A stretch of 64,000 nucleotides of DNA from Mesorhizobium sp. LSJC280B00 (GTDB lineage: Bacteria > Pseudomonadota > Alphaproteobacteria > Rhizobiales > Rhizobiaceae): positions 266,042-330,041 of the forward strand of contig NZ_AYVL01000001.1 of the NCBI RefSeq assembly GCF_000502835.1. The letters run 5' to 3'. Positions 1 through 64,000 of the stretch are shown one piece after another. Both the position numbers and the translations under genes were made by a program. Below the pieces are notes generated by a model. It searched no databases. It was not told the origin of the DNA and saw only the letters and a program-made list of their open reading frames with translations. Each line of letters starts with the position of its first letter. Positions within the stretch are counted from its first letter, which is position 1.

Positions 1-1031
1 CGCTTCAGGACCTTGAGGCCCTGCTCATCGGGCAAGATCCGCGCAACGTGGAGCAGTGCTACCAGATACTTACGCGGCACGGCTTTTGGCGTCTCGGCGT
101 CGAGGGAATGTCCGCCGTCAGCGGCATCGAGATCGCGCTCTGGGACATCCTGGGCAAGTCATTGGGCGTCCCCGTCTGGCGCCTTTTGGGCGGACAGGTC
201 CGCGAGTATCTGCGCACCTATACGCATCTCGGCCTCGGGGACATGAAGGCGGTCTATGAGACCGGATCCGCGGACGCGATCGTGGAACGCGGACGCATCG
301 TGACGCAGGCAGGCTACGACGCTGTCAAGGTCGTCTGCATTCCCTACACCCACTACCTATCGCCTGCGAAAGCCGTTGATTCTGTCGCCAACATGGTTGG
401 CTCACTTCGCGAGGCCATAGGTCCGGACATCGACATCATGGTCGATTTCCATGGACGCCCTGCATCCGTTAACGCTGCGATGGATTACCTCAGAGCAATC
501 GAGCCGGCCCGCATCATGTTCGCGGAAGAACCCGTGCCGCCCGAAGATGTTGCCGGACTGGCGCATATCACGGCGCGATCGGCCGTGCCGATTGCTTCCG
601 GCGAGCGGCTGATCGGACGTCGCGAATTCACGCACTCGATCGCAGCCCGTGCCTTCAACATTGCCCAGCCTGATATCTGCCACACTGGCGGTCTGCTGGA
701 GACAAAGAAGATCGCGGCCATGGCGGAAACGGCAGGCATCGGCCTTGCGCCGCACAACCCGCTCGGTCCGATCGCTGGCGTCGCTGCTCTTCACTTCGGC
801 ATATCGACGCCAAACGTCGTCATTCAGGAGGAGATGTCCGGTGCCGTCGCCTGGTACGACGAGGTCGTTACCTGGCCAATTCGGCGTAAACCAGGCCGCT
901 GGGACCTGCCCGAACTGCCGGGCCTGGGCGTCACCGTCAATGAGGACGTGATCGCGCGTCACCCCTTTAAGCAGGAAGTGCTGCATGCCCGCAATGCCGT
1001 CATGCCGGACGGCACCGTGGTTGACTGGTGA
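1..1031 (+). CDS. Enolase-superfamily sugar-acid dehydratase (galactonate/mannonate dehydratase type), 5' truncated by window edge
   Basis: Mandelate racemase/muconate lactonizing family member that probably dehydrates an aldonic acid to a 2-keto-3-deoxy acid in the cytosol. The reading frame is open from the first bases, so the N-terminus lies outside the window; the first visible residues are LQDLEALLIGQDPRNVEQC. The C-terminal barrel shows the expected metal ligands and catalytic residues: VDFHG (Asp ligand plus His), FAEEP (Glu), SGER (Glu), QPDICHTGG, and APHNPLGP (catalytic His). These motifs resemble D-galactonate and D-mannonate dehydratases. The exact substrate is not readable from sequence. 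It overlaps the next gene's possible GTG start and sits in an operon with a sugar ABC transporter, which fits sugar-acid catabolism. Confidence 0.85.
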   Translation, partial: LQDLEALLIGQDPRNVEQCYQILTRHGFWRLGVEGMSAVSGIEIALWDILGKSLGVPVWRLLGGQVREYLRTYTHLGLGDMKAVYETGSADAIVERGRIVTQAGYDAVKVVCIPYTHYLSPAKAVDSVANMVGSLREAIGPDIDIMVDFHGRPASVNAAMDYLRAIEPARIMFAEEPVPPEDVAGLAHITARSAVPIASGERLIGRREFTHSIAARAFNIAQPDICHTGGLLETKKIAAMAETAGIGLAPHNPLGPIAGVAALHFGISTPNVVIQEEMSGAVAWYDEVVTWPIRRKPGRWDLPELPGLGVTVNEDVIARHPFKQEVLHARNAVMPDGTVVDW

Positions 1032-1036
1032 ATGCA

Positions 1037-1813
1037 ATGGCAGGCCGGCTGCAAGGAAAGATCGCAATCGTCACGGGCGCCGGCCAAGGCATAGGTGCCG
1101 CCACCGCCCGGGCTTTTGCGATGCATGGGGCAAAGACCGTCATTGCCGAACTGAATGCGGCAAGCGGCAAAGCAATCGCCGACGAATTGCGTGCCCAGGG
1201 CGCGGACGCCCTGTTCATCGAGACGGACGTCACCGACGCATCCGCGGTCGCGGACATGGTCGCCCGCACGATCACGGCCTATGGCGGCGTCGACATTCTG
1301 GTCAACAATGCCGGTGCCAACGTCTTCTACGAACCACTGATGATGCCGGATGAGGAATGGGAGCGCTGCCTCAAGCTCGACCTCCAGGCCGCGTGGTTCT
1401 GCGCCAAGGCGGTTTTGCCGACGATGCTGGCGAAGGGCTCGGGGTCCATCGTCAACATAGCGAGCTGTCACGCCTTCCAGATCATTCCCCATACGTTTCC
1501 GTATCCGGTCGCCAAGCATGCACTTTTGGGCCTGACCCGTTCGCTGGCGATCGAATATGCCGCACGCGGTATCCGGGTGAACGCGATCGCCCCCGGCTAT
1601 ATCGAGACGCCAATCGCGGAAGCCTACTGGAACACATTCCCGAACCCCGCCGAGGAGAAGCGGCGAGCCTACGACCTCCATCCGCCCAAGCGAATTGGCC
1701 GGCCGGACGAGGTTGCAATGACGGCGGTTTTCCTCGCTTCGGACGAAGCGCCGTTCATAAATGCCGAGACGATCACCATCGATGGTGGGCGCTCGGTTCT
1801 CTACCACGACTAG
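1037..1813 (+). CDS. SDR family NAD(P)-dependent dehydrogenase
   Basis: Classical short-chain dehydrogenase of 258 residues. The cofactor motif TGAGQGIG lies at about residues 13-20, NNAG at 90-93, and the catalytic Ser143, Tyr156 and Lys160 (YPVAK) are all present. The start ATG at 1037 gives the usual N-terminus MAGRLQGKIAIVTG and has GGTGA just upstream; a GTG at 1028 overlapping the previous stop (GTGA) is an alternative that adds three residues. The gene follows the dehydratase directly and precedes a sugar-binding protein. It probably oxidises a sugar, lactone precursor or keto-deoxy acid in the same pathway, though the substrate is unknown. Confidence 0.9.
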   Translation: MAGRLQGKIAIVTGAGQGIGAATARAFAMHGAKTVIAELNAASGKAIADELRAQGADALFIETDVTDASAVADMVARTITAYGGVDILVNNAGANVFYEPLMMPDEEWERCLKLDLQAAWFCAKAVLPTMLAKGSGSIVNIASCHAFQIIPHTFPYPVAKHALLGLTRSLAIEYAARGIRVNAIAPGYIETPIAEAYWNTFPNPAEEKRRAYDLHPPKRIGRPDEVAMTAVFLASDEAPFINAETITIDGGRSVLYHD

Positions 1814-1843
1814 CAACCACCATTGAGCTCAGGGAGGATCTTC

Positions 1844-2827
1844 ATGAAAACCACAACAAAGGCTTTGGCGACATTTGCGGTACTGGCTGCCGGACTGATG
1901 AGTGGCGCAGCAAGCGCAGACGACATCAAGATCGGCTACATCAACAAGATGGGAGACCATCCATGGTTTGTCGCCGAAGTCGGCGGCGCCAAGAAAGCGG
2001 CTGAGGCGGCAGGGGCCGCGTTCGTGTCGCAGGACGTTCAGTTCGACGCCAATTTGACGATCACGACCTTCGATACGATGGTCGGCGATGGCGTGAAAGG
2101 CATCGCCATCGTTGTCCCCGACAAGGCGCTGGGACCGGTCATCGCGGAGAAAGCAAAGGCCGCAAAAATTCCCTTGGTGGCGGTGGACGACGATATCTAC
2201 TACCAGGATGGCACCCAGGTCCCCTATGTCGGCATGAATGCTTACAATATCGGTGCCCGGGTGGGCGAAGAGCTTGCCAAGCTCTACAAGGCTGAAGGCT
2301 GGGCGGGCAAAGAGGTGCGCATCGCCTCGATCGAGGACCGCAAGGCCGATACCTGCATGCAGCGCAACAAGGGCGCGGAAGAAGCGTTCCTGAAGGCGGT
2401 GCCCGATTTCAAGCCGGGCAGCATCGTTCGCGTCCCCTACGACAATACGATGGTCAACGCCATCGATGTGATGACCACCACATTGACGGCCAATCCCAGC
2501 GTCACGAACTGGATATTCTATTCATGCAACGATGACGGCGTGCTGGGTGGTGCGCGAGCACTGGAGAATGCCGGCTATTCCGCAGACCAGGGCATGGGGA
2601 TCGGCATCGACGGGAGCCGCGCCTGCGATGCCTTCGGATCCGGAAAGCCCTCGGCGTTCCGTGGTACGATGTGGCTCAATTCGGAAAATCATGGCGCGCT
2701 GGCGGTGAAGATTCTCTTGGCCTCCATCAAGGACGGAACGAAGCTTCCCGTTCAGTCCTTCACGGACCCGGAATACATCACCGCCGATAATTTTGCGTCG
2801 GACTACAAAGCCAAGCTCTGCCACTGA
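1844..2827 (+). CDS. Sugar ABC transporter periplasmic binding protein (AraF/LacI-fold type)
   Basis: Periplasmic solute-binding protein of 327 residues with a Sec signal peptide (charged KTTTK start, hydrophobic core, cleavage near ASA-DD at about residue 25). The mature start DIKIGYINKMGDHPWF and the later segments VAVDDDIYY and NDDGVLGGARALE resemble L-arabinose-binding protein AraF and other pentose/hexose binders of the periplasmic binding protein family 1. The ATG at 1844 has an excellent ribosome site AGGGAGG at 1831-1837; an upstream in-frame TTG at 1823 is less likely. It is followed by a hairpin and then the ATPase and permease genes, so it is the high-expression first member of a transporter operon. 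Confidence 0.9.
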   Translation: MKTTTKALATFAVLAAGLMSGAASADDIKIGYINKMGDHPWFVAEVGGAKKAAEAAGAAFVSQDVQFDANLTITTFDTMVGDGVKGIAIVVPDKALGPVIAEKAKAAKIPLVAVDDDIYYQDGTQVPYVGMNAYNIGARVGEELAKLYKAEGWAGKEVRIASIEDRKADTCMQRNKGAEEAFLKAVPDFKPGSIVRVPYDNTMVNAIDVMTTTLTANPSVTNWIFYSCNDDGVLGGARALENAGYSADQGMGIGIDGSRACDAFGSGKPSAFRGTMWLNSENHGALAVKILLASIKDGTKLPVQSFTDPEYITADNFASDYKAKLCH

Positions 2828-2836
2828 ACCAGATAT

Positions 2837-2864
2837 GCGTCATGCGCCGCAGTGCGCATGACGC
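2837..2864 (+). promoter_or_regulatory. Intercistronic hairpin between binding-protein and ATPase genes
   Basis: Perfect 11-bp inverted repeat GCGTCATGCGC / GCGCATGACGC with a 6-nt loop, ten bases after the binding-protein stop. There is no long T-run, only TCTTTGG. Such hairpins usually protect the upstream mRNA 3' end or partly attenuate downstream genes, giving more binding protein than membrane subunits. The role here is inferred. Confidence 0.7.
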
Positions 2865-2924
2865 TCTTTGGGCCGGCAGTTCGTCGGCGGGCACACGGGA
2901 TCGATCCTCGGGAGTGAGCTTTTG

Positions 2925-4445
2925 ATGCAATCGGATTTCTTCTCGCTCGACAGGATATCGAAGCGCTTCGGCGTCGTGCAGGCGCTCGACAATGTCTCGA
3001 TTGCCTTTCGGCCAGGAGAGGTGCTTGCCCTGGTTGGCGAGAATGGCGCCGGCAAGTCGACAATGATGCGAATTCTCGAGGGCGTGTTCGCACCGGACAC
3101 CGGCACCGTGCTGCATGGCTCCGCGCCGATCGTTTTCAGCGAACCGCGCGACAGCCACAGAGCCGGAATACGCGTCATCCATCAGGAGCCGGAGATCGTT
3201 CCGAACCTGACCGTGGCCGAGAACATTTTCGTCGGCGAACTGCCGCGGCTGGCAGGCGTCCTGCTCGACTGGCACAGGCTCGAGGACCAGACTGATAAGG
3301 TGCTTGCGACCTTCGGCATGCAGCAGGATATGCTGCCGCGTCAACTCTGCAGCACACTCGGTCCGGCACAGCGCCAGATGATCGAAATCATGCGCGCCAT
3401 ACGTGCCGGCGGCCGGCTGATCGCATTCGATGAGCCGACCTCGTCACTGACCGACGACGAAGCGCGCCGTCTGTTTTCAGTAATTCGCCGGCTGCGCGGC
3501 GAGGGCACTTCGATCGTCTACATCTCTCACAGGCTGAACGAGGTCATCGACCTTGCGGATCGCATTGTCGTCTTGCGGGACGGCCGGCTGGTCGATGATT
3601 CCCCCGCTGCCGGTGCCAGCGAGCAGACCATAGCCAAGCTCATGGTGGGCCGCGACATAGCCGATCTGTTTACGCGCGAGACGTGGCAATCGGGGCAACC
3701 GTTGCTGGAGGTGACGGGCCTGACCACCGACCACGTCACCGATGTGAGCCTCAAGGTCCGCCGTGGCGAGGTGCTCGGCATTGCCGGCCTTATGGGTGCG
3801 GGTCGATCCGAACTGGCAAAGGCGATTGTCGGCTATGATAGACGCGTCGACGGAACCATAACGATGAATGGTGTGCCCGTTGGCCCTAACAGCCCGCATG
3901 CAGCGATCGTGGCGGGCATCGGCTTTGCCCCGGAAGACCGCAAGCACGAGGCGCTGCTGTTGTTCCGAAGCATTCTTGATAACGCCTCGCTTTGCGTGCC
4001 CGACAGAACGTCGACCTTCGGCTTCTTCAACCGGCGCAAGGCACTGGAGATCGTCTCACCGCTTGCAGCAAAGATGTCGATCAAGGCGCCTAACCTAGAC
4101 GAACAGGTTTCGAAATTATCGGGTGGCAACCAACAGAAGGTCGTTCTCGCGCGCTGGCTTGCCCGGCAGCCGATGCTTCTCATCCTCGACGAGCCGACCC
4201 GCGGCATCGACATCGGTGCCAAGGCGGAAATCTATCGCCTGATCGACGAACTCGCCGCCAGCGGCATCGGCATAATCCTGATTTCCTCGGAAATGCCGGA
4301 ACTGATCGGGCTGGCCGACAGGGTGCTTGTTATGGCTGGAGGCCGGATCACGGCCGAACTTTCCCGCCCTGACATCGACGAGGCCACGATCCTGAGACAT
4401 GCCATGCCTCAATCTGCAGCATCGCTTGGAGGACAAATTCAGTGA
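2925..4445 (+). CDS. Sugar ABC transporter ATP-binding protein, two ABC domains (AraG/RbsA type)
   Basis: Fused double-ATPase subunit (506 residues) that energises sugar import at the inner membrane. The first domain has Walker A GENGAGKST at about residues 38-46 and Walker B AFDEPTSSL, with a diverged signature LGPAQRQ. The second domain has the degenerate Walker A GLMGAGRSE near 285-293, signature LSGGNQQK near 398 and LILDEPTRGID. This asymmetric arrangement is normal for the carbohydrate CUT2 family. The ATG at 2925 is preceded by GGGAG at 2910-2914; a longer upstream extension in the same frame runs through the intergenic hairpin and is unlikely. The stop overlaps the permease start by 4 bp. 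Confidence 0.93.
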   Translation: MQSDFFSLDRISKRFGVVQALDNVSIAFRPGEVLALVGENGAGKSTMMRILEGVFAPDTGTVLHGSAPIVFSEPRDSHRAGIRVIHQEPEIVPNLTVAENIFVGELPRLAGVLLDWHRLEDQTDKVLATFGMQQDMLPRQLCSTLGPAQRQMIEIMRAIRAGGRLIAFDEPTSSLTDDEARRLFSVIRRLRGEGTSIVYISHRLNEVIDLADRIVVLRDGRLVDDSPAAGASEQTIAKLMVGRDIADLFTRETWQSGQPLLEVTGLTTDHVTDVSLKVRRGEVLGIAGLMGAGRSELAKAIVGYDRRVDGTITMNGVPVGPNSPHAAIVAGIGFAPEDRKHEALLLFRSILDNASLCVPDRTSTFGFFNRRKALEIVSPLAAKMSIKAPNLDEQVSKLSGGNQQKVVLARWLARQPMLLILDEPTRGIDIGAKAEIYRLIDELAASGIGIILISSEMPELIGLADRVLVMAGGRITAELSRPDIDEATILRHAMPQSAASLGGQIQ

Positions 4446-5443
4446 ACAGCCTTGAGCTCAGGACAGCAACAACGCAAACCGGCAAAAGGCGCGCTTCCTT
4501 GCGCATCGCAGAGCGCATCGGCATTCACAACATAAGCCTTCTTGTTGCTCTCGCCATTCTCGTGCTCATTTTCGGCACCCTGAGAGGCGACGTGTTCTTC
4601 TCCAGCCGAAACCTGCTGAACATCGGTCTAGGCATTACCATCCTGGGCGTTCTGGCGATGAGCCAGACCGTGGTTATTGTCGCCGGAGGGCTCGATATTG
4701 CCGTCGGCGCAATTGTCGGTCTGACCACAGTATCGACGGCAATGGCCATCCAGGCCACCGGATCACCCGCCGCGGGTATTCTTGCCGGCCTGGTCCTGGG
4801 CGGTCTTGCCGGCCTCGTGAACGGCATCATCATCACCTATGGGCGGGTCAACGCTGTCATCGCGACTCTCGGTACGATGGCGATCTTCCGCGGCATCGCG
4901 TTCATCATGTCCGATGGACAATCGATCGCGATTTTCAGCGACACTTTCCGCTTCATCGGGATCGGACGAATCCTCGGCCTGCCTTTGCTGATCTGGATTC
5001 TCTTGCTGACCGCGATCGTGTTCCATCTCTTCCTTGCCCGCTCGATCGTTGGCCGCAACATCTATGCCTTGGGCGGCAATCCCGTTGTCGCACGCTTCTC
5101 CGGCATCAACATCAACCGCTACCGCGTCGGCATCTACATCATGAGTGGAGTGGCGGCCGGATTGGCCGGGATTCTGTTGGCTGCCCGTACCGGCTCCGGG
5201 CAGCCCGTATCCGGATCCCAAGGCCTGGAACTCGAGGCCATCACAGCGGCCGTGCTGGGTGGCTGCGCCTTGCAGGGCGGCAAGGGCACGATCGTCGGCG
5301 CACTGCTGGGCGTCGCCATCATTGGCGTCCTCAACAACGGAATGATACTGACGTCCGTGCCAACCTTCTATCAGTTGCTTGCCAAGGGCTCGCTGCTGAT
5401 ACTTGCTGTGGTAATTGCCGAGTACCACTTGAACAGGACATGA
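4442..5443 (+). CDS. Sugar ABC transporter permease (AraH/RbsC type)
   Basis: Inner-membrane permease of 333 residues with about eight to ten hydrophobic segments, typical of the CUT2 (BPD_transp_2) family. The segments GRNIYALGGNPVVARFSGI and the conserved GSGQP/LELEAITAAVLGG region are family hallmarks: the cytoplasmic coupling loop followed by the last helices. It starts at a GTG overlapping the ATPase stop (GTGA), so it is translationally coupled, and its own stop overlaps the GntR gene start (ATGA). With the preceding two genes it forms a complete three-gene sugar importer. Confidence 0.92.
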   Translation: MNSLELRTATTQTGKRRASLRIAERIGIHNISLLVALAILVLIFGTLRGDVFFSSRNLLNIGLGITILGVLAMSQTVVIVAGGLDIAVGAIVGLTTVSTAMAIQATGSPAAGILAGLVLGGLAGLVNGIIITYGRVNAVIATLGTMAIFRGIAFIMSDGQSIAIFSDTFRFIGIGRILGLPLLIWILLLTAIVFHLFLARSIVGRNIYALGGNPVVARFSGININRYRVGIYIMSGVAAGLAGILLAARTGSGQPVSGSQGLELEAITAAVLGGCALQGGKGTIVGALLGVAIIGVLNNGMILTSVPTFYQLLAKGSLLILAVVIAEYHLNRT

Positions 5444-6246
5444 CGATGGACGCGGCGATCGCTTCGACTGGCCAAGGCAAGCAGGACATTCCTGCCGCAG
5501 ATGGCACCACGTCATCGCTCAAGGATCGCATCGCACGCGATCTCGGACAGCGCATCCTCGCCGGCTCCTACGCCCAGCACTCCGTCCTGCCGACGGAAGC
5601 CGAGCTTTGCGTTATCTACGGGGCGAGCCGCACCGCGCTTCGCGATGCTCTTCTGACGCTTTCGGCGAAAGGATTGATCGAGGCGCGCAAGCGGGCCGGG
5701 ACGCGTGTGCGCGTGTCGAGCGAATGGAACAGGCTGGATGCACAGGTTCTGGAATGGATGCGCGATATCGAGCCCGATCTCGATTTCGTCCGCGGATTGA
5801 TCGAGGCGCGGCTGGTCATTGAACCCGCTGCCGCCCAACTTGCGGCCAAGATGGCGACGTCAGGCGATCTCGCAGTCATCGAAGCGGCCTATGAAGCCAT
5901 GCGCATTGCTCCGCAGGACGATCTCGCTGCGTGTCTCGATGCCGACGTCAGGTTTCATACCGCCATCCTTCGTGCCAGCCGCAACCCGGTGTTCGCCAAT
6001 CTCGGCAATATGCTTGCGGCCGCCCTCAGCTTCTCCTTCCGCTTGACCACATCGGCCACCGCTAATTACCAGCAGACGCTGAGCGCGCATGGCGACGTGC
6101 TGGAGGCAATCAGGATGCGGAGGGCCGACGATGCACACGATCAGATGAAGGCGCTCATCGGGATCGCGTCGAACGACCTTCTTGCAGTGGCTCGCAAAGG
6201 CCGCCATCAACAGCCGATCGCCGCTGCCAAGGCCGATACCGTCTGA
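5440..6246 (+). CDS. GntR/FadR-family transcriptional regulator
   Basis: 268-residue DNA-binding regulator. An N-terminal winged helix-turn-helix at about residues 25-90 (LPTEAELCVIYGASRTALRDAL, followed by a GLIEARKRAGTRV wing) is joined to an all-helical FCD ligand domain (RGLIEARLVIEPAAAQLAA... FHTAILRASRNPVF). FCD domains normally bind a metal-dependent organic-acid ligand. The ATG overlaps the permease stop by 4 bp; a second ATG two codons on is possible. As the last regulator-type gene of the sugar operon, it probably controls this cluster in response to a pathway intermediate. Confidence 0.9.
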   Translation: MTMDAAIASTGQGKQDIPAADGTTSSLKDRIARDLGQRILAGSYAQHSVLPTEAELCVIYGASRTALRDALLTLSAKGLIEARKRAGTRVRVSSEWNRLDAQVLEWMRDIEPDLDFVRGLIEARLVIEPAAAQLAAKMATSGDLAVIEAAYEAMRIAPQDDLAACLDADVRFHTAILRASRNPVFANLGNMLAAALSFSFRLTTSATANYQQTLSAHGDVLEAIRMRRADDAHDQMKALIGIASNDLLAVARKGRHQQPIAAAKADTV

Positions 6247-6251
6247 AGCGG

Positions 6252-7127
6252 ATGGTCGGGACGATCAAGATCAGAAGCGGAGACCTGTCCGCTGAAATCG
6301 TCCCATCGCTTGGGGCAGGTCTTGCGAGACTGGACCATGGACGCGTGCCGCTCTTCAGGCCTTGGCCAAACGGCGGGAGCAGCAAACCGTTCGACCTTGC
6401 CTGCAACCTGCTTTTGCCATGGTCAAATCGCATCTCGGGCGGCGGGTTCACATTCGACTCCAAATTCCACGAACTGCCTGCCAATGTTGCAGGCGAGCCA
6501 TTTCCCATTCATGGCAATGGATTTTCGAGCGAGTGGGACGTCGACAGCGTAACGCAGGACAACGCAAAGCTGTCGCTCATCAGCAACGGGCCCGGCCCAT
6601 ACCGATATCGCGCCGAGGTGAGCTACGCGCTGGCCGGACAGGGGCTCGAGCTGAAACTTCGCGTCGTCAATCGGGCCTCGATGAGATTGCCGTTCGGGCT
6701 TGGCATCCATCCATGGTTCCCGAGAACGGCACGAACCGCGCTTCATGCGCCGGCCTCGCAGGTTTGTCTCGAACTGCCCAACCACCTCCCTGAACGGTTT
6801 GTGGATGTCAAAACCCGTCCCGACTGGAATTTCGGCGCCCCAGCCGTATTGCCGAGTGGATGGATAAACAATCTGTTTGCCGGTTGGAACGGCGTCGCCA
6901 CCATATCGTGGCCGGAGCACAGTTGCAGCCTGCGGATTGAAGCTTCATCGCCCTTGAATTTCTACCTGGTCTATTCGCCATCGGACGAGAGCGACTTCTT
7001 CTGTTTTGAACCGGTCAGTCATGCTGTCGATGCTCACAATCGTGGTTCGATCGACAAATGGAATGGACTGTCGGTGCTTGGGCCCGGCGAGAGCCTGGCA
7101 GCCCGTTGCAGCTTTGCCGTCAGTTAG
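6252..7127 (+). CDS. Aldose 1-epimerase family protein
   Basis: 291-residue galactose mutarotase-like enzyme (beta-sandwich fold) that interconverts alpha and beta anomers of an aldose. Expected catalytic elements are visible: HGNGF near residue 86, GIHPWF near 150 (general acid His), and FCFEPVSHAVDAHN near 252 (general base Glu). It starts six bases after the GntR gene stop, in the same operon. Anomer interconversion ahead of a stereospecific sugar dehydrogenase suits the SDR and dehydratase encoded upstream. Which sugar is used is not determinable here. Confidence 0.88.
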   Translation: MVGTIKIRSGDLSAEIVPSLGAGLARLDHGRVPLFRPWPNGGSSKPFDLACNLLLPWSNRISGGGFTFDSKFHELPANVAGEPFPIHGNGFSSEWDVDSVTQDNAKLSLISNGPGPYRYRAEVSYALAGQGLELKLRVVNRASMRLPFGLGIHPWFPRTARTALHAPASQVCLELPNHLPERFVDVKTRPDWNFGAPAVLPSGWINNLFAGWNGVATISWPEHSCSLRIEASSPLNFYLVYSPSDESDFFCFEPVSHAVDAHNRGSIDKWNGLSVLGPGESLAARCSFAVS

Positions 7128-7331
7128 GCGGATCTCTGCGGCGCCCTCGAATTGGCGGATGTCGGCCAGCATGTCCGGTGAGAACGAAGCCGGCTTTTCG
7201 TCCAAACGGAGCTTGGGAAGAGGGAACTCCGGCGACCGGGAACCGGGTGAGCCAATTCGACGTTTGCCGGATGTCGCTGCGCAGCTCGTCTGCTTGACGG
7301 CCCACCAAATGTGCCTGGCAGGATTGGATCA

Positions 7332-7796
7332 ATGACGGATGTTGAACCAAAAGAATTCGTGCTCGCAGGCATCGTCATGAAGCGACTGGTCTCCGGCGAA
7401 CAGACGGGAGGCTTGTTGAGTCTCTTCGAAAACAGAAGCGACGGGCACACGAAAACGCCAATCCATGTTCATGCGAATGACGACGAGACGGTCTACGTCA
7501 TCGAAGGGCACTTGACCGCAATTGTGGACGGTGTGGTCCGAACGCTCTCGCCCGGCGAGAGCATGTTTTTGAAGCGGGGCATCCCGCACCAGCTTATGAA
7601 TCCCGGCAATCAACTCGTTCGCTATATCCTGATAGACACGCCAAGTGTGTTCGAGCAGTTTCTCGCCGAAGGTGGCCATGAACCCAGCAAGGGAGAGGTG
7701 GTCGGGCCGCCGACGCCTGCCGATATCGAGCGGCTCAAAGTAGCCGCGCCGAAGTTTGGGATTACGCTTCTGCAGGACTGGCCGGCAAGAGAGTAG
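7332..7796 (+). CDS. Cupin-domain protein
   Basis: 154-residue single-cupin protein. The metal-binding motif 1 (HVHANDDETVYVIEG) and motif 2 (RGIPHQLMNPG) can both be read, with the PG/GD turns expected of a cupin barrel. The ATG at 7332 is preferred; an in-frame GTG at 7311 would add seven residues. It is separated from the epimerase by about 200 bp in which no gene is seen, so it may have its own promoter. Function unknown; cupins near sugar operons are often isomerases or simple sensors. Confidence 0.8.
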   Translation: MTDVEPKEFVLAGIVMKRLVSGEQTGGLLSLFENRSDGHTKTPIHVHANDDETVYVIEGHLTAIVDGVVRTLSPGESMFLKRGIPHQLMNPGNQLVRYILIDTPSVFEQFLAEGGHEPSKGEVVGPPTPADIERLKVAAPKFGITLLQDWPARE

Positions 7797-7861
7797 ATGG
7801 CTTCGTGATGGCGGCTTGGATCGCCGCTAAAGCCGGCCCTTGCCCGAGGAACCGGTATTGG

Positions 7862-8365
7862 CTAGCCGCCGGCAATCCAATCCGAGAGGCTGCGGGCAAA
7901 ACTTCGCGGCACGATGAGTTCGCACGCGGTCTCGCCGGTGCGCAGGAAGAGCACGGGCACGTGATGGAAGGATGTTTGCACGGCGCGGCCCGGAGCGGCG
8001 GTCGGCGCGTGCCAGTCGACGGCAATGCAGCCGGACAGAAGCCTTGCGATACCAGGGCCGGCCATTTTCAAACGAACACGACCTTCCCCGAGGGGCACGG
8101 AACAGCCGAGATCGGGGTCGACGACAAGGGCTGGCGCTTCTGTGCCTTCGTCGAGAGCCAGCCAAAGGCGGCGAGGTGCAACGCGGATGGTTAAAAGGCC
8201 CTTGTGGCGAACCGTCTCTCCGACCGAAGCGGGAAGTTTCGTGTTGAGCGACGCCGAGACGCTCTTTTCGAATTGTCTCAGTGTCGCGTCCCAGCCCTCG
8301 ATCTGGATAAGCGGACAATCCGCCACGCACAGGCTGAAATCCCGAGAAGAGGTCAAGCTAGCCAT
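7862..8365 (-). CDS. soxG: Sarcosine oxidase gamma subunit
   Basis: 167-residue small subunit of the heterotetrameric sarcosine oxidase, which oxidises sarcosine to glycine and transfers the methyl carbon to tetrahydrofolate. It has the gamma-family pattern: an RRLWLALDEG-type middle and a C-terminal SFARSLSDWIAGG. The ATG at 8365 overlaps the end of soxA by 8 bp (ATGGCTAG), so it is the last gene of the minus-strand operon M24-M24-soxB-soxD-soxA-soxG. It lies convergent to the cupin gene. Confidence 0.88.
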   Translation of the reverse strand: MASLTSSRDFSLCVADCPLIQIEGWDATLRQFEKSVSASLNTKLPASVGETVRHKGLLTIRVAPRRLWLALDEGTEAPALVVDPDLGCSVPLGEGRVRLKMAGPGIARLLSGCIAVDWHAPTAAPGRAVQTSFHHVPVLFLRTGETACELIVPRSFARSLSDWIAGG

Positions 8366-11312
8366 GCAGCCGTTCTCCCTGCGGATCGATGAATACCGGC
8401 GAGACAACGCGGGCGCGAACCGTTTCGGCCTTCATCGGATAGATCGCCACGAGCTCGCTTCCTTCTGCCGCGACGTCGCCGGCAAGCAGGGCCAGCCCGA
8501 CATAATGGCCGCGTTCGGGGCTGAAGGTGACGGAGGTGACGCGACCGCGCCCATGGCCATGGGGTTTCTCATCCGGCAGGAACAGGATGGCGCCGCCGCG
8601 CAGGCGTTTTCCCTCTTCGATGCATTCCAGCCCGACCAGACGCTGCCGGTTGGGCGCCCGGAGGGCAGGGCGCCGTCGCAGGACGTCGCCGACGAAGCCG
8701 CTGCGCTTGCCGGCCATGCGGCCGAGGCCGAGATCGTCGAGCGTCGTGCGCCCATCGATCTCCGGTCCGGCGACATGGCCCTTTTCGACGCGCAGCGCGC
8801 CAAGCGCCTCGACACCGTAAGGCTTCAGGTCGAAGGGTCTGCCGGCTTCGAGCAAGCGGCTCCAGAGCTGTTCACCGGCAGTGGCGCCGACATAGACTTC
8901 GTAAGCGCGCTCGCCGGAATAACTGAGACGCAGGATGCGGAGCGCACGGCCCTCCCATTCGCTTTCGAGTAGTCCCATATGCGAAAGCGCCTCCTCGGAA
9001 ACGTCGAGAGCGGGAAACGCTGCATTCAGGATCGCGCGGCTGTTAGGCCCAGCAACCGACATCGCCGCCCATTCATCGCTGACCGAGGTAACGGCCACGC
9101 GCAAATCCGGCCAGGCCGTGTCGAGCAGGAATTCGAGACGCGACAGCACATCGGCGGCCTTGGCGGTCGAGGTGGTCATGAAGAACCGGTTTTCCGCCAG
9201 CCGCGTCGTGGTGCCGTCGTCGAAGACGATACCGTCGTCGCGCAGCATGACGCCGTAGCGGGCGCGGCCTATCGCCAGTTTGGCAAAGCCGTTGGCATAG
9301 ACGCGGTCGAGGAAGATTGCCGCATCCGGGCCCTGGACATCGATCTTGCCGAGCGTGGAGATGTCCATCAGGCCCGCCGCCTGACGTACGGTCCGCATTT
9401 CGGCGACGTAGGCCTCGTTCACGTTACGCCCCGACTGCCGGTAGAAATAGGGCCGCATCCAGAGCCCGACCTCGAGCATCTTGGCGCCGTTCGCCATGTG
9501 CCAATCGTGCATCGGCGTGCGGCGGATCGGCTTGAAATGATGGCCGATTGCGCGCCCGGCAAGCGCGCCGATCGCCACGGGCGTATAGGGCGGCCGAAAG
9601 GTCGTGGCGCCGGTCTCGGGGATTGTTGCCTTGCGCAGGGCGGCCATCGCGGCAAGTGCGGCAAAATTGCTGGTCTTGCCCTGGTCGGTGCCCATGCCGA
9701 GCGTGGTGTAGCGCTTCAGGTGCTCGACCGATTCATAGCCCTCACGATGGGCGAGCTCGATATCCCCGGTCGTCACGTCCATCTGGAAATCGACGAAGGC
9801 CTTTCCACGTCCAACGGAAGGGATCTCGCGAAGTGAACTCGTGGCGGTCTCGTCCAGATCGAGTTTCGACGGAGCGGGCACCGGCGCCGACTTGCCGCAG
9901 GAGGCTGCGGCCTCGCTACCGGCGCGATGACCGTCGTCGATGGCATCGGCCGTCGCATAGGTTCCCATCATCGCGCCGGCGCCGAACCGGCCGGCCGGAA
10001 ACGAACCCGGCACGAAGCCGTCGATGTCGTCGCGGTAGGTGGGCTTGCTCCCCAGGTGCGAGGTGAGATGCACAGTTGGCGACCAGCCGCCGGACACGCA
10101 GACCAGGTCACAGGCGGCCGAGGACTGGCCCTCCGGCCCGTTGAGCGTTACTTGCCTGACGGCATGGCCGCCGTGCAGGTCGACGATGCGCGTTGCGGCC
10201 CGCACCACCACGCCGAGCCGTGCGGCTTCCGCGGCAAGTGCTGCGGGCGGGACGGCGCGCAGATCGGCAACCGTCACCTCCGCGCCGGCTGCGGCATAGT
10301 CGAAGGCGGTGCGCCAGGCACCGTCATTGGTGGTGGCGACAATGATTTTCTTGCCCGGCAGGACGGCGAAACGGTTGAGATAGGTCCGGGCGGCCGAGGC
10401 AAGCATCACGCCGGGCCGGTCATTATTCGAGAACACGATCGGCCGCTCGATGGCGCCGGTGGCGAAAACAATCGAGCGGGCGCGCAGCATAGTGACCGTT
10501 TGGCGGGCCTCGCCATTCGGCTTCGGATCGGTTGGATCGCGCTGTTTGACCAGTCCAAGGACATTGCCGTCATAGCTGCCGAAAGCGGTCGTCCGCTTCA
10601 TCAGCGCGACGGTTTCGAAGCCCTCCAACTCGGCCTCGGCCTGCCTCAACCATCCAGCCGCTGCGCTGTCGGACGGTTCCGCCAGAAGCTGGCCGCCAAG
10701 CAGGAAATCCTGCTCGATCAGCGCAACCCGCGCCCCGACCGCGGCCGCTGCCCGCGCCGCCGACAATCCCGCCGGGCCGCCGCCGACAATGGCGACATCG
10801 GCGAAGGCATGACGAACCTCATAGCGGTCGGGATCCGGGCCGGTGCCGGCTCTACCCAGGCCGGCCGCCTTGCGGATGAAATGTTCGTAGAACATCCAGG
10901 CGCGGCGCGTCGGGCCCATGAAGGTCTTGTAGTAGAAGCCGGCGGACAGAAGCGGTGCCAACAGCCCGTTGACGCTTTGCACGTCGAAGGCAAGCGATGG
11001 CCAGCGGTTCTGACTCTCCACGACCATGCCGTCGGCGAGTTCCAGTGTCGCCGCCGGCAGGTTCGGCTCGCGCCTGCCGGCGCTCCCGAGCGTAACCAGC
11101 GCATTTGGCTCCTCGGGTCCGGCTGAAAAGATGCCGCGTGGACGATGATATTTGAAGCTGCGACCGACCAGGGTAACGCCGTTGGCGAGCAGCGCCGAGG
11201 CAAGCGTGTCGCCGCGATACCCAATCAGCTTGCGGCCGTCGAAGGTGAAATTGACCGGCACCTCGCGACGGATACGGCCACCCACTGGCAGGCGTTTGCG
11301 GTTCGAACTCAT
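8358..11312 (-). CDS. soxA: Sarcosine oxidase alpha subunit
   Basis: 984-residue alpha subunit. It has an N-terminal 2Fe-2S-ferredoxin-like fold region (RRGDTLASALLANG-type segment without the cysteine cluster), a dinucleotide-binding motif DVAIVGGGPAGLSAA at about residues 172-186, a pyridine-nucleotide-disulfide oxidoreductase region (VFATGAIERP), and a C-terminal glycine-cleavage T-like domain (PMHDWHMANGAKMLEVGLW onward) that binds tetrahydrofolate. Length and domain order match soxA. The ATG at 11312 overlaps the soxD stop (ATGA). A longer in-frame extension upstream runs through soxD and is rejected. Confidence 0.95.
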   Translation of the reverse strand: MSSNRKRLPVGGRIRREVPVNFTFDGRKLIGYRGDTLASALLANGVTLVGRSFKYHRPRGIFSAGPEEPNALVTLGSAGRREPNLPAATLELADGMVVESQNRWPSLAFDVQSVNGLLAPLLSAGFYYKTFMGPTRRAWMFYEHFIRKAAGLGRAGTGPDPDRYEVRHAFADVAIVGGGPAGLSAARAAAAVGARVALIEQDFLLGGQLLAEPSDSAAAGWLRQAEAELEGFETVALMKRTTAFGSYDGNVLGLVKQRDPTDPKPNGEARQTVTMLRARSIVFATGAIERPIVFSNNDRPGVMLASAARTYLNRFAVLPGKKIIVATTNDGAWRTAFDYAAAGAEVTVADLRAVPPAALAAEAARLGVVVRAATRIVDLHGGHAVRQVTLNGPEGQSSAACDLVCVSGGWSPTVHLTSHLGSKPTYRDDIDGFVPGSFPAGRFGAGAMMGTYATADAIDDGHRAGSEAAASCGKSAPVPAPSKLDLDETATSSLREIPSVGRGKAFVDFQMDVTTGDIELAHREGYESVEHLKRYTTLGMGTDQGKTSNFAALAAMAALRKATIPETGATTFRPPYTPVAIGALAGRAIGHHFKPIRRTPMHDWHMANGAKMLEVGLWMRPYFYRQSGRNVNEAYVAEMRTVRQAAGLMDISTLGKIDVQGPDAAIFLDRVYANGFAKLAIGRARYGVMLRDDGIVFDDGTTTRLAENRFFMTTSTAKAADVLSRLEFLLDTAWPDLRVAVTSVSDEWAAMSVAGPNSRAILNAAFPALDVSEEALSHMGLLESEWEGRALRILRLSYSGERAYEVYVGATAGEQLWSRLLEAGRPFDLKPYGVEALGALRVEKGHVAGPEIDGRTTLDDLGLGRMAGKRSGFVGDVLRRRPALRAPNRQRLVGLECIEEGKRLRGGAILFLPDEKPHGHGRGRVTSVTFSPERGHYVGLALLAGDVAAEGSELVAIYPMKAETVRARVVSPVFIDPQGERLHG

Positions 11313-11590
11313 GCCCGTTGTTTCCTGACAGTCGATTTCCTGGCGAAGTCGACGGATGCGATCGCGTGGTTGCGTGTGTCGCGTTCGACCACCATCCATT
11401 GGCGGCAGCCGGTCACGTGCTGCCAGAATTCGCGGTGCTGGCCGGCCGGGTTTGTCCTGATATAGACGTAACGATACCAGGCCTCTGGATCGGGATCGTC
11501 ATGGGCCGGACGCGTGACCGAGGCATCGCCGCCGTAGCGGAACTCGTCATGATCGCGCGGGCCGCAGCAGGGGCATTCGATGCGCAGCAT
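11309..11590 (-). CDS. soxD: Sarcosine oxidase delta subunit
   Basis: 93-residue delta subunit. The zinc site ECPCCGPRDHDEF is at the N-terminus and the conserved YVYIRTNPAGQHREFW and GCRQWM(V)VERDTR segments follow, exactly as in soxD. It starts at ATG 11590, 13 bp after the soxB stop, and its stop overlaps the soxA start by 4 bp. It binds zinc and stabilises the alpha-beta core. Confidence 0.93.
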   Translation of the reverse strand: MLRIECPCCGPRDHDEFRYGGDASVTRPAHDDPDPEAWYRYVYIRTNPAGQHREFWQHVTGCRQWMVVERDTRNHAIASVDFARKSTVRKQRA

Positions 11591-11603
11591 TTTGTCCCGC
11601 CTC

Positions 11604-12860
11604 CTATTGCAGCCAGGCGGAGGGGCCGGCGCCGGCCTCGTCGAGCGTGTGGCCGGTGCGGAAACGATCGAGCCCGTAGGCCGCGACCAAGGGATGCGGC
11701 TTGCCGGTGGCGATCGTGTGGGCGAAGCACCAGCCGGAAGCCGGCGTCGCCTTGAAGCCCCCATAGCACCAGCCGCCGTTGAGATAGAGGCCGTCGATCG
11801 GCGTCGGGCAGATGATCGGGCTGGCATCGGGCGTCATGTCCATGACGCCGCCCCAATGGCGCAGCAGGCGGACGCGCGAAATGCACGGCATCAATGCAAT
11901 CGCCGCCTCCGCCACCTCGCGCACGACGCCGAGATTGCCGCGCTGGGCGTATGAATTGTAGCCGTCGAGATTGCCGCCGAAGACCAACCCGCCCTTGTCG
12001 GACTGGCTGACGTAGAAATGGTCGGCGCCGTAAGCGACGACGTGATCTACCAGCGGCTTCAGCGGTTCGGTGACAAAGGCTTGCAGGACGTGGCTTTCGA
12101 TCGGCAGTTCAAGGCCGGCCTTGACACCGAGCACGGATGTATGACCGGCAACAGCGAGGCCGACCTTGCCGGCGCCGATCCGGCCTTTCGTCGTTTCGAC
12201 GCCGACGATACTGTCGCGGTCGCGGAGGAAGCCGGTCACTTCGCAGTTCTGGATGATGTCGACGGCATGGCCGTCGGCGGCGCGCGCATAGCCCCAGGCG
12301 ACGGCGTCGTGGCGCGCCGTGCCCGCCCGGCCCTGGAAGATAGCGCCATGGATCGGGAAGCGGGCGGTGTCGGAAAAGTCGAGATAAGGCACCAGCCGGC
12401 GCACGTCTTCTCGGTCGAGGATATCGGCATCGATGCCGTTCAGCCGCATGACATTGGCGCGGTGGCTGAAGCCGTCGAGCTGATCGGCCGAATGCGCTGT
12501 GACGAGCTGGCCGCGCTGCGAGAACATGACGTTGAAATTCAGCGCCCGCGACATGCCCTCCCAAAGCTTCATCGAGAATTCGTAGAACTGGGTGTTGCCG
12601 TCGAGCAGGTAGTTGGAGCGGATGACGGTAGTGTTGCGGCCGACATTGCCGCCGCCGACATAGCCCTTTTCGAGCACCGCGACGTTGCGGATGCCGTGGT
12701 TCTCGGCAAGGTAGAAGGCGGTGGCGAGGCCGTGTCCACCGCCGCCGATGACGATCACGTCATAGGACGGTTTTGGCTCCGCCGCACGCCAGGCGCGCTG
12801 CCAATTCTTCTGGCCGGACAGCGCGTTGCGTAAGATCGAAAATGCCGAGTAGCGCGCCAT
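11604..12860 (-). CDS. soxB: Sarcosine oxidase beta subunit
   Basis: 418-residue FAD/FMN flavoprotein subunit that carries out sarcosine oxidation. The FAD motif VIVIGGGGHGLATAFYLAE lies at about residues 36-54. The region PIHGAIFQGRAGTARHDAVAWG (about 169-190) contains the histidine to which FMN is covalently attached in characterised enzymes. A family-typical N-terminus (MARYSAFSILRNALSG) fixes the start at ATG 12860. Only 10 bp separate it from the upstream M24 gene, indicating co-transcription. Confidence 0.95.
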   Translation of the reverse strand: MARYSAFSILRNALSGQKNWQRAWRAAEPKPSYDVIVIGGGGHGLATAFYLAENHGIRNVAVLEKGYVGGGNVGRNTTVIRSNYLLDGNTQFYEFSMKLWEGMSRALNFNVMFSQRGQLVTAHSADQLDGFSHRANVMRLNGIDADILDREDVRRLVPYLDFSDTARFPIHGAIFQGRAGTARHDAVAWGYARAADGHAVDIIQNCEVTGFLRDRDSIVGVETTKGRIGAGKVGLAVAGHTSVLGVKAGLELPIESHVLQAFVTEPLKPLVDHVVAYGADHFYVSQSDKGGLVFGGNLDGYNSYAQRGNLGVVREVAEAAIALMPCISRVRLLRHWGGVMDMTPDASPIICPTPIDGLYLNGGWCYGGFKATPASGWCFAHTIATGKPHPLVAAYGLDRFRTGHTLDEAGAGPSAWLQ

Positions 12861-12870
12861 GTGTGCAGGC

Positions 12871-14019
12871 CTATCGAACGATCGGGCCGGCCGGCGTGCG
12901 GGTAAGCACTTCGGCGCCCGCATCGGTCAACAGCACCGTGTTGGAAACGAAGTCATCGCCGCGACCGGTGCCCATCAGCCATGACAGGATGTGGAAGCTC
13001 ATCCCGGTCTCGATCTCGAGGTCGGAATCGTGCTTTAAGCCGGTCACCGAATTTCCGCCGGTCCATGATGGCGGCTGGCCGGCGCCGACAAGATAACCGC
13101 AGTGATGGCGGCGATAGTGGGAAAGACCGGCCGCGTCGGCGACAGCCTGCCAGGCGGCGTAGACATCGCGCGCCTTGGCGCCCGGCCGCAGCGCCTCGAC
13201 GACAGCGTTGAACGCCTTGGCGGTCACTTCCGCCATTGCGGCGTCTTCGTCGCTGATGTGGCCGATGCGAACGAGCCGGCCGAGCGGGGCGTGGTAGCGT
13301 GAGATGCACCCGGACAATTCGACAAAGACCGGCTCGCCCTTGCGGTAGATCCCGTCGCCCCAGGTCGTGTGTTCTTCACCCAGGCGCGCGGCCGGGCGGA
13401 TGAACGGTCCGAAGCCCGGCGCATGACCGCCGGCGCGGATCATTGCCGCAACACATTGGGCGGCGACCTCCTGTTCGGAAGCGCCATCCGAGATCGCGGC
13501 GATCGCGGCACCGGCACCGGCGTCCGTCACCTTTGCGGCCCGCCGCATCAGCACTTGTTCGTCGGCGCTCTTCACCCGCCGCATCTTGTCGATCAGACCG
13601 GAGACATCGCTCCACTTGGCATCGGCTTGCATCTGGAGTGCCACGGCAAGTCCATGGCTAAGGCCGGCCGTCCAGTATTCGAGACCGATCCGCTTGCCGG
13701 ACAGGCCGAGCTCCGCAAGCACCCGCGCGGCAAGGTCGGCCGCCGTTTCGCTGTCGGAGTGACCACGGAATTCCGCTGCCTTTACCTGCTTCTCGATCGT
13801 CACCATTTCCATCGAGCGGGTGACCAGGACAGGTTTTCCCTGGAGCGGGACGATCAGCAGGTGAGGGGCAAAATACCCCCAGTGATCGAGCCCGGTGAGA
13901 TAGAAGACGTTCTCCGGCGAGGCGAAGACCGCCCCGTCGAGCTCGCGCTCGGCTAGAGCAGTGCGGACCTTGGCAAGGCGGCCAGCGATTTCGGCTTCGG
14001 AAAACGGATTGCGGTCCAT
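12871..14019 (-). CDS. M24-fold hydrolase lacking the metal ligands (creatinase / ectoine-hydrolase type), copy 1
   Basis: 382-residue pita-bread protein. An N-terminal creatinase-like domain (AVFASPENVFYLTGLDHWGYF) is followed by the catalytic M24 domain. In true M24 aminopeptidases the motif here is Asp-x(10)-Asp; this protein has VELSGCISRYHAPLGR, so both aspartates are replaced. The His region (HHCGYLVGAGQPPSWTGG) and LEIETGMSFHIL remain. This pattern is known for metal-independent relatives such as creatinase and ectoine hydrolase DoeA/EutD. Start ATG 14019 follows GGACGCCCG and gives the natural MDRNPFSEAEIAGRL. It is encoded immediately before soxB, so a product that feeds sarcosine oxidase is plausible. 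Confidence 0.82.
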   Translation of the reverse strand: MDRNPFSEAEIAGRLAKVRTALAERELDGAVFASPENVFYLTGLDHWGYFAPHLLIVPLQGKPVLVTRSMEMVTIEKQVKAAEFRGHSDSETAADLAARVLAELGLSGKRIGLEYWTAGLSHGLAVALQMQADAKWSDVSGLIDKMRRVKSADEQVLMRRAAKVTDAGAGAAIAAISDGASEQEVAAQCVAAMIRAGGHAPGFGPFIRPAARLGEEHTTWGDGIYRKGEPVFVELSGCISRYHAPLGRLVRIGHISDEDAAMAEVTAKAFNAVVEALRPGAKARDVYAAWQAVADAAGLSHYRRHHCGYLVGAGQPPSWTGGNSVTGLKHDSDLEIETGMSFHILSWLMGTGRGDDFVSNTVLLTDAGAEVLTRTPAGPIVR

Positions 14020-14093
14020 CGGGCGTCCTCGTGCTTGTTGCCGGCTTGCTGGCGGGCATGGTCTTTTCGGCAGCCGGTTTCCCGGCCGCCATG

Positions 14094-15284
14094 TCAGTCG
14101 ATGACGACGAGTTCGCGCGCCACGTCGCAGAGGCGTTCGCCGCCGCGATCCGTGACGACGAAGGATTCCGAGATGGCGATGCCGAAATCGTCGAGCCAAA
14201 CGCCGGCCATGAAATGGAAGCACATCCCGGGCTGCATCTCGGTGGTGTCGCCGGGACGAAGGCTTGCGGTGCGTTCACCCCAATCGGGCGGATAGGCGAG
14301 CCCGACCGGATAGCCGACGCGGCTTTCCTTCTTCAGCCCGTTCCTCTGCAGCACTGCCTGCCAGGCGGCTTCCACCTCCTCGGCGGTGTTGCCGGGGCGC
14401 GCCTTCTCGAGGCCAGCGTCGACGCCCTCGACGATCGCCTTGGCCATGTCGAGGATGGCTTGCGGCGGCTGGCCAAAATGCACCGTCCGGGTCAGGGCCG
14501 CATGATAGCGGCGCCGCACGCCGGCGATCTCCAGAATGGCGAGGCCGCTGTCCGGCAGCGGCGCGTCGGACCACGTCAGATGCGGCGTGCTGGTGCCCTC
14601 GCCAACGGGCATCAGCGGACAGATCGCGGCATAGTCGCCGCCCGCTCCGGGCACGCCCATGATCTGCGCGTGATAGATTTCGGCAATGACATGGTTCTGA
14701 GGCACACCGGGCCGCATTTTCTCGATGGCGCGGTTCATGGCATGCGTGCAGATCGCACCCGCCTCGCGGATCAGCACCATCTCGGCTTCGGATTTGACCA
14801 GCCGCGCCCAGTTAACGAGATCGTGGTTGTTGGCGAAGTGCGCGTCGGGCAGCCCTTGGACCAGATGGGCGTGGCAGCGCGCCGTATAATAATGCGCGTC
14901 CATCTCGACGCCGATGCGGGCCTTTCCCCAACCACGCGACCGGATCAGTTGGGCGAGTTCGTCATAAGGGTGTTCGACGGGCTGCTGCACCAGCCGTTCC
15001 GAGAACGGCACGATGTTTTTCTCCGGGAGGCCGGTGGTTAGGCGTGCGCTCTTGGCATCCTGCGCCCTGCCGAACCAGATCGGCCGGTCTTCCTCCAGAT
15101 GGACGAGCACGCACTGCGGAACGTAGAACGACCATCCATCATAGCCGGTCAGCCAGCACATGTTGGCGGGATCCTGACAAACGATGAGATCGAAGCCGGC
15201 TTTTTGCATGCGTGTCTTCACGCCGGCGAGGCGCTGCCCATACTCCGCTTGCGTGAATGTCCCGAAGCCGTTCGCGGTCGCCAC
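14094..15284 (-). CDS. M24-fold hydrolase, ectoine-hydrolase (DoeA/EutD)-like, copy 2
   Basis: 396-residue protein, first gene of the minus-strand operon. Segments DPANMCWLTGYDGWSFYVPQ, RVGYPVGLAYPPDWGERT and MQPGMCFHFMAGVWLDDFG are very close in wording to ectoine hydrolases of the DoeA/EutD family, whose partners in Sinorhizobium are the EhuABCD transporter. The metal aspartates are again absent (ILEIAGVRRRYHAALTRT). A GTG at 15284 with AGGCAGGA 7-14 nt upstream is chosen as start; a TTG at 15362 is less supported. Diverges from copy 1 enough to suggest a different substrate or step. Ectoine-pathway partners EutA/B/C/E are not present nearby, so true ectoine use is doubtful. Confidence 0.82.
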   Translation of the reverse strand: MATANGFGTFTQAEYGQRLAGVKTRMQKAGFDLIVCQDPANMCWLTGYDGWSFYVPQCVLVHLEEDRPIWFGRAQDAKSARLTTGLPEKNIVPFSERLVQQPVEHPYDELAQLIRSRGWGKARIGVEMDAHYYTARCHAHLVQGLPDAHFANNHDLVNWARLVKSEAEMVLIREAGAICTHAMNRAIEKMRPGVPQNHVIAEIYHAQIMGVPGAGGDYAAICPLMPVGEGTSTPHLTWSDAPLPDSGLAILEIAGVRRRYHAALTRTVHFGQPPQAILDMAKAIVEGVDAGLEKARPGNTAEEVEAAWQAVLQRNGLKKESRVGYPVGLAYPPDWGERTASLRPGDTTEMQPGMCFHFMAGVWLDDFGIAISESFVVTDRGGERLCDVARELVVID

Positions 15285-15521
15285 CGAAATCCTGCCTTCC
15301 AGGTACGCCGTTTGCCTTTTGTAAATGGCAACTAGGCCAAATTGTGCACAACTCGACGTCAATTTGCTGGCTAACTGCGAATTATCGCCGAATTTTCATG
15401 GTTTCTATATCTCTGCTTGCGAAATGTCTAGGGCAGTTGTATACGTCTGATCTAGCAGGCGTCGACCTCGAAGAAGGCCGCGCCCTGGGAACCATCCACA
15501 GTTGTCCAATGGGAGAAAAGC
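15285..15521. promoter_or_regulatory. Divergent control region between the sox/M24 operon and the ABC transporter operon
   Basis: 237 bp that must hold the promoters of both divergent operons. Two short palindromes stand out: TTGTGCACAA at 15342-15351 (perfect 10 bp) and TTGTATAC at 15437-15444 (core GTATAC). Both fit the TTGT-n-AC style of operators used by FCD-type GntR proteins, and a GntR/FCD gene ends the transporter operon. The role is inferred. Confidence 0.55.
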
Positions 15522-16391
15522 ATGCTCAAATCATCGATATCGCGCCGTATGGTCGTGAAGGCGGCTGCCTGCATCGCGCTCGCCGCGACGTCATTGACGT
15601 CGTTGTCCGCTCACGCGGAAACCACCCTCGAACGGGCCAAGAAGGACGGCTACATCCGCGTCGGTTTCGCCAACGAGGCGCCGTTCGGTTACGCCACGCC
15701 AGACGGCAAGCTGACCGGCGAGGCCCCTGAAGTCGCCAAGGCGGTGCTCGCCAAGATGGGCATACCGCAGGTCGACGGTGTTTTGACCGAATTCGGCTCG
15801 CTCATTCCGGGTCTCAAGGCCGGCCGCTTCGACATCATCGCCGCCGGCATGTTCATCACTCCGAAGCGCTGCGCCGAGATCAACTACTCCGAGCCGTCCT
15901 ACGGCATCGGCGAGGCTATGCTGGTGGCAAAAGGCAATCCGAAAGGCATCAAGGATTTTTCCAGCATCAAGGACAATCCGGATCTCAAGCTTGCCGTGAT
16001 GGCCGGCGCCGTCGAAGGCGGCTTCGCCAAGGAAGCGGGCGTTGCCGGCGGGCAGATCGTCTCCTTGCCCGACCAGTCAAGCCTGGTCGCCGCCGTCCAG
16101 TCGGGCCGCGCCGATGCAGCCGCGCTGACCGCTCTTTCGATCGCCGACATGGCCAAGAAAGCCGACGGCGTCGAATCGACCAAGCCCTTCGGCGAGGTCG
16201 CCGGCAAATCGGTAAAAGGTCATGGCGGCTTCGGCTTCCGCAAGGAAGACACCGACCTGCAGGAGGCTTTCAACGCCGAGCTGAAGAAGTTCCTCGGTTC
16301 GCCGGAGCATATCGCGCTGGTCGAGCCACTCGGCTTCGGCAAGGATTATCTCCCCAACAAGACCACCGCAGAGCTCTGCGCTGGCAAATAG
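15522..16391 (+). CDS. EhuB-like amino-acid-type ABC transporter substrate-binding protein
   Basis: 289-residue periplasmic binding protein of family 3. The body resembles EhuB, the ectoine/hydroxyectoine binder: GYIRVGFANEAPFGYATPDG, LTEFGSLIPGLKAGRFDIIAAGMFITPKRC, YSEPSYGIGEA, and the C-terminal EPLGFGKDYLP. The N-terminus MLKSSISRRMVVKAAACIAL contains SRRMVVK, close to a twin-arginine (Tat) signal, with cleavage expected after SAHA. GGGAG precedes the ATG. It is the first gene of a four-gene importer and is followed by a strong hairpin. The ligand is likely a small zwitterionic N-compound. Confidence 0.88.
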   Translation: MLKSSISRRMVVKAAACIALAATSLTSLSAHAETTLERAKKDGYIRVGFANEAPFGYATPDGKLTGEAPEVAKAVLAKMGIPQVDGVLTEFGSLIPGLKAGRFDIIAAGMFITPKRCAEINYSEPSYGIGEAMLVAKGNPKGIKDFSSIKDNPDLKLAVMAGAVEGGFAKEAGVAGGQIVSLPDQSSLVAAVQSGRADAAALTALSIADMAKKADGVESTKPFGEVAGKSVKGHGGFGFRKEDTDLQEAFNAELKKFLGSPEHIALVEPLGFGKDYLPNKTTAELCAGK

Positions 16392-16404
16392 GTTCCCAAC
16401 TGCT

Positions 16405-16430
16405 GGCGGCGCGAAAGCGCCGCCCTTTTT
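16405..16430 (+). terminator. Hairpin with T-run after the EhuB-like gene (attenuator)
   Basis: Perfect 8-bp stem GGCGGCGC / GCGCCGCC closed by a GAAA tetraloop and followed by CTTTTT. It has full intrinsic-terminator form, yet the permease gene starts only 16 bp later on the same strand. It probably lets a fraction of transcripts through, giving excess binding protein. Confidence 0.8.
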
Positions 16431-16445
16431 CCTTGGGGGAATCGC

Positions 16446-17174
16446 ATGGGTATCCGTACGCTCGTTGCCATGCTGGTCATCGCGCTTGTCGTGATCGGTG
16501 CCTTGGCAACACAGGAATCATATCAAGTGTTTATGCCGGGGCTGCTGCAAGGCGCGGTCCTGACAATCGAGATCGCCGTCCTCGGCAGCCTGCTGGCAAT
16601 TGTCATGGGCGTGCTTGCGGCACTTGCAAGGATGTACGGCCCGACGCCGCTCAGATGGCTGGCCACGGTTTACGTCGAGATCTTCCGCGGAACGTCGGCA
16701 CTGGTGCAATTGTTCTGGCTGTTTTTCGTGCTCCCGCAATTCGGCGTCACGATCAACGCGTTCGTGGTGGCGGTGCTCGCGCTCGGCCTGAATGTCGGCG
16801 CCTATGGATCGGAGTGCGTGCGCGGCGCGATCCTGTCCGTCGCCCGCGGGCAGTGGGAAGCGTGTACGGCATTGAACATGAGCCGCCCGCAGATGTTGCG
16901 TCGGATCATCCTGCCGCAGGCCTTTGTCGCGATGATCCCACCCTGGGGCAATCTGTTCATCGAGCTTCTGAAATCGACGGCGCTGGTCTCGCTGATCACG
17001 CTTTCGGATCTCGCCTTCAAGGCGCAGCAAATGAACCAGAACACGTTCAAGACCATTCCGATCTTCACCCTCGTTCTTTTGATGTACCTGGCAATGTCGC
17101 TGGTTGTGACCATCGGCATGCGGCTTCTTGAAAGGCGGGCGTCGCTCGGACTGGCGCGGGGGAAGGCGGCATGA
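16446..17174 (+). CDS. Amino-acid-type ABC transporter permease (EhuC-like)
   Basis: 242-residue HisM-type inner-membrane permease. About five hydrophobic helices, the family EAA-type loop (GAYGSECVRGAILSVARGQWEACTALNM) and the start motif (YVEIFRGTSALVQLFWLFFVLPQFG) are clear. The ATG at 16446 has GGGGGA upstream. Its stop overlaps the second permease start (ATGA), so both subunits are made in equal amounts. Confidence 0.9.
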   Translation: MGIRTLVAMLVIALVVIGALATQESYQVFMPGLLQGAVLTIEIAVLGSLLAIVMGVLAALARMYGPTPLRWLATVYVEIFRGTSALVQLFWLFFVLPQFGVTINAFVVAVLALGLNVGAYGSECVRGAILSVARGQWEACTALNMSRPQMLRRIILPQAFVAMIPPWGNLFIELLKSTALVSLITLSDLAFKAQQMNQNTFKTIPIFTLVLLMYLAMSLVVTIGMRLLERRASLGLARGKAA

Positions 17175-17830
17175 TCTGGGATTGGGGATTTGCCCTGGAA
17201 ATCCTGCCGGTGCTTGCCCGCGCCGCCGTCATTTCCATCGAGGCGACGCTGATCGGCTTTGCACTTGCCGCCTCGCTCGGTCTGGTGCTGGCGGTCGTCC
17301 GCATCGCCGTGCCATGGACCAGCTGGACGATTTCGGTGCTGGTCGAGCTGATCCGCTCGACCCCGCTGCTTATCCAGATATTCTTTCTCTATTTCGTCTT
17401 TCCGAAATTCGGTGTCGTGCTCGACGCTTTCACCGCCGGGGTGCTGGCCATCGGCATCCACTACGCCGCCTATTGCTCCGAGGTCTATCGCGCCGGTTTC
17501 GACAACATCCATCGCGGCCAGTGGGAAGCTTCGATCGCGCTCAATCTCTCGTCCTGGACGACGTTCCGCGACATCATCATTCCGCAGGCGATCCCGCCGA
17601 TCGTTCCGGCGCTCGGCAATTATCTGGTGGCCTTGTTCAAGGAAACGCCGTTGCTTTCCGCAATCGCCGTGATGGAACTGATGCAGACCGCCAAGATCAT
17701 CGGCTCCGAAACGTTCCGCTACACCGAGCCGATCACGCTGGTCGGCCTGTTTTTCCTTGCCATGAGCCTGGTTTCGGCGGCGCTCATCCGCTCCCTCGAA
17801 GGGCTGCTCAACCGGAGGACCACCCGATGA
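17171..17830 (+). CDS. Amino-acid-type ABC transporter permease (EhuD-like)
   Basis: 219-residue second HisM-type permease, partner of the preceding gene. It has ELIRSTPLLIQIFFLYFVFPKFG and the coupling loop YCSEVYRAGFDNIHRGQWEASIALNLS. Start and stop overlap its neighbours by 4 bp each, giving a tightly coupled permease-permease-ATPase block. Confidence 0.9.
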   Translation: MIWDWGFALEILPVLARAAVISIEATLIGFALAASLGLVLAVVRIAVPWTSWTISVLVELIRSTPLLIQIFFLYFVFPKFGVVLDAFTAGVLAIGIHYAAYCSEVYRAGFDNIHRGQWEASIALNLSSWTTFRDIIIPQAIPPIVPALGNYLVALFKETPLLSAIAVMELMQTAKIIGSETFRYTEPITLVGLFFLAMSLVSAALIRSLEGLLNRRTTR

Positions 17831-18606
17831 CTGAACAACCGATGGTCCGCTTCGACAATGTATCGAAACGCTACGGCACGTTAACCGTTCTCGACGGGCT
17901 CAATCTCGAAATAGCGCGCGGCGAAAAAGTCTCGGTCATCGGTCCGTCGGGTTCGGGCAAGACGACGGTGCTGCGCATGCTGATGACGCTGGAGACGATC
18001 AATGACGGCGTCATCTGGGTCGAAGGCGAGCCGCTGACCCATATGGAGAGGAACGGCAAGCTTGTTCCCGCCGATCTCGCCCACATCCGCAAGATCCGCG
18101 CCAAGATCGGCATGGTGTTCCAGTCGTTCAACCTGTTTCCGCATATGACGGCGATGCAGAACTGCATAGAGGCGCCGATAACGGTGCTCGGAATGAAGCG
18201 GGCGGACGCCGAGGCAAGAGCGGCCGAGCTGCTGGAGCTGGTCGGTCTGGCCCAGAAGAAGGACCACTATCCATCACAGCTTTCCGGCGGCCAGCAGCAG
18301 CGCGTCGCCATCGCCAGGGCGCTGGCCATGCGGCCCAAGATCATGCTGTTCGACGAGGTGACGTCGGCGCTCGACCCGGAGCTTGTCGGCGAAGTGCTGC
18401 AGGTGATAAGGCAAATCGGGCGCGAGCATGATCTCACCATGCTGATGGTCACCCATCAGATGGGCTTCGCCAAGGAGTTTTCCGACCGCGTTTGTTTCTT
18501 CTATCAAGGCAAGATCTGCGAGCAGGGACCGCCAAGCGAACTGTTTGGTGCTCCCAAGAACGAGCGGACACGGCAATTCCTGCACGCTGTCCTGGAGGCT
18601 GGGTGA
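17827..18606 (+). CDS. Amino-acid-type ABC transporter ATP-binding protein (EhuA-like)
   Basis: 259-residue ATPase. Walker A GPSGSGKTT lies at residues 39-47, Q-loop in FQSFNLFPHMT, signature LSGGQQQR at about 152-159, Walker B IMLFDEVTSALDPE and H-loop MVTHQMGFA. The insertion ERNGKLVPADLAHIRKIR before the Q-loop is typical of EhuA-like polar amino-acid ATPases. ATG overlaps the permease stop; its own stop overlaps the GTG of the GntR gene. Confidence 0.93.
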   Translation: MTEQPMVRFDNVSKRYGTLTVLDGLNLEIARGEKVSVIGPSGSGKTTVLRMLMTLETINDGVIWVEGEPLTHMERNGKLVPADLAHIRKIRAKIGMVFQSFNLFPHMTAMQNCIEAPITVLGMKRADAEARAAELLELVGLAQKKDHYPSQLSGGQQQRVAIARALAMRPKIMLFDEVTSALDPELVGEVLQVIRQIGREHDLTMLMVTHQMGFAKEFSDRVCFFYQGKICEQGPPSELFGAPKNERTRQFLHAVLEAG

Positions 18607-19334
18607 CGATCGAGACAGAGGCCAAGCCGCCCACGACGGTGACCGCCGCGCCGCCGCGCCCGCTCTCCGCGCGAGAGCGGTTCGAGCGCATCTACCGGAT
18701 ATTGCGCGACCGCATCTGCCTGCTCGATTATGCGCCGGGAAGCCACCTGTCCGAGGAAGAACTTGCCCAGGAATTCGAGATCAGCCGCACGCCGGTCCGG
18801 CGCGTGCTGGCGCGCCTTGAATCCGAGGGTCTGGTTCAATCCGTCCACGGCGTCGGCACGATCGTCACCGACGTCGACATCGAGGAATTGCAGCAGGTCT
18901 ATCATCTGCGCCTGGAGCTGGCGCTCCTCGTCGGCAAGCTTTCGCCGATCCCGCGCACGGCGGACGACCTCGACCGGATACGGGCGCTCATCGCGCGCTG
19001 CGATTCCGATATACTCAATCCCGACCAGCGCGCTTTCCTGCGCCTCAACATGGATTTTTTCTACGAGCTCACGGCGATGACCGGCAACCAGCCACTGCGC
19101 GAGATCAGCGAGCGCCTGTATTTTCAGGTCGCGCGCGTCGTCCTGAAGCTGATGCCGCAATTGGGCCTTGTCGAGGAATTCACCGCGTTCCGCCGCGAAA
19201 TGGAAGAGGTCCTTGCCGCCGCTGAGATCGGCGACTGGGAGTCCATCGGGCACATAAGGCGGGCGCATATCTCAATGAGCTTCCGCCGCATGATGCGTCA
19301 CGCAGGCGAGGCGAATCTGGATAGAGCTACATAA
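18603..19334 (+). CDS. GntR-family transcriptional regulator (FCD type) of the transporter operon
   Basis: 243-residue regulator. An N-terminal winged HTH (GSHLSEEELAQEFEISRTPV) is followed by a helical FCD ligand domain. It begins with GTG overlapping the ATPase stop (GTGA), giving MTIETEAKPPTTV; a longer upstream extension would overlap the ATPase widely and is rejected. Located at the end of the uptake operon, it is the natural candidate to bind the palindromes at 15342 and 15437 and to control both divergent operons. Confidence 0.88.
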   Translation: MTIETEAKPPTTVTAAPPRPLSARERFERIYRILRDRICLLDYAPGSHLSEEELAQEFEISRTPVRRVLARLESEGLVQSVHGVGTIVTDVDIEELQQVYHLRLELALLVGKLSPIPRTADDLDRIRALIARCDSDILNPDQRAFLRLNMDFFYELTAMTGNQPLREISERLYFQVARVVLKLMPQLGLVEEFTAFRREMEEVLAAAEIGDWESIGHIRRAHISMSFRRMMRHAGEANLDRAT

Positions 19335-19458
19335 TCAGCGCTTAAGATTGTGCCGGTGGCCTGCCGTCGAACTTGCCTAGTTGCCAGGGAAAGCATGCCG
19401 CCCGCCCGGTGCCGACAGAATTTGCCAGCACCGGCGAGACTGCAGGCCCGCGCCGCCC

Positions 19459-19890
19459 TTAAAGAGGATTCTCACTCGGTATGTTGGCGGGGTTCCAGAC
19501 GACCTCCCACAGGTGTCCGTTCGGGTCGCGGAAATATCCGGCGTACCCACCAAAGAATGTGTCCCGGGCAGGCTTGATGATCTCGGCTCCGGCGCGGGCG
19601 GCCTCATCCATCACTTGATCGACTTCTTCGCGGGGCACAACGTTGTGTCCGATCGTGAACGAGGTCGAGCTGATCGGCGCCTTGGGGAGGCCGGTGTCGT
19701 AGGCGAGGTCGTCCTGCGCCCAGATCGCGAGCTTCAACCCGCCGGACAGCGTGAAGAACGCGACGGCGCCATGCTCGAACTCGCGGCCGATGATCCCTTC
19801 CGTCGGCAAGCCGAGACCGTCGCGGTAGAATGCGAGAGAACTCTCGAGGTCGGCGACAGCGATAGTCAAAACCGAAATGCGCGGTTTCAT
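19459..19890 (-). CDS. VOC-family (glyoxalase/bleomycin-resistance-like) protein
   Basis: 143-residue vicinal-oxygen-chelate protein with two beta-alpha-beta-beta-beta units: SVLTIAVADLESSLAFYRDGLG at the start and AGYFRDPNGHLWEVVWNP at the end, the second carrying the usual metal-site Glu. ATG 19890 is preceded by GGAGACTGCC. An upstream in-frame extension is not needed. Function unknown; many such proteins are dioxygenase or lyase relatives or detoxifiers. It faces the GntR gene convergently. Confidence 0.85.
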   Translation of the reverse strand: MKPRISVLTIAVADLESSLAFYRDGLGLPTEGIIGREFEHGAVAFFTLSGGLKLAIWAQDDLAYDTGLPKAPISSTSFTIGHNVVPREEVDQVMDEAARAGAEIIKPARDTFFGGYAGYFRDPNGHLWEVVWNPANIPSENPL

Positions 19891-20000
19891 GGCAGTCTCC
19901 TCTGGTTGTCGGAGACACCAGGATAAAGTCGGGCGACAATGAAGACTTGAACAAAACGGCCAACAGCGCGCCGCCAAGTCGAAGGACGCGCCGAGAGGTT

Positions 20001-20771
20001 TCACCCGTTCTGCAGCAGCCGATGAATCTGTCGCGGGGTGCTTCCTGTCAGGCGTCGGCTCTCGCGGACAAGATGCGCCTGGTCGGAATAGCCCGCCTCG
20101 GCTGCCAGGATGGCCGTAGCGCTGTTCGATTGGCTCGAAAGCCGCAGAAAGCGCTGGTAGCGGAGGATACGGTCGAGCGTCTTGGGGCCATAGCCGAAGC
20201 TCTCGTCGAAGCGCCGGCGCAACGTCCTTTCGCTCATCTCGAGCGCGCGCATCAACCAGGGGATGAGAGGCGCGTCGGGTGGCGGCCCGCGCTCAATCAA
20301 GCGATATGCCGCCTGCATGGGAACGTCTGTCGCGTGGGAGGCCGCCTCCTCGGCGACGACCTGTTGGAGCGAGCAGGCCAGATCCTCGAGATTGTCACCA
20401 GCGCGCACGCGGCTGGCGAGGCGCCGGGCTCGCGCTCCCCATAAATCGTCGAGCGACAGCCTCTGGCCGACAAGCTCGATTTGCGGCACGCCGAGCCATG
20501 CCGCCGCCGTGGCAGGATGAAAGCGCAAGCCGATCACGATCTCGTCTGCCGCCAGAACCTCGGTCTGCGGCTCCTTGTCAGGGCCAGCAATTCGGAAGCT
20601 GCCTCCGATCCATTGCAGATCGATCGTTGCGTCGGGCATGATGACGATCGGCGGTGAGCCCGCCGGGTCCATTCGATGCACCCACACCGAAGCAAAGCTC
20701 CCGCGAAGCCGCGCCGACGCTGGACGTTGCTCAAATGAACCCGTTGCCTGCGCTGGGACGGGATCGCTCAT
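20001..20771 (-). CDS. AraC-family transcriptional regulator
   Basis: 256-residue regulator. The N-terminal half (WVHRMDPAGSPPIVIMPDATIDLQWIGG) resembles the DUF6597-type sensor domain and the C-terminal third is the AraC double-HTH DNA-binding domain (ALEMSERTLRRRFDESFGYGPKTLDRILRYQRFL, then AAEAGYSDQAHLVRESRRLTGSTP). Start ATG 20771 follows GAGGAGCGAG. It is divergent from the VOC/DoxX pair at 21062, with a 290-bp gap between, and could regulate it. Confidence 0.87.
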   Translation of the reverse strand: MSDPVPAQATGSFEQRPASARLRGSFASVWVHRMDPAGSPPIVIMPDATIDLQWIGGSFRIAGPDKEPQTEVLAADEIVIGLRFHPATAAAWLGVPQIELVGQRLSLDDLWGARARRLASRVRAGDNLEDLACSLQQVVAEEAASHATDVPMQAAYRLIERGPPPDAPLIPWLMRALEMSERTLRRRFDESFGYGPKTLDRILRYQRFLRLSSQSNSATAILAAEAGYSDQAHLVRESRRLTGSTPRQIHRLLQNG

Positions 20772-21061
20772 CTCGCTCCTCTTCGGACTACCGGCGGTGA
20801 ACCTACGACGCAGTGGCTGCGCCCGCCGTCGCTCGAGACAAGAATCTGCACGACCGACAACGTCTGCCAATCGAGAACGGTTGCAAGAATCGGTTGTTTT
20901 CTTCCGGCCGGAAGGAAGAGGGCAGGTGAGGGGTGATGCTACGTGCATCGCCATCGGCAGCGCCGTGTGCGGCTCATACGTCGATGGCCGTTTCGTTCAA
21001 TCCGGCAAGCGAGATGCGTGCTTATCTTTCGGCGTCGTACATCACACGAGAGGTATGCGTC

Positions 21062-21424
21062 ATGAGCAACAACAACGATCAACGGATCGACTACGTCGAA
21101 TTCAACGTGAAAGACATTCAGCGGTCACGCGACTTCTACGGAAAGGCCTTCGGCTGGACCTTCACCGACTACGGCCCGCAATATTGCGAGTTCAACGACG
21201 GGCGCTTGTCAGGTGGCTTTGCCGCTGGCCCAGCGAGGTCCGGAGGAGGCCCGCTCGTCATCCTCTATGCAGATGATTTGCCGGGAACGGTCAAGCGGGT
21301 CGAGCAGGCGGGAGGCAAGATCGTCAGGCCGATCTATGGATTCCCGGGCGGCAGGCGCTTCCATTTCGCGGACCCGGATGGTTACGAGCTTGCGGTTTAC
21401 ACCGAGGACGGCAGCAAGGAATGA
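21062..21424 (+). CDS. VOC-family protein
   Basis: 120-residue glyoxalase-like protein: DYVEFNVKDIQRSRDFYGKAFGW at the N-terminus and FHFADPDGYELAVYTE at the C-terminus. ATG 21062 is chosen as the natural start (MSNNNDQRIDY); upstream frame is open but not family-like. Its stop overlaps the DoxX gene by 4 bp, so the two form a small operon, a pairing often seen in proteobacteria near AraC/DUF6597 regulators. Confidence 0.87.
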   Translation: MSNNNDQRIDYVEFNVKDIQRSRDFYGKAFGWTFTDYGPQYCEFNDGRLSGGFAAGPARSGGGPLVILYADDLPGTVKRVEQAGGKIVRPIYGFPGGRRFHFADPDGYELAVYTEDGSKE

Positions 21425-21786
21425 TCGCGTTCTTCCACCACCTCGGATTGGTTTTGCTCGGCTGCGTCTTTATCTGGGCGGGCGCCGAGCATTTCCTCAG
21501 GTTCCGGGCGGTTGCAGCGTCCCTGGCCGAGCGGGGCTTTCCTGCTCCCAGGCCTCTTCTCGCGGCCGGATCGGTGCTTGAGATTGCAGGTGGCTTTTGC
21601 TTAGCAACGGGCCTTGGTGGACCGTTTCCCGCCGCGACCTTGGCCGCATTCACCATTGCGGCGTCGTTCATGGCGCTCAACTTCTGGCGCTACAGCGGCG
21701 ATGAACGCGAAGCGCTTCGTACCGGCTTCACCATCAATGTCGCCGTCTTGGGCGGGTTGATTGTCGCCGCGACCACTAGCCTGTGA
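21421..21786 (+). CDS. DoxX-family inner-membrane protein
   Basis: 121-residue protein with four predicted transmembrane helices and the DoxX pattern GCVFIWAGAEHFLRF near the start and GSVLEIAGGFCLATG in the middle. ATGA overlap with the upstream VOC gene. DoxX proteins are linked to membrane redox homeostasis but no precise role can be given here. Confidence 0.85.
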   Translation: MIAFFHHLGLVLLGCVFIWAGAEHFLRFRAVAASLAERGFPAPRPLLAAGSVLEIAGGFCLATGLGGPFPAATLAAFTIAASFMALNFWRYSGDEREALRTGFTINVAVLGGLIVAATTSL

Positions 21787-22160
21787 TCATCGTTTCGAGG
21801 CGGCGGGCCACTGGACCACGACAGTGCCATTCCACGACGCTGCGCTGCTTGGGCATTTCGTTGATGGCTTCCGCAAGGCCGATCTTCCGGCGTGACCTCC
21901 TAAACGGCCAGCATTGAACGCGGCGCTCTGTACAAAGCCTACGTCAGGATCGCGACGATGAATCCCATCCCCTGCGATCCTCCTCTAAGGTACGGCGCCT
22001 TGGCTGTCACGGGTCACCTTAGGCGCTCACGAATGCCTATGGGGCAATGTGGATGAAGGCAGCGCACCTTGTAAGCGTGCAAGTTCACATTTTAGCGGCG
22101 CGAGAAGGCGGCCTCATCCGTGTTCTGATGTCGTTGCCTCCTCGGCAGCGTTCGTGCGAC
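21787..22160. other. Intergenic stretch with no recognisable gene
   Basis: 374 bp between the DoxX gene and the convergent GFA gene. Open frames here are short and look like shadows. No clear terminator or repeat was found. Confidence 0.5.
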
Positions 22161-22553
22161 CTATTCCTCAAAGCGACCCGTGGCGTCACGATCGCGCTCG
22201 TATCGTCTGGTGAGCGGAAACGGCGGCAACCAGGCCTCGCGACGGATGATCCAGCTTTCGTAGGTTGGCATCAGCTGGTCAGGCGCATCCAGCGACCCCA
22301 GGTTTACTTCGATTTCGTCTGCGGTGCGTCCGAAAATGGAGGAGCCGCAGCGGGGACAGAAAAACCGCCCGGCATAGTCGCGTGTTTCGCCGTCGATCGT
22401 CACCGCATCCTCAGGAAAAATCGCGGAAGCGTGAAAAAGGGCGCCATGATGCTTGCGGCAGTCAAGACAGTGACAAAGGCCGACCCGGTATGGGCGCCCC
22501 GACGCGATAATTCGGACGTTGCCGCACAGGCAACCGCCGGTGAATCGGTCCAT
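22161..22553 (-). CDS. GFA family (CENP-V/GFA domain) zinc protein
   Basis: 130-residue protein with the GFA zinc pattern: CLCGNVR near the N-terminus, CHCLDCRKHHGALF, and CPRCGSSIFG. The family includes glutathione-dependent formaldehyde-activating enzyme, but most members are uncharacterised. Start ATG 22553 gives MDRFTGGCLCG. Stand-alone gene on the minus strand. Confidence 0.88.
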   Translation of the reverse strand: MDRFTGGCLCGNVRIIASGRPYRVGLCHCLDCRKHHGALFHASAIFPEDAVTIDGETRDYAGRFFCPRCGSSIFGRTADEIEVNLGSLDAPDQLMPTYESWIIRREAWLPPFPLTRRYERDRDATGRFEE

Positions 22554-22720
22554 GCTGCGTCTCCTCCAAAATCAAGCGGCCGGAATGGTTACAACGACCG
22601 GCACTGTTGTTGCAATCGCCGCGCCGCGGGCGGGGACACGTCGTTCTTCCGTGGCGATGACATTGCAGCCGCCTCTCTATGCCTTGCGCGAGCTTGCCGC
22701 CGAAAATAGGCTTTGGTTTG

Positions 22721-23569
22721 TCATATGGAACGAAACGGCGCGTTCCATTGAGCCGCCAACTCGGCGGCCGAGGCGATCTTGACACCGCAGTCGGCGAGTA
22801 TGCGTGCGACGGTCGCTACCAGCTCGGCGTTGGACGAGGCTATGCTGCCGTCCGGAAGGAAAAGATTGTTTTCGAAGCCGACCCGGACATGGCCGCCAAG
22901 CAACGCGGCGGCGGTCACGCACGCCGCTTCGTTGCGGCCGAAGGCGCAGACGCTCCAATGGTCGAAGCGCGGCATGTTCGCCGCAAGGAATGGCAAGAGA
23001 TCGGCAGGAACGGACGTCTGTCCCGGCGTGTAGCGGCCCAGCACGTAGAGAACCGGTATGCTTGCCCAGGGGATCAGTCCGCGCTGCTGCATGTCCGAAA
23101 GCCTGACGGCCTCCTCGGGCGAATAGAGGATGATCTGCGGCGCAACCCCCTCGGTGTGCAGCCAGGCCATGAAGCGCACGAAGGCGAGTTCCGATCCGGC
23201 ATCAGGAACGATTTCGCGAAGCGCCAGGGAGACAGCTTGCGGCTTTACATCTTGTACGACGGCCATCTGTTGGGCCGGCGAATAGATACCGAGCGCTTCG
23301 GAGGTGATCTGGATTACCAAGCGGTCGCCGGCAGCACCGCGGATGGCGGCGATCGCCTGGCGGTAGGCGTCGGCGTCGAGCAGATGATTGTCGCTTCTGT
23401 CACGGACATGAACGTGGATCATAGCCGCACCGGCATCGGCGCATTCCGCGGCCGTCCTCGCAAGTTCGGCTGGTGTCAGCGGAATCGCCGGATGGTCGGC
23501 CTTGCTGCGACGTCCCCCGTTCGGGGCGACGGCTATGGCGATGCGGTCGAGACCATGGGGCGGCTTCAT
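22721..23569 (-). CDS. BKACE-family enzyme (3-keto-5-aminohexanoate cleavage protein type, DUF849)
   Basis: 282-residue TIM-barrel enzyme. The zinc-site motif HVHVRD is at residues 52-57 and the family signatures ITSEALGIYSP and FGRNEAACVTAAALLGGHVRVGFENN follow. BKACE enzymes condense a beta-keto acid with acetyl-CoA to give a CoA thioester and acetoacetate; substrates vary widely (3-keto-5-aminohexanoate, dehydrocarnitine and others). It is divergent from the RpiR regulator at 23666 with a gap of about 100 bp, so it is likely part of the same regulon as the aminotransferase and TAXI-TRAP genes. Confidence 0.88.
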   Translation of the reverse strand: MKPPHGLDRIAIAVAPNGGRRSKADHPAIPLTPAELARTAAECADAGAAMIHVHVRDRSDNHLLDADAYRQAIAAIRGAAGDRLVIQITSEALGIYSPAQQMAVVQDVKPQAVSLALREIVPDAGSELAFVRFMAWLHTEGVAPQIILYSPEEAVRLSDMQQRGLIPWASIPVLYVLGRYTPGQTSVPADLLPFLAANMPRFDHWSVCAFGRNEAACVTAAALLGGHVRVGFENNLFLPDGSIASSNAELVATVARILADCGVKIASAAELAAQWNAPFRSI

Positions 23570-23665
23570 GGGAACGTTCTGTAAGTGACAAGATGCATAT
23601 GAATCAGTCTTTGATCACACTGAAACAGACGTTGCAATCGCTGGTCTGGCGAGCTAGCAATATCC

Positions 23666-24571
23666 ATGGACCAGGAAGAGCTTGCTGGACAGATCGTCAC
23701 TGCCTTCGACGGTATGTCGGCGCAGCTTCGGTCCGCTGCGCGCTATGTCCTTGATAAGCCGTATGATGTCGCGCTGTTGTCTATGCGCGAGCAGGCCAGG
23801 CACGCAGGAGTGCAGCCGGCGACGATGACGCGGCTGGCCCAGCATCTCGGCCTTGATGGCTACGAGGCGGTACGCGATATCTACGCCGCCGCGATCCGGG
23901 ACGGCGAAATCGGTTTCGCCGGCAAGGCGGGCCTTCAGGTGGCCAGCCAAAAGCTCAAGGGCGACCACGCGCTGGCGGCCGATATTCTGGATTCGATTTC
24001 CAGCCAGCTTTCCCATCTCGCCGAAGGCAGGTCGATCGACCGTCTGGTCGAGACGGCCAGGGCGCTGAGTGCGGCAAGGCGCGTCTATTGCCTCGGCCTG
24101 CGCTCGAGCCACGCAGTCGCCTGGCATCTGCATTACATCCTGTCGCTGATCGGCGAGAAGTCGGTGCTGCTGCACGGCATCGGCGGAACCGATGGCGACG
24201 CTCTGGCCCATGCGACCAAGGACGACGTGCTGATCGCCGCCAGCGTCCTGCCCTACACGCGCTTCACCATCGAGCTTGTCGAGTACGCTGCCGGCCGCGG
24301 CGTACCGGTCATTGCGATCACCGACAGCGGGGTAGCGCCCTTGGCGCTGCTTGCCGATCACCTAGTCGTCGTGCCGACCGGCAGTCCGTCCTTTTTCCAC
24401 ACCATGACGCCAGCTTTCATCGTTGCTGAGGTCCTCGGTGCTCTTGTCGCAGGGCAGGCAGGCGAGGGCGCTGTTGAGTCGCTGCGACGTTTCGATGAGC
24501 AGGGCGCTGCTCTCAAGACCCATCTGAACCAACGTCCGCCGAAGAAAATGCCCATGAGGGACCGTCGATGA
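23666..24571 (+). CDS. MurR/RpiR-family transcriptional regulator
   Basis: 301-residue regulator: N-terminal HTH_6 domain (about 1-75, with MTRLAQHLGLDGYEAVRDIYAAA) and C-terminal SIS sugar-phosphate-binding-type domain (RVYCLGLRSSHAVAWHLHYI; VLIAASVLPYTRFTIELVEYA; VIAITDS). ATG 23666 is the only good start. Its stop overlaps the aminotransferase ATG by 4 bp, so it is co-transcribed with it. Several RpiR proteins with degraded SIS motifs respond to amino compounds rather than sugars, which would suit the neighbours. Confidence 0.9.
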   Translation: MDQEELAGQIVTAFDGMSAQLRSAARYVLDKPYDVALLSMREQARHAGVQPATMTRLAQHLGLDGYEAVRDIYAAAIRDGEIGFAGKAGLQVASQKLKGDHALAADILDSISSQLSHLAEGRSIDRLVETARALSAARRVYCLGLRSSHAVAWHLHYILSLIGEKSVLLHGIGGTDGDALAHATKDDVLIAASVLPYTRFTIELVEYAAGRGVPVIAITDSGVAPLALLADHLVVVPTGSPSFFHTMTPAFIVAEVLGALVAGQAGEGAVESLRRFDEQGAALKTHLNQRPPKKMPMRDRR

Positions 24572-25899
24572 CACACATTCTTCATCGAACCATCCACTCG
24601 ACGCTGCCGGTCGCCATTCGCGGCCAAGGCATCGAACTGTTCGATGCCGAGGGCAAGTCCTATATCGACGCGTCGGGCGGCGCGGCCGTGTCCTGTCTCG
24701 GCCACGGCCATCCCGACGTGATCGCTGCACTGCACACCCAGCTTGACCGCATCGCCTACGCCCACACCAGCTTCTTCACCACCGAAGCGGCGGAGCGCTT
24801 GGCGGATCGGCTGGTCGAGGACGCGCCGAAAGGCTTGGACCACGTCTATCTAGTCAGCGGCGGCTCGGAGGCGGTCGAGGCCGCGCTCAAGATGGCCAGG
24901 CAATATTTTGTCGAGAAAGGCGAGCCGCAACGGCGCCATCTCATCGCACGCCGGCAGAGCTATCACGGCAATACGCTCGGCGCTCTTGCCACCGGCGGCA
25001 ACGAATGGCGGCGCGCCCAGTTCAGGCCGTTGCTGATCGAGACCCACCATATCGACCCCTGTTACGCCTATCGCTATCAAAAGCATGGCGAAAGCGACGA
25101 AGCCTATGCGGCGCGCGCCGCCCAGCAGCTCGAAGACAAGATCCTAGAACTCGGCCCGGACGAGGTCATCGCCTTTGTCGCCGAGCCGGTGGTGGGTGCC
25201 ACGCTCGGCGCGGTGCCGCCGGTCGCGGACTACTTCAAGCACATTCGCGCGATTTGCGACCGCTACGGCGTGCTGCTCATTCTCGACGAGGTGATGTGCG
25301 GCATGGGCCGTACCGGCACGCTGCATGCGTGCGAGCAGGACGGCATCGCTCCCGACCTGCTGACCATCGCCAAGGGGCTCGGCGGTGGCTACCAGCCGAT
25401 TGGCGCGGTGCTGCTCGGCCGGCATATCTTCGATGCCTTTGCCCAAGGCTCGGGCTTCTTCCAGCATGGGCATACCTATATGGGCCATCCAATGGCAGCG
25501 GCGGCCGGCCTTGCCGTGCAGGAGGTCATCCGGCGTGACGGTCTGCTCGACAACGTCAGCGCAATGGGCGCGCAGCTGGACGAACGCCTGCACCAACGCT
25601 TCGATAACCACCATCACGTCGGCGACATTCGCGGGCGGGGTCTATTTAGGGGAATCGAGCTGGTGGTTGATCGCGCCAGCAAGGAACCATTCGACCAGAG
25701 GCTTGAACTCAACGCCCGCATCAAGCGCGAAGCAATGGCCCGCGGCCTGATGATTTATCCGATGGCCGGGACGATTGATGGTGTGCGGGGCGTTCATGTG
25801 CTTGTGGCGCCGCCATTCATCATTTCCAAACAGGATATCGATCGGATCGTCAAACGGCTCGGTGAGGCGATCGACGCTGCGATCGCTTCAGCGGCCTGA
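24568..25899 (+). CDS. Class III (omega-amino-acid type) aminotransferase
   Basis: 443-residue PLP enzyme of the AGAT_II/omega-transaminase group. Visible are [18 protein letters not shown] (phosphate-binding turn), [30 protein letters not shown] (PLP-pyridine Asp) and the PLP lysine Lys269 in [15 protein letters not shown]. Complete length. It transfers an amino group from an omega-amino acid or amine to a keto acid in the cytosol. Together with the BKACE enzyme (beta-keto-acid cleavage) this would give a route amine to keto acid to acetoacetate plus a CoA ester. Confidence 0.92.
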
Positions 25900-25981
25900 C
25901 CCGCACGACGCGGACCGCCTCAACCAGTTCCAACGCGTCATCGGCGACGGGCCGGGACACCCCACCAGAGAGGTAGCAACC

Positions 25982-26947
25982 ATGTACAGTTCAATGAAAA
26001 CCCTGATCGGCGCGGCGGCCTGCATGCTGCTGGCGCTGCCATCCGTCGGAGCCGAGCAGCGCTTCGTCACGGTCGGCACCGGCGGGGTCACCGGCGTCTA
26101 CTACGCCGTCGGCGGCGCCATTTGCCGACTGATGAACAAGGACCGGCAGAAAACCGGCATCCGATGCTCGACGGAGTCGACCGGCGGTTCGGTCTTCAAC
26201 GTCAACTCCATCCAGACCGGCGACCTCGATTTCGGCTTGACCCAATCGGACGTCCAGTACCAGGCCTATGAGGGGACCGGAAATTTCGACGGCAAGCCGT
26301 TCAAGGATCTGCGGGCCGTGTTCTCCGTCCATCCCGAGCCGTTTACCGTGCTAGCGCGGCCGGACGCCGGCGTCACCAAATTCGAGGATTTCAAAGGCAA
26401 ACGCTTCAACGTCGGCAATCCCGGGTCAGGCACCCGCTCGTCCATGGAGGAGTTGCTCAAGCAGATGGGCTGGACGCTCGGCGATTTCTCGCTTGCCGCG
26501 GAGCTGAAGGCGGACGAGCAGGGCAGCGCGCTGTGCGACAACAAGATCGACGGTTTCTTCTACGGCGTCGGTCATCCTTCCGCCGCGATCCAGGATCCGA
26601 CCACGGCCTGTGGCGCCAAACTCATCCCGCTGACCGGTCCGGCAGTGGACGCGCTGTTGGCAGCTCATCCGTACTATTCAGTCGCCACCATCAAGGGCGG
26701 CATGTACGCCAACAATCCGGACGACGTGACGACATTCGGCGTCCGCGCGACAGTGGTGACGAATGCCAGCACGCCCGATGAGGTGGTCTACGAACTGGTG
26801 AAGTCGGTCTTCGAAAATTTCGACGACTTCAAGAAACTGCATCCGGCTTTCGCCAATCTCGATCCCAAGGAGATGATCAAGACCGGTCTGTCGGCGCCAA
26901 TGCATCCGGGCGCGGAGCGCTATTATAAGGAGAAGGGCTGGCTCTGA
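25982..26947 (+). CDS. TAXI-family TRAP transporter solute-binding protein
   Basis: 321-residue periplasmic binder. It has a Sec signal peptide ([20 protein letters not shown]) and the TAXI start [26 protein letters not shown], followed by [26 protein letters not shown], which are family hallmarks. GAGAGGTAGCAACC precedes ATG 25982. TAXI TRAP systems take up organic acids such as glutamate or 2-oxoglutarate using the sodium or proton gradient. A perfect hairpin and then the fused permease follow. Confidence 0.92.
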
Positions 26948-26955
26948 GGCCTTCA

Positions 26956-26982
26956 ATGCGAGGCGCCACAGGCGCCTCGCAT
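26956..26982 (+). promoter_or_regulatory. Intercistronic hairpin between TAXI binder and TRAP permease
   Basis: Perfect 12-bp inverted repeat ATGCGAGGCGCC / GGCGCCTCGCAT with a 3-nt ACA loop, 8 bp after the binding-protein stop and 21 bp before the permease ATG. No T-run follows. It probably protects the upstream message or tunes downstream expression. Confidence 0.75.
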
Positions 26983-27003
26983 CGCAAATAATTGTGGGGA
27001 ACG

Positions 27004-29604
27004 ATGACAGATCAAAGCCAGCGGGCGGCAGGGCCTGACCAACCCGTTATCGACATTGACAAGCTTAGCGAGATCGTCGCCGAGGCCGACACCGGTGGGC
27101 GCAAGCCGACCGGCCGCACCGCGAAGCTGATCCTCGGCGTATCGCTGGCATGGTCGCTGTTCCAGCTCTGGTATGCCTCGCCCCTTCCGTTCATGCTCAA
27201 TTTTGGTGTCGTCAGCGACGGCATCGCCCGCTCCATCCATCTGGCCTTCGCCCTGTTTCTGGCGATGCTGACATTTCCGGCCTTCAAGACCTCGTCGCGC
27301 AGCCGGGTGCCGCTGCCCGACTGGGTGCTAGGCATCGCCGGGGCGGCGTCCGCCCTCTATCTGTTGGTCTTTTACAGCGATATCGCCCATCGGCCGGGCC
27401 TTCCTACTACGGCTGACCTGGTCGTCTCGATCGCCGGCGTCCTCATCCTGCTCGAGGCCGCCCGTCGCGCCGTCGGGCCTGCCATCACCGTCATCGCGGC
27501 GATCATGCTGACCTATATCTTCGCCGGGCCTCACCTTCCTGGCCTGCTCGGCCACAAGGGCGCGACGTTATCGCGCGCAGCCTCGCAGATGTGGCTGACG
27601 TCGGAGGGGGTCTTCGGTGTTGCCCTCGGTGTGTCCACCAACGTCGTCTTCATGTTCGTTCTGTTCGGAACATTGCTGGAGCGCGCCGGCGCCGGCGGCT
27701 TTTTCATCCAGCTTGCCTTCTCGCTGCTCGGCAAATACCGCGGCGGTCCGGCCAAGGCCGGTGTCGTGGCTTCCGGCCTGACCGGCATGATTTCCGGGTC
27801 GTCGATCGCCAATGTCGTGACCACCGGAACCTTCACCATCCCGCTGATGCGTCGCGTCGGATATTCTGCGGTGAAGGCGGGCGCCATCGAATGCGCGGCC
27901 GGCGTCAATGGTCAGCTGATGCCTCCGGTGATGGGCGCCGCCGCGTTCTTGATCGCGGAATATGTCGGCATCTCCTATGCCGAGGTGGTCAAGCACGCCT
28001 TCTACCCGGCGCTGCTGACCTACGGCTCGTTGTTCTACATCGTCGATATCGAGGCGATGAAGATGGGGCTGAAGGGTCTGCCGTCGCGCAGCGCCCATTC
28101 GGCCTATCAGGGTGCGCTGCGCGGGCTGATGGGCGTATGCGGCTTCATCGTCCTCGCAGGGCTTGTCTATTACGGCATTGGCTGGACGAAGATCGTTTTC
28201 GGCGCGGCCGCGACCTGGATGATCACTGCCGCGCTGATCGCCGTTTACATCGGCCTTGTCGCCTACCGGGCGCGTTATCCCGACCTGCCGCTGGAGGATC
28301 TGGAGGGCGAGATCGTCAGGATTCCCCACTTCGGCGAGACGGCGCGCACCGGCCTGCATTTTCTGCTGCCTGTGATCCTGCTGATCTGGTGCCTGATGGT
28401 GGAGGAGTTGTCGCCCGGCCTGTCGGCATTCTGGGGCGCTGTCGCCCTTATGGCGCTGATCGTCACGCAGCGGCCGCTCACCGCCTTTTTCCGCAAGGAC
28501 CGCGCGCTGGCGCAGCATTGGCTTCACGGTTTCGACGATCTGGTCGGTGGCCTGTCCGCCGCCGCACGCAACATGACGACGGTCGGCATTGCCACTGCGA
28601 CGGCCGGCATCATCGTCGGCACGGTTCTGCTCACGGGCATCGGGCTGGTAATGACCGAGCTGGTCGAATTCATCTCGGGCGGCAGCTTCATCGTCATGCT
28701 TTTGTTCACCGCGGTGATCTGCATCATTCTCGGCATGGGCATGCCGACCACTGCGAGCTATGTCGTCGTCGCCACCTTGATGGCGCCGGTCATCGTCGAT
28801 TTGGCGGCGCAGAACGATCTTGCCGTGCCGCTGGTCGCCGTCCACATGTTCGTTTTCTATTTCGGGCTGATGGCGGACGTGACGCCGCCAGTGGGGCTGG
28901 CGGCTTATGCTGCTGCGGCAATTTCAGGCGCCGATCCGGTGAAGACCGGCATTCAGGGCTTCAAGTACGAGATCCGTACCGGCCTCTTGCCATTCATCTT
29001 CATCTTCAACACCGGACTGCTGATGATCGATCTCGAAGGGCCGTTCGACTTCGTCGCGATGGTGGTCACATCGACGCTCGCCATGGTCTCGTTTGTAGCA
29101 GCGACGCAGAATTGGATGCTCGTGCGCAACCGCTGGTACGAGACGATTGCGTTGCTTGTGGCCTGTTTCATCTTGTTCAGACCGGGATTGTTGCTCGATC
29201 AGGTGAGCGAACCTTATCGGGCAGTGCCTGCCTCCGAACTCAGCCGTATCGTCGACGAGACAGCCGAAGGCGGAGCGGTTCGCCTGCGCCTGACGACACT
29301 GAACCTCAACGGCGATGAGATATCGAAGCTGGTTCGGCTACAACTCGGGCCCGCAAATTCATCGGCCGAACGCCTGAAGGCTGCGGGCCTGGACGTCAGT
29401 GCGCTTGGCGATAGCGTGACAGTCGGCGTCGTGCGACTGGGCAGCCAGGCGGCCAAATTCGGCCTGCAGCCCGGCGACGAAATCAACCAGGTGCTAGTCC
29501 CTGCGGAACGGACGTCGCGCTATTGGTTCGCCATTCCGGCTCTGCTGTTGCTCGGTCTCGTCGTCTGGGGCCAGAAGCGGCGAAGGCGGGCGGTTGGTCT
29601 GTAA
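27004..29604 (+). CDS. TRAP transporter fused 4TM/12TM permease with C-terminal DUF3394/PDZ-like tail
   Basis: 866-residue membrane protein that fuses the small (DctQ) and large (DctM) TRAP permease subunits, as usual for TAXI systems. DctM features include ASGLTGMISGSSIANVVTTGTF, GAIECAAGVNGQLMPPVMGAAAFLIAEY and LGMGMPTTASYVVVATLMAP. After the last DctM helices comes a soluble stretch (about 735-840) with LGSQAAKFGLQPGDEINQV, which reads like a PDZ fold, and a final single helix before KRRRR. ATG 27004 with GGGGA upstream is preferred to a TTG at 26992. Confidence 0.92.
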   Translation: MTDQSQRAAGPDQPVIDIDKLSEIVAEADTGGRKPTGRTAKLILGVSLAWSLFQLWYASPLPFMLNFGVVSDGIARSIHLAFALFLAMLTFPAFKTSSRSRVPLPDWVLGIAGAASALYLLVFYSDIAHRPGLPTTADLVVSIAGVLILLEAARRAVGPAITVIAAIMLTYIFAGPHLPGLLGHKGATLSRAASQMWLTSEGVFGVALGVSTNVVFMFVLFGTLLERAGAGGFFIQLAFSLLGKYRGGPAKAGVVASGLTGMISGSSIANVVTTGTFTIPLMRRVGYSAVKAGAIECAAGVNGQLMPPVMGAAAFLIAEYVGISYAEVVKHAFYPALLTYGSLFYIVDIEAMKMGLKGLPSRSAHSAYQGALRGLMGVCGFIVLAGLVYYGIGWTKIVFGAAATWMITAALIAVYIGLVAYRARYPDLPLEDLEGEIVRIPHFGETARTGLHFLLPVILLIWCLMVEELSPGLSAFWGAVALMALIVTQRPLTAFFRKDRALAQHWLHGFDDLVGGLSAAARNMTTVGIATATAGIIVGTVLLTGIGLVMTELVEFISGGSFIVMLLFTAVICIILGMGMPTTASYVVVATLMAPVIVDLAAQNDLAVPLVAVHMFVFYFGLMADVTPPVGLAAYAAAAISGADPVKTGIQGFKYEIRTGLLPFIFIFNTGLLMIDLEGPFDFVAMVVTSTLAMVSFVAATQNWMLVRNRWYETIALLVACFILFRPGLLLDQVSEPYRAVPASELSRIVDETAEGGAVRLRLTTLNLNGDEISKLVRLQLGPANSSAERLKAAGLDVSALGDSVTVGVVRLGSQAAKFGLQPGDEINQVLVPAERTSRYWFAIPALLLLGLVVWGQKRRRRAVGL

Positions 29605-29635
29605 ACGTCTTGTGAGCGGAAGCGTCTTGGCCAGC

Positions 29636-30598
29636 ATGTCGGTAACCAAAGAACCAAACGACGCCCTGGAGCCGGCTAACGCGGAAATGCGCATGACGAC
29701 GCGCGACCGCCCCTTCGAACCCGTCGACTACGGGCTTTACGCGCTGACGGTCATTGCCTGGAGCGCATCGTGGTTCGCGATCGAACTTCAGGTCGGCAGC
29801 GGCGTGTCGAACGAGGTCAATCTGGTCTGGCGCTTCGCCATCGCCACGCTGCTGATGTTTGCCTGGGCGGGTTTTTCCGGTCGGCGGCTCCGCTTTCCGA
29901 TCGCCGATCATTTGCGCTTTGCTGTGCTTGGCATCCTCATCTTCTCGTCGAACTTCCTGTTTTTCTATTATGGCGCCGGCTATCTCGTCAGCGGCTTGCT
30001 CTCGGTCGTCTTTTCGCTCGCCTCGGTCATCAACATGCTGCTCGGTGCCTTGGTCATCGGCGAGCGCCCGGCGCCGCGCATTCTCGCCGGCGGCATCATC
30101 GGCTTCGCCGGAATAGCGCTGATGTTCTTTCCCGAAATCGCTGCCAACGGGCTTTCCGGCGGCACGTTGGTGGGCCTTCTCCTGTGCCTCTGCGGCACGC
30201 TGAGCTTCTGCGCCGGCAATCTCGTCTCCGTCGCAAACCAGCGCCGCGACCTGCCGCTCGTTTCAACGAGCGCCTGGGGCATGCTTTATGGCACTCTGTG
30301 GTCGGCGTTCCTGGCCTTCCTGCTTGGTGAGCCGTTCGTGTTCGCGACGACCGCCCCTTATATCGGCTCGCTGGTCTTCCTCGCCGTCATATCGACGGTC
30401 ATGGCTTTCGCCGCCTACCTGACGCTGCTCGGACGCATTGGCGGCGCCCGCGCCGGCTATGCGACCGTCATATTTCCCGTCTTTGCGCTTTTGATCTCCA
30501 CGGCGCTGGAAGGTTATGACTGGACTGCGTACGCGATCATCGGGCTCGTCCTCGTTGCCGCCGGAAACGTCCTGGTCATTCGCGGAGGACGGCGCTGA
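29636..30598 (+). CDS. EamA/DMT-family transporter
   Basis: About 320-residue inner-membrane protein with ten predicted helices in two EamA repeats (GLYALTVIAWSASWFAI ... VISTVMAFAAYLTLLGRIGGARAGYATVIFPVFALL). This family mostly exports metabolites or amino acids. ATG 29636 is used; an ATG at 29687 or 29693 would shorten the cytoplasmic N-terminus and is also reasonable. It lies 31 bp after the TRAP permease on the same strand, so it may belong to the same transcript. Confidence 0.87.
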   Translation: MSVTKEPNDALEPANAEMRMTTRDRPFEPVDYGLYALTVIAWSASWFAIELQVGSGVSNEVNLVWRFAIATLLMFAWAGFSGRRLRFPIADHLRFAVLGILIFSSNFLFFYYGAGYLVSGLLSVVFSLASVINMLLGALVIGERPAPRILAGGIIGFAGIALMFFPEIAANGLSGGTLVGLLLCLCGTLSFCAGNLVSVANQRRDLPLVSTSAWGMLYGTLWSAFLAFLLGEPFVFATTAPYIGSLVFLAVISTVMAFAAYLTLLGRIGGARAGYATVIFPVFALLISTALEGYDWTAYAIIGLVLVAAGNVLVIRGGRR

Positions 30599-30742
30599 CG
30601 CATGCAATACTTCGCAATGCGCCGCCTTCCGCTGCGCGGGCCGCGCCACATAGGTGCACCGGATAGATGGGTCAGGGCGCCTTCTTCTTCTGTCTTTTTT
30701 ATCCAGCTTGACTCTCTTGGTCGTCAGTTTAGGCTGCGGTCA

Positions 30743-30757
30743 ATGGGTCAGACCAAT
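30743..30757. promoter_or_regulatory. Candidate GntR operator upstream of the sugar-acid TRAP operon
   Basis: ATGGGTCAGACCAAT is a 15-bp near-palindrome (core GGTC-A-GACC, ends AT/AT) 36 bp before the GntR start. The spacing TGG-n-CCA resembles FadR-subfamily operators. A possible -35 TTGACT lies at 30708-30713 with a weak -10 TAGGCT at 30730-30735, which would put the operator at or just after the start of transcription. Inferred. Confidence 0.45.
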
Positions 30758-30793
30758 GTACCAGGGTTGGCCCCGGGAGGGAACTAAACGCGC

Positions 30794-31513
30794 ATGCCGA
30801 TCCAGTCCGTTGAACCACGCCGGCTTTACCGACAGGTCGCCGATCAGCTCAGGCAGCTGATCGATGCCGGCGAGTTTTCCGTCGGCGACCGCCTGCCGAC
30901 CGAGCGGGATCTGGCCGACCAGCTCGGAATTTCCCGCCCGACAGTCCGTGAAGCGCTGATAGCGCTGGAGGTCGAAGGCCGCATACGCATCCGCGTCGGC
31001 TCGGGTATCTACGTCATCGATCCGCCGAGCGCCGCCGCCTCCGAACCCGAAGTCGAGGAAGGCCCGTTCGAGCTGTTGCGCGCGCGCGAATTCGTCGAAG
31101 GCGCGATCGCCGCCGAAGCGGCCCTCCATGTCCGGCCTGCAGATATCGAACGGCTCGACGACGTGCTGCGCCGGATGGAGGCCATGCGTCACCCCAACAA
31201 GATGACCATTGCGCTCGACCGGGAATTCCACACCGCTGTCGCCGGCATTCTCGAGAACGCGGTGCTGGTGCGCTTCATCGGCGAGCTTTTCGACCAGCGC
31301 ATGAACCCGTACTTCGAACGCCTGTCGATCTATTTCGAGACCAGCGATTCCTGGCAGGTCGCGGCAAAGGAACATCGTGCCGTGCGCGATGCAATTGCCG
31401 CGCGCGACCCCGAGCGGGCCAAGGCCGCCATGCAGCAGCATCTGCGCCAGTCGCAAATCAGATTCTCACGCAATTTCGATGAGAGAGCCGCAGCCAAGGA
31501 GGTTGCGGAATAG
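30794..31513 (+). CDS. GntR/FadR-family transcriptional regulator of the TRAP/idonate operon
   Basis: 239-residue regulator with an N-terminal winged HTH (LPTERDLADQLGISRPTVREALIALEVEGRIRIRVGSG) and an FCD domain (REFVEGAIAAEAALHVRPADI ... DREFHTAVAGILENAVL). It resembles hexuronate/sugar-acid repressors of the UxuR/ExuR type. ATG 30794 follows GGGAGGGAACTAAACGC. Being first in a run with dctPQM and a dehydrogenase, it probably represses that operon and is relieved by a sugar acid. Confidence 0.9.
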   Translation: MPIQSVEPRRLYRQVADQLRQLIDAGEFSVGDRLPTERDLADQLGISRPTVREALIALEVEGRIRIRVGSGIYVIDPPSAAASEPEVEEGPFELLRAREFVEGAIAAEAALHVRPADIERLDDVLRRMEAMRHPNKMTIALDREFHTAVAGILENAVLVRFIGELFDQRMNPYFERLSIYFETSDSWQVAAKEHRAVRDAIAARDPERAKAAMQQHLRQSQIRFSRNFDERAAAKEVAE

Positions 31514-31564
31514 CAGTTGGCCGGGGGGAGATCCGGCCGTCAAGTTCAACCAGGGAGGAATTAG

Positions 31565-32539
31565 ATGCTGAGAAAATACGCAGTTCTGCTCGGTGCGATC
31601 GCCGCAATTGCCATACCCATGGCGTCGGCCTCGGCGGAAACGGTCCTGAAATGGGCACATGTCTACGAGACGACGGAGCCCTTCCACACCGAATCCGTGT
31701 GGGCGGCCGACGAAATCAAGAAGCGCACCCAGGGCCGCTACGCCATCGACGTCTATCCGGCCTCGCAGCTTGGCAAGGAAGCGGACATCAACCAGGGCCT
31801 GATGCTCGGCACCGTCGACATCATCATTTCCGGATCGAGCTTCGCGGCGCGCGAATATCCACCGATCGGCGTCACCTATTTCCCATACACTTTCCGCGAT
31901 GCCGACCATCTGCTGAAATACACCAAAAGCGACGTCTACAAGGCCCTGACCAAGGGCTATGAGGACAAGACCGGCAATCATATCGCCGCCACCACCTATT
32001 ACGGGACGCGGCAGACCACCTCGAACCGTCCGATCGCCAAGTGCTCCGACATGCAGGGCTTGAAGATGCGCGTTCCCGACGTGCCGGCCTATCTGGCCAT
32101 GCCGCGTGCCTGCGGCGCCAACACCGCGCCGATTGCCTTCGCCGAGGTCTATCTGGCCCTGCAGAACGGCACGGTGGAGGCCCAGGAGAACCCGCTGACC
32201 ACCATCGAGGCGAAGAAATTCTACGAGGTGCAGAAGAACATCGTGCTCACTGGCCATATCGTCGATCATCTCAACACCATCATATCGGCGTCGCGCTGGG
32301 CCTCGCTTTCCGACGAGGACAAGAAGATCTTCACCGAGGTGATGCAGGAGGCTGCCGCCCGCGCCACGGCAAAGATCGTCGCCCGCGAAAAGGAACTGGT
32401 GCAGGTATTCAAGGACCGCGGCATCACCGTAACCGATGTCGACCGTGCCGATTTCGAGAAGAATGTCCTGGAGAAGGTCACCTTCGAGGAGTTCGGCTAC
32501 AACAAGTCCGATTGGGAAGCGATCCGCGCCATCAAATAG
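31565..32539 (+). CDS. TRAP transporter solute-binding protein, DctP family
   Basis: 324-residue periplasmic binder with signal peptide (MLRKYAVLLGAIAAIAIPMASASA). The ligand-site region GLKMRVPDVPAYLAMPRACG...APIAFAEVYLALQNGTVEAQENPL carries the conserved arginine that holds a carboxylate and the typical Q-N-GTV-AQENP motif. GGGAGGAATTAG precedes the ATG. With DctQ and DctM downstream and an idonate-type dehydrogenase, the ligand is likely a sugar acid. Confidence 0.93.
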   Translation: MLRKYAVLLGAIAAIAIPMASASAETVLKWAHVYETTEPFHTESVWAADEIKKRTQGRYAIDVYPASQLGKEADINQGLMLGTVDIIISGSSFAAREYPPIGVTYFPYTFRDADHLLKYTKSDVYKALTKGYEDKTGNHIAATTYYGTRQTTSNRPIAKCSDMQGLKMRVPDVPAYLAMPRACGANTAPIAFAEVYLALQNGTVEAQENPLTTIEAKKFYEVQKNIVLTGHIVDHLNTIISASRWASLSDEDKKIFTEVMQEAAARATAKIVAREKELVQVFKDRGITVTDVDRADFEKNVLEKVTFEEFGYNKSDWEAIRAIK

Positions 32540-32610
32540 GCTATCCGGAAATCGGATGCTTAATCAAGAGGATAGAGCGGCAATCGGATTTGCTGCTTTG
32601 ACCTGCCCTT

Positions 32611-32644
32611 CCGTCCGGCTCCAAATTGCGCCGGACGGCCTTTT
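32611..32644 (+). terminator. Hairpin with T-run after the DctP gene (attenuator)
   Basis: Perfect 9-bp stem CCGTCCGGC / GCCGGACGG (32611-32619, 32630-32638), 10-nt loop, then CCTTTT. It sits between dctP-like and dctQ-like genes and would partly terminate transcription. Confidence 0.75.
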
Positions 32645-32683
32645 CAATCCTTGACGACCCACCAGCTTCGGGAGCCCGCGCCG

Positions 32684-33256
32684 ATGGCCGAGGAACACCA
32701 CACCGAGATCACCGTCGAAGAGATCGCGCACGCCTTCGAGGAGGTGCCGGTACACGTCGACCTGTCGGACCACGGCGTCGAGGACTGGATTACGCTTGCC
32801 GTTTTCTGGGGCATGGTCGTCTGTGTCTTCCTGCAGTTCTTCACCCGCTATGCGCTGAACAACAGCCTTGCCTGGACCGAGGAGATCGCCATCAACGCGC
32901 TCGTCGTCGTCGTTTTTCTGGGCGCCGCCATGTGCGTGCGCCTTTCGCGCCATATCCACGTCGACGTGCTTTACCACTATCTGCCGGAGCGTGTCGGCCG
33001 CTGGCTGGCGCTCGCCGTCGATATTATCCGCATCGCATTCTTCGCCTACGGATCCTGGCTGATGTGGCGCTACGTCACGATCGTGGCGCATGAGCGCATG
33101 GTCACCGTCAACCTGCCGCGGCGCTGGTTCTTCTACGCCGTACTGGCGGGCTTCGTGCTGATGCTTCTGCGCTCGATCCAGGTCTTTATCGGCAATTACC
33201 GGCGCGGCTATTCGGTGCTCGAGCGTCCCGGTGCGTTCGAGACAGCGGGGGTCTGA
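32684..33256 (+). CDS. TRAP transporter small permease, DctQ family
   Basis: 190-residue protein with four predicted transmembrane helices and the DctQ pattern FTRYALNNSLAWTEEIAINALVVVVFLGAAMCVR. ATG 32684 has CGGGAG upstream; an in-frame TTG at 32651 is possible but weaker. Followed three bases later by the large permease gene. Confidence 0.92.
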   Translation: MAEEHHTEITVEEIAHAFEEVPVHVDLSDHGVEDWITLAVFWGMVVCVFLQFFTRYALNNSLAWTEEIAINALVVVVFLGAAMCVRLSRHIHVDVLYHYLPERVGRWLALAVDIIRIAFFAYGSWLMWRYVTIVAHERMVTVNLPRRWFFYAVLAGFVLMLLRSIQVFIGNYRRGYSVLERPGAFETAGV

Positions 33257-33259
33257 GCG

Positions 33260-34666
33260 ATGCTGCTTCTGGTCGGGGGCTTTCTTGTCCTGATGCTCAT
33301 CGGCGTGCCGGTCGCCGTTTCGATGGCGGCCGCGTCGATCCTTTACCTCGTCATCTACGGCGTCGCGCCCGATATCATCGCGGCCCAGCGCATGATCGCC
33401 GGGGTGGAGAGCTTTCCGCTACTCGCCGTTCCGTTCTTCATCCTGGCCGGCAACCTCATGAACATCGCCGGCGTCACCGGGCGCATCTATTCCTTCGCCC
33501 TTGCCCTGGTCGGCTGGATGAAAGGCGGCCTGGCGCAGGTCAACATCATCGGATCGGTGATCTTTTCCGGCATGTCGGGCACCGCGCTCGCCGACGCCGC
33601 TGGCATCGGCACCATCGAGATCAAGGCGATGAAGGATCACGGCTATCCTATCGACGCCGCGGTTGGCGTCACCGCCGCTTCCGCCACGCTCGGGCCGATC
33701 TTTCCGCCCTCGCTGCCCTTCGTCATCTACGGCATGATGGCCAATGTCTCGATCGGTGCGCTGTTCATGGCCGGCATCCTGCCCGGCGTGGTCATGACCG
33801 TGCTGATGATGATTACGGTTGCCATCTTTGCCTACAATCGCGGCTGGGGTTCCGACACGCCTTTCGAGCTTCGGCGGCTCGCCGAAGCGGCGGGCGAGGT
33901 GCTGGTGGTGGCTGCCTTTCCGATTGGCTGTTACGTGCTTGTGCAGCTTGGCCTGTCGATCAACATCGCGGTCGGCATCGCGCTGCTGCTGCTGATCGCC
34001 GCGGACTGGTATTTCGATTTCTCCGCGGTCATGGCGCTGATGACGCCGGTCATCCTGATCGGCGGCATGACGATGGGCTGGTTCACGCCGACCGAAGCGG
34101 CGATGGCGGCTGTGATCTGGTCGCTTTTCCTCGGGCTGGTGCGCTACCGCACAATGACGCTGCGTTTGCTTGCCAAGGCCAGCTTCGACACGATCGAAAC
34201 GACCGCGTCGGTGCTGTTCATCGTTACCGCCGCATCGATCTTCGCCTGGCTGCTCACCGTCAGCCAGGCGGCACAGCTGTTTTCGAACTTCATTTTCGCG
34301 CTCACCGAAAATAAATGGGTCTTCCTGATCCTGGTCAACATCCTGATGCTGGTGGTCGGCTGCTTCCTCGATACGATCGCCGCGATCACGATTCTGGTGC
34401 CGATCCTGCTGCCGGTCGCCGCCGTCTACGGCATCAACCCGGTGCATTTCGGCCTGATCATGACGCTCAACCTGATGATCGGGCTTTTGCACCCGCCGCT
34501 CGGCATGGTGCTGTTCGTGCTGTCGCGCGTCGCCAAGCTTTCGGTCGAGCGCACCACCATGGCGATCCTGCCGTGGCTGGTGCCGCTTATCGTGGCGCTG
34601 CTTCTGATCACCTTCATACCCGCCATCACGCTTTGGCTGCCGACCGAGATGGGCTTGATCCGGTGA
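33260..34666 (+). CDS. TRAP transporter large permease, DctM family
   Basis: 468-residue membrane subunit, about 12 helices. Family motifs: PFFILAGNLMNIAGVTGRI, GTALADAAGIGTIEIKAMKDHGYP, ASATLGPIFPPSLPFVIYGMMANVSIGALFMAGILPG and the C-terminal LIMTLNLMIGLLHPPLGMVLFVLSRVAK. Complete length. Stop overlaps the dehydrogenase GTG by 4 bp. Confidence 0.94.
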   Translation: MLLLVGGFLVLMLIGVPVAVSMAAASILYLVIYGVAPDIIAAQRMIAGVESFPLLAVPFFILAGNLMNIAGVTGRIYSFALALVGWMKGGLAQVNIIGSVIFSGMSGTALADAAGIGTIEIKAMKDHGYPIDAAVGVTAASATLGPIFPPSLPFVIYGMMANVSIGALFMAGILPGVVMTVLMMITVAIFAYNRGWGSDTPFELRRLAEAAGEVLVVAAFPIGCYVLVQLGLSINIAVGIALLLLIAADWYFDFSAVMALMTPVILIGGMTMGWFTPTEAAMAAVIWSLFLGLVRYRTMTLRLLAKASFDTIETTASVLFIVTAASIFAWLLTVSQAAQLFSNFIFALTENKWVFLILVNILMLVVGCFLDTIAAITILVPILLPVAAVYGINPVHFGLIMTLNLMIGLLHPPLGMVLFVLSRVAKLSVERTTMAILPWLVPLIVALLLITFIPAITLWLPTEMGLIR

Positions 34667-35712
34667 GCGGCCAGGTGATTGCCGCAACGCTGTTCGGCCC
34701 GCAGGACCTGCGCGTCGTGGAGCGTCCGCTTGAACCGCTGGCACCAGGTATGGTGCGGGTGCGCTTTGGGGCAGGGGGCATCTGCGGCTCCGACCTGCAT
34801 TATTTCCGCCATGCCCGTACCGGCGACTTCGTCGTCACTTCGCCGCTTGTCCTCGGCCACGAAATCTCAGGCGAAATCGTCGAGATCAACGGCGCCGCGC
34901 CCGGCCTTGGCGTCGGCGACCATGTCGCGGTCAATCCATCGCGCTGGTGCGGGCGTTGCGCGCGATGCCTGGAAGGCCGCGCCAATCTCTGCGAAAACAT
35001 CTACTTCATGGGCTCGGCATCGAAGACACCGCATATGCAGGGCGGCTTCGTCAGTCTGTTCGACGCCACGCCCGCGCAATGTTTCAAGGTTCCACTTGAT
35101 GTGGCCTACCAGGCGGCGGCACTTGCCGAGCCGCTAGCGGTGAGCCTGCACGCCGCCACGCGGGCGGGCGACATCAGGGGCCGCAATGTCATCCTGTTCG
35201 GTGCCGGCCCCATCGGTCTCTTGACCATGCTCGCGGCCAGGCTTGCCGGCTGCGCTGAACTGACCGTCGCCGACATCGCCGCCGCGCCGCTCGCCTTCGC
35301 CCGCAGTTTGGGCGCCGACAGGACGATCGACCTTTCCGGCGGCGACGCCGAACTCCAGGCGCTCGCGGCCGGCGGTTCGCTTGATGTGGCGTTCGAGATT
35401 TCAGGCACTGCCGCAGGCCTTGCCGCGGCGATCGCCAGTGTCCGGCGCGGCGGCACGGTGGTCCAGGTCGGCAATCTTCCCGGTGGCCAGATCCCGCTGC
35501 CTGCCAATGCAGTGATGGCCAAGGAGATCGACCTCAAAGGCACCTTCCGCTTCGGTACGGAGTTCGGTCGCGCAGTCGATTTCATCGTGTCGGGAGAGGT
35601 GGACGTCCTGAAACTGGTGACCGCCGAGCGCACGCTTTCTTGCGCCCCCGATGCCTTCCGACTTGCCGTCGACCGTTCACAGAGTGTCAAGGTCGTGCTG
35701 ACCGCGGACTGA
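34663..35712 (+). CDS. Zinc-dependent alcohol dehydrogenase, L-idonate 5-dehydrogenase type
   Basis: 349-residue medium-chain dehydrogenase. Catalytic zinc residues Cys41 (GICGSDLHYF) and His66-Glu67 (LGHE), a structural zinc site CGRCARCLEGRANLC, and the NAD(P) motif GAGPIGLL are present. The closest wording (ICGSDLHYF-RHARTG-DFVV) is that of L-idonate 5-dehydrogenase, which oxidises L-idonate to 5-keto-D-gluconate. It begins with GTG overlapping the TRAP permease stop, so it is the first catabolic step after uptake by the DctPQM system. Related polyol dehydrogenases remain possible. Confidence 0.87.
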   Translation: MSGQVIAATLFGPQDLRVVERPLEPLAPGMVRVRFGAGGICGSDLHYFRHARTGDFVVTSPLVLGHEISGEIVEINGAAPGLGVGDHVAVNPSRWCGRCARCLEGRANLCENIYFMGSASKTPHMQGGFVSLFDATPAQCFKVPLDVAYQAAALAEPLAVSLHAATRAGDIRGRNVILFGAGPIGLLTMLAARLAGCAELTVADIAAAPLAFARSLGADRTIDLSGGDAELQALAAGGSLDVAFEISGTAAGLAAAIASVRRGGTVVQVGNLPGGQIPLPANAVMAKEIDLKGTFRFGTEFGRAVDFIVSGEVDVLKLVTAERTLSCAPDAFRLAVDRSQSVKVVLTAD

Positions 35713-35899
35713 ATCATGGTTTTGCCAGATCGTTAGCAGCCATAACTCATTGCGAACGGACGAAACTCAGAACGTGCTCGACGTATATGCTCCCACCCAG
35801 GTCTCCGGTTAAACTCGGGAGCAATACCGGCAGCTTGCTGTCAAAATTGTTGGCAGCAAATCCGCTCGCGATTAAAGCCCCTTCGTCGCGAGATTTTGC

Positions 35900-36208
35900 T
35901 TAGTTCGGCCATTCCTCGTCCTGCCAACCGCGCGCTGCGTGGATCACCCGCAAAATTGAAATGCTTTCCCGGCCGCCCTTGGCGGTCACGGCATAAGCGA
36001 TGATGTAGGGCAGGCGACTCACAGGCTTTTCATAGGTGCCGGATAGACGGCCGGGTCGCCCGGTTGCCATTTCCCCAAGCGCGGCCCCTGCGTCCAGAAT
36101 CCGGTCTGCGACCAGGCGCGCAGCGCGCGGATTATCCTGCGAGATATAGGCGATCTGTTCCTTGATGTCGTCCAGCGCACCGCGAGACCACTGAACGGCT
36201 CGCGTCAC
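35900..36208 (-). CDS. RelE/ParE-family toxin
   Basis: 102-residue small basic toxin of a type II toxin-antitoxin pair: VQWSRGALDDIKEQIAYISQDNPRAARLVADRI ... PYIIAYAVT ... ISILRVIHAARGW is the ParE/RelE fold pattern. It starts with GTG overlapping the antitoxin stop (GTGA). ParE types poison gyrase and RelE types cut mRNA; the RVIHAARGW ending fits the ParE branch better. Confidence 0.9.
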   Translation of the reverse strand: MTRAVQWSRGALDDIKEQIAYISQDNPRAARLVADRILDAGAALGEMATGRPGRLSGTYEKPVSRLPYIIAYAVTAKGGRESISILRVIHAARGWQDEEWPN

Positions 36209-36465
36209 ACCTTGCGGCCCATGCCGGCATCAATCGCGGCATAAATTTCTGCCATGGCCTTATCATGAGACACGATGCGCCCAGCTTCGACATCAGCAAG
36301 GCCGCGCTTGATACCTTCAATGATTTCAAGCTCGCGATCGACATACGCTGCGACGGCTTCACCTGCGAGGAACGACTTGCTACGCCGGGTGTCGGTTGCG
36401 ATCCGGTCGAGCTTTTCCTTTACATCGGGACTGACGCGAATTGTCATAGTGGTGCTAGCGGCCAT
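36205..36465 (-). CDS. Ribbon-helix-helix (CopG-type) antitoxin
   Basis: 86-residue antitoxin. The N-terminal MTIRVSPDVKEKLDRIATDTRRSKSFLAGEAVAAYV is a ribbon-helix-helix DNA-binding domain; the C-terminal part (VEAGRIVSHDKAMAEIYAAID) is the toxin-binding tail. Encoded first, as usual, with translational coupling to the toxin. It probably represses its own promoter just upstream of 36465. Confidence 0.9.
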   Translation of the reverse strand: MAASTTMTIRVSPDVKEKLDRIATDTRRSKSFLAGEAVAAYVDRELEIIEGIKRGLADVEAGRIVSHDKAMAEIYAAIDAGMGRKV

Positions 36466-36521
36466 AGCGGTGTCCTGTGTTGATCTGTGTACACCTTAGC
36501 ACAGAGCGCCGCGCTGGTCCA

Positions 36522-36800
36522 TTATCCCTTGACCGCCGAGCCGACGATCGAATCCACGAAGAAGCGCTGCAGGAAGGCGAAGAGCATCAATGGCGGCAGC
36601 ACGGCGAGCGTGGCGCCGGCCATGACCAGTCCTGTATTGAGGGCGCCTCTGTTGTAGCTGAGCAGGCGGCTGAGGCTAATGACGATCGGATAATCCTCTG
36701 CATTGCCCTGCAAAACTGTCAGCGGCCACAGATAGCTGTTCCAATGATAGACGAAGGCAAACAGCGCCAGTGCCGCGATCGCGGGCGCCAGACTGAATCG
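36522..36800 (-). pseudogene. C-terminal remnant of a sugar ABC transporter permease (MalG/UgpE type)
   Basis: The last about 90 residues of a CUT1 permease can be read: PAIAALALFAFVYHWNSYLWPLTV ... YNRGALNTGLVMAGATLAVLPPLMLFAFLQRFFVDSIVGSAVKG. Similarity stops abruptly near 36800; upstream codons in the same frame are unrelated. The N-terminal two-thirds of the gene and its partner genes are missing. The break marks the left junction of the mobile element. Confidence 0.8.
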
Positions 36801-36916
36801 AGGATGCGCAAAGTCCCTATTTTGCGAGGCAATCGGCGCTTCACTGTGCGGGTACAAATAGAATGTGCGACCGTGCTGGCTTCCCAGCATCAGGATAGAG
36901 CATACGCCTGTAACCT

Positions 36917-38659
36917 TCATAGCCCGATGCCGCGCTTCTTTCCCAGGTTCCAATCCACGCCCCCCGTATCCGAGCACACGACCCCGATGACTTGATTACC
37001 CAATCGCTTTTCGAGCGACGGCGACCAGGGCACGAGCTTGAATTCGAGCCCATTGTCGATCATCGCGAGCCGGCCTGAAGCCAGCGAGAAACGCCGCCGG
37101 TAAATCCCAGCCACATGATCGCCGTTGGCAGCCTTCGTGAATGAGAGGCCCGTCTCGGCGGCGAGGCGGGCACCGAGCGATTCCACCTCATGATCGTGTA
37201 GAGTATCGATCAGATTGCGCACAAGAATGACGCGCTGTCCCTCGCGCCTGGCCAGATCGCGGCTGACAAGGTGGTCGACCCGATCTTGCAGTGCCTGTCT
37301 TACGTCCCTGCCAAAGCCGCCGTCACCGAATTCGGCAGGCTCGCGTGCAACGAGTTGGCGATCGAGCCAAGTCGCGCCGGAAGCATGGACCTGCTGTTCG
37401 ATTGAGAGGTCGGAGCGGACCGCGAGCGTGACCCGGCCACCGCCATTTGCACTCGCATCGCGGCACAACTCCACGACCGAGCCCGGGTCGGAGTCTCCGG
37501 CCGCATCAGGGTCATGGAAGCGAATGTGGTGCGTGCGTCCATCAATGCCATCGACGATGGCATAGGCCGCGCCGCGCCGTTCGTCATCAAGGCCGCGTTC
37601 GAGCAGTCGGCCGATCACGGGCGCATCAATCTTTTCGGCGGCCAGCACATAGTCGGCCGTCCCTTTTTCTAGCCCATGCACAGTGAGGCTGCGGTGCATG
37701 CGCTTGATGGTGTCGCCGCGTTCACCGAGGGCGCGCAAAGTGGCCTCGGCCTCTTCGACCACCATCCACTGGCCGGGACCGATCTCGTTCGCGAGGCCCA
37801 GGCTTTCCAGTTGCCGCAGCCGGCCGACTTTGAGCCCCAGGAACTCGTCGGGCCGGCGATCAGGGTGTGGCGCGAGATCAATGATACCATGACGGTCGGC
37901 GTCACGAACAAGCTGGCGATCGAGCTGCGTCCAGCGCTCAGTGTCGACCTGGTGCTCGATGGCCTGGCGGATGTCGAGGTCCGTGCGGAGCCCAAGCGTC
38001 TGGGTGAGAATGTCGCTCGCCCGATCGCGCATGCCCTGGCGGATGTAGTCGCGCGAGATGACAAGGCTCTCGCCATCGTCGGCAACGCCGCGAACGAGGA
38101 TGTGAACGTGCGGATGTTCGGTGTTCCAGTGATCGACGGCTATCCAGTCGAGCCTCGTGCCGAGGTCGCGCTCCATGTCGACCATCAGGTCACAAGCGAA
38201 GTTCTTGAGGTCGCCGAGCTCCATTGCATCCTCCGGCGAAACGATGAAACGGAAGTGATGCCGATCATCCTTGCAGCGGTCGCAGAAGGCGTCATGATCT
38301 GCATCTTTGGTGTCGGGACCGAACATCCTCGCCTTCTCACCATCACGTGTAACACCTTCGCGGCGAAGATATTTGAGATGGGTGGCGAGTGGCGCAGACC
38401 CTCTGAACTGCCGTACCACACGGGTCTTGACGACGGCGCCGCGTGAGCTGTCAGAGATGAGGCGACTGGCGCGGATGCTCGCTGACCTGCCGCGGCCAAA
38501 CGTTGAAGCTCGCGGGGAGGTGATCCGACCCTCGCGTGTAAGGTGCCCGCCGGCGCGCTGTGTGGCCGCAAGAGCCTGGAAGATGAAGGGTCGTGCGCGC
38601 TGGCCGGCGCGGGAGCGGATGCGACCGGGGCGGACGCGAAAGCTATCGTCACGCTTCAT
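36917..38659 (-). CDS. Relaxase/mobilization nuclease with DUF3363 domain (RlxS-like)
   Basis: 580-residue VirD2-like relaxase that would nick the transfer origin. N-terminus FRVRPGRIRS...QRARPFI, then KYLRREGVTRDGEKARMFG and RHHFRFIVSPEDAMEL; the histidine motif VDHWNTEHPHVHILVRG supplies the metal site. The C-terminus ends with the family tail LVPWSPSLEKRLG...RGIGL, so the protein looks full length. ATG 38659 (MKRDDSFRVRPG) is chosen over an upstream extension. The adjacent upstream gap may contain oriT. Confidence 0.9.
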   Translation of the reverse strand: MKRDDSFRVRPGRIRSRAGQRARPFIFQALAATQRAGGHLTREGRITSPRASTFGRGRSASIRASRLISDSSRGAVVKTRVVRQFRGSAPLATHLKYLRREGVTRDGEKARMFGPDTKDADHDAFCDRCKDDRHHFRFIVSPEDAMELGDLKNFACDLMVDMERDLGTRLDWIAVDHWNTEHPHVHILVRGVADDGESLVISRDYIRQGMRDRASDILTQTLGLRTDLDIRQAIEHQVDTERWTQLDRQLVRDADRHGIIDLAPHPDRRPDEFLGLKVGRLRQLESLGLANEIGPGQWMVVEEAEATLRALGERGDTIKRMHRSLTVHGLEKGTADYVLAAEKIDAPVIGRLLERGLDDERRGAAYAIVDGIDGRTHHIRFHDPDAAGDSDPGSVVELCRDASANGGGRVTLAVRSDLSIEQQVHASGATWLDRQLVAREPAEFGDGGFGRDVRQALQDRVDHLVSRDLARREGQRVILVRNLIDTLHDHEVESLGARLAAETGLSFTKAANGDHVAGIYRRRFSLASGRLAMIDNGLEFKLVPWSPSLEKRLGNQVIGVVCSDTGGVDWNLGKKRGIGL

Positions 38660-38903
38660 GCTAGACGGCCACGAGGTGCGGTTTCCATTGAAAGACTGAA
38701 AAATTGGGAATAGCGCACATCGCTGATTGTGCCAGCACATTGCGAAATGAGACGAAAATCGTAAGGAAAACAATCGGCCGAACCGAGCCGCACCTCGCGG
38801 CCCTTTATCCTGCCAATCTCTCTGTTCTCATCCACAGCCAACCCTTCCGCCGCAATTTCCGCGACGGAACAGGCCGGAATGCAATTGAGGAGGAACGTGG
38901 CGA
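38660..38903. other. Gap upstream of the relaxase; possible oriT region
   Basis: 244 bp, locally A-rich on the plus strand (38740-38775), with a small inverted repeat GCACA (38715-38719) / TGTGC (38728-38732). Position beside the relaxase start is where oriT often lies. No nic consensus was recognised, so this is only a candidate. Confidence 0.3.
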
Positions 38904-39692
38904 TCATCGCGATATGGCTAAAGAGGGCTGAGCGAATAGGCCGGAAACAGCGTGGTTCGATTGGAAATCGGTTTCACCCGGCCGTGGCTCGATCGCGGTC
39001 AGGTCCGCAACAGGATTGCCCATTGGCGACCGCATTGCGGACGAATGAATCGCCGCAAAGATCGTCTCGCCATAACCATTGCCATCCGATGCAGTGGCGT
39101 TCCGAATGTCATGGGGATGCGCAAAGATCGTTGCACGGAGCGAGCTGGCTCTGCCCCTTCCCTGCCGCGCGCGCCGCGGACTGAGAACTGCACCATCGAG
39201 CAGCGGCGCGAGTTTCCTGACGTAGTCGACCGTCTCGCGTGGCAGCGGACGGCCGGTTATGAGATGTTCCGTGTACCGACCAGGACCGGCATTGTAAGCG
39301 GCAAGAAAGCCGCTGCGCCCGAAGCTGTCGAGCATTTCGCGAAGATATGCTGCACCTGCAAGAATGTTGTCACGCGGTTGATAGGGATCGTCACCGAGAC
39401 GGTATTTGATGCGCAGTTCTTCCCACGTCACCGGCATGATCTGCATCAAGCCCATTGCGCCCTTGCTTGAAAGCGCACGAACATCGCCGACGCTCTCAAC
39501 ATGCATGACGCCGCGCAGCAACCGCTCTGGAATGGCGAAGCGTTTTGACGCTTCCCGGATATGCCGCGACCACGGGCCAGCCGACAAGATCGTCGACTCG
39601 GAGTGCGCCGGCCGTTCACCATGAGAGGAAGCCGCTGCACCAGTTTCGGGCGCCACGAAGCCGAGCATGACACATGCGGCAAACGTCGTCAT
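38904..39692 (-). CDS. Lytic transglycosylase (conjugation-associated)
   Basis: About 262-residue soluble lytic transglycosylase that opens the peptidoglycan for DNA transfer. The catalytic region is clear: HVESVGDVRALSSKGAMGLMQIMPVTWEELR with Glu in HVES, then ILAGAAYLREMLDSFG and GFLAAYNAGPGRY. ATG 39692 yields a hydrophobic N-terminus (TTFAACVMLGFVAPETGAAA) fit for export. An ATG at 39950, five bases after the DUF736 stop and with GAGG upstream, is an alternative start that adds 86 residues. Low-complexity C-terminal tail. Confidence 0.82.
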   Translation of the reverse strand: MTTFAACVMLGFVAPETGAAASSHGERPAHSESTILSAGPWSRHIREASKRFAIPERLLRGVMHVESVGDVRALSSKGAMGLMQIMPVTWEELRIKYRLGDDPYQPRDNILAGAAYLREMLDSFGRSGFLAAYNAGPGRYTEHLITGRPLPRETVDYVRKLAPLLDGAVLSPRRARQGRGRASSLRATIFAHPHDIRNATASDGNGYGETIFAAIHSSAMRSPMGNPVADLTAIEPRPGETDFQSNHAVSGLFAQPSLAISR

Positions 39693-39954
39693 GCCTCTGT
39701 GGGCTGCATCCCGCAGACCGCAGAACCGATGCGCTGCCAGCCTGCGACGGTGTTCGCTTCCGTTAAGGGCAGGGGCTCGCCGATCGAACCGGCTTTGCCA
39801 AAACTGTGATGAAATCGGCGTCCGCAGCCACAAGCAAGTGTCCGGCCCCCTCTGGGCTGCCTCGCGGGCGGTCGGATCGAAGGGTTTGACCGGCGCGCAA
39901 TGGATCAAAAGGGTTGGCGAGAAAGATTCGTCGAAGGGCTCCAGAAGCATCTGT

Positions 39955-40281
39955 TCAGCCTCGCCCGTCGCGCTTCGATGATCGGTTCCAGTGCAGGCTC
40001 CAGACGCTGTTCTCTGCATCGGACCGAAACAGCTTGGCGCGGATCGGCTGCGTAAAGGACGGGTCGTCAATTGAGACGGAGAGGTAATCCCCAGCCTTGT
40101 CTCCGGCGCGGTCCCAAGCGGCACCGACCGCCATCCCTTCGCAATAGATCAGATGGTCGGGCGCGTTTTCGGTTTTGGATTTCTCGGCAGGCAGGATGGC
40201 AATCTTCGCCTCGATTGTTAGCGTGGAGAGATTGCCGAAGAAGCCGTCATCATTGCGCGTGAAGGTTCCGATCTGGGTCAT
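39955..40281 (-). CDS. DUF736 family protein, copy 1
   Basis: 108-residue small protein with the DUF736 pattern: MTQIGTFTRNDDGFFGNL-STLTIEAK at the start, GAAWDRAG...DYLSVSIDDPSFTQPIRAKLF in the second half. The family is widespread on alphaproteobacterial plasmids and ICEs and has no proven function. ATG 40281 follows AGGAGCACTGCA. Lies between traF-like and transglycosylase genes in the transfer block. Confidence 0.88.
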   Translation of the reverse strand: MTQIGTFTRNDDGFFGNLSTLTIEAKIAILPAEKSKTENAPDHLIYCEGMAVGAAWDRAGDKAGDYLSVSIDDPSFTQPIRAKLFRSDAENSVWSLHWNRSSKRDGRG

Positions 40282-40325
40282 TGCAGTGCTCCTTTCTGAG
40301 TGTTAGTGCGCGTCGAGCCGAGCCG

Positions 40326-40886
40326 TCACGGCTCGCTAGCGAGGGGATCGTTGGTGATATCCAGCACCGGAGTGGTGCGCTCCGTGGTCCAGACGGGAAC
40401 CGCACGGCCAACGATCGATGAGAGCGGGAGCGGGCCGAAATAGCGGCTGTCAAAACTGTCGGCTGCACCCGGGTTCATAAGGAAGACGTCGGCCTCGGCA
40501 ATGTCGCGGCAGCCCTGCCAGATGGGCAGGGGTCGACCGCGACTGTCACGCTCGCGCGCATGTCCATACGTCTTGCCGTTGACGATGATCGTTGTGCCTT
40601 GGCGACAGACGGTTGCGCCCCCGAGTGCCAAAATACGCTTCAGGAGCGGCACATTTTTCGGCAGATACCCGCGTCTTGCCATGAAGGCCGCCAATGGCTC
40701 GGGCTGCATGATGACGGCGATATTGGCAATACCGATTTTGTCGGCCGGCTGGACGCGATAGAGCCCGACGGGGATGCTCGCCGATGCGTTCCAGATGGAT
40801 ATCGGCGGATGGCTAATCCATGCCGGCGCCGCGGCGAGCACTGCGCCGCCAACCATGGTGGCGATGATCTTTGTGCGCTTGCTCAT
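40326..40886 (-). CDS. traF: TraF-like S26 signal peptidase (conjugative transfer peptidase)
   Basis: 186-residue membrane-bound serine peptidase of family S26C. A hydrophobic helix at about residues 8-24 is followed by the nucleophile motif SIPVG (Ser37) and the general-base Lys83 in LLKRILALGG; ending with DSFDSRYFGPLPLSSIVGRAVPVW, as in TraF proteins that mature or cyclise pilin. ATG 40886 overlaps the upstream ORF stop (ATGA). Confidence 0.9.
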   Translation of the reverse strand: MSKRTKIIATMVGGAVLAAAPAWISHPPISIWNASASIPVGLYRVQPADKIGIANIAVIMQPEPLAAFMARRGYLPKNVPLLKRILALGGATVCRQGTTIIVNGKTYGHARERDSRGRPLPIWQGCRDIAEADVFLMNPGAADSFDSRYFGPLPLSSIVGRAVPVWTTERTTPVLDITNDPLASEP

Positions 40887-41314
40887 GACTTGATCCCGGG
40901 GCGCAGCAGGCAAGCTTTAAGACGCTTGCCCGTGTATGGACTCGGCTGCTCGCGTGCGGCTATCCGGCTGTGGACGTGCCGCCGTTGACGCGGCGACCTG
41001 AAGGTCAGGGTTTGCTGCTGTTTCGCCGCTACCAGGCGGCGCGGTTGCAATCTCCTGGCTTGCGCGTGGATGTTTTGCGACACAGCCCAGACCAGGATGG
41101 CAGCGTTCCAAATCGTTGCCATGCCGTGCACACTTGCCGCCTCTACGCAGGTCGATTCTTCGCGCGCATGAGAGTGGATCGGTGTCAGGCGGCGGGATTT
41201 CACCAATAAGACGAGCTGCCACGCCACGACGTCCCGCGTGCTGCGTGGAGGGAAGTCGGATGAGGGGACATGAGGCAGCGCAAATTGCTGCTGAACGGTC
41301 TCGCGATACTGCAT
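40883..41314 (-). CDS. Hypothetical protein between the rdfS-like and traF genes
   Basis: 143-residue ORF that starts 17 bp after the RdfS-like gene and overlaps traF by 4 bp (ATGA), the spacing expected of a real operon member. The product is rich in Arg, Gln and His, with one short hydrophobic patch (GMATIWNAAILVWAVSQNI). No family was recognised. The start ATG 41314 has a poor ribosome site, so translation may depend on coupling or begin later. A different frame over the same bases gives a longer but less plausible ORF. Confidence 0.5.
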   Translation of the reverse strand: MQYRETVQQQFALPHVPSSDFPPRSTRDVVAWQLVLLVKSRRLTPIHSHAREESTCVEAASVHGMATIWNAAILVWAVSQNIHAQARRLQPRRLVAAKQQQTLTFRSPRQRRHVHSRIAAREQPSPYTGKRLKACLLRPGIKS

Positions 41315-41331
41315 TTTCGGTGCGCCACAGA

Positions 41332-41622
41332 TCAGGAGCTGCGGTCGCGCCTGCCGACATAGGCGGGCGCGCGGGCTGCATGGGGTTTTGCCGGCGGAAC
41401 ATAGGTCGCGTTGGCATCGCTGGTGGAAGTGCGTGCGCCCAACTCTATCCAGGCGTGCAGGTCGTTGATGTCGTAGAGAACGCGCCCGCCGACCTTTCGG
41501 TATTTTGGGCCGGTGCCGTAGGTCCGGTGCTTTTCGAGTGTGCGGGCGCAGAGCCCGACGATGGGTGCTGCCTCCTTCGTGCGCAAATACTTTTGGGGCG
41601 CGTCCGCGGGACCCTTCGACAT
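41332..41622 (-). CDS. rdfS: RdfS-like excisionase (HTH_17/AlpA-type recombination directionality factor)
   Basis: 96-residue protein with a winged HTH of the MerR/AlpA class at about 12-62: KYLRTKEAAPIVGLCARTLEKHRTYGTGPKYRKVGGRVLYDINDLHAWI. The position downstream of the FseA-like gene and upstream of traF matches rdfS of ICEMlSymR7A, whose product turns integrase toward excision. ATG 41622 has GGAGATCGAGCG just upstream. The symbol is given by synteny and domain, not by measured similarity. Confidence 0.8.
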   Translation of the reverse strand: MSKGPADAPQKYLRTKEAAPIVGLCARTLEKHRTYGTGPKYRKVGGRVLYDINDLHAWIELGARTSTSDANATYVPPAKPHAARAPAYVGRRDRSS

Positions 41623-41736
41623 CGCTCGATCTCCATTCGGTTCTGCTGTCGTCCTGGCCTGCCGGGACGCGCGAAGTGGACCATGATCGAAATGAGGAAA
41701 GGCGAGGGAGGGCAAAGATTGGGGGGCGCGTTTTTG

Positions 41737-42532
41737 CTACCCCGAAGAAGGACTTCGGCGGCCGGACTTTTCGCTGCGGTTGTGGGGGTAGAAGAGAAGA
41801 TCGCGATAGCCGCCGGCGACTAAAAAAGCTGCACGGCGTAAGATAGCTCGGACCTTGTGGCGGAGATGATGATCACGCCAATCTCGCGGCACAATCGGCT
41901 CCTGCGAAAACAGCACCTCCGCGAGCTGACGATAGGTTGCACCCGTGCGGTGACCATCATGTGCGCGTAAATTGAGGATATGCCTGATCTTGGTCTGTTG
42001 CGGCAGCGCGCCGTAAGATGGACTGGCTGCCCGGCCGTTCAGTGCGCGCCAGAACCGGCGCGCTGCATCGAGCCGCGTCTCGAATGCAGCGTCGAGCGGC
42101 AGAAGGATAGCGTTGAATTCACCGGCGCGGTCGTCAGCGACGAGATAACTTTTCCCAATTAAGGTAGACCAAATAATGTGAAGGCCTTCGTCCTGCGGCC
42201 AAACGCTGGCTCCGCCAAGGCTGGAAGGTCGAACTGTCTGATGGGATGCAGATACCCGCATGACCCTGAGCACGCGCGGCGAGGCCTGTTCTGTCCAGAT
42301 GATATTGTCAACTTTCGGAAGTCCGGCACCGGCAGTTTTGAAATCGCGCGCCCCAACGGGCGGCGAGATCGGGCTGACCGGCAGGTTCTCCAGAACCAGC
42401 GAATTGCGATGCAAGCTGGCTGCACTCTGCCACGAATTCGTCATTCCGGATCAGATACTCGGCAGCGAACTCCGTAGCCTGGTAGCTGCACATGTGTGAA
42501 TACGCCGCCGGATCGGTCCAATCGCCTTGCAC
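41737..42532 (-). CDS. fseA: FseA-like excision activator, encoded in two overlapping frames (+1 frameshift)
   Basis: Frame 1 starts at GTG 42532 (AGGA 8 nt upstream) and encodes a DUF6499 domain (DWTDPAAYSHM...EYLIRNDEF) that ends at a TGA at 42308. The +1 frame, open from 42444 to 41737, encodes a DUF2285 domain (GATYRQLAEVLFSQEPIVPRDWRDH ... GGYRDLLFYP). In ICEMlSymR7A the same pair, msi172-msi171, is joined by a programmed +1 ribosomal frameshift to make FseA, the activator of rdfS. Reading frame 1 up to Phe64 and then slipping gives WGARF-KTAGAGLPKVDNIIW, the natural junction of the fused family, and a 264-residue protein. Upstream of the rdfS-like gene, as expected. Confidence 0.8.
42340..42343 (-). 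promoter_or_regulatory. Candidate +1 ribosomal frameshift site (TTT-C) in the fseA-like gene
   Basis: On the minus strand the zero frame reads GCG CGA TTT CAA. A tRNA-Phe with anticodon GAA can slip from UUU to UUC in the +1 frame, after which AAA ACT GCC continues the DUF2285 frame. This single slip reconstructs the expected fused protein. Confidence 0.65.
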
Positions 42533-42661
42533 TGTTCCTGTCCTCTCCGCGTACCCGGATGTGAGGCGTCGGCGTCAACATTCCAGGGGGATAAGGAAGT
42601 TGGATAGTTTGAGAGTCGGCAAACCATTATGCCGATTCAGCAAAATGGAGCGCCGGCCGCG

Positions 42662-42940
42662 TCAGTGCGGAGCGCCGCCAGCGAGAAGATATCGGTAGCC
42701 GCTGGTCGTCATCCATCGCGCGCGGGCAAGATGGGTCTCCCAGGACCGGAACGCTCGTTCCGGCTCCTGCTCCGGGTCTATATGCAAGACGATCCTGGCC
42801 ACCTCTCGCCAATCGGCATCTTCCGCTGCCGCGTCAAGCAGGCGAATGTAGGTGAGCAGACGCTCCTCGTCATAGCCGGTCAGGACCGGGGCATCCGGCG
42901 CAATGTCGGCGACATCAGGATCGAGCAGCGGTTTAAGCAT
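42662..42940 (-). CDS. qseM: QseM-like antiactivator (small DUF2285 protein)
   Basis: 92-residue protein: LTGYDEERLLTYIRLLDAAAEDADWREVARIVLHIDPEQEPERA ... HLARARWMTTSGYRYLLAGG. This is a stand-alone DUF2285 domain, the same fold as the C-terminal half of the FseA-like protein. In ICEMlSymR7A, QseM binds FseA and TraR and blocks excision. Here, too, it is divergent from an XRE-type repressor. ATG 42940 has a weak ribosome site. Confidence 0.8.
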   Translation of the reverse strand: MLKPLLDPDVADIAPDAPVLTGYDEERLLTYIRLLDAAAEDADWREVARIVLHIDPEQEPERAFRSWETHLARARWMTTSGYRYLLAGGAPH

Positions 42941-43015
42941 GGTATTTGACCGTTCATATTTCGATCGCGATCTCGAAGGAGCCGTCCTTTAGATCGAGCA
43001 CCAATCATAGCGAAT

Positions 43016-43044
43016 AGGAACGATCATTCCTAGAACGATAGTTC
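43016..43044. promoter_or_regulatory. Tandem palindromic operators between qseM-like and qseC-like genes
   Basis: AGGAACGATCATTCCT (43016-43031) is a 16-bp palindrome with one mismatched pair, and GAACGATAGTTC (43033-43044) is a second palindrome sharing the GAACGAT half-site. They lie 23-51 bp before the XRE gene and 76-104 bp before the qseM-like start. Paired operators of this kind are expected for a QseC-type bistable repressor switch. Confidence 0.65.
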
Positions 43045-43066
43045 CCTTTCTGGTCCCTAATCCGTC

Positions 43067-43282
43067 ATGAATCTCAAGGAGATCATGGCGGCCAACATGC
43101 GTCGTCTGCGCCATGACCAGAACGTGACGCAGGAGGAACTGGCCGCCCGCTCTGGACTGAGCATGCGTTACGTCGGATCGATCGAGCGCGCTCGGGTCTC
43201 GGCCAGCATCAGTGTTCTTGGGAGGATCGCAACTGCGCTGAATGTGGACCCATGCGAGTTGATCAGAAAATCGGCACCGTGA
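43067..43282 (+). CDS. qseC: QseC-like XRE-family repressor
   Basis: 71-residue protein that is almost entirely an XRE/Cro HTH domain (ANMRRLRHDQNVTQEELAARSGLSMRYVGSIERARVSASISVLGRIATALNV). It is the only plus-strand gene in this part of the element and is divergent from the qseM-like gene, as qseC is in ICEMlSymR7A. It probably binds the palindromes at 43016-43044 and controls both its own and qseM transcription. Confidence 0.82.
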   Translation: MNLKEIMAANMRRLRHDQNVTQEELAARSGLSMRYVGSIERARVSASISVLGRIATALNVDPCELIRKSAP

Positions 43283-43435
43283 GTTGACGCGGGAAGCACC
43301 GCGAATTTTCGATTATCGGCGAGGCAACATGCAGGAATGAAGTCTCCAGCCGGGAACACGACAGGTAGTCGCCCCAAAGTCCGACGGAGCTCGTTGCGCA
43401 GCGACTGCGCTCATCTTGTCGTGAAAAGGAGGACG

Positions 43436-43462
43436 GCCCCGCCCTGTTCGTCCGGGCGGAGC
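43436..43462 (-). terminator. Candidate terminator downstream of the second DUF736 gene
   Basis: Inverted repeat GCTCCGCCC / GGGCGGGGC (one G-T pair), 9-nt loop, on the minus strand 14 bp after the DUF736 stop; a CCTTTTC tract follows about 7 nt later. It would stop minus-strand transcription before the convergent XRE gene. Confidence 0.5.
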
Positions 43463-43475
43463 CTTGGTCGGGGCC

Positions 43476-43805
43476 TTACTCCGCGTTGCGGCGGCCGTTG
43501 GGGCGCGACCAGATGAGGCTGTAGCCTTCGCCTTCCTCATCGTTGAAGAGGTTGGCGTAGATCGGAGCAGTGAAGCTCGGATCGTCCAGCTTCACGCCGA
43601 GATAGTCGCGGCCGTCATTGGAGCGCTTGGACCATGCGGCGCCGATCTCGACCCGCCCGACGAAGACACGGTGGCTGGGGGCGCTGTCGCCAGAGCGGTT
43701 GGTCTCGGGCACGACGCGGACGTTCTTGGTCTGGAGCGAGAGAGTGACGATTTCGCCGGTGAACTCGTTGTTGCCGGTCCTCTTGAAGGTTCCGATTATC
43801 GCCAT
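43476..43805 (-). CDS. DUF736 family protein, copy 2
   Basis: 109-residue DUF736 protein ([33 protein letters not shown], then [39 protein letters not shown]). It differs clearly from copy 1 at 39955. ATG 43805 follows AGGAGAAAACTC. Members of this form are usually found next to replication/partition modules of alphaproteobacterial ICEs. Function unknown. Confidence 0.88.
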
Positions 43806-44654
43806 GAGTTTTCTCCTTGAACTCTGTTTCGAGCCCGCACCATTGCGGCCTCGATGGCGATCGGCGGGCCGGAGGCGATCGACGCCGCATCGCTTGCGAC
43901 CGCAGCGCCAGCGGAGGATGGCAGCCAAGCGACTTTGTTGTTTGGCGAGGAATGACGGCGCAGCCGGCAGGGGAAGAAAGTCGATCGGCGCCATTGCGGC
44001 TTAGGCGATCGAGGCGCAGCCGACCTTCGGCCAGATCAGCCCATTAAAGAGGCCGTTTGGAGCGGCCCACCAGATAGAGACATCAACGGAGAACCTGGCG
44101 ATACCGTCGCTGGCGAAATCCCGGCTACGACGATCACCGGCGTCGATGCTCCTCTGTACAGGCATCGCGAAGTCGCAAGCTGTTGTCAGCAACGCGCATA
44201 AGAAACGCACGTGATGGTTCAAGTCACGGCTGACGTGCACCACCGGATATGCGCTATCTTTGGAACGAGACGGCACGCCGTGGTGGATTCGAACTGTGCG
44301 TCGCGCGATGCCGAGTCAGCGACGACGCTAACAATGCGACGGCCGAAAAAAGCATCCTGCCCACGCCGGTTGTTCGGTGAGTTCGCCCAGATCCAGGCCC
44401 TGTTCGGTTAAACAGGCGTCGTTATTCGCAGCTGTGATGCCAGCTGCGACGCAGCTGAAACGTTGACGGCAAGCGTGACGGCGTCGCGCGCCTTTGCTAG
44501 GGCGCGGACTTGAGTATCGCAAAAAGACGGGCGGCGCTGGGAGCCTGAGATCCGGCATCCCGGGCCAAGCACTCCAGCGAGCTGCAAATACAGTACGCGC
44601 TGCCCGATCGCGGCCGTATCGTACAATCGAAAAAAGGGTAGGGGCGGGCAGCGC
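43806..44654. other. 849-bp gap without a convincing gene
   Basis: Open frames here are short and have no family features. The longest minus-strand candidate, 44001-44276 (91 residues), starts MPSRSKDSAYPVVHVSRDL and might be a small orphan, but codon choice and lack of a ribosome site argue against it. The first part (43820-43960) resembles the gap at 45620-45790 in several short blocks. Confidence 0.5.
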
Positions 44655-45590
44655 TTACGCGCCGCCTCCCTTGGGGCGGAAGTCGAGGACTGGGATGCCG
44701 AGCTTCTTTGCCTTGTCTGCAAGATTGTCCTGAATTCCGGTCCCGGGAAAGACGATGACGCCTATCGGCAGTACCTCCAGCATTGCGTCATTGCGCTTGA
44801 ACGGGGCGGCTTTGGCATGCTTTGTCCAATCAGGGGCAAAGCCGATTTGGGGTACCTTGCGACGGTCTGCCCAACAGGAGGCGATCTTTTCGCCACCCTT
44901 CGGCGATTTCCCATGCATCAAGACCATGTCGGGATGCCTGGCGTGGACCTGGTCGAGCTTGGCCCAGATCAGCTGGTGGTCATTGAAGTCGAGCCCAGCG
45001 GTGAAGGCGATTTTCGGGCCAGGTGGCAGAAGGACTTCCTGCGAGGCGCGTTTCTTGGCGCTGAGAAAGTCGCGGCTGTCGATCAGCGCAGAGGTCATGT
45101 TGCGGTGGTTGACCATCGATCCGCTGCGCGGTCGCCAACTCGATCCGGTGTGGCGCTCGTAGTGCTCCGCGGCCTGATCACGCATCAGTTCGAAGGCGCT
45201 TTGGCGTTCGATCAGCGTCTGCCCTTCGGCCGTCAGGCGTTCCAGCTCGACGGATTTCACTTCGCTGCCGTCCTGCTCACGCTGGCTGCGGCGTTGCGCC
45301 TGCTCGTTGTGATCGAGTTCGCGCTCGATCCGATCTGCGGCGCGGTGAAAGATGTTGACGGTCGACCACAGAAGATCGTCGAGATCGGGCTCGAGGCGAG
45401 TGTCTTGCAGTGCCACGATGAGGGCGTCGAAGATGTCGGCGATCGCGCCGGCGACGCAGTGGCCCTCTGGAAGCGGTCGAGGATCAGGCTCATCCGCGAA
45501 GGGTCGGTAGCCATAGAGCTGGAGTTCGGTGAGGACGAGGTCGATGGGTGAAGACGAGTGCTGTGGTTCGTAGTCGTCATGCTCGCTCAT
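44655..45590 (-). CDS. DUF2493 (SLOG-fold) domain protein
   Basis: 311-residue protein. A helical N-terminal region (about 1-180, with a QAQRRSQREQDGSE hydrophilic stretch) precedes a Rossmann-like SLOG domain (KIAFTAGLDFNDHQLIWAKLDQVHARHPDMVLMHGKSPKGGEKIA ... VIVFPGTGIQDNLADKAKKLGIPVLDF). This domain binds nucleotides or nucleotide-derived ligands. ATG 45590 (MSEHDDYEPQ) is chosen over an in-frame extension. Common backbone gene of alphaproteobacterial ICEs; role unproven. Confidence 0.87.
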   Translation of the reverse strand: MSEHDDYEPQHSSSPIDLVLTELQLYGYRPFADEPDPRPLPEGHCVAGAIADIFDALIVALQDTRLEPDLDDLLWSTVNIFHRAADRIERELDHNEQAQRRSQREQDGSEVKSVELERLTAEGQTLIERQSAFELMRDQAAEHYERHTGSSWRPRSGSMVNHRNMTSALIDSRDFLSAKKRASQEVLLPPGPKIAFTAGLDFNDHQLIWAKLDQVHARHPDMVLMHGKSPKGGEKIASCWADRRKVPQIGFAPDWTKHAKAAPFKRNDAMLEVLPIGVIVFPGTGIQDNLADKAKKLGIPVLDFRPKGGGA

Positions 45591-45903
45591 TGGATGCTCC
45601 GCCGGTTGGACCGCGACCCTCGCGGCCTTCATGGCGACGGAAGCCGGCGGACGGGACGGACCTGCACCCGCAGCGAAGCGAAGGGCCGGAGTGTCAGCGG
45701 AGGAGGGTGAAGGCCGGCTATTTTGCTTCGCGATGGAAAGCGCTCCCTTGGGGAGCGCGCCGGAAAATAGTCGGCCGGAGACATTGCGGGTCCGGGTCGT
45801 TTGCTGGCCGATCGCCCTCTCGAAGGCCCGCAGGCGCGGTTCTCTCCGACTTCAGGAGCATCCAAGCGATGCAAGCGACAGCGGACAGGCTGTTCGTTCC
45901 GAG
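45591..45903. repeat. 313-bp gap holding a long nested inverted repeat
   Basis: Outer arms GGCCGGCTATTTT (45712-45724) and AAAATAGTCGGCC (45764-45776) match at 12 of 13 positions; inside lies a perfect 8-bp hairpin GCGCTCCC / GGGAGCGC (45740-45747, 45751-45758) with a 3-nt loop. It lies between the Toprim gene and the DUF2493 gene, both minus strand, and could be a terminator, small RNA or protein-binding cruciform. No coding frame was recognised. Confidence 0.6.
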
Positions 45904-46950
45904 TTATTCCGCCACTGCCATGAAACGGGCGATGTCCTGGGGGGCGAGCTGAACACGGACTGCTGCTCGAACGGCATCCACGCCTAGCGTACAGAGATCT
46001 TCGTTGAGGTCACCAAGTGCCGGCGAGAGCACGACCGCCTCGATCCCGGCAGCATTCGCTCTTTCGATCAAGGTGTCACGCGCGCCGTTACCGGCTGGAT
46101 CGGCGTCGCGCACGATGTAGAGCCGTCTCAGCGTGAGGGGGAACAGCATGGCAGCAAGATGGGCGGCCGAAAGTGCCGCTGCCATAGCCATATCGGGCAG
46201 GATGCATCGAAGCGACAAGACGGTCTCGATGCCTTCGCCGCCCGCCATGACGTCGCCCGGCAGGCCAAAGCGAACCGCGTGACCGAGAAGATCGCCCATC
46301 GCGCGCCTCGGCGTACCGACCGATGCCTTGCCTCTGCCGGAAGGATCAAGCCAGGTGCGATGTGCGCCAGTCAAATGGCCGTCGAGATCGGTGACGGATG
46401 CGATCATCGCCGGCCAGGTCTCAGTCGGCGCGTGTTCGTCGGGCCGGTAGTAGCAGCGCGGGTGAAAACGCAGGCTTTCGGTCCCGTGCAAAGCGGTAAT
46501 ACTGCGGTTGCGCAGATACGCCTCTACGACCGTACCCGCAATCGGCTGCGACATCGTAAACAGCCGACGCGCTGCTTCAGATGATCCGGATGGCGTGTCT
46601 ACCGATTTCGGCCGGGGAGAAATCTGCTCTGGTTCGGGATGCGGCAAGCCGAGAAACGTCATTGCTTCATTCGCAACGTCCTTGAAGTTGCTGAAGCCGC
46701 GGCTTTCGCGGATGACGTCTAGAAGGTCCCCATGCTCGCCAGTCGCCGCATCGGCCCACTTGCCGGCGGCTCCTTTTCCGTTCGCTGACCCGACGAGACG
46801 CACGAACATTGAGCGGCCCGGCGTGTTTTGCACATCGCCGACAAGCCAGTAGCGGCCCTCGCGATGCCCGTTTGAAAGATAGTAGCGACAAACCGCCTCA
46901 GCCTGCTGGCCGAGGCGGTGCGCCAGTTCTGACGCATCGTGGCGGGCCAT
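45904..46950 (-). CDS. Toprim-domain protein (primase-like, DUF7146 type)
   Basis: 348-residue protein. The Toprim elements are GGEGIETVLSL (acidic Glu) and RLYIVRDADPAGNGAR (Asp-x-Asp), typical of DnaG-type primases and topoisomerases. The N-terminal part (EAVCRYYLSNGHREGRYWLVGD) lacks a zinc-finger cysteine set. It probably acts in element replication or in the conversion of transferred single strands. ATG 46950 overlaps the helicase stop in TGATG; a GTG one codon earlier is also possible. Confidence 0.87.
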   Translation of the reverse strand: MARHDASELAHRLGQQAEAVCRYYLSNGHREGRYWLVGDVQNTPGRSMFVRLVGSANGKGAAGKWADAATGEHGDLLDVIRESRGFSNFKDVANEAMTFLGLPHPEPEQISPRPKSVDTPSGSSEAARRLFTMSQPIAGTVVEAYLRNRSITALHGTESLRFHPRCYYRPDEHAPTETWPAMIASVTDLDGHLTGAHRTWLDPSGRGKASVGTPRRAMGDLLGHAVRFGLPGDVMAGGEGIETVLSLRCILPDMAMAAALSAAHLAAMLFPLTLRRLYIVRDADPAGNGARDTLIERANAAGIEAVVLSPALGDLNEDLCTLGVDAVRAAVRVQLAPQDIARFMAVAE

Positions 46951-49900
46951 CACGCATCCTCCCGCGTGTCGATGCGCTGGACTGGATAGCCCTTCAGCAA
47001 CTTGCCCAGAATTGCGGGTCCAGATGCGTCGGCGGGCACGAACATGCGCAGCTTCCAGGAGATGATCTCTCGGAAGAGGCCGTAAGCCGAAAGACGGTCA
47101 CGCATTGTGTCGTTGAAGCCCGTCAGCTCGATTCGGCTGACGCCCATGAGGCGGCTGCGCCGAAGCTGCAGACCATCGGCGAGGTCGAGGATCGTTCGAC
47201 CGCCCAGTAGCGCAACGAAAGCATCACTGGCTGTGATCGAAGGCGAGCTTGTTGCCAGTGCGCCTGCGATCCATGCTGGCGGGACCTGACGACCGATGAT
47301 GCGCTCGCCATCGTCAGTCTGGAGCCGGTACACACGTGAGAATTCCCTGGGCAGACGCTTCCAGATCGGCAGCAGCATGCCGGCAACGACATGGATAGTG
47401 CTGTCCGTGAATTCGGGCACATCAGCCGTCTCGACACTCCAGGCGTCAGCGAATGCAGCCTGCTCAGCCTCAACCCAGTGGCTCTCCGCCATCATCTTCA
47501 ATGAGGCCTGATGGTGCTCCATCGGCCGGATCAGCCGGACGCGCCATTCGATCTCGCCATTGTCGAGCATCAGCGCGGGCGCTGGCACCTGTACGGCGGC
47601 GCGGCCGGATCGGTTGTTGACCAGGAGCTTCGCGCGGGGATCGTGAAGCTGGGCGAGGGCATCGGCAAGTGAAACGGGTCGATTGCGCTTGCGCTGGGCG
47701 ATGGTCAGCAGTCGCGTTTCCGCACCGGTGGCGGCATGGACATGGATGACGCGTCGCTCGGTGACGACGAAGCTCTCCGCACGCAGTGTTTCCAAGCCGA
47801 TGTCGTAGGCACCGGAGGCGATGGCGCCCTCGATTTTCGCATTTAGCAATTGTTCGAAGGCTGTAAACAGGACGGTTTGAAGTGCGATGGTAAGCGCCAG
47901 CAGCCGATTGAGGAAGGTCGTGATCGGTGGCAGCTCGTCCTTGATGCCGGTGGAATCCGTCAGTGTGAGGCCGGTCGCTTCCTCGAACATCTGGAGTGAG
48001 CAGCCATCCACCTTGCCGCGAACCAGCAGCAGGTAAAGCTGCCGCAGCGCGTCGCGGGCATAGTGCGACTCCAGATTGTCCTCAGGGCGAAATAGGCCCT
48101 GGCCGCCGGTCTGGCGCTGGCCGCGCGTAATGGCGCCCAATGTGTCGAGGCGCCGGGCTATCGTCGAGAGAAAGCGCTTCTCAGCCTTCACATCGGTCGC
48201 AACCGGCCGGAACAGCGGCGGCTGCGCCTGGTTCGTGCGGTTGGTGCGCCCCAAGCCCTGGATGGCGGCATCGGCTCTCCAGCCCGGCTCGAGCAGATAG
48301 TGAACTCGAAGGCGGCGGTTCTTCGCAGTGAGATCAGCGTGATAGCTGCGGCCAGTGCCACCGGCGTCGGAAAACACCAATATGCGCTTACAGTCATCCA
48401 TGAATGCCTGTGCCTCGGCGAGATTGGCCGATCCGGCGCGGTTTTCGACGACAAGGCGATCGATGCCTCGAGTGCTGGTCTTGCGCACGATTCGGCGCGA
48501 CCGGCCTGTCACTTCCGCTACGAGGTCGGTGCCGAAGCGCTGTACGATCTGATCGAGTGCCCCCGGCACGGGGGCCAGTGAAGCGAGTTGCTCGATGAGG
48601 CGATCGCGGCGGGCGACCGCTTCGCGGCTCTCCACGGGCTGGCCGTCGCGATAGACCGGACGTGACGACAAATTGCCTTCGCTGTCGGTGAACGGCTCGT
48701 AGAGTTGCACCGGGAACGAATGCTGCAGATACGAGAGGACATGTTCGCGCGGCGTGATATCGACGCGAACGTCGTTCCATTCCTCGGTTGGAATTTCCGC
48801 GAGGCGCCGTTCCATCAGTGCCTCGCCGGTCGAGACGATCTGGATGACGGCGGCATGGCCCTGATGGAGATCGCGCTCGATCGAGCGTATCAGGGTCGGC
48901 GTCTTCATGCCGGTGAGCAAATGCCCGAAGAAGCGCTGTTTCGTGCTCTCGAATGCCGAACGTGCAGCCGACTTTGCCCGACGGTTCAGTGTCCCGGTCT
49001 CGCCTGTGACGTTGGCGGCCCGCATCGCGGCGTCGAGATTGTTATGAATGACGCTGAACGCTCCGGCATAGGCGTCGTAGATGCGGGTCTGCTCGGGGGT
49101 AAGCTGGTGCTCGACCAGCTCGTATTCGACACCATCGTACGAGAGCGATCGGGCCGTATAGAGACCGAGTGCGCGAAGGTCTCGGGCGAGCACTTCCATG
49201 GCGGCAACGCCGCCGGCCTCGATCGTCTCGACGAATTCGGCCCTGGTCGCGAAGGGCAAATCCTCACCACCCCATAGGCCCAAACGCTGCGCGTAGGCGA
49301 GGTTGTGGACGGTGGTTGCGCCCGTCGCCGAGACGTAGACGACGCGGGCGTTCGGCAGGGCGTTTTGGAGGCGGAGCCCGGCGCGTCCCTGCTGTGAGGC
49401 GGCGGCGTCGCCGCGTTCTCCCTTGCCGCCTGCGGCGTTCTGCATGGCATGGCTCTCGTCGAAAATGATCACTCCGTCGAAGTCGGTGCCCAACCATTCG
49501 ACGATCTGCCGCACGCGCGAGACCTTCTCACCGCGTTCGTCGGAGCGCAGCGTGGCGTAGGTGGTGAATAGGACCCCTTGATCGAGGCGGATGGCCTTGC
49601 CCTGCGGGAACCGCGACAGCGGCGTGACCAGCAGGCGCTCCATGCCGAGAGCAGACCAGTCGCGCTGGGCGTCTTCGATCAGCTTGTCGGATTTGGAGAT
49701 CCACACCGCCTTGCGGCGGCCCTGCATCCAACTATCCAGCATGATGCCGGCCGACTGGCGGCCCTTGCCGGCGCCCGTCCCGTCGCCGAGCATGAAGCCC
49801 CGGCGGAATCGCACGGCGTGCGCGGCATCGTCGCGCGCGGCAGAGACAAGATCGAAGGTGTCGTCCACCGTCCAGGAACCGGCGAGGAACTCCGAATGGG

Positions 49901-51308
49901 CCTCGCCGGCATAGATGACTGTTTCTAGCTGCGCGTCGGACAAGAGGCCGTCGCTGACAACCTTGGCAGGAAGAATCGGCCGGTAGCTCGGCTTCGGCGG
50001 AGCAACGGATGCCATCGCCGCCGATTGAACCAGCTTGGTCGGATGCGGATGGGCGCCCGGAATGCGGATCGCCTGCAACCCGTACTCCTCATAGATGCCA
50101 TCGGTGATGTGCCTGCTTTCGGCAGGCCTCCAGTCCAAAGTCTCGTAGGCAAGCTCGGCGCCTTCCGGGTCGGCGAGGCTGCGCACCGGAGAGGAAGCGG
50201 CGGATCTGGCGAGATCACCGCGCACCGTGTGCGCTGTGGGCCCCAGTGCCTTGACGGCGGGCGCAAAAGCCGAAGCGCTGACCGGCAGCCGTGCGGGAAC
50301 GTGCTCGCCAATCCTGGCGATCAGTGTGGCGACATCGGGCGCCGTGCCGGCTGATGCTGGAAAGGTGCCTGGATTGTCGGCCGGCAGTTTGTCGATGACG
50401 GTCAGCCGCGTCTCGACGGTGGTGCCATGCCTGGCGTAGACGGCGCCGTCGATCGCGGCGGTGAACACCACGCGACCGCGCTCCTGGAGCCTGACGAAGG
50501 ACTCGCGCCAGATGGGCAGCTCTGGGGAAAAATTTGCGCCAGTGATTGCGACAAGCCGCCCGCCCTCGGCGAGCCGGGCCAGCGCAGAGGCGACGTGACG
50601 ATAGGCAGCGTCGGACACGCGACCCGAGACATTGGCCAGAACCGAGAACGGCGGGTTCATTAGCACGACGCTTGGTGCAATGCCGGGATCGAGATAATCA
50701 TCGATCTGCGCTGCGTTGAAGCGAGTGACGGGGATAGCCGGAAAGAGCAATGAGAGAAGCCCGGCGCGGGCCTCGGCCAGTTCGTTGAGCAGCAACGTGC
50801 TGCCGCTGATCTCGGCCAAAATAGCAAGTAACCCGGTGCCGGCGGAGGGCTCAAGCACGCGGTCGGCAGGGGTGATTGCCGCGGCAGTCACGGCCGCCAG
50901 ACCGAGCGGAATGGGGGTGCTGAACTGCTGAAGCGCTTCGGTCTCTTCGGAGCGGCGCGTGTGAGTTGGGAACAGGCCGGCAATCTTGCCCAGCATCGGA
51001 AGTGCGGCGGCCGCAGAACCGGCTTTGCGGAAAAGCGACTTTCCGTATTTGCGCAGGAACAGCACCGTCGCGACTTCGCAAGCGTCATAGGCTGATTTCC
51101 AGTCCCATGCGCCGGACGCATCGGAGGCACCGAAGGCAGCTTCCATGGCCGAGCGAAGGTTCGAGGCGTCGACACGCTGACCGCGTTCGAGATGGGGCAG
51201 AAGAAACTGCGCCGCGCGGTGGATGGCGGCAGCTGGTTCGACAGCCGGGGATGAGACAAGCGGAAGCGGCACTGCCGGTGCGGCAGTCTTCGAAGAAACA
51301 TCAAGCAT
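46950..51308 (-). CDS. Strawberry-notch-like helicase fused to an N6-adenine-type methylase
   Basis: 1452-residue protein. Around residues 155-330 is a SAM-dependent methylase (VLEPSAGTGLLAILAE; catalytic VLMNPPFSVLAN). A superfamily-2 helicase follows: Walker A GDGTGAGKGRQSAG, Walker B IIFDESHAMQNAAGG, and motif VI-like AAIQGLGRTNRTNQAQPP with the Strawberry-notch C-terminal domain (DLTAKNRRLRVHYLLEPGW). Such proteins are backbone genes of alphaproteobacterial ICEs and plasmids; roles in DNA protection or processing are suggested but not shown. ATG 51308 lies behind a CTCCTCGAGG-containing leader. Confidence 0.92.
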   Translation of the reverse strand: MLDVSSKTAAPAVPLPLVSSPAVEPAAAIHRAAQFLLPHLERGQRVDASNLRSAMEAAFGASDASGAWDWKSAYDACEVATVLFLRKYGKSLFRKAGSAAAALPMLGKIAGLFPTHTRRSEETEALQQFSTPIPLGLAAVTAAAITPADRVLEPSAGTGLLAILAEISGSTLLLNELAEARAGLLSLLFPAIPVTRFNAAQIDDYLDPGIAPSVVLMNPPFSVLANVSGRVSDAAYRHVASALARLAEGGRLVAITGANFSPELPIWRESFVRLQERGRVVFTAAIDGAVYARHGTTVETRLTVIDKLPADNPGTFPASAGTAPDVATLIARIGEHVPARLPVSASAFAPAVKALGPTAHTVRGDLARSAASSPVRSLADPEGAELAYETLDWRPAESRHITDGIYEEYGLQAIRIPGAHPHPTKLVQSAAMASVAPPKPSYRPILPAKVVSDGLLSDAQLETVIYAGEAHSEFLAGSWTVDDTFDLVSAARDDAAHAVRFRRGFMLGDGTGAGKGRQSAGIMLDSWMQGRRKAVWISKSDKLIEDAQRDWSALGMERLLVTPLSRFPQGKAIRLDQGVLFTTYATLRSDERGEKVSRVRQIVEWLGTDFDGVIIFDESHAMQNAAGGKGERGDAAASQQGRAGLRLQNALPNARVVYVSATGATTVHNLAYAQRLGLWGGEDLPFATRAEFVETIEAGGVAAMEVLARDLRALGLYTARSLSYDGVEYELVEHQLTPEQTRIYDAYAGAFSVIHNNLDAAMRAANVTGETGTLNRRAKSAARSAFESTKQRFFGHLLTGMKTPTLIRSIERDLHQGHAAVIQIVSTGEALMERRLAEIPTEEWNDVRVDITPREHVLSYLQHSFPVQLYEPFTDSEGNLSSRPVYRDGQPVESREAVARRDRLIEQLASLAPVPGALDQIVQRFGTDLVAEVTGRSRRIVRKTSTRGIDRLVVENRAGSANLAEAQAFMDDCKRILVFSDAGGTGRSYHADLTAKNRRLRVHYLLEPGWRADAAIQGLGRTNRTNQAQPPLFRPVATDVKAEKRFLSTIARRLDTLGAITRGQRQTGGQGLFRPEDNLESHYARDALRQLYLLLVRGKVDGCSLQMFEEATGLTLTDSTGIKDELPPITTFLNRLLALTIALQTVLFTAFEQLLNAKIEGAIASGAYDIGLETLRAESFVVTERRVIHVHAATGAETRLLTIAQRKRNRPVSLADALAQLHDPRAKLLVNNRSGRAAVQVPAPALMLDNGEIEWRVRLIRPMEHHQASLKMMAESHWVEAEQAAFADAWSVETADVPEFTDSTIHVVAGMLLPIWKRLPREFSRVYRLQTDDGERIIGRQVPPAWIAGALATSSPSITASDAFVALLGGRTILDLADGLQLRRSRLMGVSRIELTGFNDTMRDRLSAYGLFREIISWKLRMFVPADASGPAILGKLLKGYPVQRIDTREDA

Positions 51309-51634
51309 GGAGAAAAACCTCGAGGAGAGCGGAACGGGAATGAACCGGGCGGCCCTCTCTCTCGACCAATCCGGCTCAAATCCGCCCTGGCCGGCCTCTC
51401 CCCTCTGGACTGCGGTCCTGCCGATAACGATCCTTCTTCGATCCAGGCGCTGCGCCGCTACCCGCCGTCAGTCCAACGACGACAGCGGCAACGCGGTTGG
51501 CAGCCCGGGGGCGATATCTTGGCACGCAGTGGGACGGCGGGGCAGCAGCCGCCGAGCGAGAAGGACGCGGCAGAAGCGGCCAATTGGCTTTGCCCGTGTG
51601 TGAGAAAGTGAGCGTCCGGCAGGGGTAGGAAAGG
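51309..51634. other. Gap upstream of the helicase gene with a shared leader block
   Basis: About 325 bp. The part next to the helicase start contains GGTCGAGAGAGAGG-GCCGCCCG (minus strand, 51348-51366), related to the leaders of parB and ardC. The rest shows no gene. Confidence 0.5.
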
Positions 51635-51662
51635 GCGCGGAGCGGCCGAAGCCGCTCCGCGC
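51635..51662 (-). terminator. Strong UUCG-loop terminator after parB
   Basis: Perfect 12-bp stem GCGCGGAGCGGC / GCCGCTCCGCGC. On the minus strand the loop reads C-TTCG-G, the exceptionally stable UUCG tetraloop, followed by CCTTTCC. It begins 8 bp after the parB stop codon, separating parB from the helicase transcript. Confidence 0.8.
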
Positions 51663-51670
51663 GAGGCGAT

Positions 51671-53788
51671 CTATTCAGCGGCCATGTGCGGTTCGCTGTC
51701 TTCAATCTGCGCATCGTCGTCTGAGAGGAATTCGGGCAGCTCTTCCCCATAGCCGTCGGCGCCGGCGCCGCTATCAGCGCCAGCACTGCCGTCGAGGTCG
51801 ACCAGGCGCAGTGGCTCGGGCAGCCAGCCACTATCGGTCAGCAAGCGCTCGGCTTCCTTCGCCATATCTCCCTTTTTCAGGTGCTCGATCAGCTGCGCGG
51901 CCTGTTCGCCCTTCGCCTCTCGCACCGCCTCGAGAATGCGAGACTTGGTGATGCAGCCGAGATAGTTTTCGACTGTCGGTGTCCAGCCGGCGTCAACCAT
52001 ATCGAGACCGACCGCGCGTGCCAGTCGATCAGCTTGCGCGATCCGCTGCCGAACGCCGTGTGCCGAGACAGCGCCGCCATAGCGGTCGCCTTTCTCGTGG
52101 AGCGCGTTCACGCCGTAGCTGACGCAATGGGCGAGCAACGCCGCGCGGCTGGTCTCATCAAGTGAGGCGATCCAGTCCCAAAGTGCATCGTCCTCGGTCG
52201 GCAGGTCCGATTTCCAGGCCTCATGGCGTTCGGCCACCGATTTCGCCGAGGGGCTGTCCTTTAGGTCACCTGCCTGCAGAGGGAAGAAGACGTGACGGAT
52301 CGAGGCCTCCAGGCACCCGTTCGTGGTGCGGTGCTGGAACGTGTCAGTGACCAGCTTGTGCAAGAGCGCTGTCATGGCGACGTGAGGGTTGCCGGCAACC
52401 GCATCGCGCAACGCCAGTGTCCGGTGTGCGGTCAACTCTGTCATCAGTCGGTCCGGCAGGGGCTTGACCGCATCGTCCTCGTCTTCCTCGCACTCGACTG
52501 CCTGGCCGCCAATGGTGACAACGGCACGGTGCACCGACGAGTCGGCAGCCCCGGACCCGCCGTCCCTTTTCGATTCATTCGCGCCGTCAAATGACATCGG
52601 CGGCACGTCCTCAGGCCGGAGAAAGCCGCGGTCGACCGAGAGCGAGCCGTCAGTGTCGATGCTGACGAACGCGCCGGCGATGGCGATGTCGGCCGGATCG
52701 AACTGCTTTGGGCGCTTGTCGAAATTGGCGAGCGCGGTCTCGATTTCACCGAGTCGCTGATCGACGTCTTCGGGCAGCTCGTCAGCACCCTCATATTCGG
52801 TTTCAAGCTTGGCATGCTCGGCGTTGAGGGCATCGATGGAAGCCTGCTCCTCGGCAGAGAGATCGAGCGGGTCACTCTGCAGCTGATACAGCCCACGCGT
52901 TGCGTCGTAGGGGAAGCTGACAGCGACCTCGACCCACTTCCAGCCCTCGGCTGCAACTTCCTGGGCAGCCGCCTTGAGCTTCTCTATCACTAGGCGGTCC
53001 AGCAGCGCTGCATCCTGCAGCCAGCCCCCGTCATCGGACTGGAACAGGTCGTGCATGACGATACCACCCGCGGCCTCATAGGCGTCGGTCCCCACGAAGA
53101 CGGCGCGCTTGTCGGAGGCGTGCACCGTCGTTTCGGTTAGCATGCGCCGGATTTGATAGGGCTCTTTCGACCAGGCATCCCTGATTGCCTCCCAGATCTG
53201 CTCCTGGCGAGCGCGGTCTTCAGAGACCGTGAAAGCCATGAGTTGCTCCAGCGTCATCCCGTCATCGGCATACACATCGAGCAGCACTGGGGAGACAGAA
53301 GCCAGCCTAAGCCGTTGCTTAACAACGTTGACCGGCACGAAAAAGGCTGCGGCAATCTCCTCCTCGCTCATGCCTTTTTGGCGCATGTCCTGGAAGGCGC
53401 GAAACTGATCGAGCGGGTGCAGCGGCGCTCGCTCAATGTTCTCGGCGAGCGACACCTCCTCGGCCACGATCGCGCTGTGACGGGCGCGCACGACACAGGG
53501 CACGAGGGCGGTCTTGGCGAGGCGCTTTTGCTTCACCAGCAGCTCAAGCGCGCGGAAGCGCCGGCCTCCGGCAGGTACCTCAAACATGCCAGTCTCGTTA
53601 CCGTCGCTGTCGACGACGGGCAAGACGCTGAGGCTCTGGATCAAGCCGCGGCGGGCAATCGAGGCCGCAAGATCCTCGATCGAGATGCCGACCTTGACGC
53701 GCCGGACATTGGACTGGGAGAGCACTAGCTTGTTGAACGGAATGTCGCGCGAGGACGACAGGGTGATCTTCTGAACGGCAGTAGCCAT
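51671..53788 (-). CDS. ParB/RepB/Spo0J-family partition-like protein
   Basis: 705-residue protein. The ParB N-domain (LVLSQSNVRRVKVGISIEDLAASIARRGLIQSLSVLP) includes box I GGRRFRALELL and box II ENIERAPLHPLDQFRAF, then an HTH (MSEEEIAAAFFVPVNVVKQRLRLASVSP). The long C-terminal part is acidic (VECEEDEDDAVKP) and ends LSDDDAQIEDSEPHMAAE. Full-length ParB proteins of about 700 residues like this are typical of alphaproteobacterial ICEs and may act as CTP-dependent or nuclease-like factors; no parA partner is seen in the window. ATG 53788 follows CGGAGTACATCCCG. Confidence 0.92.
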   Translation of the reverse strand: MATAVQKITLSSSRDIPFNKLVLSQSNVRRVKVGISIEDLAASIARRGLIQSLSVLPVVDSDGNETGMFEVPAGGRRFRALELLVKQKRLAKTALVPCVVRARHSAIVAEEVSLAENIERAPLHPLDQFRAFQDMRQKGMSEEEIAAAFFVPVNVVKQRLRLASVSPVLLDVYADDGMTLEQLMAFTVSEDRARQEQIWEAIRDAWSKEPYQIRRMLTETTVHASDKRAVFVGTDAYEAAGGIVMHDLFQSDDGGWLQDAALLDRLVIEKLKAAAQEVAAEGWKWVEVAVSFPYDATRGLYQLQSDPLDLSAEEQASIDALNAEHAKLETEYEGADELPEDVDQRLGEIETALANFDKRPKQFDPADIAIAGAFVSIDTDGSLSVDRGFLRPEDVPPMSFDGANESKRDGGSGAADSSVHRAVVTIGGQAVECEEDEDDAVKPLPDRLMTELTAHRTLALRDAVAGNPHVAMTALLHKLVTDTFQHRTTNGCLEASIRHVFFPLQAGDLKDSPSAKSVAERHEAWKSDLPTEDDALWDWIASLDETSRAALLAHCVSYGVNALHEKGDRYGGAVSAHGVRQRIAQADRLARAVGLDMVDAGWTPTVENYLGCITKSRILEAVREAKGEQAAQLIEHLKKGDMAKEAERLLTDSGWLPEPLRLVDLDGSAGADSGAGADGYGEELPEFLSDDDAQIEDSEPHMAAE

Positions 53789-53845
53789 CGGGATGTACTC
53801 CGCGACGGGCGGCCGAGAGCCTCTCTCTCGACCTCCAAACCCGTC
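53789..53845 (-). repeat. parB leader, member of a repeated leader family
   Basis: On the minus strand: GACGGGTT, then GAGAGAGAGGCTCTCGGC, then CCCGTCGCGGAG just before the start codon. The same blocks in the same order precede ardC. Includes the ribosome site GGAG. Probably a shared operator or an mRNA leader element. The remaining gap to 54025 shows no gene. Confidence 0.7.
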
Positions 53846-54025
53846 ATGAGAATTCCGTCACTCCTCGCCCTCTGATGTGCTCTGCAGCCACGCGACACTT
53901 GTCGCGGAGCAGCCGGTCGGTCCTGGCGCTCTGCAACGACTTCGCCGCAGCGGGGTCCGGCATCCAGGCAGACTTCGGTCATGAACGCATCCGCAGGAAG
54001 ACGCCGAACTGGAAGCGGGCGGCCA

Positions 54026-54967
54026 TTACGCTGCCTCCCGCCGATCGTCGTCAGCGGCGACTTTGTCGGGCAAGAACCCCAAGAGATAATCCGCAGCCCT
54101 GCTTGCCAGAGAGGCGGCGCGAACGATCGCACGGTTATCCTCGCGCAGCACCTCCAGCCACGAGCCGATATAGTCGGCGTGACGCACGGTCGGCGTGATG
54201 CCCAGCGAGGCGCCGCAGAAAGCCGCACTTATCTCGGCAACCAGCTCTTCGAAGGCATACTTCTTGGTGCCGAAGGAACCAGACAAATCCCGGTTGAGGC
54301 GTGAGGCATGACCGGTGGCGTGCCCGAGTTCATGCAGGGCGGTCCGGTGCCAATTGATCGGCTCGAAGTAGGCTTGGGGTGGCGGGACCCGCACATAATC
54401 GTGGGCCGGAGCGTAGAAGGCGCGGCTGCCACCAACCCGGAAATCGATCCCCGTCTGCTTGATCAGCCTCTCGACCTTGGGCTCGATCAGGCCGAGTAGG
54501 GGCGGGGGCGTGGCCATTGCAACACCGTCGGGCAGCCCGTCGCACTGCGCGGCGTTGAACACCGTGAAGCGTTTGAGGAATGGGATCGAACGGGCTTGCT
54601 CGCCGGTTTCGCGGGCGCGTTTTTTCTCGTCGTCGGGCACGAACCGATCGGCGTAGACGACCGTCGTTCCATGCTCACCCTTGCGGACGCTGCCGCCAAG
54701 CGCGAGCGCCTGGCGGAAGGTCAGCCAGCTCTGTCCTGAAAAACCCTGCTCGATCACCGAACCCCAGAGGATCAGGATATTGATTCCAGAGTATCGCCGG
54801 TCGGTGGCGGCGTTCTTCGGCATGGCGAGCGGCGCCTTCGCAGCCGCCATTCCCCATGGCTGAACCCAGGGCAGCCGACCGGCCTCCAGCTCGCCGATGA
54901 TCTTGTTGGTGATATCGTCATATACGCTGGCCCGGGTCGGGGCAGCCTGGTGCTGATGCTTGGTCAT
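54026..54967 (-). CDS. ardC: ArdC-like antirestriction / zincin metallopeptidase-type protein
   Basis: 313-residue protein. N-terminal ssDNA-binding ArdC domain (VYDDITNKIIGELEAGRLPWVQPWG; RRYSGINILILWG; WLTFRQALALGGSVRKGEHGTTVVY) and C-terminal zincin domain with HELGH at residues 212-216 and a third ligand in EELVAEISAAF (Glu240 or Glu241). ArdC-type proteins protect incoming single-stranded DNA from host restriction during transfer. ATG 54967 follows CGGAGACTCGCA within the repeated leader. Confidence 0.92.
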   Translation of the reverse strand: MTKHQHQAAPTRASVYDDITNKIIGELEAGRLPWVQPWGMAAAKAPLAMPKNAATDRRYSGINILILWGSVIEQGFSGQSWLTFRQALALGGSVRKGEHGTTVVYADRFVPDDEKKRARETGEQARSIPFLKRFTVFNAAQCDGLPDGVAMATPPPLLGLIEPKVERLIKQTGIDFRVGGSRAFYAPAHDYVRVPPPQAYFEPINWHRTALHELGHATGHASRLNRDLSGSFGTKKYAFEELVAEISAAFCGASLGITPTVRHADYIGSWLEVLREDNRAIVRAASLASRAADYLLGFLPDKVAADDDRREAA

Positions 54968-55020
54968 TGCGAGTCTCCGCGCCGGGCGCCGGGAGCCTCT
55001 CTCCCAGTCTTCAACCCGTC
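54968..55020 (-). repeat. ardC leader, member of a repeated leader family
   Basis: On the minus strand: GACGGGTT, GGAGAGAGGCTCCCGGC, CCCGGCGCGGAG, then the start codon. It matches the parB leader in block order and spacing. The GAGAGAGG core is also found before the helicase gene. Confidence 0.7.
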
Positions 55021-55479
55021 AGTGCGCCAAGCGCGGCCCTCTAACTCTATGGACTCGAACGAAGATTGCGGTTGCTGACCAACTCCGAGGTGAAAGACAC
55101 CGTTCGAAACCGCAGCGTGAGGCGATCAGCCGAACCCACTAAAGCGGCGCGCGGGAGTTCCGGCCCAAGGGAGCCGGCCAGTGAGTAAGCCGCGCAGCCG
55201 AAGCCCAGTCGGGAGCGGTTTCACCGGCCACGGAAGTGGGGAGCCAGCCGAAAGGCTCGTGGAGTGCGCGTCAGCGCAACCGTTCCGATTAGCAGGTCAA
55301 AGGAGCATCTTTGCCGCAGGCGCTCCAGTCGGCGCTTTTCGCAGCCGTATATTCAGAGAAAAGATCGTGCGGCAGGGCATCCGGAATGGCGAGACAGAAA
55401 AGTGTGCTCAATGCGACCCGCGATCCGTCTGTTTCCGAGCGAAACTATCGGACCATAGAGATTGGCTGAGGGCTCCGTT
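55021..55479. other. Gap between ardC and the excisionase-like gene
   Basis: About 460 bp with no recognisable gene. It must contain promoters for ardC (minus) and the integrase pair (plus). Several short direct repeats of AGCCGAA occur but no array. Confidence 0.5.
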
Positions 55480-55893
55480 TTGAAAATCCCCGAACAATTC
55501 GACGAGACCGCGCCCCTGCGCGTCGCGATTGCAGCACGAATTGCCTTTCCCGATGGCTCGATGTGCGCAGCAGGCCTACGCAAGGAACGTGACGCCGGCC
55601 GACTTGAAACCGAGCTAATCGCAGGAAAGGAGTACGTCACCTTGCTGGCGATCACCAGAATGAGGGAACTATGCCGCGGGCGTCGAAAGGGCCACGCCTC
55701 GTCTGGCGCGGCGAAAGCTGGAAAAAGGACGGAACACTCCGAAACAAAGCTGGATGGTTTATCCGCGATCGAACAACGTTCATCAGCGCTGGCAGCGGCG
55801 AAAAAGGCCATCCAGGACCTGAAGCTGAAAAGGCGCTCGCGGTCTACATCGCCGGCAAGTACCATCGAGCGCGCGGTGCCGAAGATGTCTTGA
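55480..55893 (+). CDS. Excisionase-like small protein upstream of the integrase
   Basis: 137-residue protein starting at TTG 55480 (GAGGG 7 nt upstream); a TTG at 55462 would add six residues. The core LRVAIAARIAFPDGSM-AAGLRKERDAGRLETELIAGKEYVTLLAITRMRELCR reads as a DNA-binding wing/HTH with a substrate-like start, similar to small genes that regularly precede this class of rhizobial integrase. Its last about 74 codons overlap the integrase gene in another frame, and the C-terminal wording (LSAIEQRSSALAAAKKAIQDLK) still looks protein-like. Moderately sure it is real. Confidence 0.65.
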   Translation: MKIPEQFDETAPLRVAIAARIAFPDGSMCAAGLRKERDAGRLETELIAGKEYVTLLAITRMRELCRGRRKGHASSGAAKAGKRTEHSETKLDGLSAIEQRSSALAAAKKAIQDLKLKRRSRSTSPASTIERAVPKMS

Positions 55894-56951
55894 TAGCCGA
55901 TGTCGTCAGCGTCTACCTGAGAGAGGTTGCACCGAAGCATGCCGCGCCGGAAGAGACGGCGGCTCGGCTGGACAACATCCTCGATTTCTTCGGTGAAAAG
56001 ACGCTCGCCGCTATCAACGGCAAGCTTTGCCGCGACTACGTCGCGTTCTGTCCCACCGAAGCCGTTGCGCGCCGCCAACTCGAGGATCTTCGTGCGGCCA
56101 TCAACTACTACCGCAGGGAAGGCCACACGACTGCCGCACCGACGATTGTCCTGCCTGACAAGGCCGGTGCGCGCGAGCGCTGGTTGACGCGCAGTGAGGC
56201 GGCCGCCCTTATCTGGGCCGCGTGGCGTATGAAGCAGAAATGGAAGGGCCAGGAGAGCGACCGGCGTACCGGGCGACACCTCGCCCGCTTCATGCTTGTC
56301 GCGCTTTATACAGGAACGCGCTCTGCCGCAGTTTGCGGTGCCGCCATCCGTCCCACCAAAGGGCGTGGTTATGTGGACCTCGACCGCGGCATCTTTTACC
56401 GCCGCGCCGATAGCGCAAAGAAGACCAAAAAACGCCAGCCGCCTGTGCGCTTGCCGGACAGGCTGTTGGCGCATCTCCGCCGCTGGGCGTGCACAGATCT
56501 CGATATCAGGACCAAGGCGCGCGGCAAGAGCGCAAATATTGGTCGCAAGATATCGCAAGACTTTGTGGTGGAGTGGAATGGAAAGCCGGTGGGGTCGGTC
56601 AAGAAGAGCTTTAGGAGAGCTCGCGACGCTGCCGGCCTCGGTCCCGACGTCACTTCGCACACGCTTCGCCACACCGCTGCGACCTGGCTGATGCGGGCCG
56701 GCGCCGACATGTGGCAGGCCGCGGGCTTTCTCGGCATCACCGTGGATGTTCTGATCGATACTTATGGTCACCATCATCCCGACTTCCAGGCAGACGCCGC
56801 CGAGAAGATCGCCAAGAAGCACGTCGCCGCCAAGGCAACGAAAACCTCGCTCAGGATAGGTGGCGATGAAAACGTGAACTTGGCCCGATCGCACCACAGG
56901 TTCCCCACACAAAGCCCGAAAGGAAATGCAATCATTGCGGAGCGAGCGTGA
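55671..56951 (+). CDS. Tyrosine-type site-specific integrase
   Basis: 426-residue phage-type integrase. The catalytic Arg lies in ALYTGTRSAAVC, the H-x-x-R box in SHTLRHTAATWLM, the third His/Trp position in the segment just before the end, and the nucleophile Tyr in VDVLIDTYGHHHPDF. The N-terminal part (GWFIRDRTTFISAGSG...EKALAVYIAGKY) is an arm-binding/core-binding domain. ATG 55671 has GAGGGAACT upstream. The stop lies 27 bp before a tRNA-Pro core, the usual geometry for an integrase and its attachment site. Confidence 0.93.
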   Translation: MPRASKGPRLVWRGESWKKDGTLRNKAGWFIRDRTTFISAGSGEKGHPGPEAEKALAVYIAGKYHRARGAEDVLIADVVSVYLREVAPKHAAPEETAARLDNILDFFGEKTLAAINGKLCRDYVAFCPTEAVARRQLEDLRAAINYYRREGHTTAAPTIVLPDKAGARERWLTRSEAAALIWAAWRMKQKWKGQESDRRTGRHLARFMLVALYTGTRSAAVCGAAIRPTKGRGYVDLDRGIFYRRADSAKKTKKRQPPVRLPDRLLAHLRRWACTDLDIRTKARGKSANIGRKISQDFVVEWNGKPVGSVKKSFRRARDAAGLGPDVTSHTLRHTAATWLMRAGADMWQAAGFLGITVDVLIDTYGHHHPDFQADAAEKIAKKHVAAKATKTSLRIGGDENVNLARSHHRFPTQSPKGNAIIAERA

Positions 56952-56978
56952 CGAAGGAACCCGGGAACCTGCGGCTTT

Positions 56979-57029
56979 GCCTGGTAGCGCACATCGTTCG
57001 GGACGATGGGGTCGCAGGTTCAAATCCTG
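56979..57029 (+). tRNA. Partial tRNA-Pro (anticodon CGG), element attachment site
   Basis: GCCTGGTAGCGCACATCG starts a 51-bp stretch with a D-loop, anticodon stem CATCG/CGATG around loop TTCGGGA (anticodon CGG at 56999-57001), variable loop and a T-arm GCAGGTTCAAATCCTG. The acceptor stem and the 5' D-stem half are missing on both sides, so this is not a working tRNA. It is most simply the crossover core left by site-specific insertion into a tRNA-Pro gene. Confidence 0.8.
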
Positions 57030-57455
57030 AGCGCGCTCAGGTCCCTCCTGTCTGAGCGACCACGGGGCGAGCGGTTGAGCGAACAACAGAACCGCTTGTG
57101 AACGCGCCGTGTCAGATCGAGCTTTAGACCCAAGGCTTTTCTGTAACGAACGCTGGCTATCGACCTGAACGTTACCTTGGTGGCGATCGATGGTGTGATA
57201 TCACTTCGGAACATACCCTAAAATGACCGCTTTGCGCCGTATGCACGAACCCGCTTCGCGGGAGGGTCGCCTGGTTCTGAGGTGACGCGTATTCATAGGC
57301 CTTGAGCAGGTAAAGCCTGCGATTTGATCATGGAGTTCCCTTCAACGAGAGGAACTTGCCACGGCTACCTTGTCGACCGATGCTCCGATCACGCCGCTTC
57401 GCAGCGCATGCAGCAAGACATGCTGATGCGGGCTTGGGACCCCATAGGCAGCAGG
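57030..57455. other. Decayed stretch after the attachment site
   Basis: About 425 bp without a recognisable gene; one small hairpin CCCGC-TTC-GCGGG at about 57250. Confidence 0.45.
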
Positions 57456-57659
57456 ATGCCGGGCGGCGGCATCGCGCCGGACGGATCACGCTGGATATCG
57501 TCGCGGCCGGCCTTCGTTCTTCCAGTCAGAGTACTGGCCAACCTGTTCCGCCGTCTGTTCCTGACCCGGCTGGTCGCGCTGCACGACGCCGGTCGGCTCG
57601 CCTTCTTCGGATCGGCGGCGCACCTGGCCGACCATCAGGCCTTCCTGCGTCATCTGAAG
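57456..57659 (+). pseudogene. IS91-family transposase remnant
   Basis: A stretch of about 68 residues reads PGGGIAPDGSRWISSRP then VLPVRVLANLFRRLFLTRLVALHDAGRLAFFGSAAHLADHQAFLRHLK, which matches the middle of IS91/IS801-type HUH transposases. Nothing of the family is recognisable before 57456 or after 57659 in any frame, so this is an internal fragment. The 57660-58021 remainder shows no gene. Confidence 0.7.
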
Positions 57660-58021
57660 CGCCGGTCAACAGGATGCTATGTGCACGTTGCCGTGGCGCC
57701 GGTCGTCACGCACACCATTCCCGTCGGAAGCAACGCTACAGGCTCTGCGACCTGGCCCGGAAGCCGCTTCCACGACATGCCCAATGCGGGGTTCGCGACA
57801 AGCGCTGGCACCCCCGAGGCACAAATCCCCATAGGCAATCGTCCGCGGCCCGCGGGTTCCTGCATGAGAGACTTTCGTACGCCTGAGGCCACCAGAAACG
57901 CTTCACCAAGTCAGTCATTGCTGCGGACTTCGCCATCGCCGAAAAGCGGACATTGCCGAGGACTACGCTGCAGGTCGAGGTTGCTCCATCTCCTGCTATT
58001 CACAGCTCTCGATGATCTAAG

Positions 58022-58411
58022 CTAACCGGACGCGGTCTGGCCGTCTCTCAATGACGGGCTGGAAAGCGTGTCAGCTTGTTTTGCTTGGTTCTTTCGATTT
58101 AGGATACAATTTCGGAAGCAATTCTGCATTTCCTTGAAGGACCTAAAGCCGAGGCGCGGTGCGAGGCGGGATAAGGTTGTCGGGGACACTCCGCATCGGC
58201 GCGCGATCGCGGCGGCATTCTCGAAAGCCACGTAGTCCGGCTGCGCAAACATCACCCGGGCGACAGTTTCCAACTTCGTGGGAAGTACGAGCTCCTTTTT
58301 CGCAATCAGCATTTTGAGTTCGGCGAGCGTTGGCACCGGACTGTCGCGAGATACGACTTGTCTACCGCCCGCTCGTGAGGAATCAGATAGCCCCACACGC
58401 ATGGTTCTCAC
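58022..58411 (-). pseudogene. Truncated MurR/RpiR-family regulator
   Basis: 129-residue ORF carrying only the N-terminal HTH_6 domain (VPTLAELKMLIAKKELVLPTKLETVARVMFAQPDYVAFENAAAIARRCGVSPTTLSRLAPRLGFRSFKEMQ). Family members are normally about 280 residues and have a SIS domain, which is lost here after about 58130. It begins with GTG overlapping the PanB-like gene stop (GTGA), so it was the last gene of the operon. In rhizobia an RpiR protein (IolR) controls inositol genes, which fits the neighbours. Confidence 0.75.
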
Positions 58412-59232
58412 TGTTTGGCTGCTTGCATGAACATGTCGAACTCGGCATCCCCAATCGGAACAGTATGCTCGTCACCGGGATACCTACCGGAATCGACGTC
58501 TGCCTTGTATTCCCTGAAGGCGACAAGGCGCTCGTCCTGGATCTTCTGCAGTTCAGGGCCAAGGTGTCGGTAAACCTTTCCGTGTCGCGGCGTGTGGTTC
58601 TTGCCGTAACCACACACATCTTCCGTGAAGAGGTACTGCGCATCCGCATACTTGCCAGCGCCCATGCCAAGCATGACAAGCGATGAGTTTTCAGCCAAGA
58701 ATTTCGCGACCCGATCGGGCACGACTTCCAGTTCCGCTCCGAAGACGCCGATCTCCGCAAGTTTCTGGGTGTGTCGCCAGAGGCGCATCGCTTCGTCCGC
58801 GGTCTTGCCGACTGCGCGCCAGCCCGTCCAGGTGATGTATGACGGGGTTAAGCCGATATGGCCAACGACAGGGATGTAGTTGTCGCAAAGTGCCTTCTGG
58901 ATGTCGTAAGACGCCGCACAATAAAAGGCGTCACCACCAATGCCAGCGAAGTGGAAGGCTGCACGCAGATAATCCTCTGCTGTCGCCAGCGGGCGGCCAG
59001 CAAAGCTGCCCCAGCTGCCATATGGCAGGCCGACCTGTACGAAACAGTCGCCCGCTGCCTGCCGCATTTCCGAATCGAAAAATCGACCCTCGATGGAAAG
59101 CATATGAATGCCTGCTGCGGCAGCGGCAGCTGCCTCGTCGGGCGTGCTGACGAAGAGCATGGAGATTTTCTGTCCATTCTTCTTCATCTTTCGGATGTCC
59201 TCGACATGAGGACGGTTGTGATACATGCCCAT
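58408..59232 (-). CDS. PanB-like (ketopantoate hydroxymethyltransferase family) protein in a sugar operon
   Basis: 274-residue TIM-barrel protein similar to 3-methyl-2-oxobutanoate hydroxymethyltransferase: IRKMKKNGQKISMLFVSTPDEAAAAAAAGI, PVVGHIGLTPSYITWTG, and the C-terminal ELEVVPDRVAKFLAENSS. It departs from true PanB in the metal-site region (IEGRFFDSEMRQAAGD rather than the usual GDSLGMV-type loop), so pantothenate synthesis is unlikely. ATG 59232 has CGGAGGCTGATT directly upstream. As part of an inositol/Moc-type operon it may be an aldolase for a keto-sugar fragment. Function unknown. Confidence 0.78.
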   Translation of the reverse strand: MGMYHNRPHVEDIRKMKKNGQKISMLFVSTPDEAAAAAAAGIHMLSIEGRFFDSEMRQAAGDCFVQVGLPYGSWGSFAGRPLATAEDYLRAAFHFAGIGGDAFYCAASYDIQKALCDNYIPVVGHIGLTPSYITWTGWRAVGKTADEAMRLWRHTQKLAEIGVFGAELEVVPDRVAKFLAENSSLVMLGMGAGKYADAQYLFTEDVCGYGKNHTPRHGKVYRHLGPELQKIQDERLVAFREYKADVDSGRYPGDEHTVPIGDAEFDMFMQAAKQ

Positions 59233-59377
59233 AATCAGCCTCCGCTGCAGTTCAGGCGACCTTGAAAATGAGTCTGCGAGCGGTGTTCGGATCGGAAAGC
59301 ATAGTCGGATAGCTTGCCGCGCTTGATCATAACGCCCAAACCCGCATCGCACCTATGATGACCGTTCCCGGCATAGC

Positions 59378-60157
59378 TCACACCGTAAAAGCCCGCCGAA
59401 AAGCGTCCAACGCCGCTTCCGGATCGTTTTGGGCAAACGCCTCCAAACCCACCGGCCCGCGGTATCCCATGTCGAATAGAGCTCTCGCGATGTACCGCCA
59501 GTTCATCTCGCCCGTTCCCGGCTCGCGACGACCCGGGTTGTCAGCCACCTGCACCTCGCCGATGAACGGCAGGCACTTCTCGCACCAGCGCACAATATCG
59601 CCCTCGCCGATTTGAGTGTGATAGAGGTCGAGATTGATACGCAATTGCGGTCTGTTGATCGACGACACCAATGCCAGCACTGCTGCCGTCGAGCCGAATG
59701 GGCAGCCGGGGTGGTCAAGCCGGTTCAGATTCTCGAGCGTGAAGGTTACATCTTCGGCCTCGGCCATGTCACAGATGCGGTTTAACGTGTCCCGCGCCTT
59801 GAGCCACATCGGGCCAGTCTCGACGTCAGTTTTTACAATAGGAATGCCGCCCTCGCCGAGACCGGTGCCATGCAGGTTCAACCGAGCAACTCCGAGGCGC
59901 TTTCCGACCTTCGCGGTCTCGAGCGCCGATTTTAAGAGAATGTCGGCCCCCTCATCATCGGCGAGCCTTCCGTCGAGATAGCCGTTCATGATTGTGAAAG
60001 TCGCGCCCGTCTTCTCGAGCTCCTCGAGGTCATGGTCCGGCCAATTCCACAATCCGATGCCGAAACCCATCTCATGCAAGCGCGCGACGCGCCAAGCAAT
60101 TGGGCGATCAAGCCAAAGCATCTCGGCGCAGGCGGCCAGCTGGAAGGGTTGGCCCAT
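59378..60157 (-). CDS. Hydroxypyruvate isomerase-like TIM-barrel protein
   Basis: 259-residue xylose-isomerase-like barrel: FQLAACAEMLWLDRPIAWRVARLHEMGF at the start, LTLENLN-type metal Glu (TFTLENLNRLDHPGCPFGS), RINLDLYHTQIGEGDIVRW (metal Asp/His), GEVQVADNPGRREPGTGEMNW and GPVGLEAFAQ. These are hallmarks of Hyi/OtnI enzymes that interconvert hydroxypyruvate-type keto acids and aldehydes. Starts 6 bp after the MocE-like gene stop. Confidence 0.87.
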   Translation of the reverse strand: MGQPFQLAACAEMLWLDRPIAWRVARLHEMGFGIGLWNWPDHDLEELEKTGATFTIMNGYLDGRLADDEGADILLKSALETAKVGKRLGVARLNLHGTGLGEGGIPIVKTDVETGPMWLKARDTLNRICDMAEAEDVTFTLENLNRLDHPGCPFGSTAAVLALVSSINRPQLRINLDLYHTQIGEGDIVRWCEKCLPFIGEVQVADNPGRREPGTGEMNWRYIARALFDMGYRGPVGLEAFAQNDPEAALDAFRRAFTV

Positions 60158-60163
60158 GATGGC

Positions 60164-60472
60164 TCAAGCCTCGATCATGACGCGGCCATTCTCGACCTTC
60201 GTCTTGTAAGTCTTGAGGTTCTCGCAGGCCGGTGGCGTCTCTACTTCGCCGGTCGTGAAGTCGAAAACGGAAGCGTGCTTGGGGCATTCCACCGTATTGG
60301 CCATGACGAGGCCGTCAGCGAGGTGAATCTTCTCGTGCGTGCAAAGCCCGTCTGTGCAGTAGTATTCATTCGCGTCGTTGCGGAAAATCGCGAAGGTGCG
60401 GCCGCCATGATCGAAGCGTTTGGCTTCTTCGGCTTCTATTTCGTTGGCGGCACAGGCGTTGATCCAGGGCAT
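60164..60472 (-). CDS. mocE: MocE-like Rieske-type 2Fe-2S ferredoxin
   Basis: 102-residue single-domain Rieske protein. Ligands are Cys44-x-His46 (CTHEKIHL) and Cys63-x-x-His66 (CPKHASVFD). It resembles MocE of rhizopine (scyllo-inosamine) catabolism in Rhizobium, where it feeds electrons to an oxygenase. No oxygenase partner (MocD-like) is seen in the window. It lies in a tight minus-strand operon with MocA- and MocC-like genes. Confidence 0.85.
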   Translation of the reverse strand: MPWINACAANEIEAEEAKRFDHGGRTFAIFRNDANEYYCTDGLCTHEKIHLADGLVMANTVECPKHASVFDFTTGEVETPPACENLKTYKTKVENGRVMIEA

Positions 60473-60483
60473 GGTGTCTTCCT

Positions 60484-61442
60484 TCAGATGGCTTGCGGTT
60501 TGAAGTCGGCAGGGGCGGACGGCATGACGCCTTGGAGTAGCGCAACGGACTTTTCGAGCCCGTCGAGCGAGTTCAAAAGGACATCCTCATGCTCGATCGA
60601 GAGCCAACCATCGTAGCCAGCCATCTTCAGGCGATAGCAGAATTGCCGCCACCACTCCTCGCCGTGGCCGAAGCCCAGCGTGATGTAGCTCCAGGATCGC
60701 GCCGGAATATTCATCAGGCTGCCGTTTTCCAATAGAGAGGTCGTCGCCTGCACCGGGCCGTTCAGCATCGTATCCTTGGCATGAACGTGGTAGACCGCCT
60801 CGCCCAACGACTGAGCCGCCGCCAGGGGATCAGCGCCCATCCAAAAGAGGTGCGAGGGATCTAGGTTGGCGCCTACGACCGGGCCGACCGCCTGCCGCAA
60901 TTTCAAGAGCGAGGGCACGTTGTAGACGCACTGGTTGCCGTGGAGTTCCAGCGCAATGCGCTCCACGCCATTCTCCTGAGCCAGCGCCACGATGTCGGTC
61001 CAGAACGGGATTATCTTCTCTTCCCATTGATATTTCAGGATGGTCTGCGTTTCCGGGGGCCACGACGAGACGACCCAGTTAGGCATGGCGTCGGCAGCTT
61101 TGCCGCCAGGAAGGCCACTCATGGTGCACACGGTCCGGATGCCCATTTCCCCGGCCACGCGAATCGTATCTTTCAACCCCTGACCCTGGGCTGGGTCGGT
61201 TGGATGCAGCGGATTGCCGTTTGCATTGAGGCTGATGATTTCCAACCCGCGCTCCTCAAACGCATTGATGAAGCGCTTCTGGCCTTGCTTATCGCCCAGT
61301 AGGGACGAGAGCGGGAAATGCGGTGCGGTGGACCAGCCGCAGGTGTTCACCTCGACGCCATCGACGCCCATGCGCTTGCATGGTCCAGCATCGTCTCGAA
61401 GGGAAGGTCGCCTAGACTGTCGGAAACGAAACCCAATTTCAT
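60484..61442 (-). pseudogene. MocC-like sugar-phosphate isomerase/epimerase with a one-base frameshift
   Basis: Xylose-isomerase-like TIM barrel. The true start ATG 61442 reads MKLGFVSDSLGDLPFETMLDHA and then runs out of frame (SAWASMASR, stop); the rest of the protein continues in the next frame from KRMGVDGVEVNTCGWSTAPHF to DFKPQAI at 60484. The Ala codon GC- lacks its third base between 61378 and 61377. Restoring one base gives a normal 319-residue protein with intact metal-site regions (ELHGNQCVYN, ANLDPSHLFW, YHVHAKDT, SIEHED). It is either a fresh pseudogene or an assembly error. Similar to rhizopine MocC and inosose-type isomerases. Confidence 0.85.
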
Positions 61443-62443
61443 GCATAAAACTCCGGCTTTTCGATCATTTGCACGGACACGTTGCGCCCTTCGTTCAGCG
61501 CCTTCACGCCCGCCTCGGCAACGGTGGCAGCGCAGTAGCCGTCCCAGCAATCGGCGGCGGTGCCGGGGAACTCGCCGGTAGTTACGAAACGAAGGAAGTC
61601 GCGATTCTGCCTGCGGTAGGCGTCGGCGTAGCGGGTCCGCCAGTCTGCATCGTAGCCCGTGCTCTGGGCGAGCGCCGAATCTAAGCGGGTGTAGGAGACA
61701 TTGTTCATCGCCACAGCACCCTGCTCGCCAATAAGCTCGGCGCGCACGTCGTAGCCATATGCGGCATTGTTGTTGATCTCGATGTTGACGAGTTGGCCGT
61801 CAACTGTCTGGAGCACCATGAAGACTGGCGCGACAAGTGCATCGGAGCGCTTCGGCTGGAAGGCCGAGATTGAAGCGTATTCAGTGTCGAGTACGTAGCG
61901 CACCACGTCGAATTCGTGCGGGGCGGAATTGGTGATGGCCATGGCGCCGGTGAAATCGGCCGCTGGCGTTTCAACGTTGCGGTGGAAATTGTGCATCATC
62001 AGCGGCCGTCCAAGCCGGCCACCTGATAGAGCACGTTTCATTTCCTGGTAGGAGCGGTCGTAGCGGCGCATGAAGCCGATCTGGACGAACTTCGCACCCG
62101 CCTTCTGTTCAGCCTCCATCACTGCGACACATTGGGCGGACGATGGAGAAAGAGGCTTTTCGCACAGCACGCGTTTGCCGGCCGCGATACAAGCCTGCGA
62201 CAACGGCGCATGCGTGAAATCGGGGCTCGCGATGATCACCGCATCCACGTCGTGCCGTGCGATGACGCCTTCGGGGTTGGTGGAGATGTCGGAGGCGCCA
62301 AGGGCATTGGCGACCGCTCGGGCACGCGCCTCGTCCCTGTCGCACACCAGCTGGAGCGTGGCGCCGGGGAGGTCCTCGGCGACTATTTTAGCATGGTCTG
62401 CGCCCATTAGGCCGGCGCCAATCACGGCAATGCGGGTTGTCAT
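61439..62443 (-). CDS. Gfo/Idh/MocA-family oxidoreductase (inositol 2-dehydrogenase-like)
   Basis: 334-residue NAD-dependent dehydrogenase. Rossmann motif GAGLMG at residues 9-14, the catalytic EKPL motif (LCEKPLSPS), and the C-terminal domain with MRRYDRSYQEMKRAL and the His-containing NSAPHEFDVVRYVL are those of myo-inositol dehydrogenases and MocA. Its stop overlaps the start of the next gene (ATGA). It would oxidise inositol, scyllo-inosamine or a similar cyclitol to an inosose. Confidence 0.9.
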   Translation of the reverse strand: MTTRIAVIGAGLMGADHAKIVAEDLPGATLQLVCDRDEARARAVANALGASDISTNPEGVIARHDVDAVIIASPDFTHAPLSQACIAAGKRVLCEKPLSPSSAQCVAVMEAEQKAGAKFVQIGFMRRYDRSYQEMKRALSGGRLGRPLMMHNFHRNVETPAADFTGAMAITNSAPHEFDVVRYVLDTEYASISAFQPKRSDALVAPVFMVLQTVDGQLVNIEINNNAAYGYDVRAELIGEQGAVAMNNVSYTRLDSALAQSTGYDADWRTRYADAYRRQNRDFLRFVTTGEFPGTAADCWDGYCAATVAEAGVKALNEGRNVSVQMIEKPEFYA

Positions 62444-62545
62444 GTATTCTTCTGCCTTTTTTCTGAGTTAACGGCCGCCGACCCTGGCAATCCTAAGGCG
62501 TCGGTTGATGTGGAGGCGGCGGATGCCGCGCTTGCTGAGGGAAGC

Positions 62546-63390
62546 CTATCGACTCGTTCGCTCCTCAACTACTTCCAGAGGCGGCGGATGGCCTTCGTGC
62601 TCATCCATATAATTTTCGATCTCGGCTTCGAGGTCGGCCATGGTCTCGCCGCCGGCCATCAGGTCGGTGATCTCCTCTCGTGTCTTTTCGTGCTTGCGGA
62701 AATCCGCGGCGATGGCACCGCGGATGAGCACGGCGAAATGGTCGCCCACAGCCATCGCGTGCATCACCTGGTGGGTAATGAAGATGACCGCGAGTCCGCG
62801 GCGCTTGGCTTCGTTGACGTGCGAAGCACGTGTGCCGCCTGCTTGACGCCGAGCGCCGCGGTTGGCTCATCGAGGATGAGGACGCGGGCCCCGAAATGAA
62901 CGGCGCGTGCAATAGCCAGGGACTGACGTTCGCCGCCCGACAGGCCGCCGACCAGCCGGTCGCCATCGTCGATGCGCGTGATGCCGAAATCTTGCACCGC
63001 TTTGACCGCGATTTCGTTGGCGCGCTTACGGTCGTAGAACTTGAACGGGCCCCAGCCCTTCGTTGGCTCCAATCCCACGAAGAAAGACCGGCCTATGCTC
63101 ATTAGCGGGAAAGTGCCCCCGAATTGGTGCACCGTGGCAATGCCGCGCTCTTGCGCATCACTTGGCCCGTTGAAGCTAATCGGCTGGCCGTCCATCAAGA
63201 TTTGGCCGCTGGTGGGCATGAAGACGCCCGCTAGCGTCTTGATCAGGGTGGATTTGCCGGCACCGTTATCGCCCAACAGGCACAACACCTCACCTTGGCG
63301 CACTTCCAATGAAATGTCGTGCAGCACGTCGATCGCGCCGAAGGACTTGTTGATGTTCTTCAGTTCGAGAATGGCAGGTTTGTCGCTCAT
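62546..63390 (-). pseudogene. Sugar ABC transporter ATP-binding protein (FrcA type) with a one-base frameshift
   Basis: Frame 1 from ATG 63390 has Walker A GDNGAGKST, signature LSGGERQSLA, Walker B VLILDEPTAALGV, then leaves frame after HVLR. The missing piece resumes in the next frame as VNEAKRRGLAVIFITHQVMHAMAVGDHFAVLIRG...LAEIENYMDEHEG and stops at 62546. One base is lacking near 62819-62820 (CGC-?AC-GTC). Repaired, it is a normal single-domain ATPase of about 282 residues. Truncation removes the H-loop, so the protein as read could not work. Confidence 0.85.
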
Positions 63391-63442
63391 GACGCGTTCA
63401 GCCCTTTTTCGCGGGATTGGCCTTCAATTTCATAAACTTCTC

Positions 63443-64000
63443 TCAGTGCTTGGCGGCACCTCCGGCGGGCTTCGCGCCCCTCCGGGGTCTGTACGACAGG
63501 GCTAACTCGCGGAAGGACTGGTTCATCAGCACAGCCACCAGGAGCATCACACCGATGATCAAGTTCGACCAGTTGCGGTCAATCTGGGTAAAATAGATTC
63601 CCTGACTCACAATGGCGAACGTGACTGTACCGACGAAGATGCCGATCACCGAGCCGAAGCCGCCGGTGAGAAGCACGCCGCCCACCACCACAGACACGAT
63701 CGCATTGAAGATGAAGCTCATTCCGCCGGAGACTTGGGCCGAATTGAACTGGATGGCTTGGCACATACCGACGAATGTGGCGCTGACGGCGGACAGCACG
63801 AACAGCGCGATGGTCATGCGGCCCGTCGGAATGCCTGCATTGCGGGCGCTTATGCGGTCGCCGCCCATGGCGAATAGCCAGTTGCCGTATCGAGTCTGAT
63901 GCACGACGAAGCCGACGATCACAGCGATAATTATCCACCAGACTATGATGACCTGGTGGCTGCCGCCGATCAGTTGGCCGAACAGAAATTTGGCCCAGCC
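63443..64000 (-). CDS. Sugar ABC transporter permease (FrcC/RbsC type), cut by the window edge
   Basis: The frame is open to base 64000 and reads WAKFLFGQLIGGSHQVIIVWW at the edge, then RYGNWLFAMGGDRISARNAGIPTGRMTI (coupling loop) and GGMSFIFNAIVSVVVGGVLLTGGFGSVIG. It is a CUT2-family permease; the C-terminal half is present. It lies 52 bp before the ATPase gene and would pair with it and with a binding protein outside the window. Confidence 0.9.
   Translation of the reverse strand, partial: GWAKFLFGQLIGGSHQVIIVWWIIIAVIVGFVVHQTRYGNWLFAMGGDRISARNAGIPTGRMTIALFVLSAVSATFVGMCQAIQFNSAQVSGGMSFIFNAIVSVVVGGVLLTGGFGSVIGIFVGTVTFAIVSQGIYFTQIDRNWSNLIIGVMLLVAVLMNQSFRELALSYRPRRGAKPAGGAAKH

Follow-up and report, generated by a model that had tools for sequence, protein, structure and literature searches.

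On the minus strand of a Mesorhizobium contig, a reading frame for a DUF6499 domain overlaps a second one for a DUF2285 domain. Are these two genes, the remains of one gene disrupted by mutation, or a single gene whose halves are joined by the ribosome? We addressed this question in a window of 64,000 nt of Mesorhizobium sp. LSJC280B00 (NZ_AYVL01000001.1, positions 266,042-330,041 of the forward strand), whose relevant features are collected in Table 1. The two frames very probably constitute one gene, fseA, in which an FseA-type +1 programmed frameshift makes the activator protein. This reading, already proposed in the first-pass annotation, is based on the domains, on how the two frames relate and how constant that relation is, on biased codon choice at the slip site, on selection on both halves and on gene order; homology, gene order, selection and slip-site conservation concur in supporting it.

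Table 1. Features of the putative fseA locus and its neighbours, in window coordinates
Feature	Coordinates	Strand	Details or basis
fseA 5' part, DUF6499	42308..42532	-	GTG start, 74 aa; PF20109 E 1.3e-12
fseA zero-frame stop TGA	42310-42308	-	sequence
DUF2285 frame as listed ORF	42444-41737	-	235 aa, ATG at 42444
fseA 3' part, +1 frame, DUF2285	41737..42339	-	PF10074 E 2.6e-29; +1 reading
fseA 3' part stop TAG	41739-41737	-	sequence
+1 slip site TTT-C	42340..42343	-	TTT = 42343-42341, C = 42340
CGA Arg codon preceding slip codon; possible stimulator	42344..42346	-	codon conservation
TGG GGC (Trp-Gly), G-rich Shine-Dalgarno-like stretch	42350..42355	-	codon bias in family
FseA-box-like inverted hexamers AGCAAA-N16-TTTGCC (predicted)	41711..41738	-	layout likened to published box
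rdfS-like HTH_17 gene	41332..41622	-	96 aa from ATG 41622; PF12728 E 5.5e-07
traF-like signal peptidase S26 gene, start codon uncertain	40326..40913	-	PF10502 E 1.4e-26
Relaxase-like gene (DUF3363, MobA/VirD2 nuclease), start uncertain	36917..38773	-	PF11843 E 3.2e-86, PF03432 E 5.8e-06
qseM-like lone DUF2285 gene, upstream of fseA	42662..42940	-	PF10074 E 1.4e-06
qseC-like HTH_3 gene, divergent	43067..43282	+	PF01381 E 7.5e-13

The junction and its conservation

The first-pass annotation had delimited both frames exactly, as the ORF list and the sequence confirm. At the junction the minus strand reads CGT TGG GGC GCG CGA TTT C AAA ACT GCC GGT, and a +1 step at TTT-C joins the frames as WGARF-KTAGAG, as anticipated, in a single open frame of 264 residues. 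The first part matches the Pfam profile PF20109 (Trans_reg_dom, that is, DUF6499) at 48.3 bits against a cut-off of 23.8; the match spans positions 1-59 of the 60 in the profile, and its end is the junction itself. The second part matches PF10074 (RovC_DNA-bd, that is, DUF2285) at 102.4 bits (cut-off 26.4).

Most ribosomes would thus read DUF6499 and terminate at the zero-frame TGA, and a minority would slip by +1 when tRNA-Phe (anticodon GAA), paired with UUU, re-pairs with UUC. The slip would yield an activator of 264 residues with both domains, DUF6499 and DUF2285. Judged by its homologue FseA of ICEMlSymR7A, this protein would bind a box upstream of rdfS and turn on excision and transfer genes, and the adjacent lone DUF2285 protein (QseM-like) would restrain it.

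Is the split peculiar to this strain? The DUF2285 half finds a match, at an E value of 1e-8 or lower, in 119/146 genomes sampled from the window's genus; 14 loci came from named genomes. Among these relatives, BLAST matches to both halves gave 26 distinct loci, the window counted in, and all 26, distant ones among them, need the same +1 step at the same codon; the split is therefore no local mutation. Homologues with a continuous frame, which the first-pass annotation had named as a sign of a simple mutation, were sought and are absent from these 26 rows. CGA-TTT-C is invariant in the close clade, in 21/21 distinct members with the window included. The junction is identical on plasmid pMc1192 of M. 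ciceri CC1192, yet the record of that plasmid annotates two separate genes.

Both halves are under purifying selection and hence are retained. Against the 18 relatives with usable dS, dN/dS ranges over 0.14-0.45 in the DUF6499 part and over 0.15-0.35 in the DUF2285 part; saturation of at least one half affected five distant relatives. Counting against the preferred reading are the values of 0.43-0.76 obtained against two 96% relatives, which rest on few changes only.

To widen the comparison we used PF20109 profile searches, which matched 131/146 genomes of the genus, 39/199 of the order, 17/337 of the class and 42/398 of the phylum, in overlapping samples. The junction sample, which takes in part of the matches listed in these searches, comprised 252 DUF6499 matches in 251 sequences (250 loci plus the window copy), from which 19 duplicates and 10 matches short of the profile end were excluded before counting. 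Among the resulting 223 distinct junctions, 198 need a +1 step, 24 lie in a single frame and one is without DUF2285 within 600 bases; none of the 223 needs the opposite shift. Since the loci come mostly from the window's genus, 198/223 is not a family-wide rate; the part of PMC10359603 available to us gives about 61% of 4709 homologues as requiring a +1 frameshift. Together with the constancy of CGA-TTT-C in the clade, these counts place the +1 relation beyond chance. With the junction without DUF2285 omitted, the other 222 were clustered at 70% identity into 100 shifting and 18 continuous representatives. Two further DUF6499 matches occur in the window's genome: one (C29:46469-46678, L106; L002 in the junction set) needs a +1 step and has TTT-C, and the other (C77:4615-4752, L128) covers profile positions 1-46 only.

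Codons and decoding at the slip site

The slip codon is TTT in 98/100 of the +1 representatives, whereas elsewhere in these genes TTT accounts for 153 of 611 Phe codons (25%). A C follows it in 92 and a T in 8. CGA precedes the slip codon in 61/100, and in 61 of the 67 cases with an Arg codon there, against a background of 213/2151 (10%); with 39 other preceding codons, CGA is a strong preference and no requirement. The Gly codon of the WG pair is GGG in 69/99 (background 167/1185). In contrast, the slip signature is absent from the 18 continuous representatives (TTT in 1/18, CGA in 0/5 Arg codons, GGG in 4/18). Fisher p-values for these biases are descriptive only, because homologues share ancestry. 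L171 and L121, the two representatives in which the assigned codon is not TTT, carry TTT in an adjacent codon, apparently through an offset of the alignment; a non-representative locus, L097, has TGT at the assigned position.

Within the close clade (n=21), the Arg codon of RWG varies (CGT 14, CGC 5, CGA 1, and Lys AAA 1) while the CGA before TTT is fixed, and the Gly codon is GGC in 14, GGG in 4 and GGT in 3. The window itself has TGGGGC by the shift site, with GGC rather than the family-favoured GGG, and this counts against the preferred reading; in R7A the stretch is UGGGGG and, in the portion of PMC10359603 consulted, is located at WGL, where the window has WGA.

Conservation of TTTC and of the zero-frame stop had been suggested as a check. 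The TTTC is conserved, in 21/21 clade members, but the position of the stop is not, falling 2 to 211 codons past the slip codon in the 100 representatives. Upstream of the junction their +1 frame stays open over 2 to 212 codons, and the cases of shortest overlap confine the shift to the neighbourhood of CGA-TTT-C.

Downstream RNA structure was considered as a stimulator and rejected: five folds, two of the window and three of relatives, had no excess stability (z -0.23 to 1.73), a result that counts against the preferred reading. An Rfam search of 41500-43400 returned nothing at gathering score.

A tRNA family search of the window's genome gave 46 places, and ARAGORN names 44 of the 46 fetched loci. 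Among the 44 named loci, GAA is the only tRNA-Phe, tRNA-Arg is present as ACG, CCG, CCT and TCT, and no Arg TCG was found; the set is incomplete, since two matches are unnamed and no Ile GAT gene is among them, so that the genome probably, though not certainly, lacks one for Arg TCG. If so, by general decoding rules, CGA would fall to the inosine form of Arg ACG, which pairs with it weakly, and UUU would be read through a G-U wobble that a slip to UUC improves to G-C. Apparently CGA has no reader other than this inosine-type tRNA. Separately, ARAGORN called a tRNA-Ile (gat) at window 6155-6238 (minus strand), where the tRNA family search has no match on the contig; the call is probably spurious.

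These elements could belong to a composite signal, GGGG(G)-N3-CGA-UUU-C, with a rare Arg codon next to the wobble-paired UUU. The gap between the G-rich stretch, when it has its usual GGGGG form, and CGA is 3 bases (4 in the window); the shift may therefore accompany the passage of tRNA-Phe from the A site into the P site. In addition, DUF6499 made without a shift may serve as a decoy for QseM, in which case the frameshift would set activator and antiactivator jointly. We offer this model, signal, A-to-P-site shift and decoy together, tentatively, and consider it somewhat doubtful. A G-rich Shine-Dalgarno-like stretch also lies upstream of the +1 frameshift of prfB (release factor 2). The resemblance is in the +1 step after such a stretch; unlike prfB, the site here has no stop codon in the A site, the slip codon is UUU-C, the proteins are unrelated, and the distance from the end of the stretch to the slip codon is 6 bases (7 in the window) as against 3 in prfB.

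Could the two frames be something other than a frameshifted gene? A mutation or assembly error in a formerly continuous gene, for which the 24 single-frame junctions of the wider sample might speak, is extremely unlikely and was rejected: the same +1 relation recurs in even distant rows, both halves are under purifying selection, and the strong codon bias at the junction is confined to split genes. We give practically no credence to slippage of the RNA polymerase, instead of the ribosome, as the step restoring the frame. The window does have an AAAA run directly after TTTC, but this run is missing from most BLAST rows and wider junctions, where TTTC stays, and TTT is a short run for polymerase slippage.

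That DUF6499 and DUF2285 are two separate proteins working as a pair, the latter made from its own start or by coupled re-initiation, is highly unlikely. There is an ATG in the DUF2285 frame, at 42444, the pMc1192 record annotates two genes, and this is the view taken for Azorhizobium caulinodans, whose split homologues are described, in the section of PMC9601964 at hand, as having their own starts and stops and no programmed frameshift; that view counts against the universality of the mechanism and against the preferred reading here. Two proteins would account neither for the retention of TTT-C nor for a shift that is +1 in every case. In some representatives only 2 codons of open +1 frame precede the junction, which leaves little room for an upstream start, and in the window a protein begun at the ATG would start with out-of-frame DUF6499 sequence.

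Neighbouring genes and the predicted FseA box

The genes around fseA, at the level of their domains, fit a known ICE module, with rdfS, traF, relaxase, qseM and qseC types (Table 1). Downstream also lie DUF736 and transglycosylase-like genes (Pfam), and farther upstream a Toprim protein, a large helicase, ArdC and a ParB-like protein slightly under its Pfam cut-off. We compared 14 loci from named genomes (12 Mesorhizobium, 1 Aminobacter and 1 Chelativorans): a rdfS-like gene follows fseA in all 14, a qseM-like match lies upstream in 11, one of them partial, and a qseC-like match was found in 7, two at 34-35% identity; the contig of L040 ends early upstream. The gap between the rdfS-like and traF-like genes (window 41332-40913; relatives L033-L046) ranges from ~70 to 1,700 bases and in pMc1192 contains a RepA-like gene and a DUF2840 gene, as if this variable stretch were a cargo slot.

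Between fseA and rdfS, overlapping the fseA stop, sits a 28-base layout of inverted hexamers resembling the FseA box. The strict hexamer pattern at fixed spacing is present in 14/21 clade members and missing in 7/21; it arose in 0/4200 shuffles, which are no independent test of the box because the pattern was derived from these same sequences. The predicted box is more distant from rdfS than the one reported for R7A, by ~27 bases, and this counts against the preferred reading. Five more distant relatives (L022, L023, L025, L026 and L032) have another inverted repeat, GTGCCGC...GCGGCAC, between the two genes, their differing repeats suggesting that activator and box may change together.

Comparison with FseA of ICEMlSymR7A and with RovC

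The first-pass annotation had cited msi172-msi171 of ICEMlSymR7A as a +1 frameshift precedent, and the relevant passages of PMC10359603, PMC5882170 and PMC5009743 bear this out. Like FseA (Msi172-Msi171) of that element of Mesorhizobium japonicum, as described there, the window gene has split DUF6499 and DUF2285 parts united by a +1 step and a WG-x-R-F-like junction following a G-rich stretch, and its partners are of the qseM, qseC, rdfS, traF and rlxS type (PMC10359603, PMC5882170 and PMC8627217, in part). Unlike in R7A, fseA here immediately precedes the rdfS-like gene, and the 40 window proteins scanned include no traI/traR-like gene, nor any of the trb, integrase or LuxI/LuxR-type families.

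Helix 2 of DUF6499 reads AAEYLIRN in the window and AWEFLRRN in the published protein (5/8 identical), a difference that counts against the preferred reading; going by the excerpt of PMC10359603 consulted, Glu33 and Arg37 of R7A are kept and Trp32 and Arg36 are not. At this helix (window 42466-42443, minus strand) the clade has AAEYLxRN and more distant rows AWEYLRR; Trp is replaced by Ala in 14/14 aligned clade rows, and the first Arg by Ile, Val, Ala or Leu. The same excerpt places the two residues in mutual contact in R7A FseA, so that the change may have been a joint one.

The C-terminal part matches PF10074, named for the DNA-binding domain of Yersinia RovC (PDB 6xz5); a search of solved structures with the joined protein gave just a non-significant match to RovC (6xz5, E 0.33). 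RovC activates a type VI secretion system, unlike the FseA-type role (PMC10359603, in part).

As far as these sources go, fseA of the window belongs, in a divergent clade, to a family whose +1 programmed frameshift is already published (PMC10359603), and novelty may be confined to the preference for CGA and its tRNA rationale; a literature search joining msi172 with CGA returned an organelle tRNA synthetase paper and the msi172 passage of the review PMC5009743. A slip of the ribosome by one base at a conserved spot is a known way to keep excision and transfer rare. With this gene, a divergent Mesorhizobium clade would join a widespread and often mis-annotated group of split gene-transfer regulators, in which the comparison of 100 shifting with 18 continuous homologues defines the shift signal concretely, including its strong preference for CGA.
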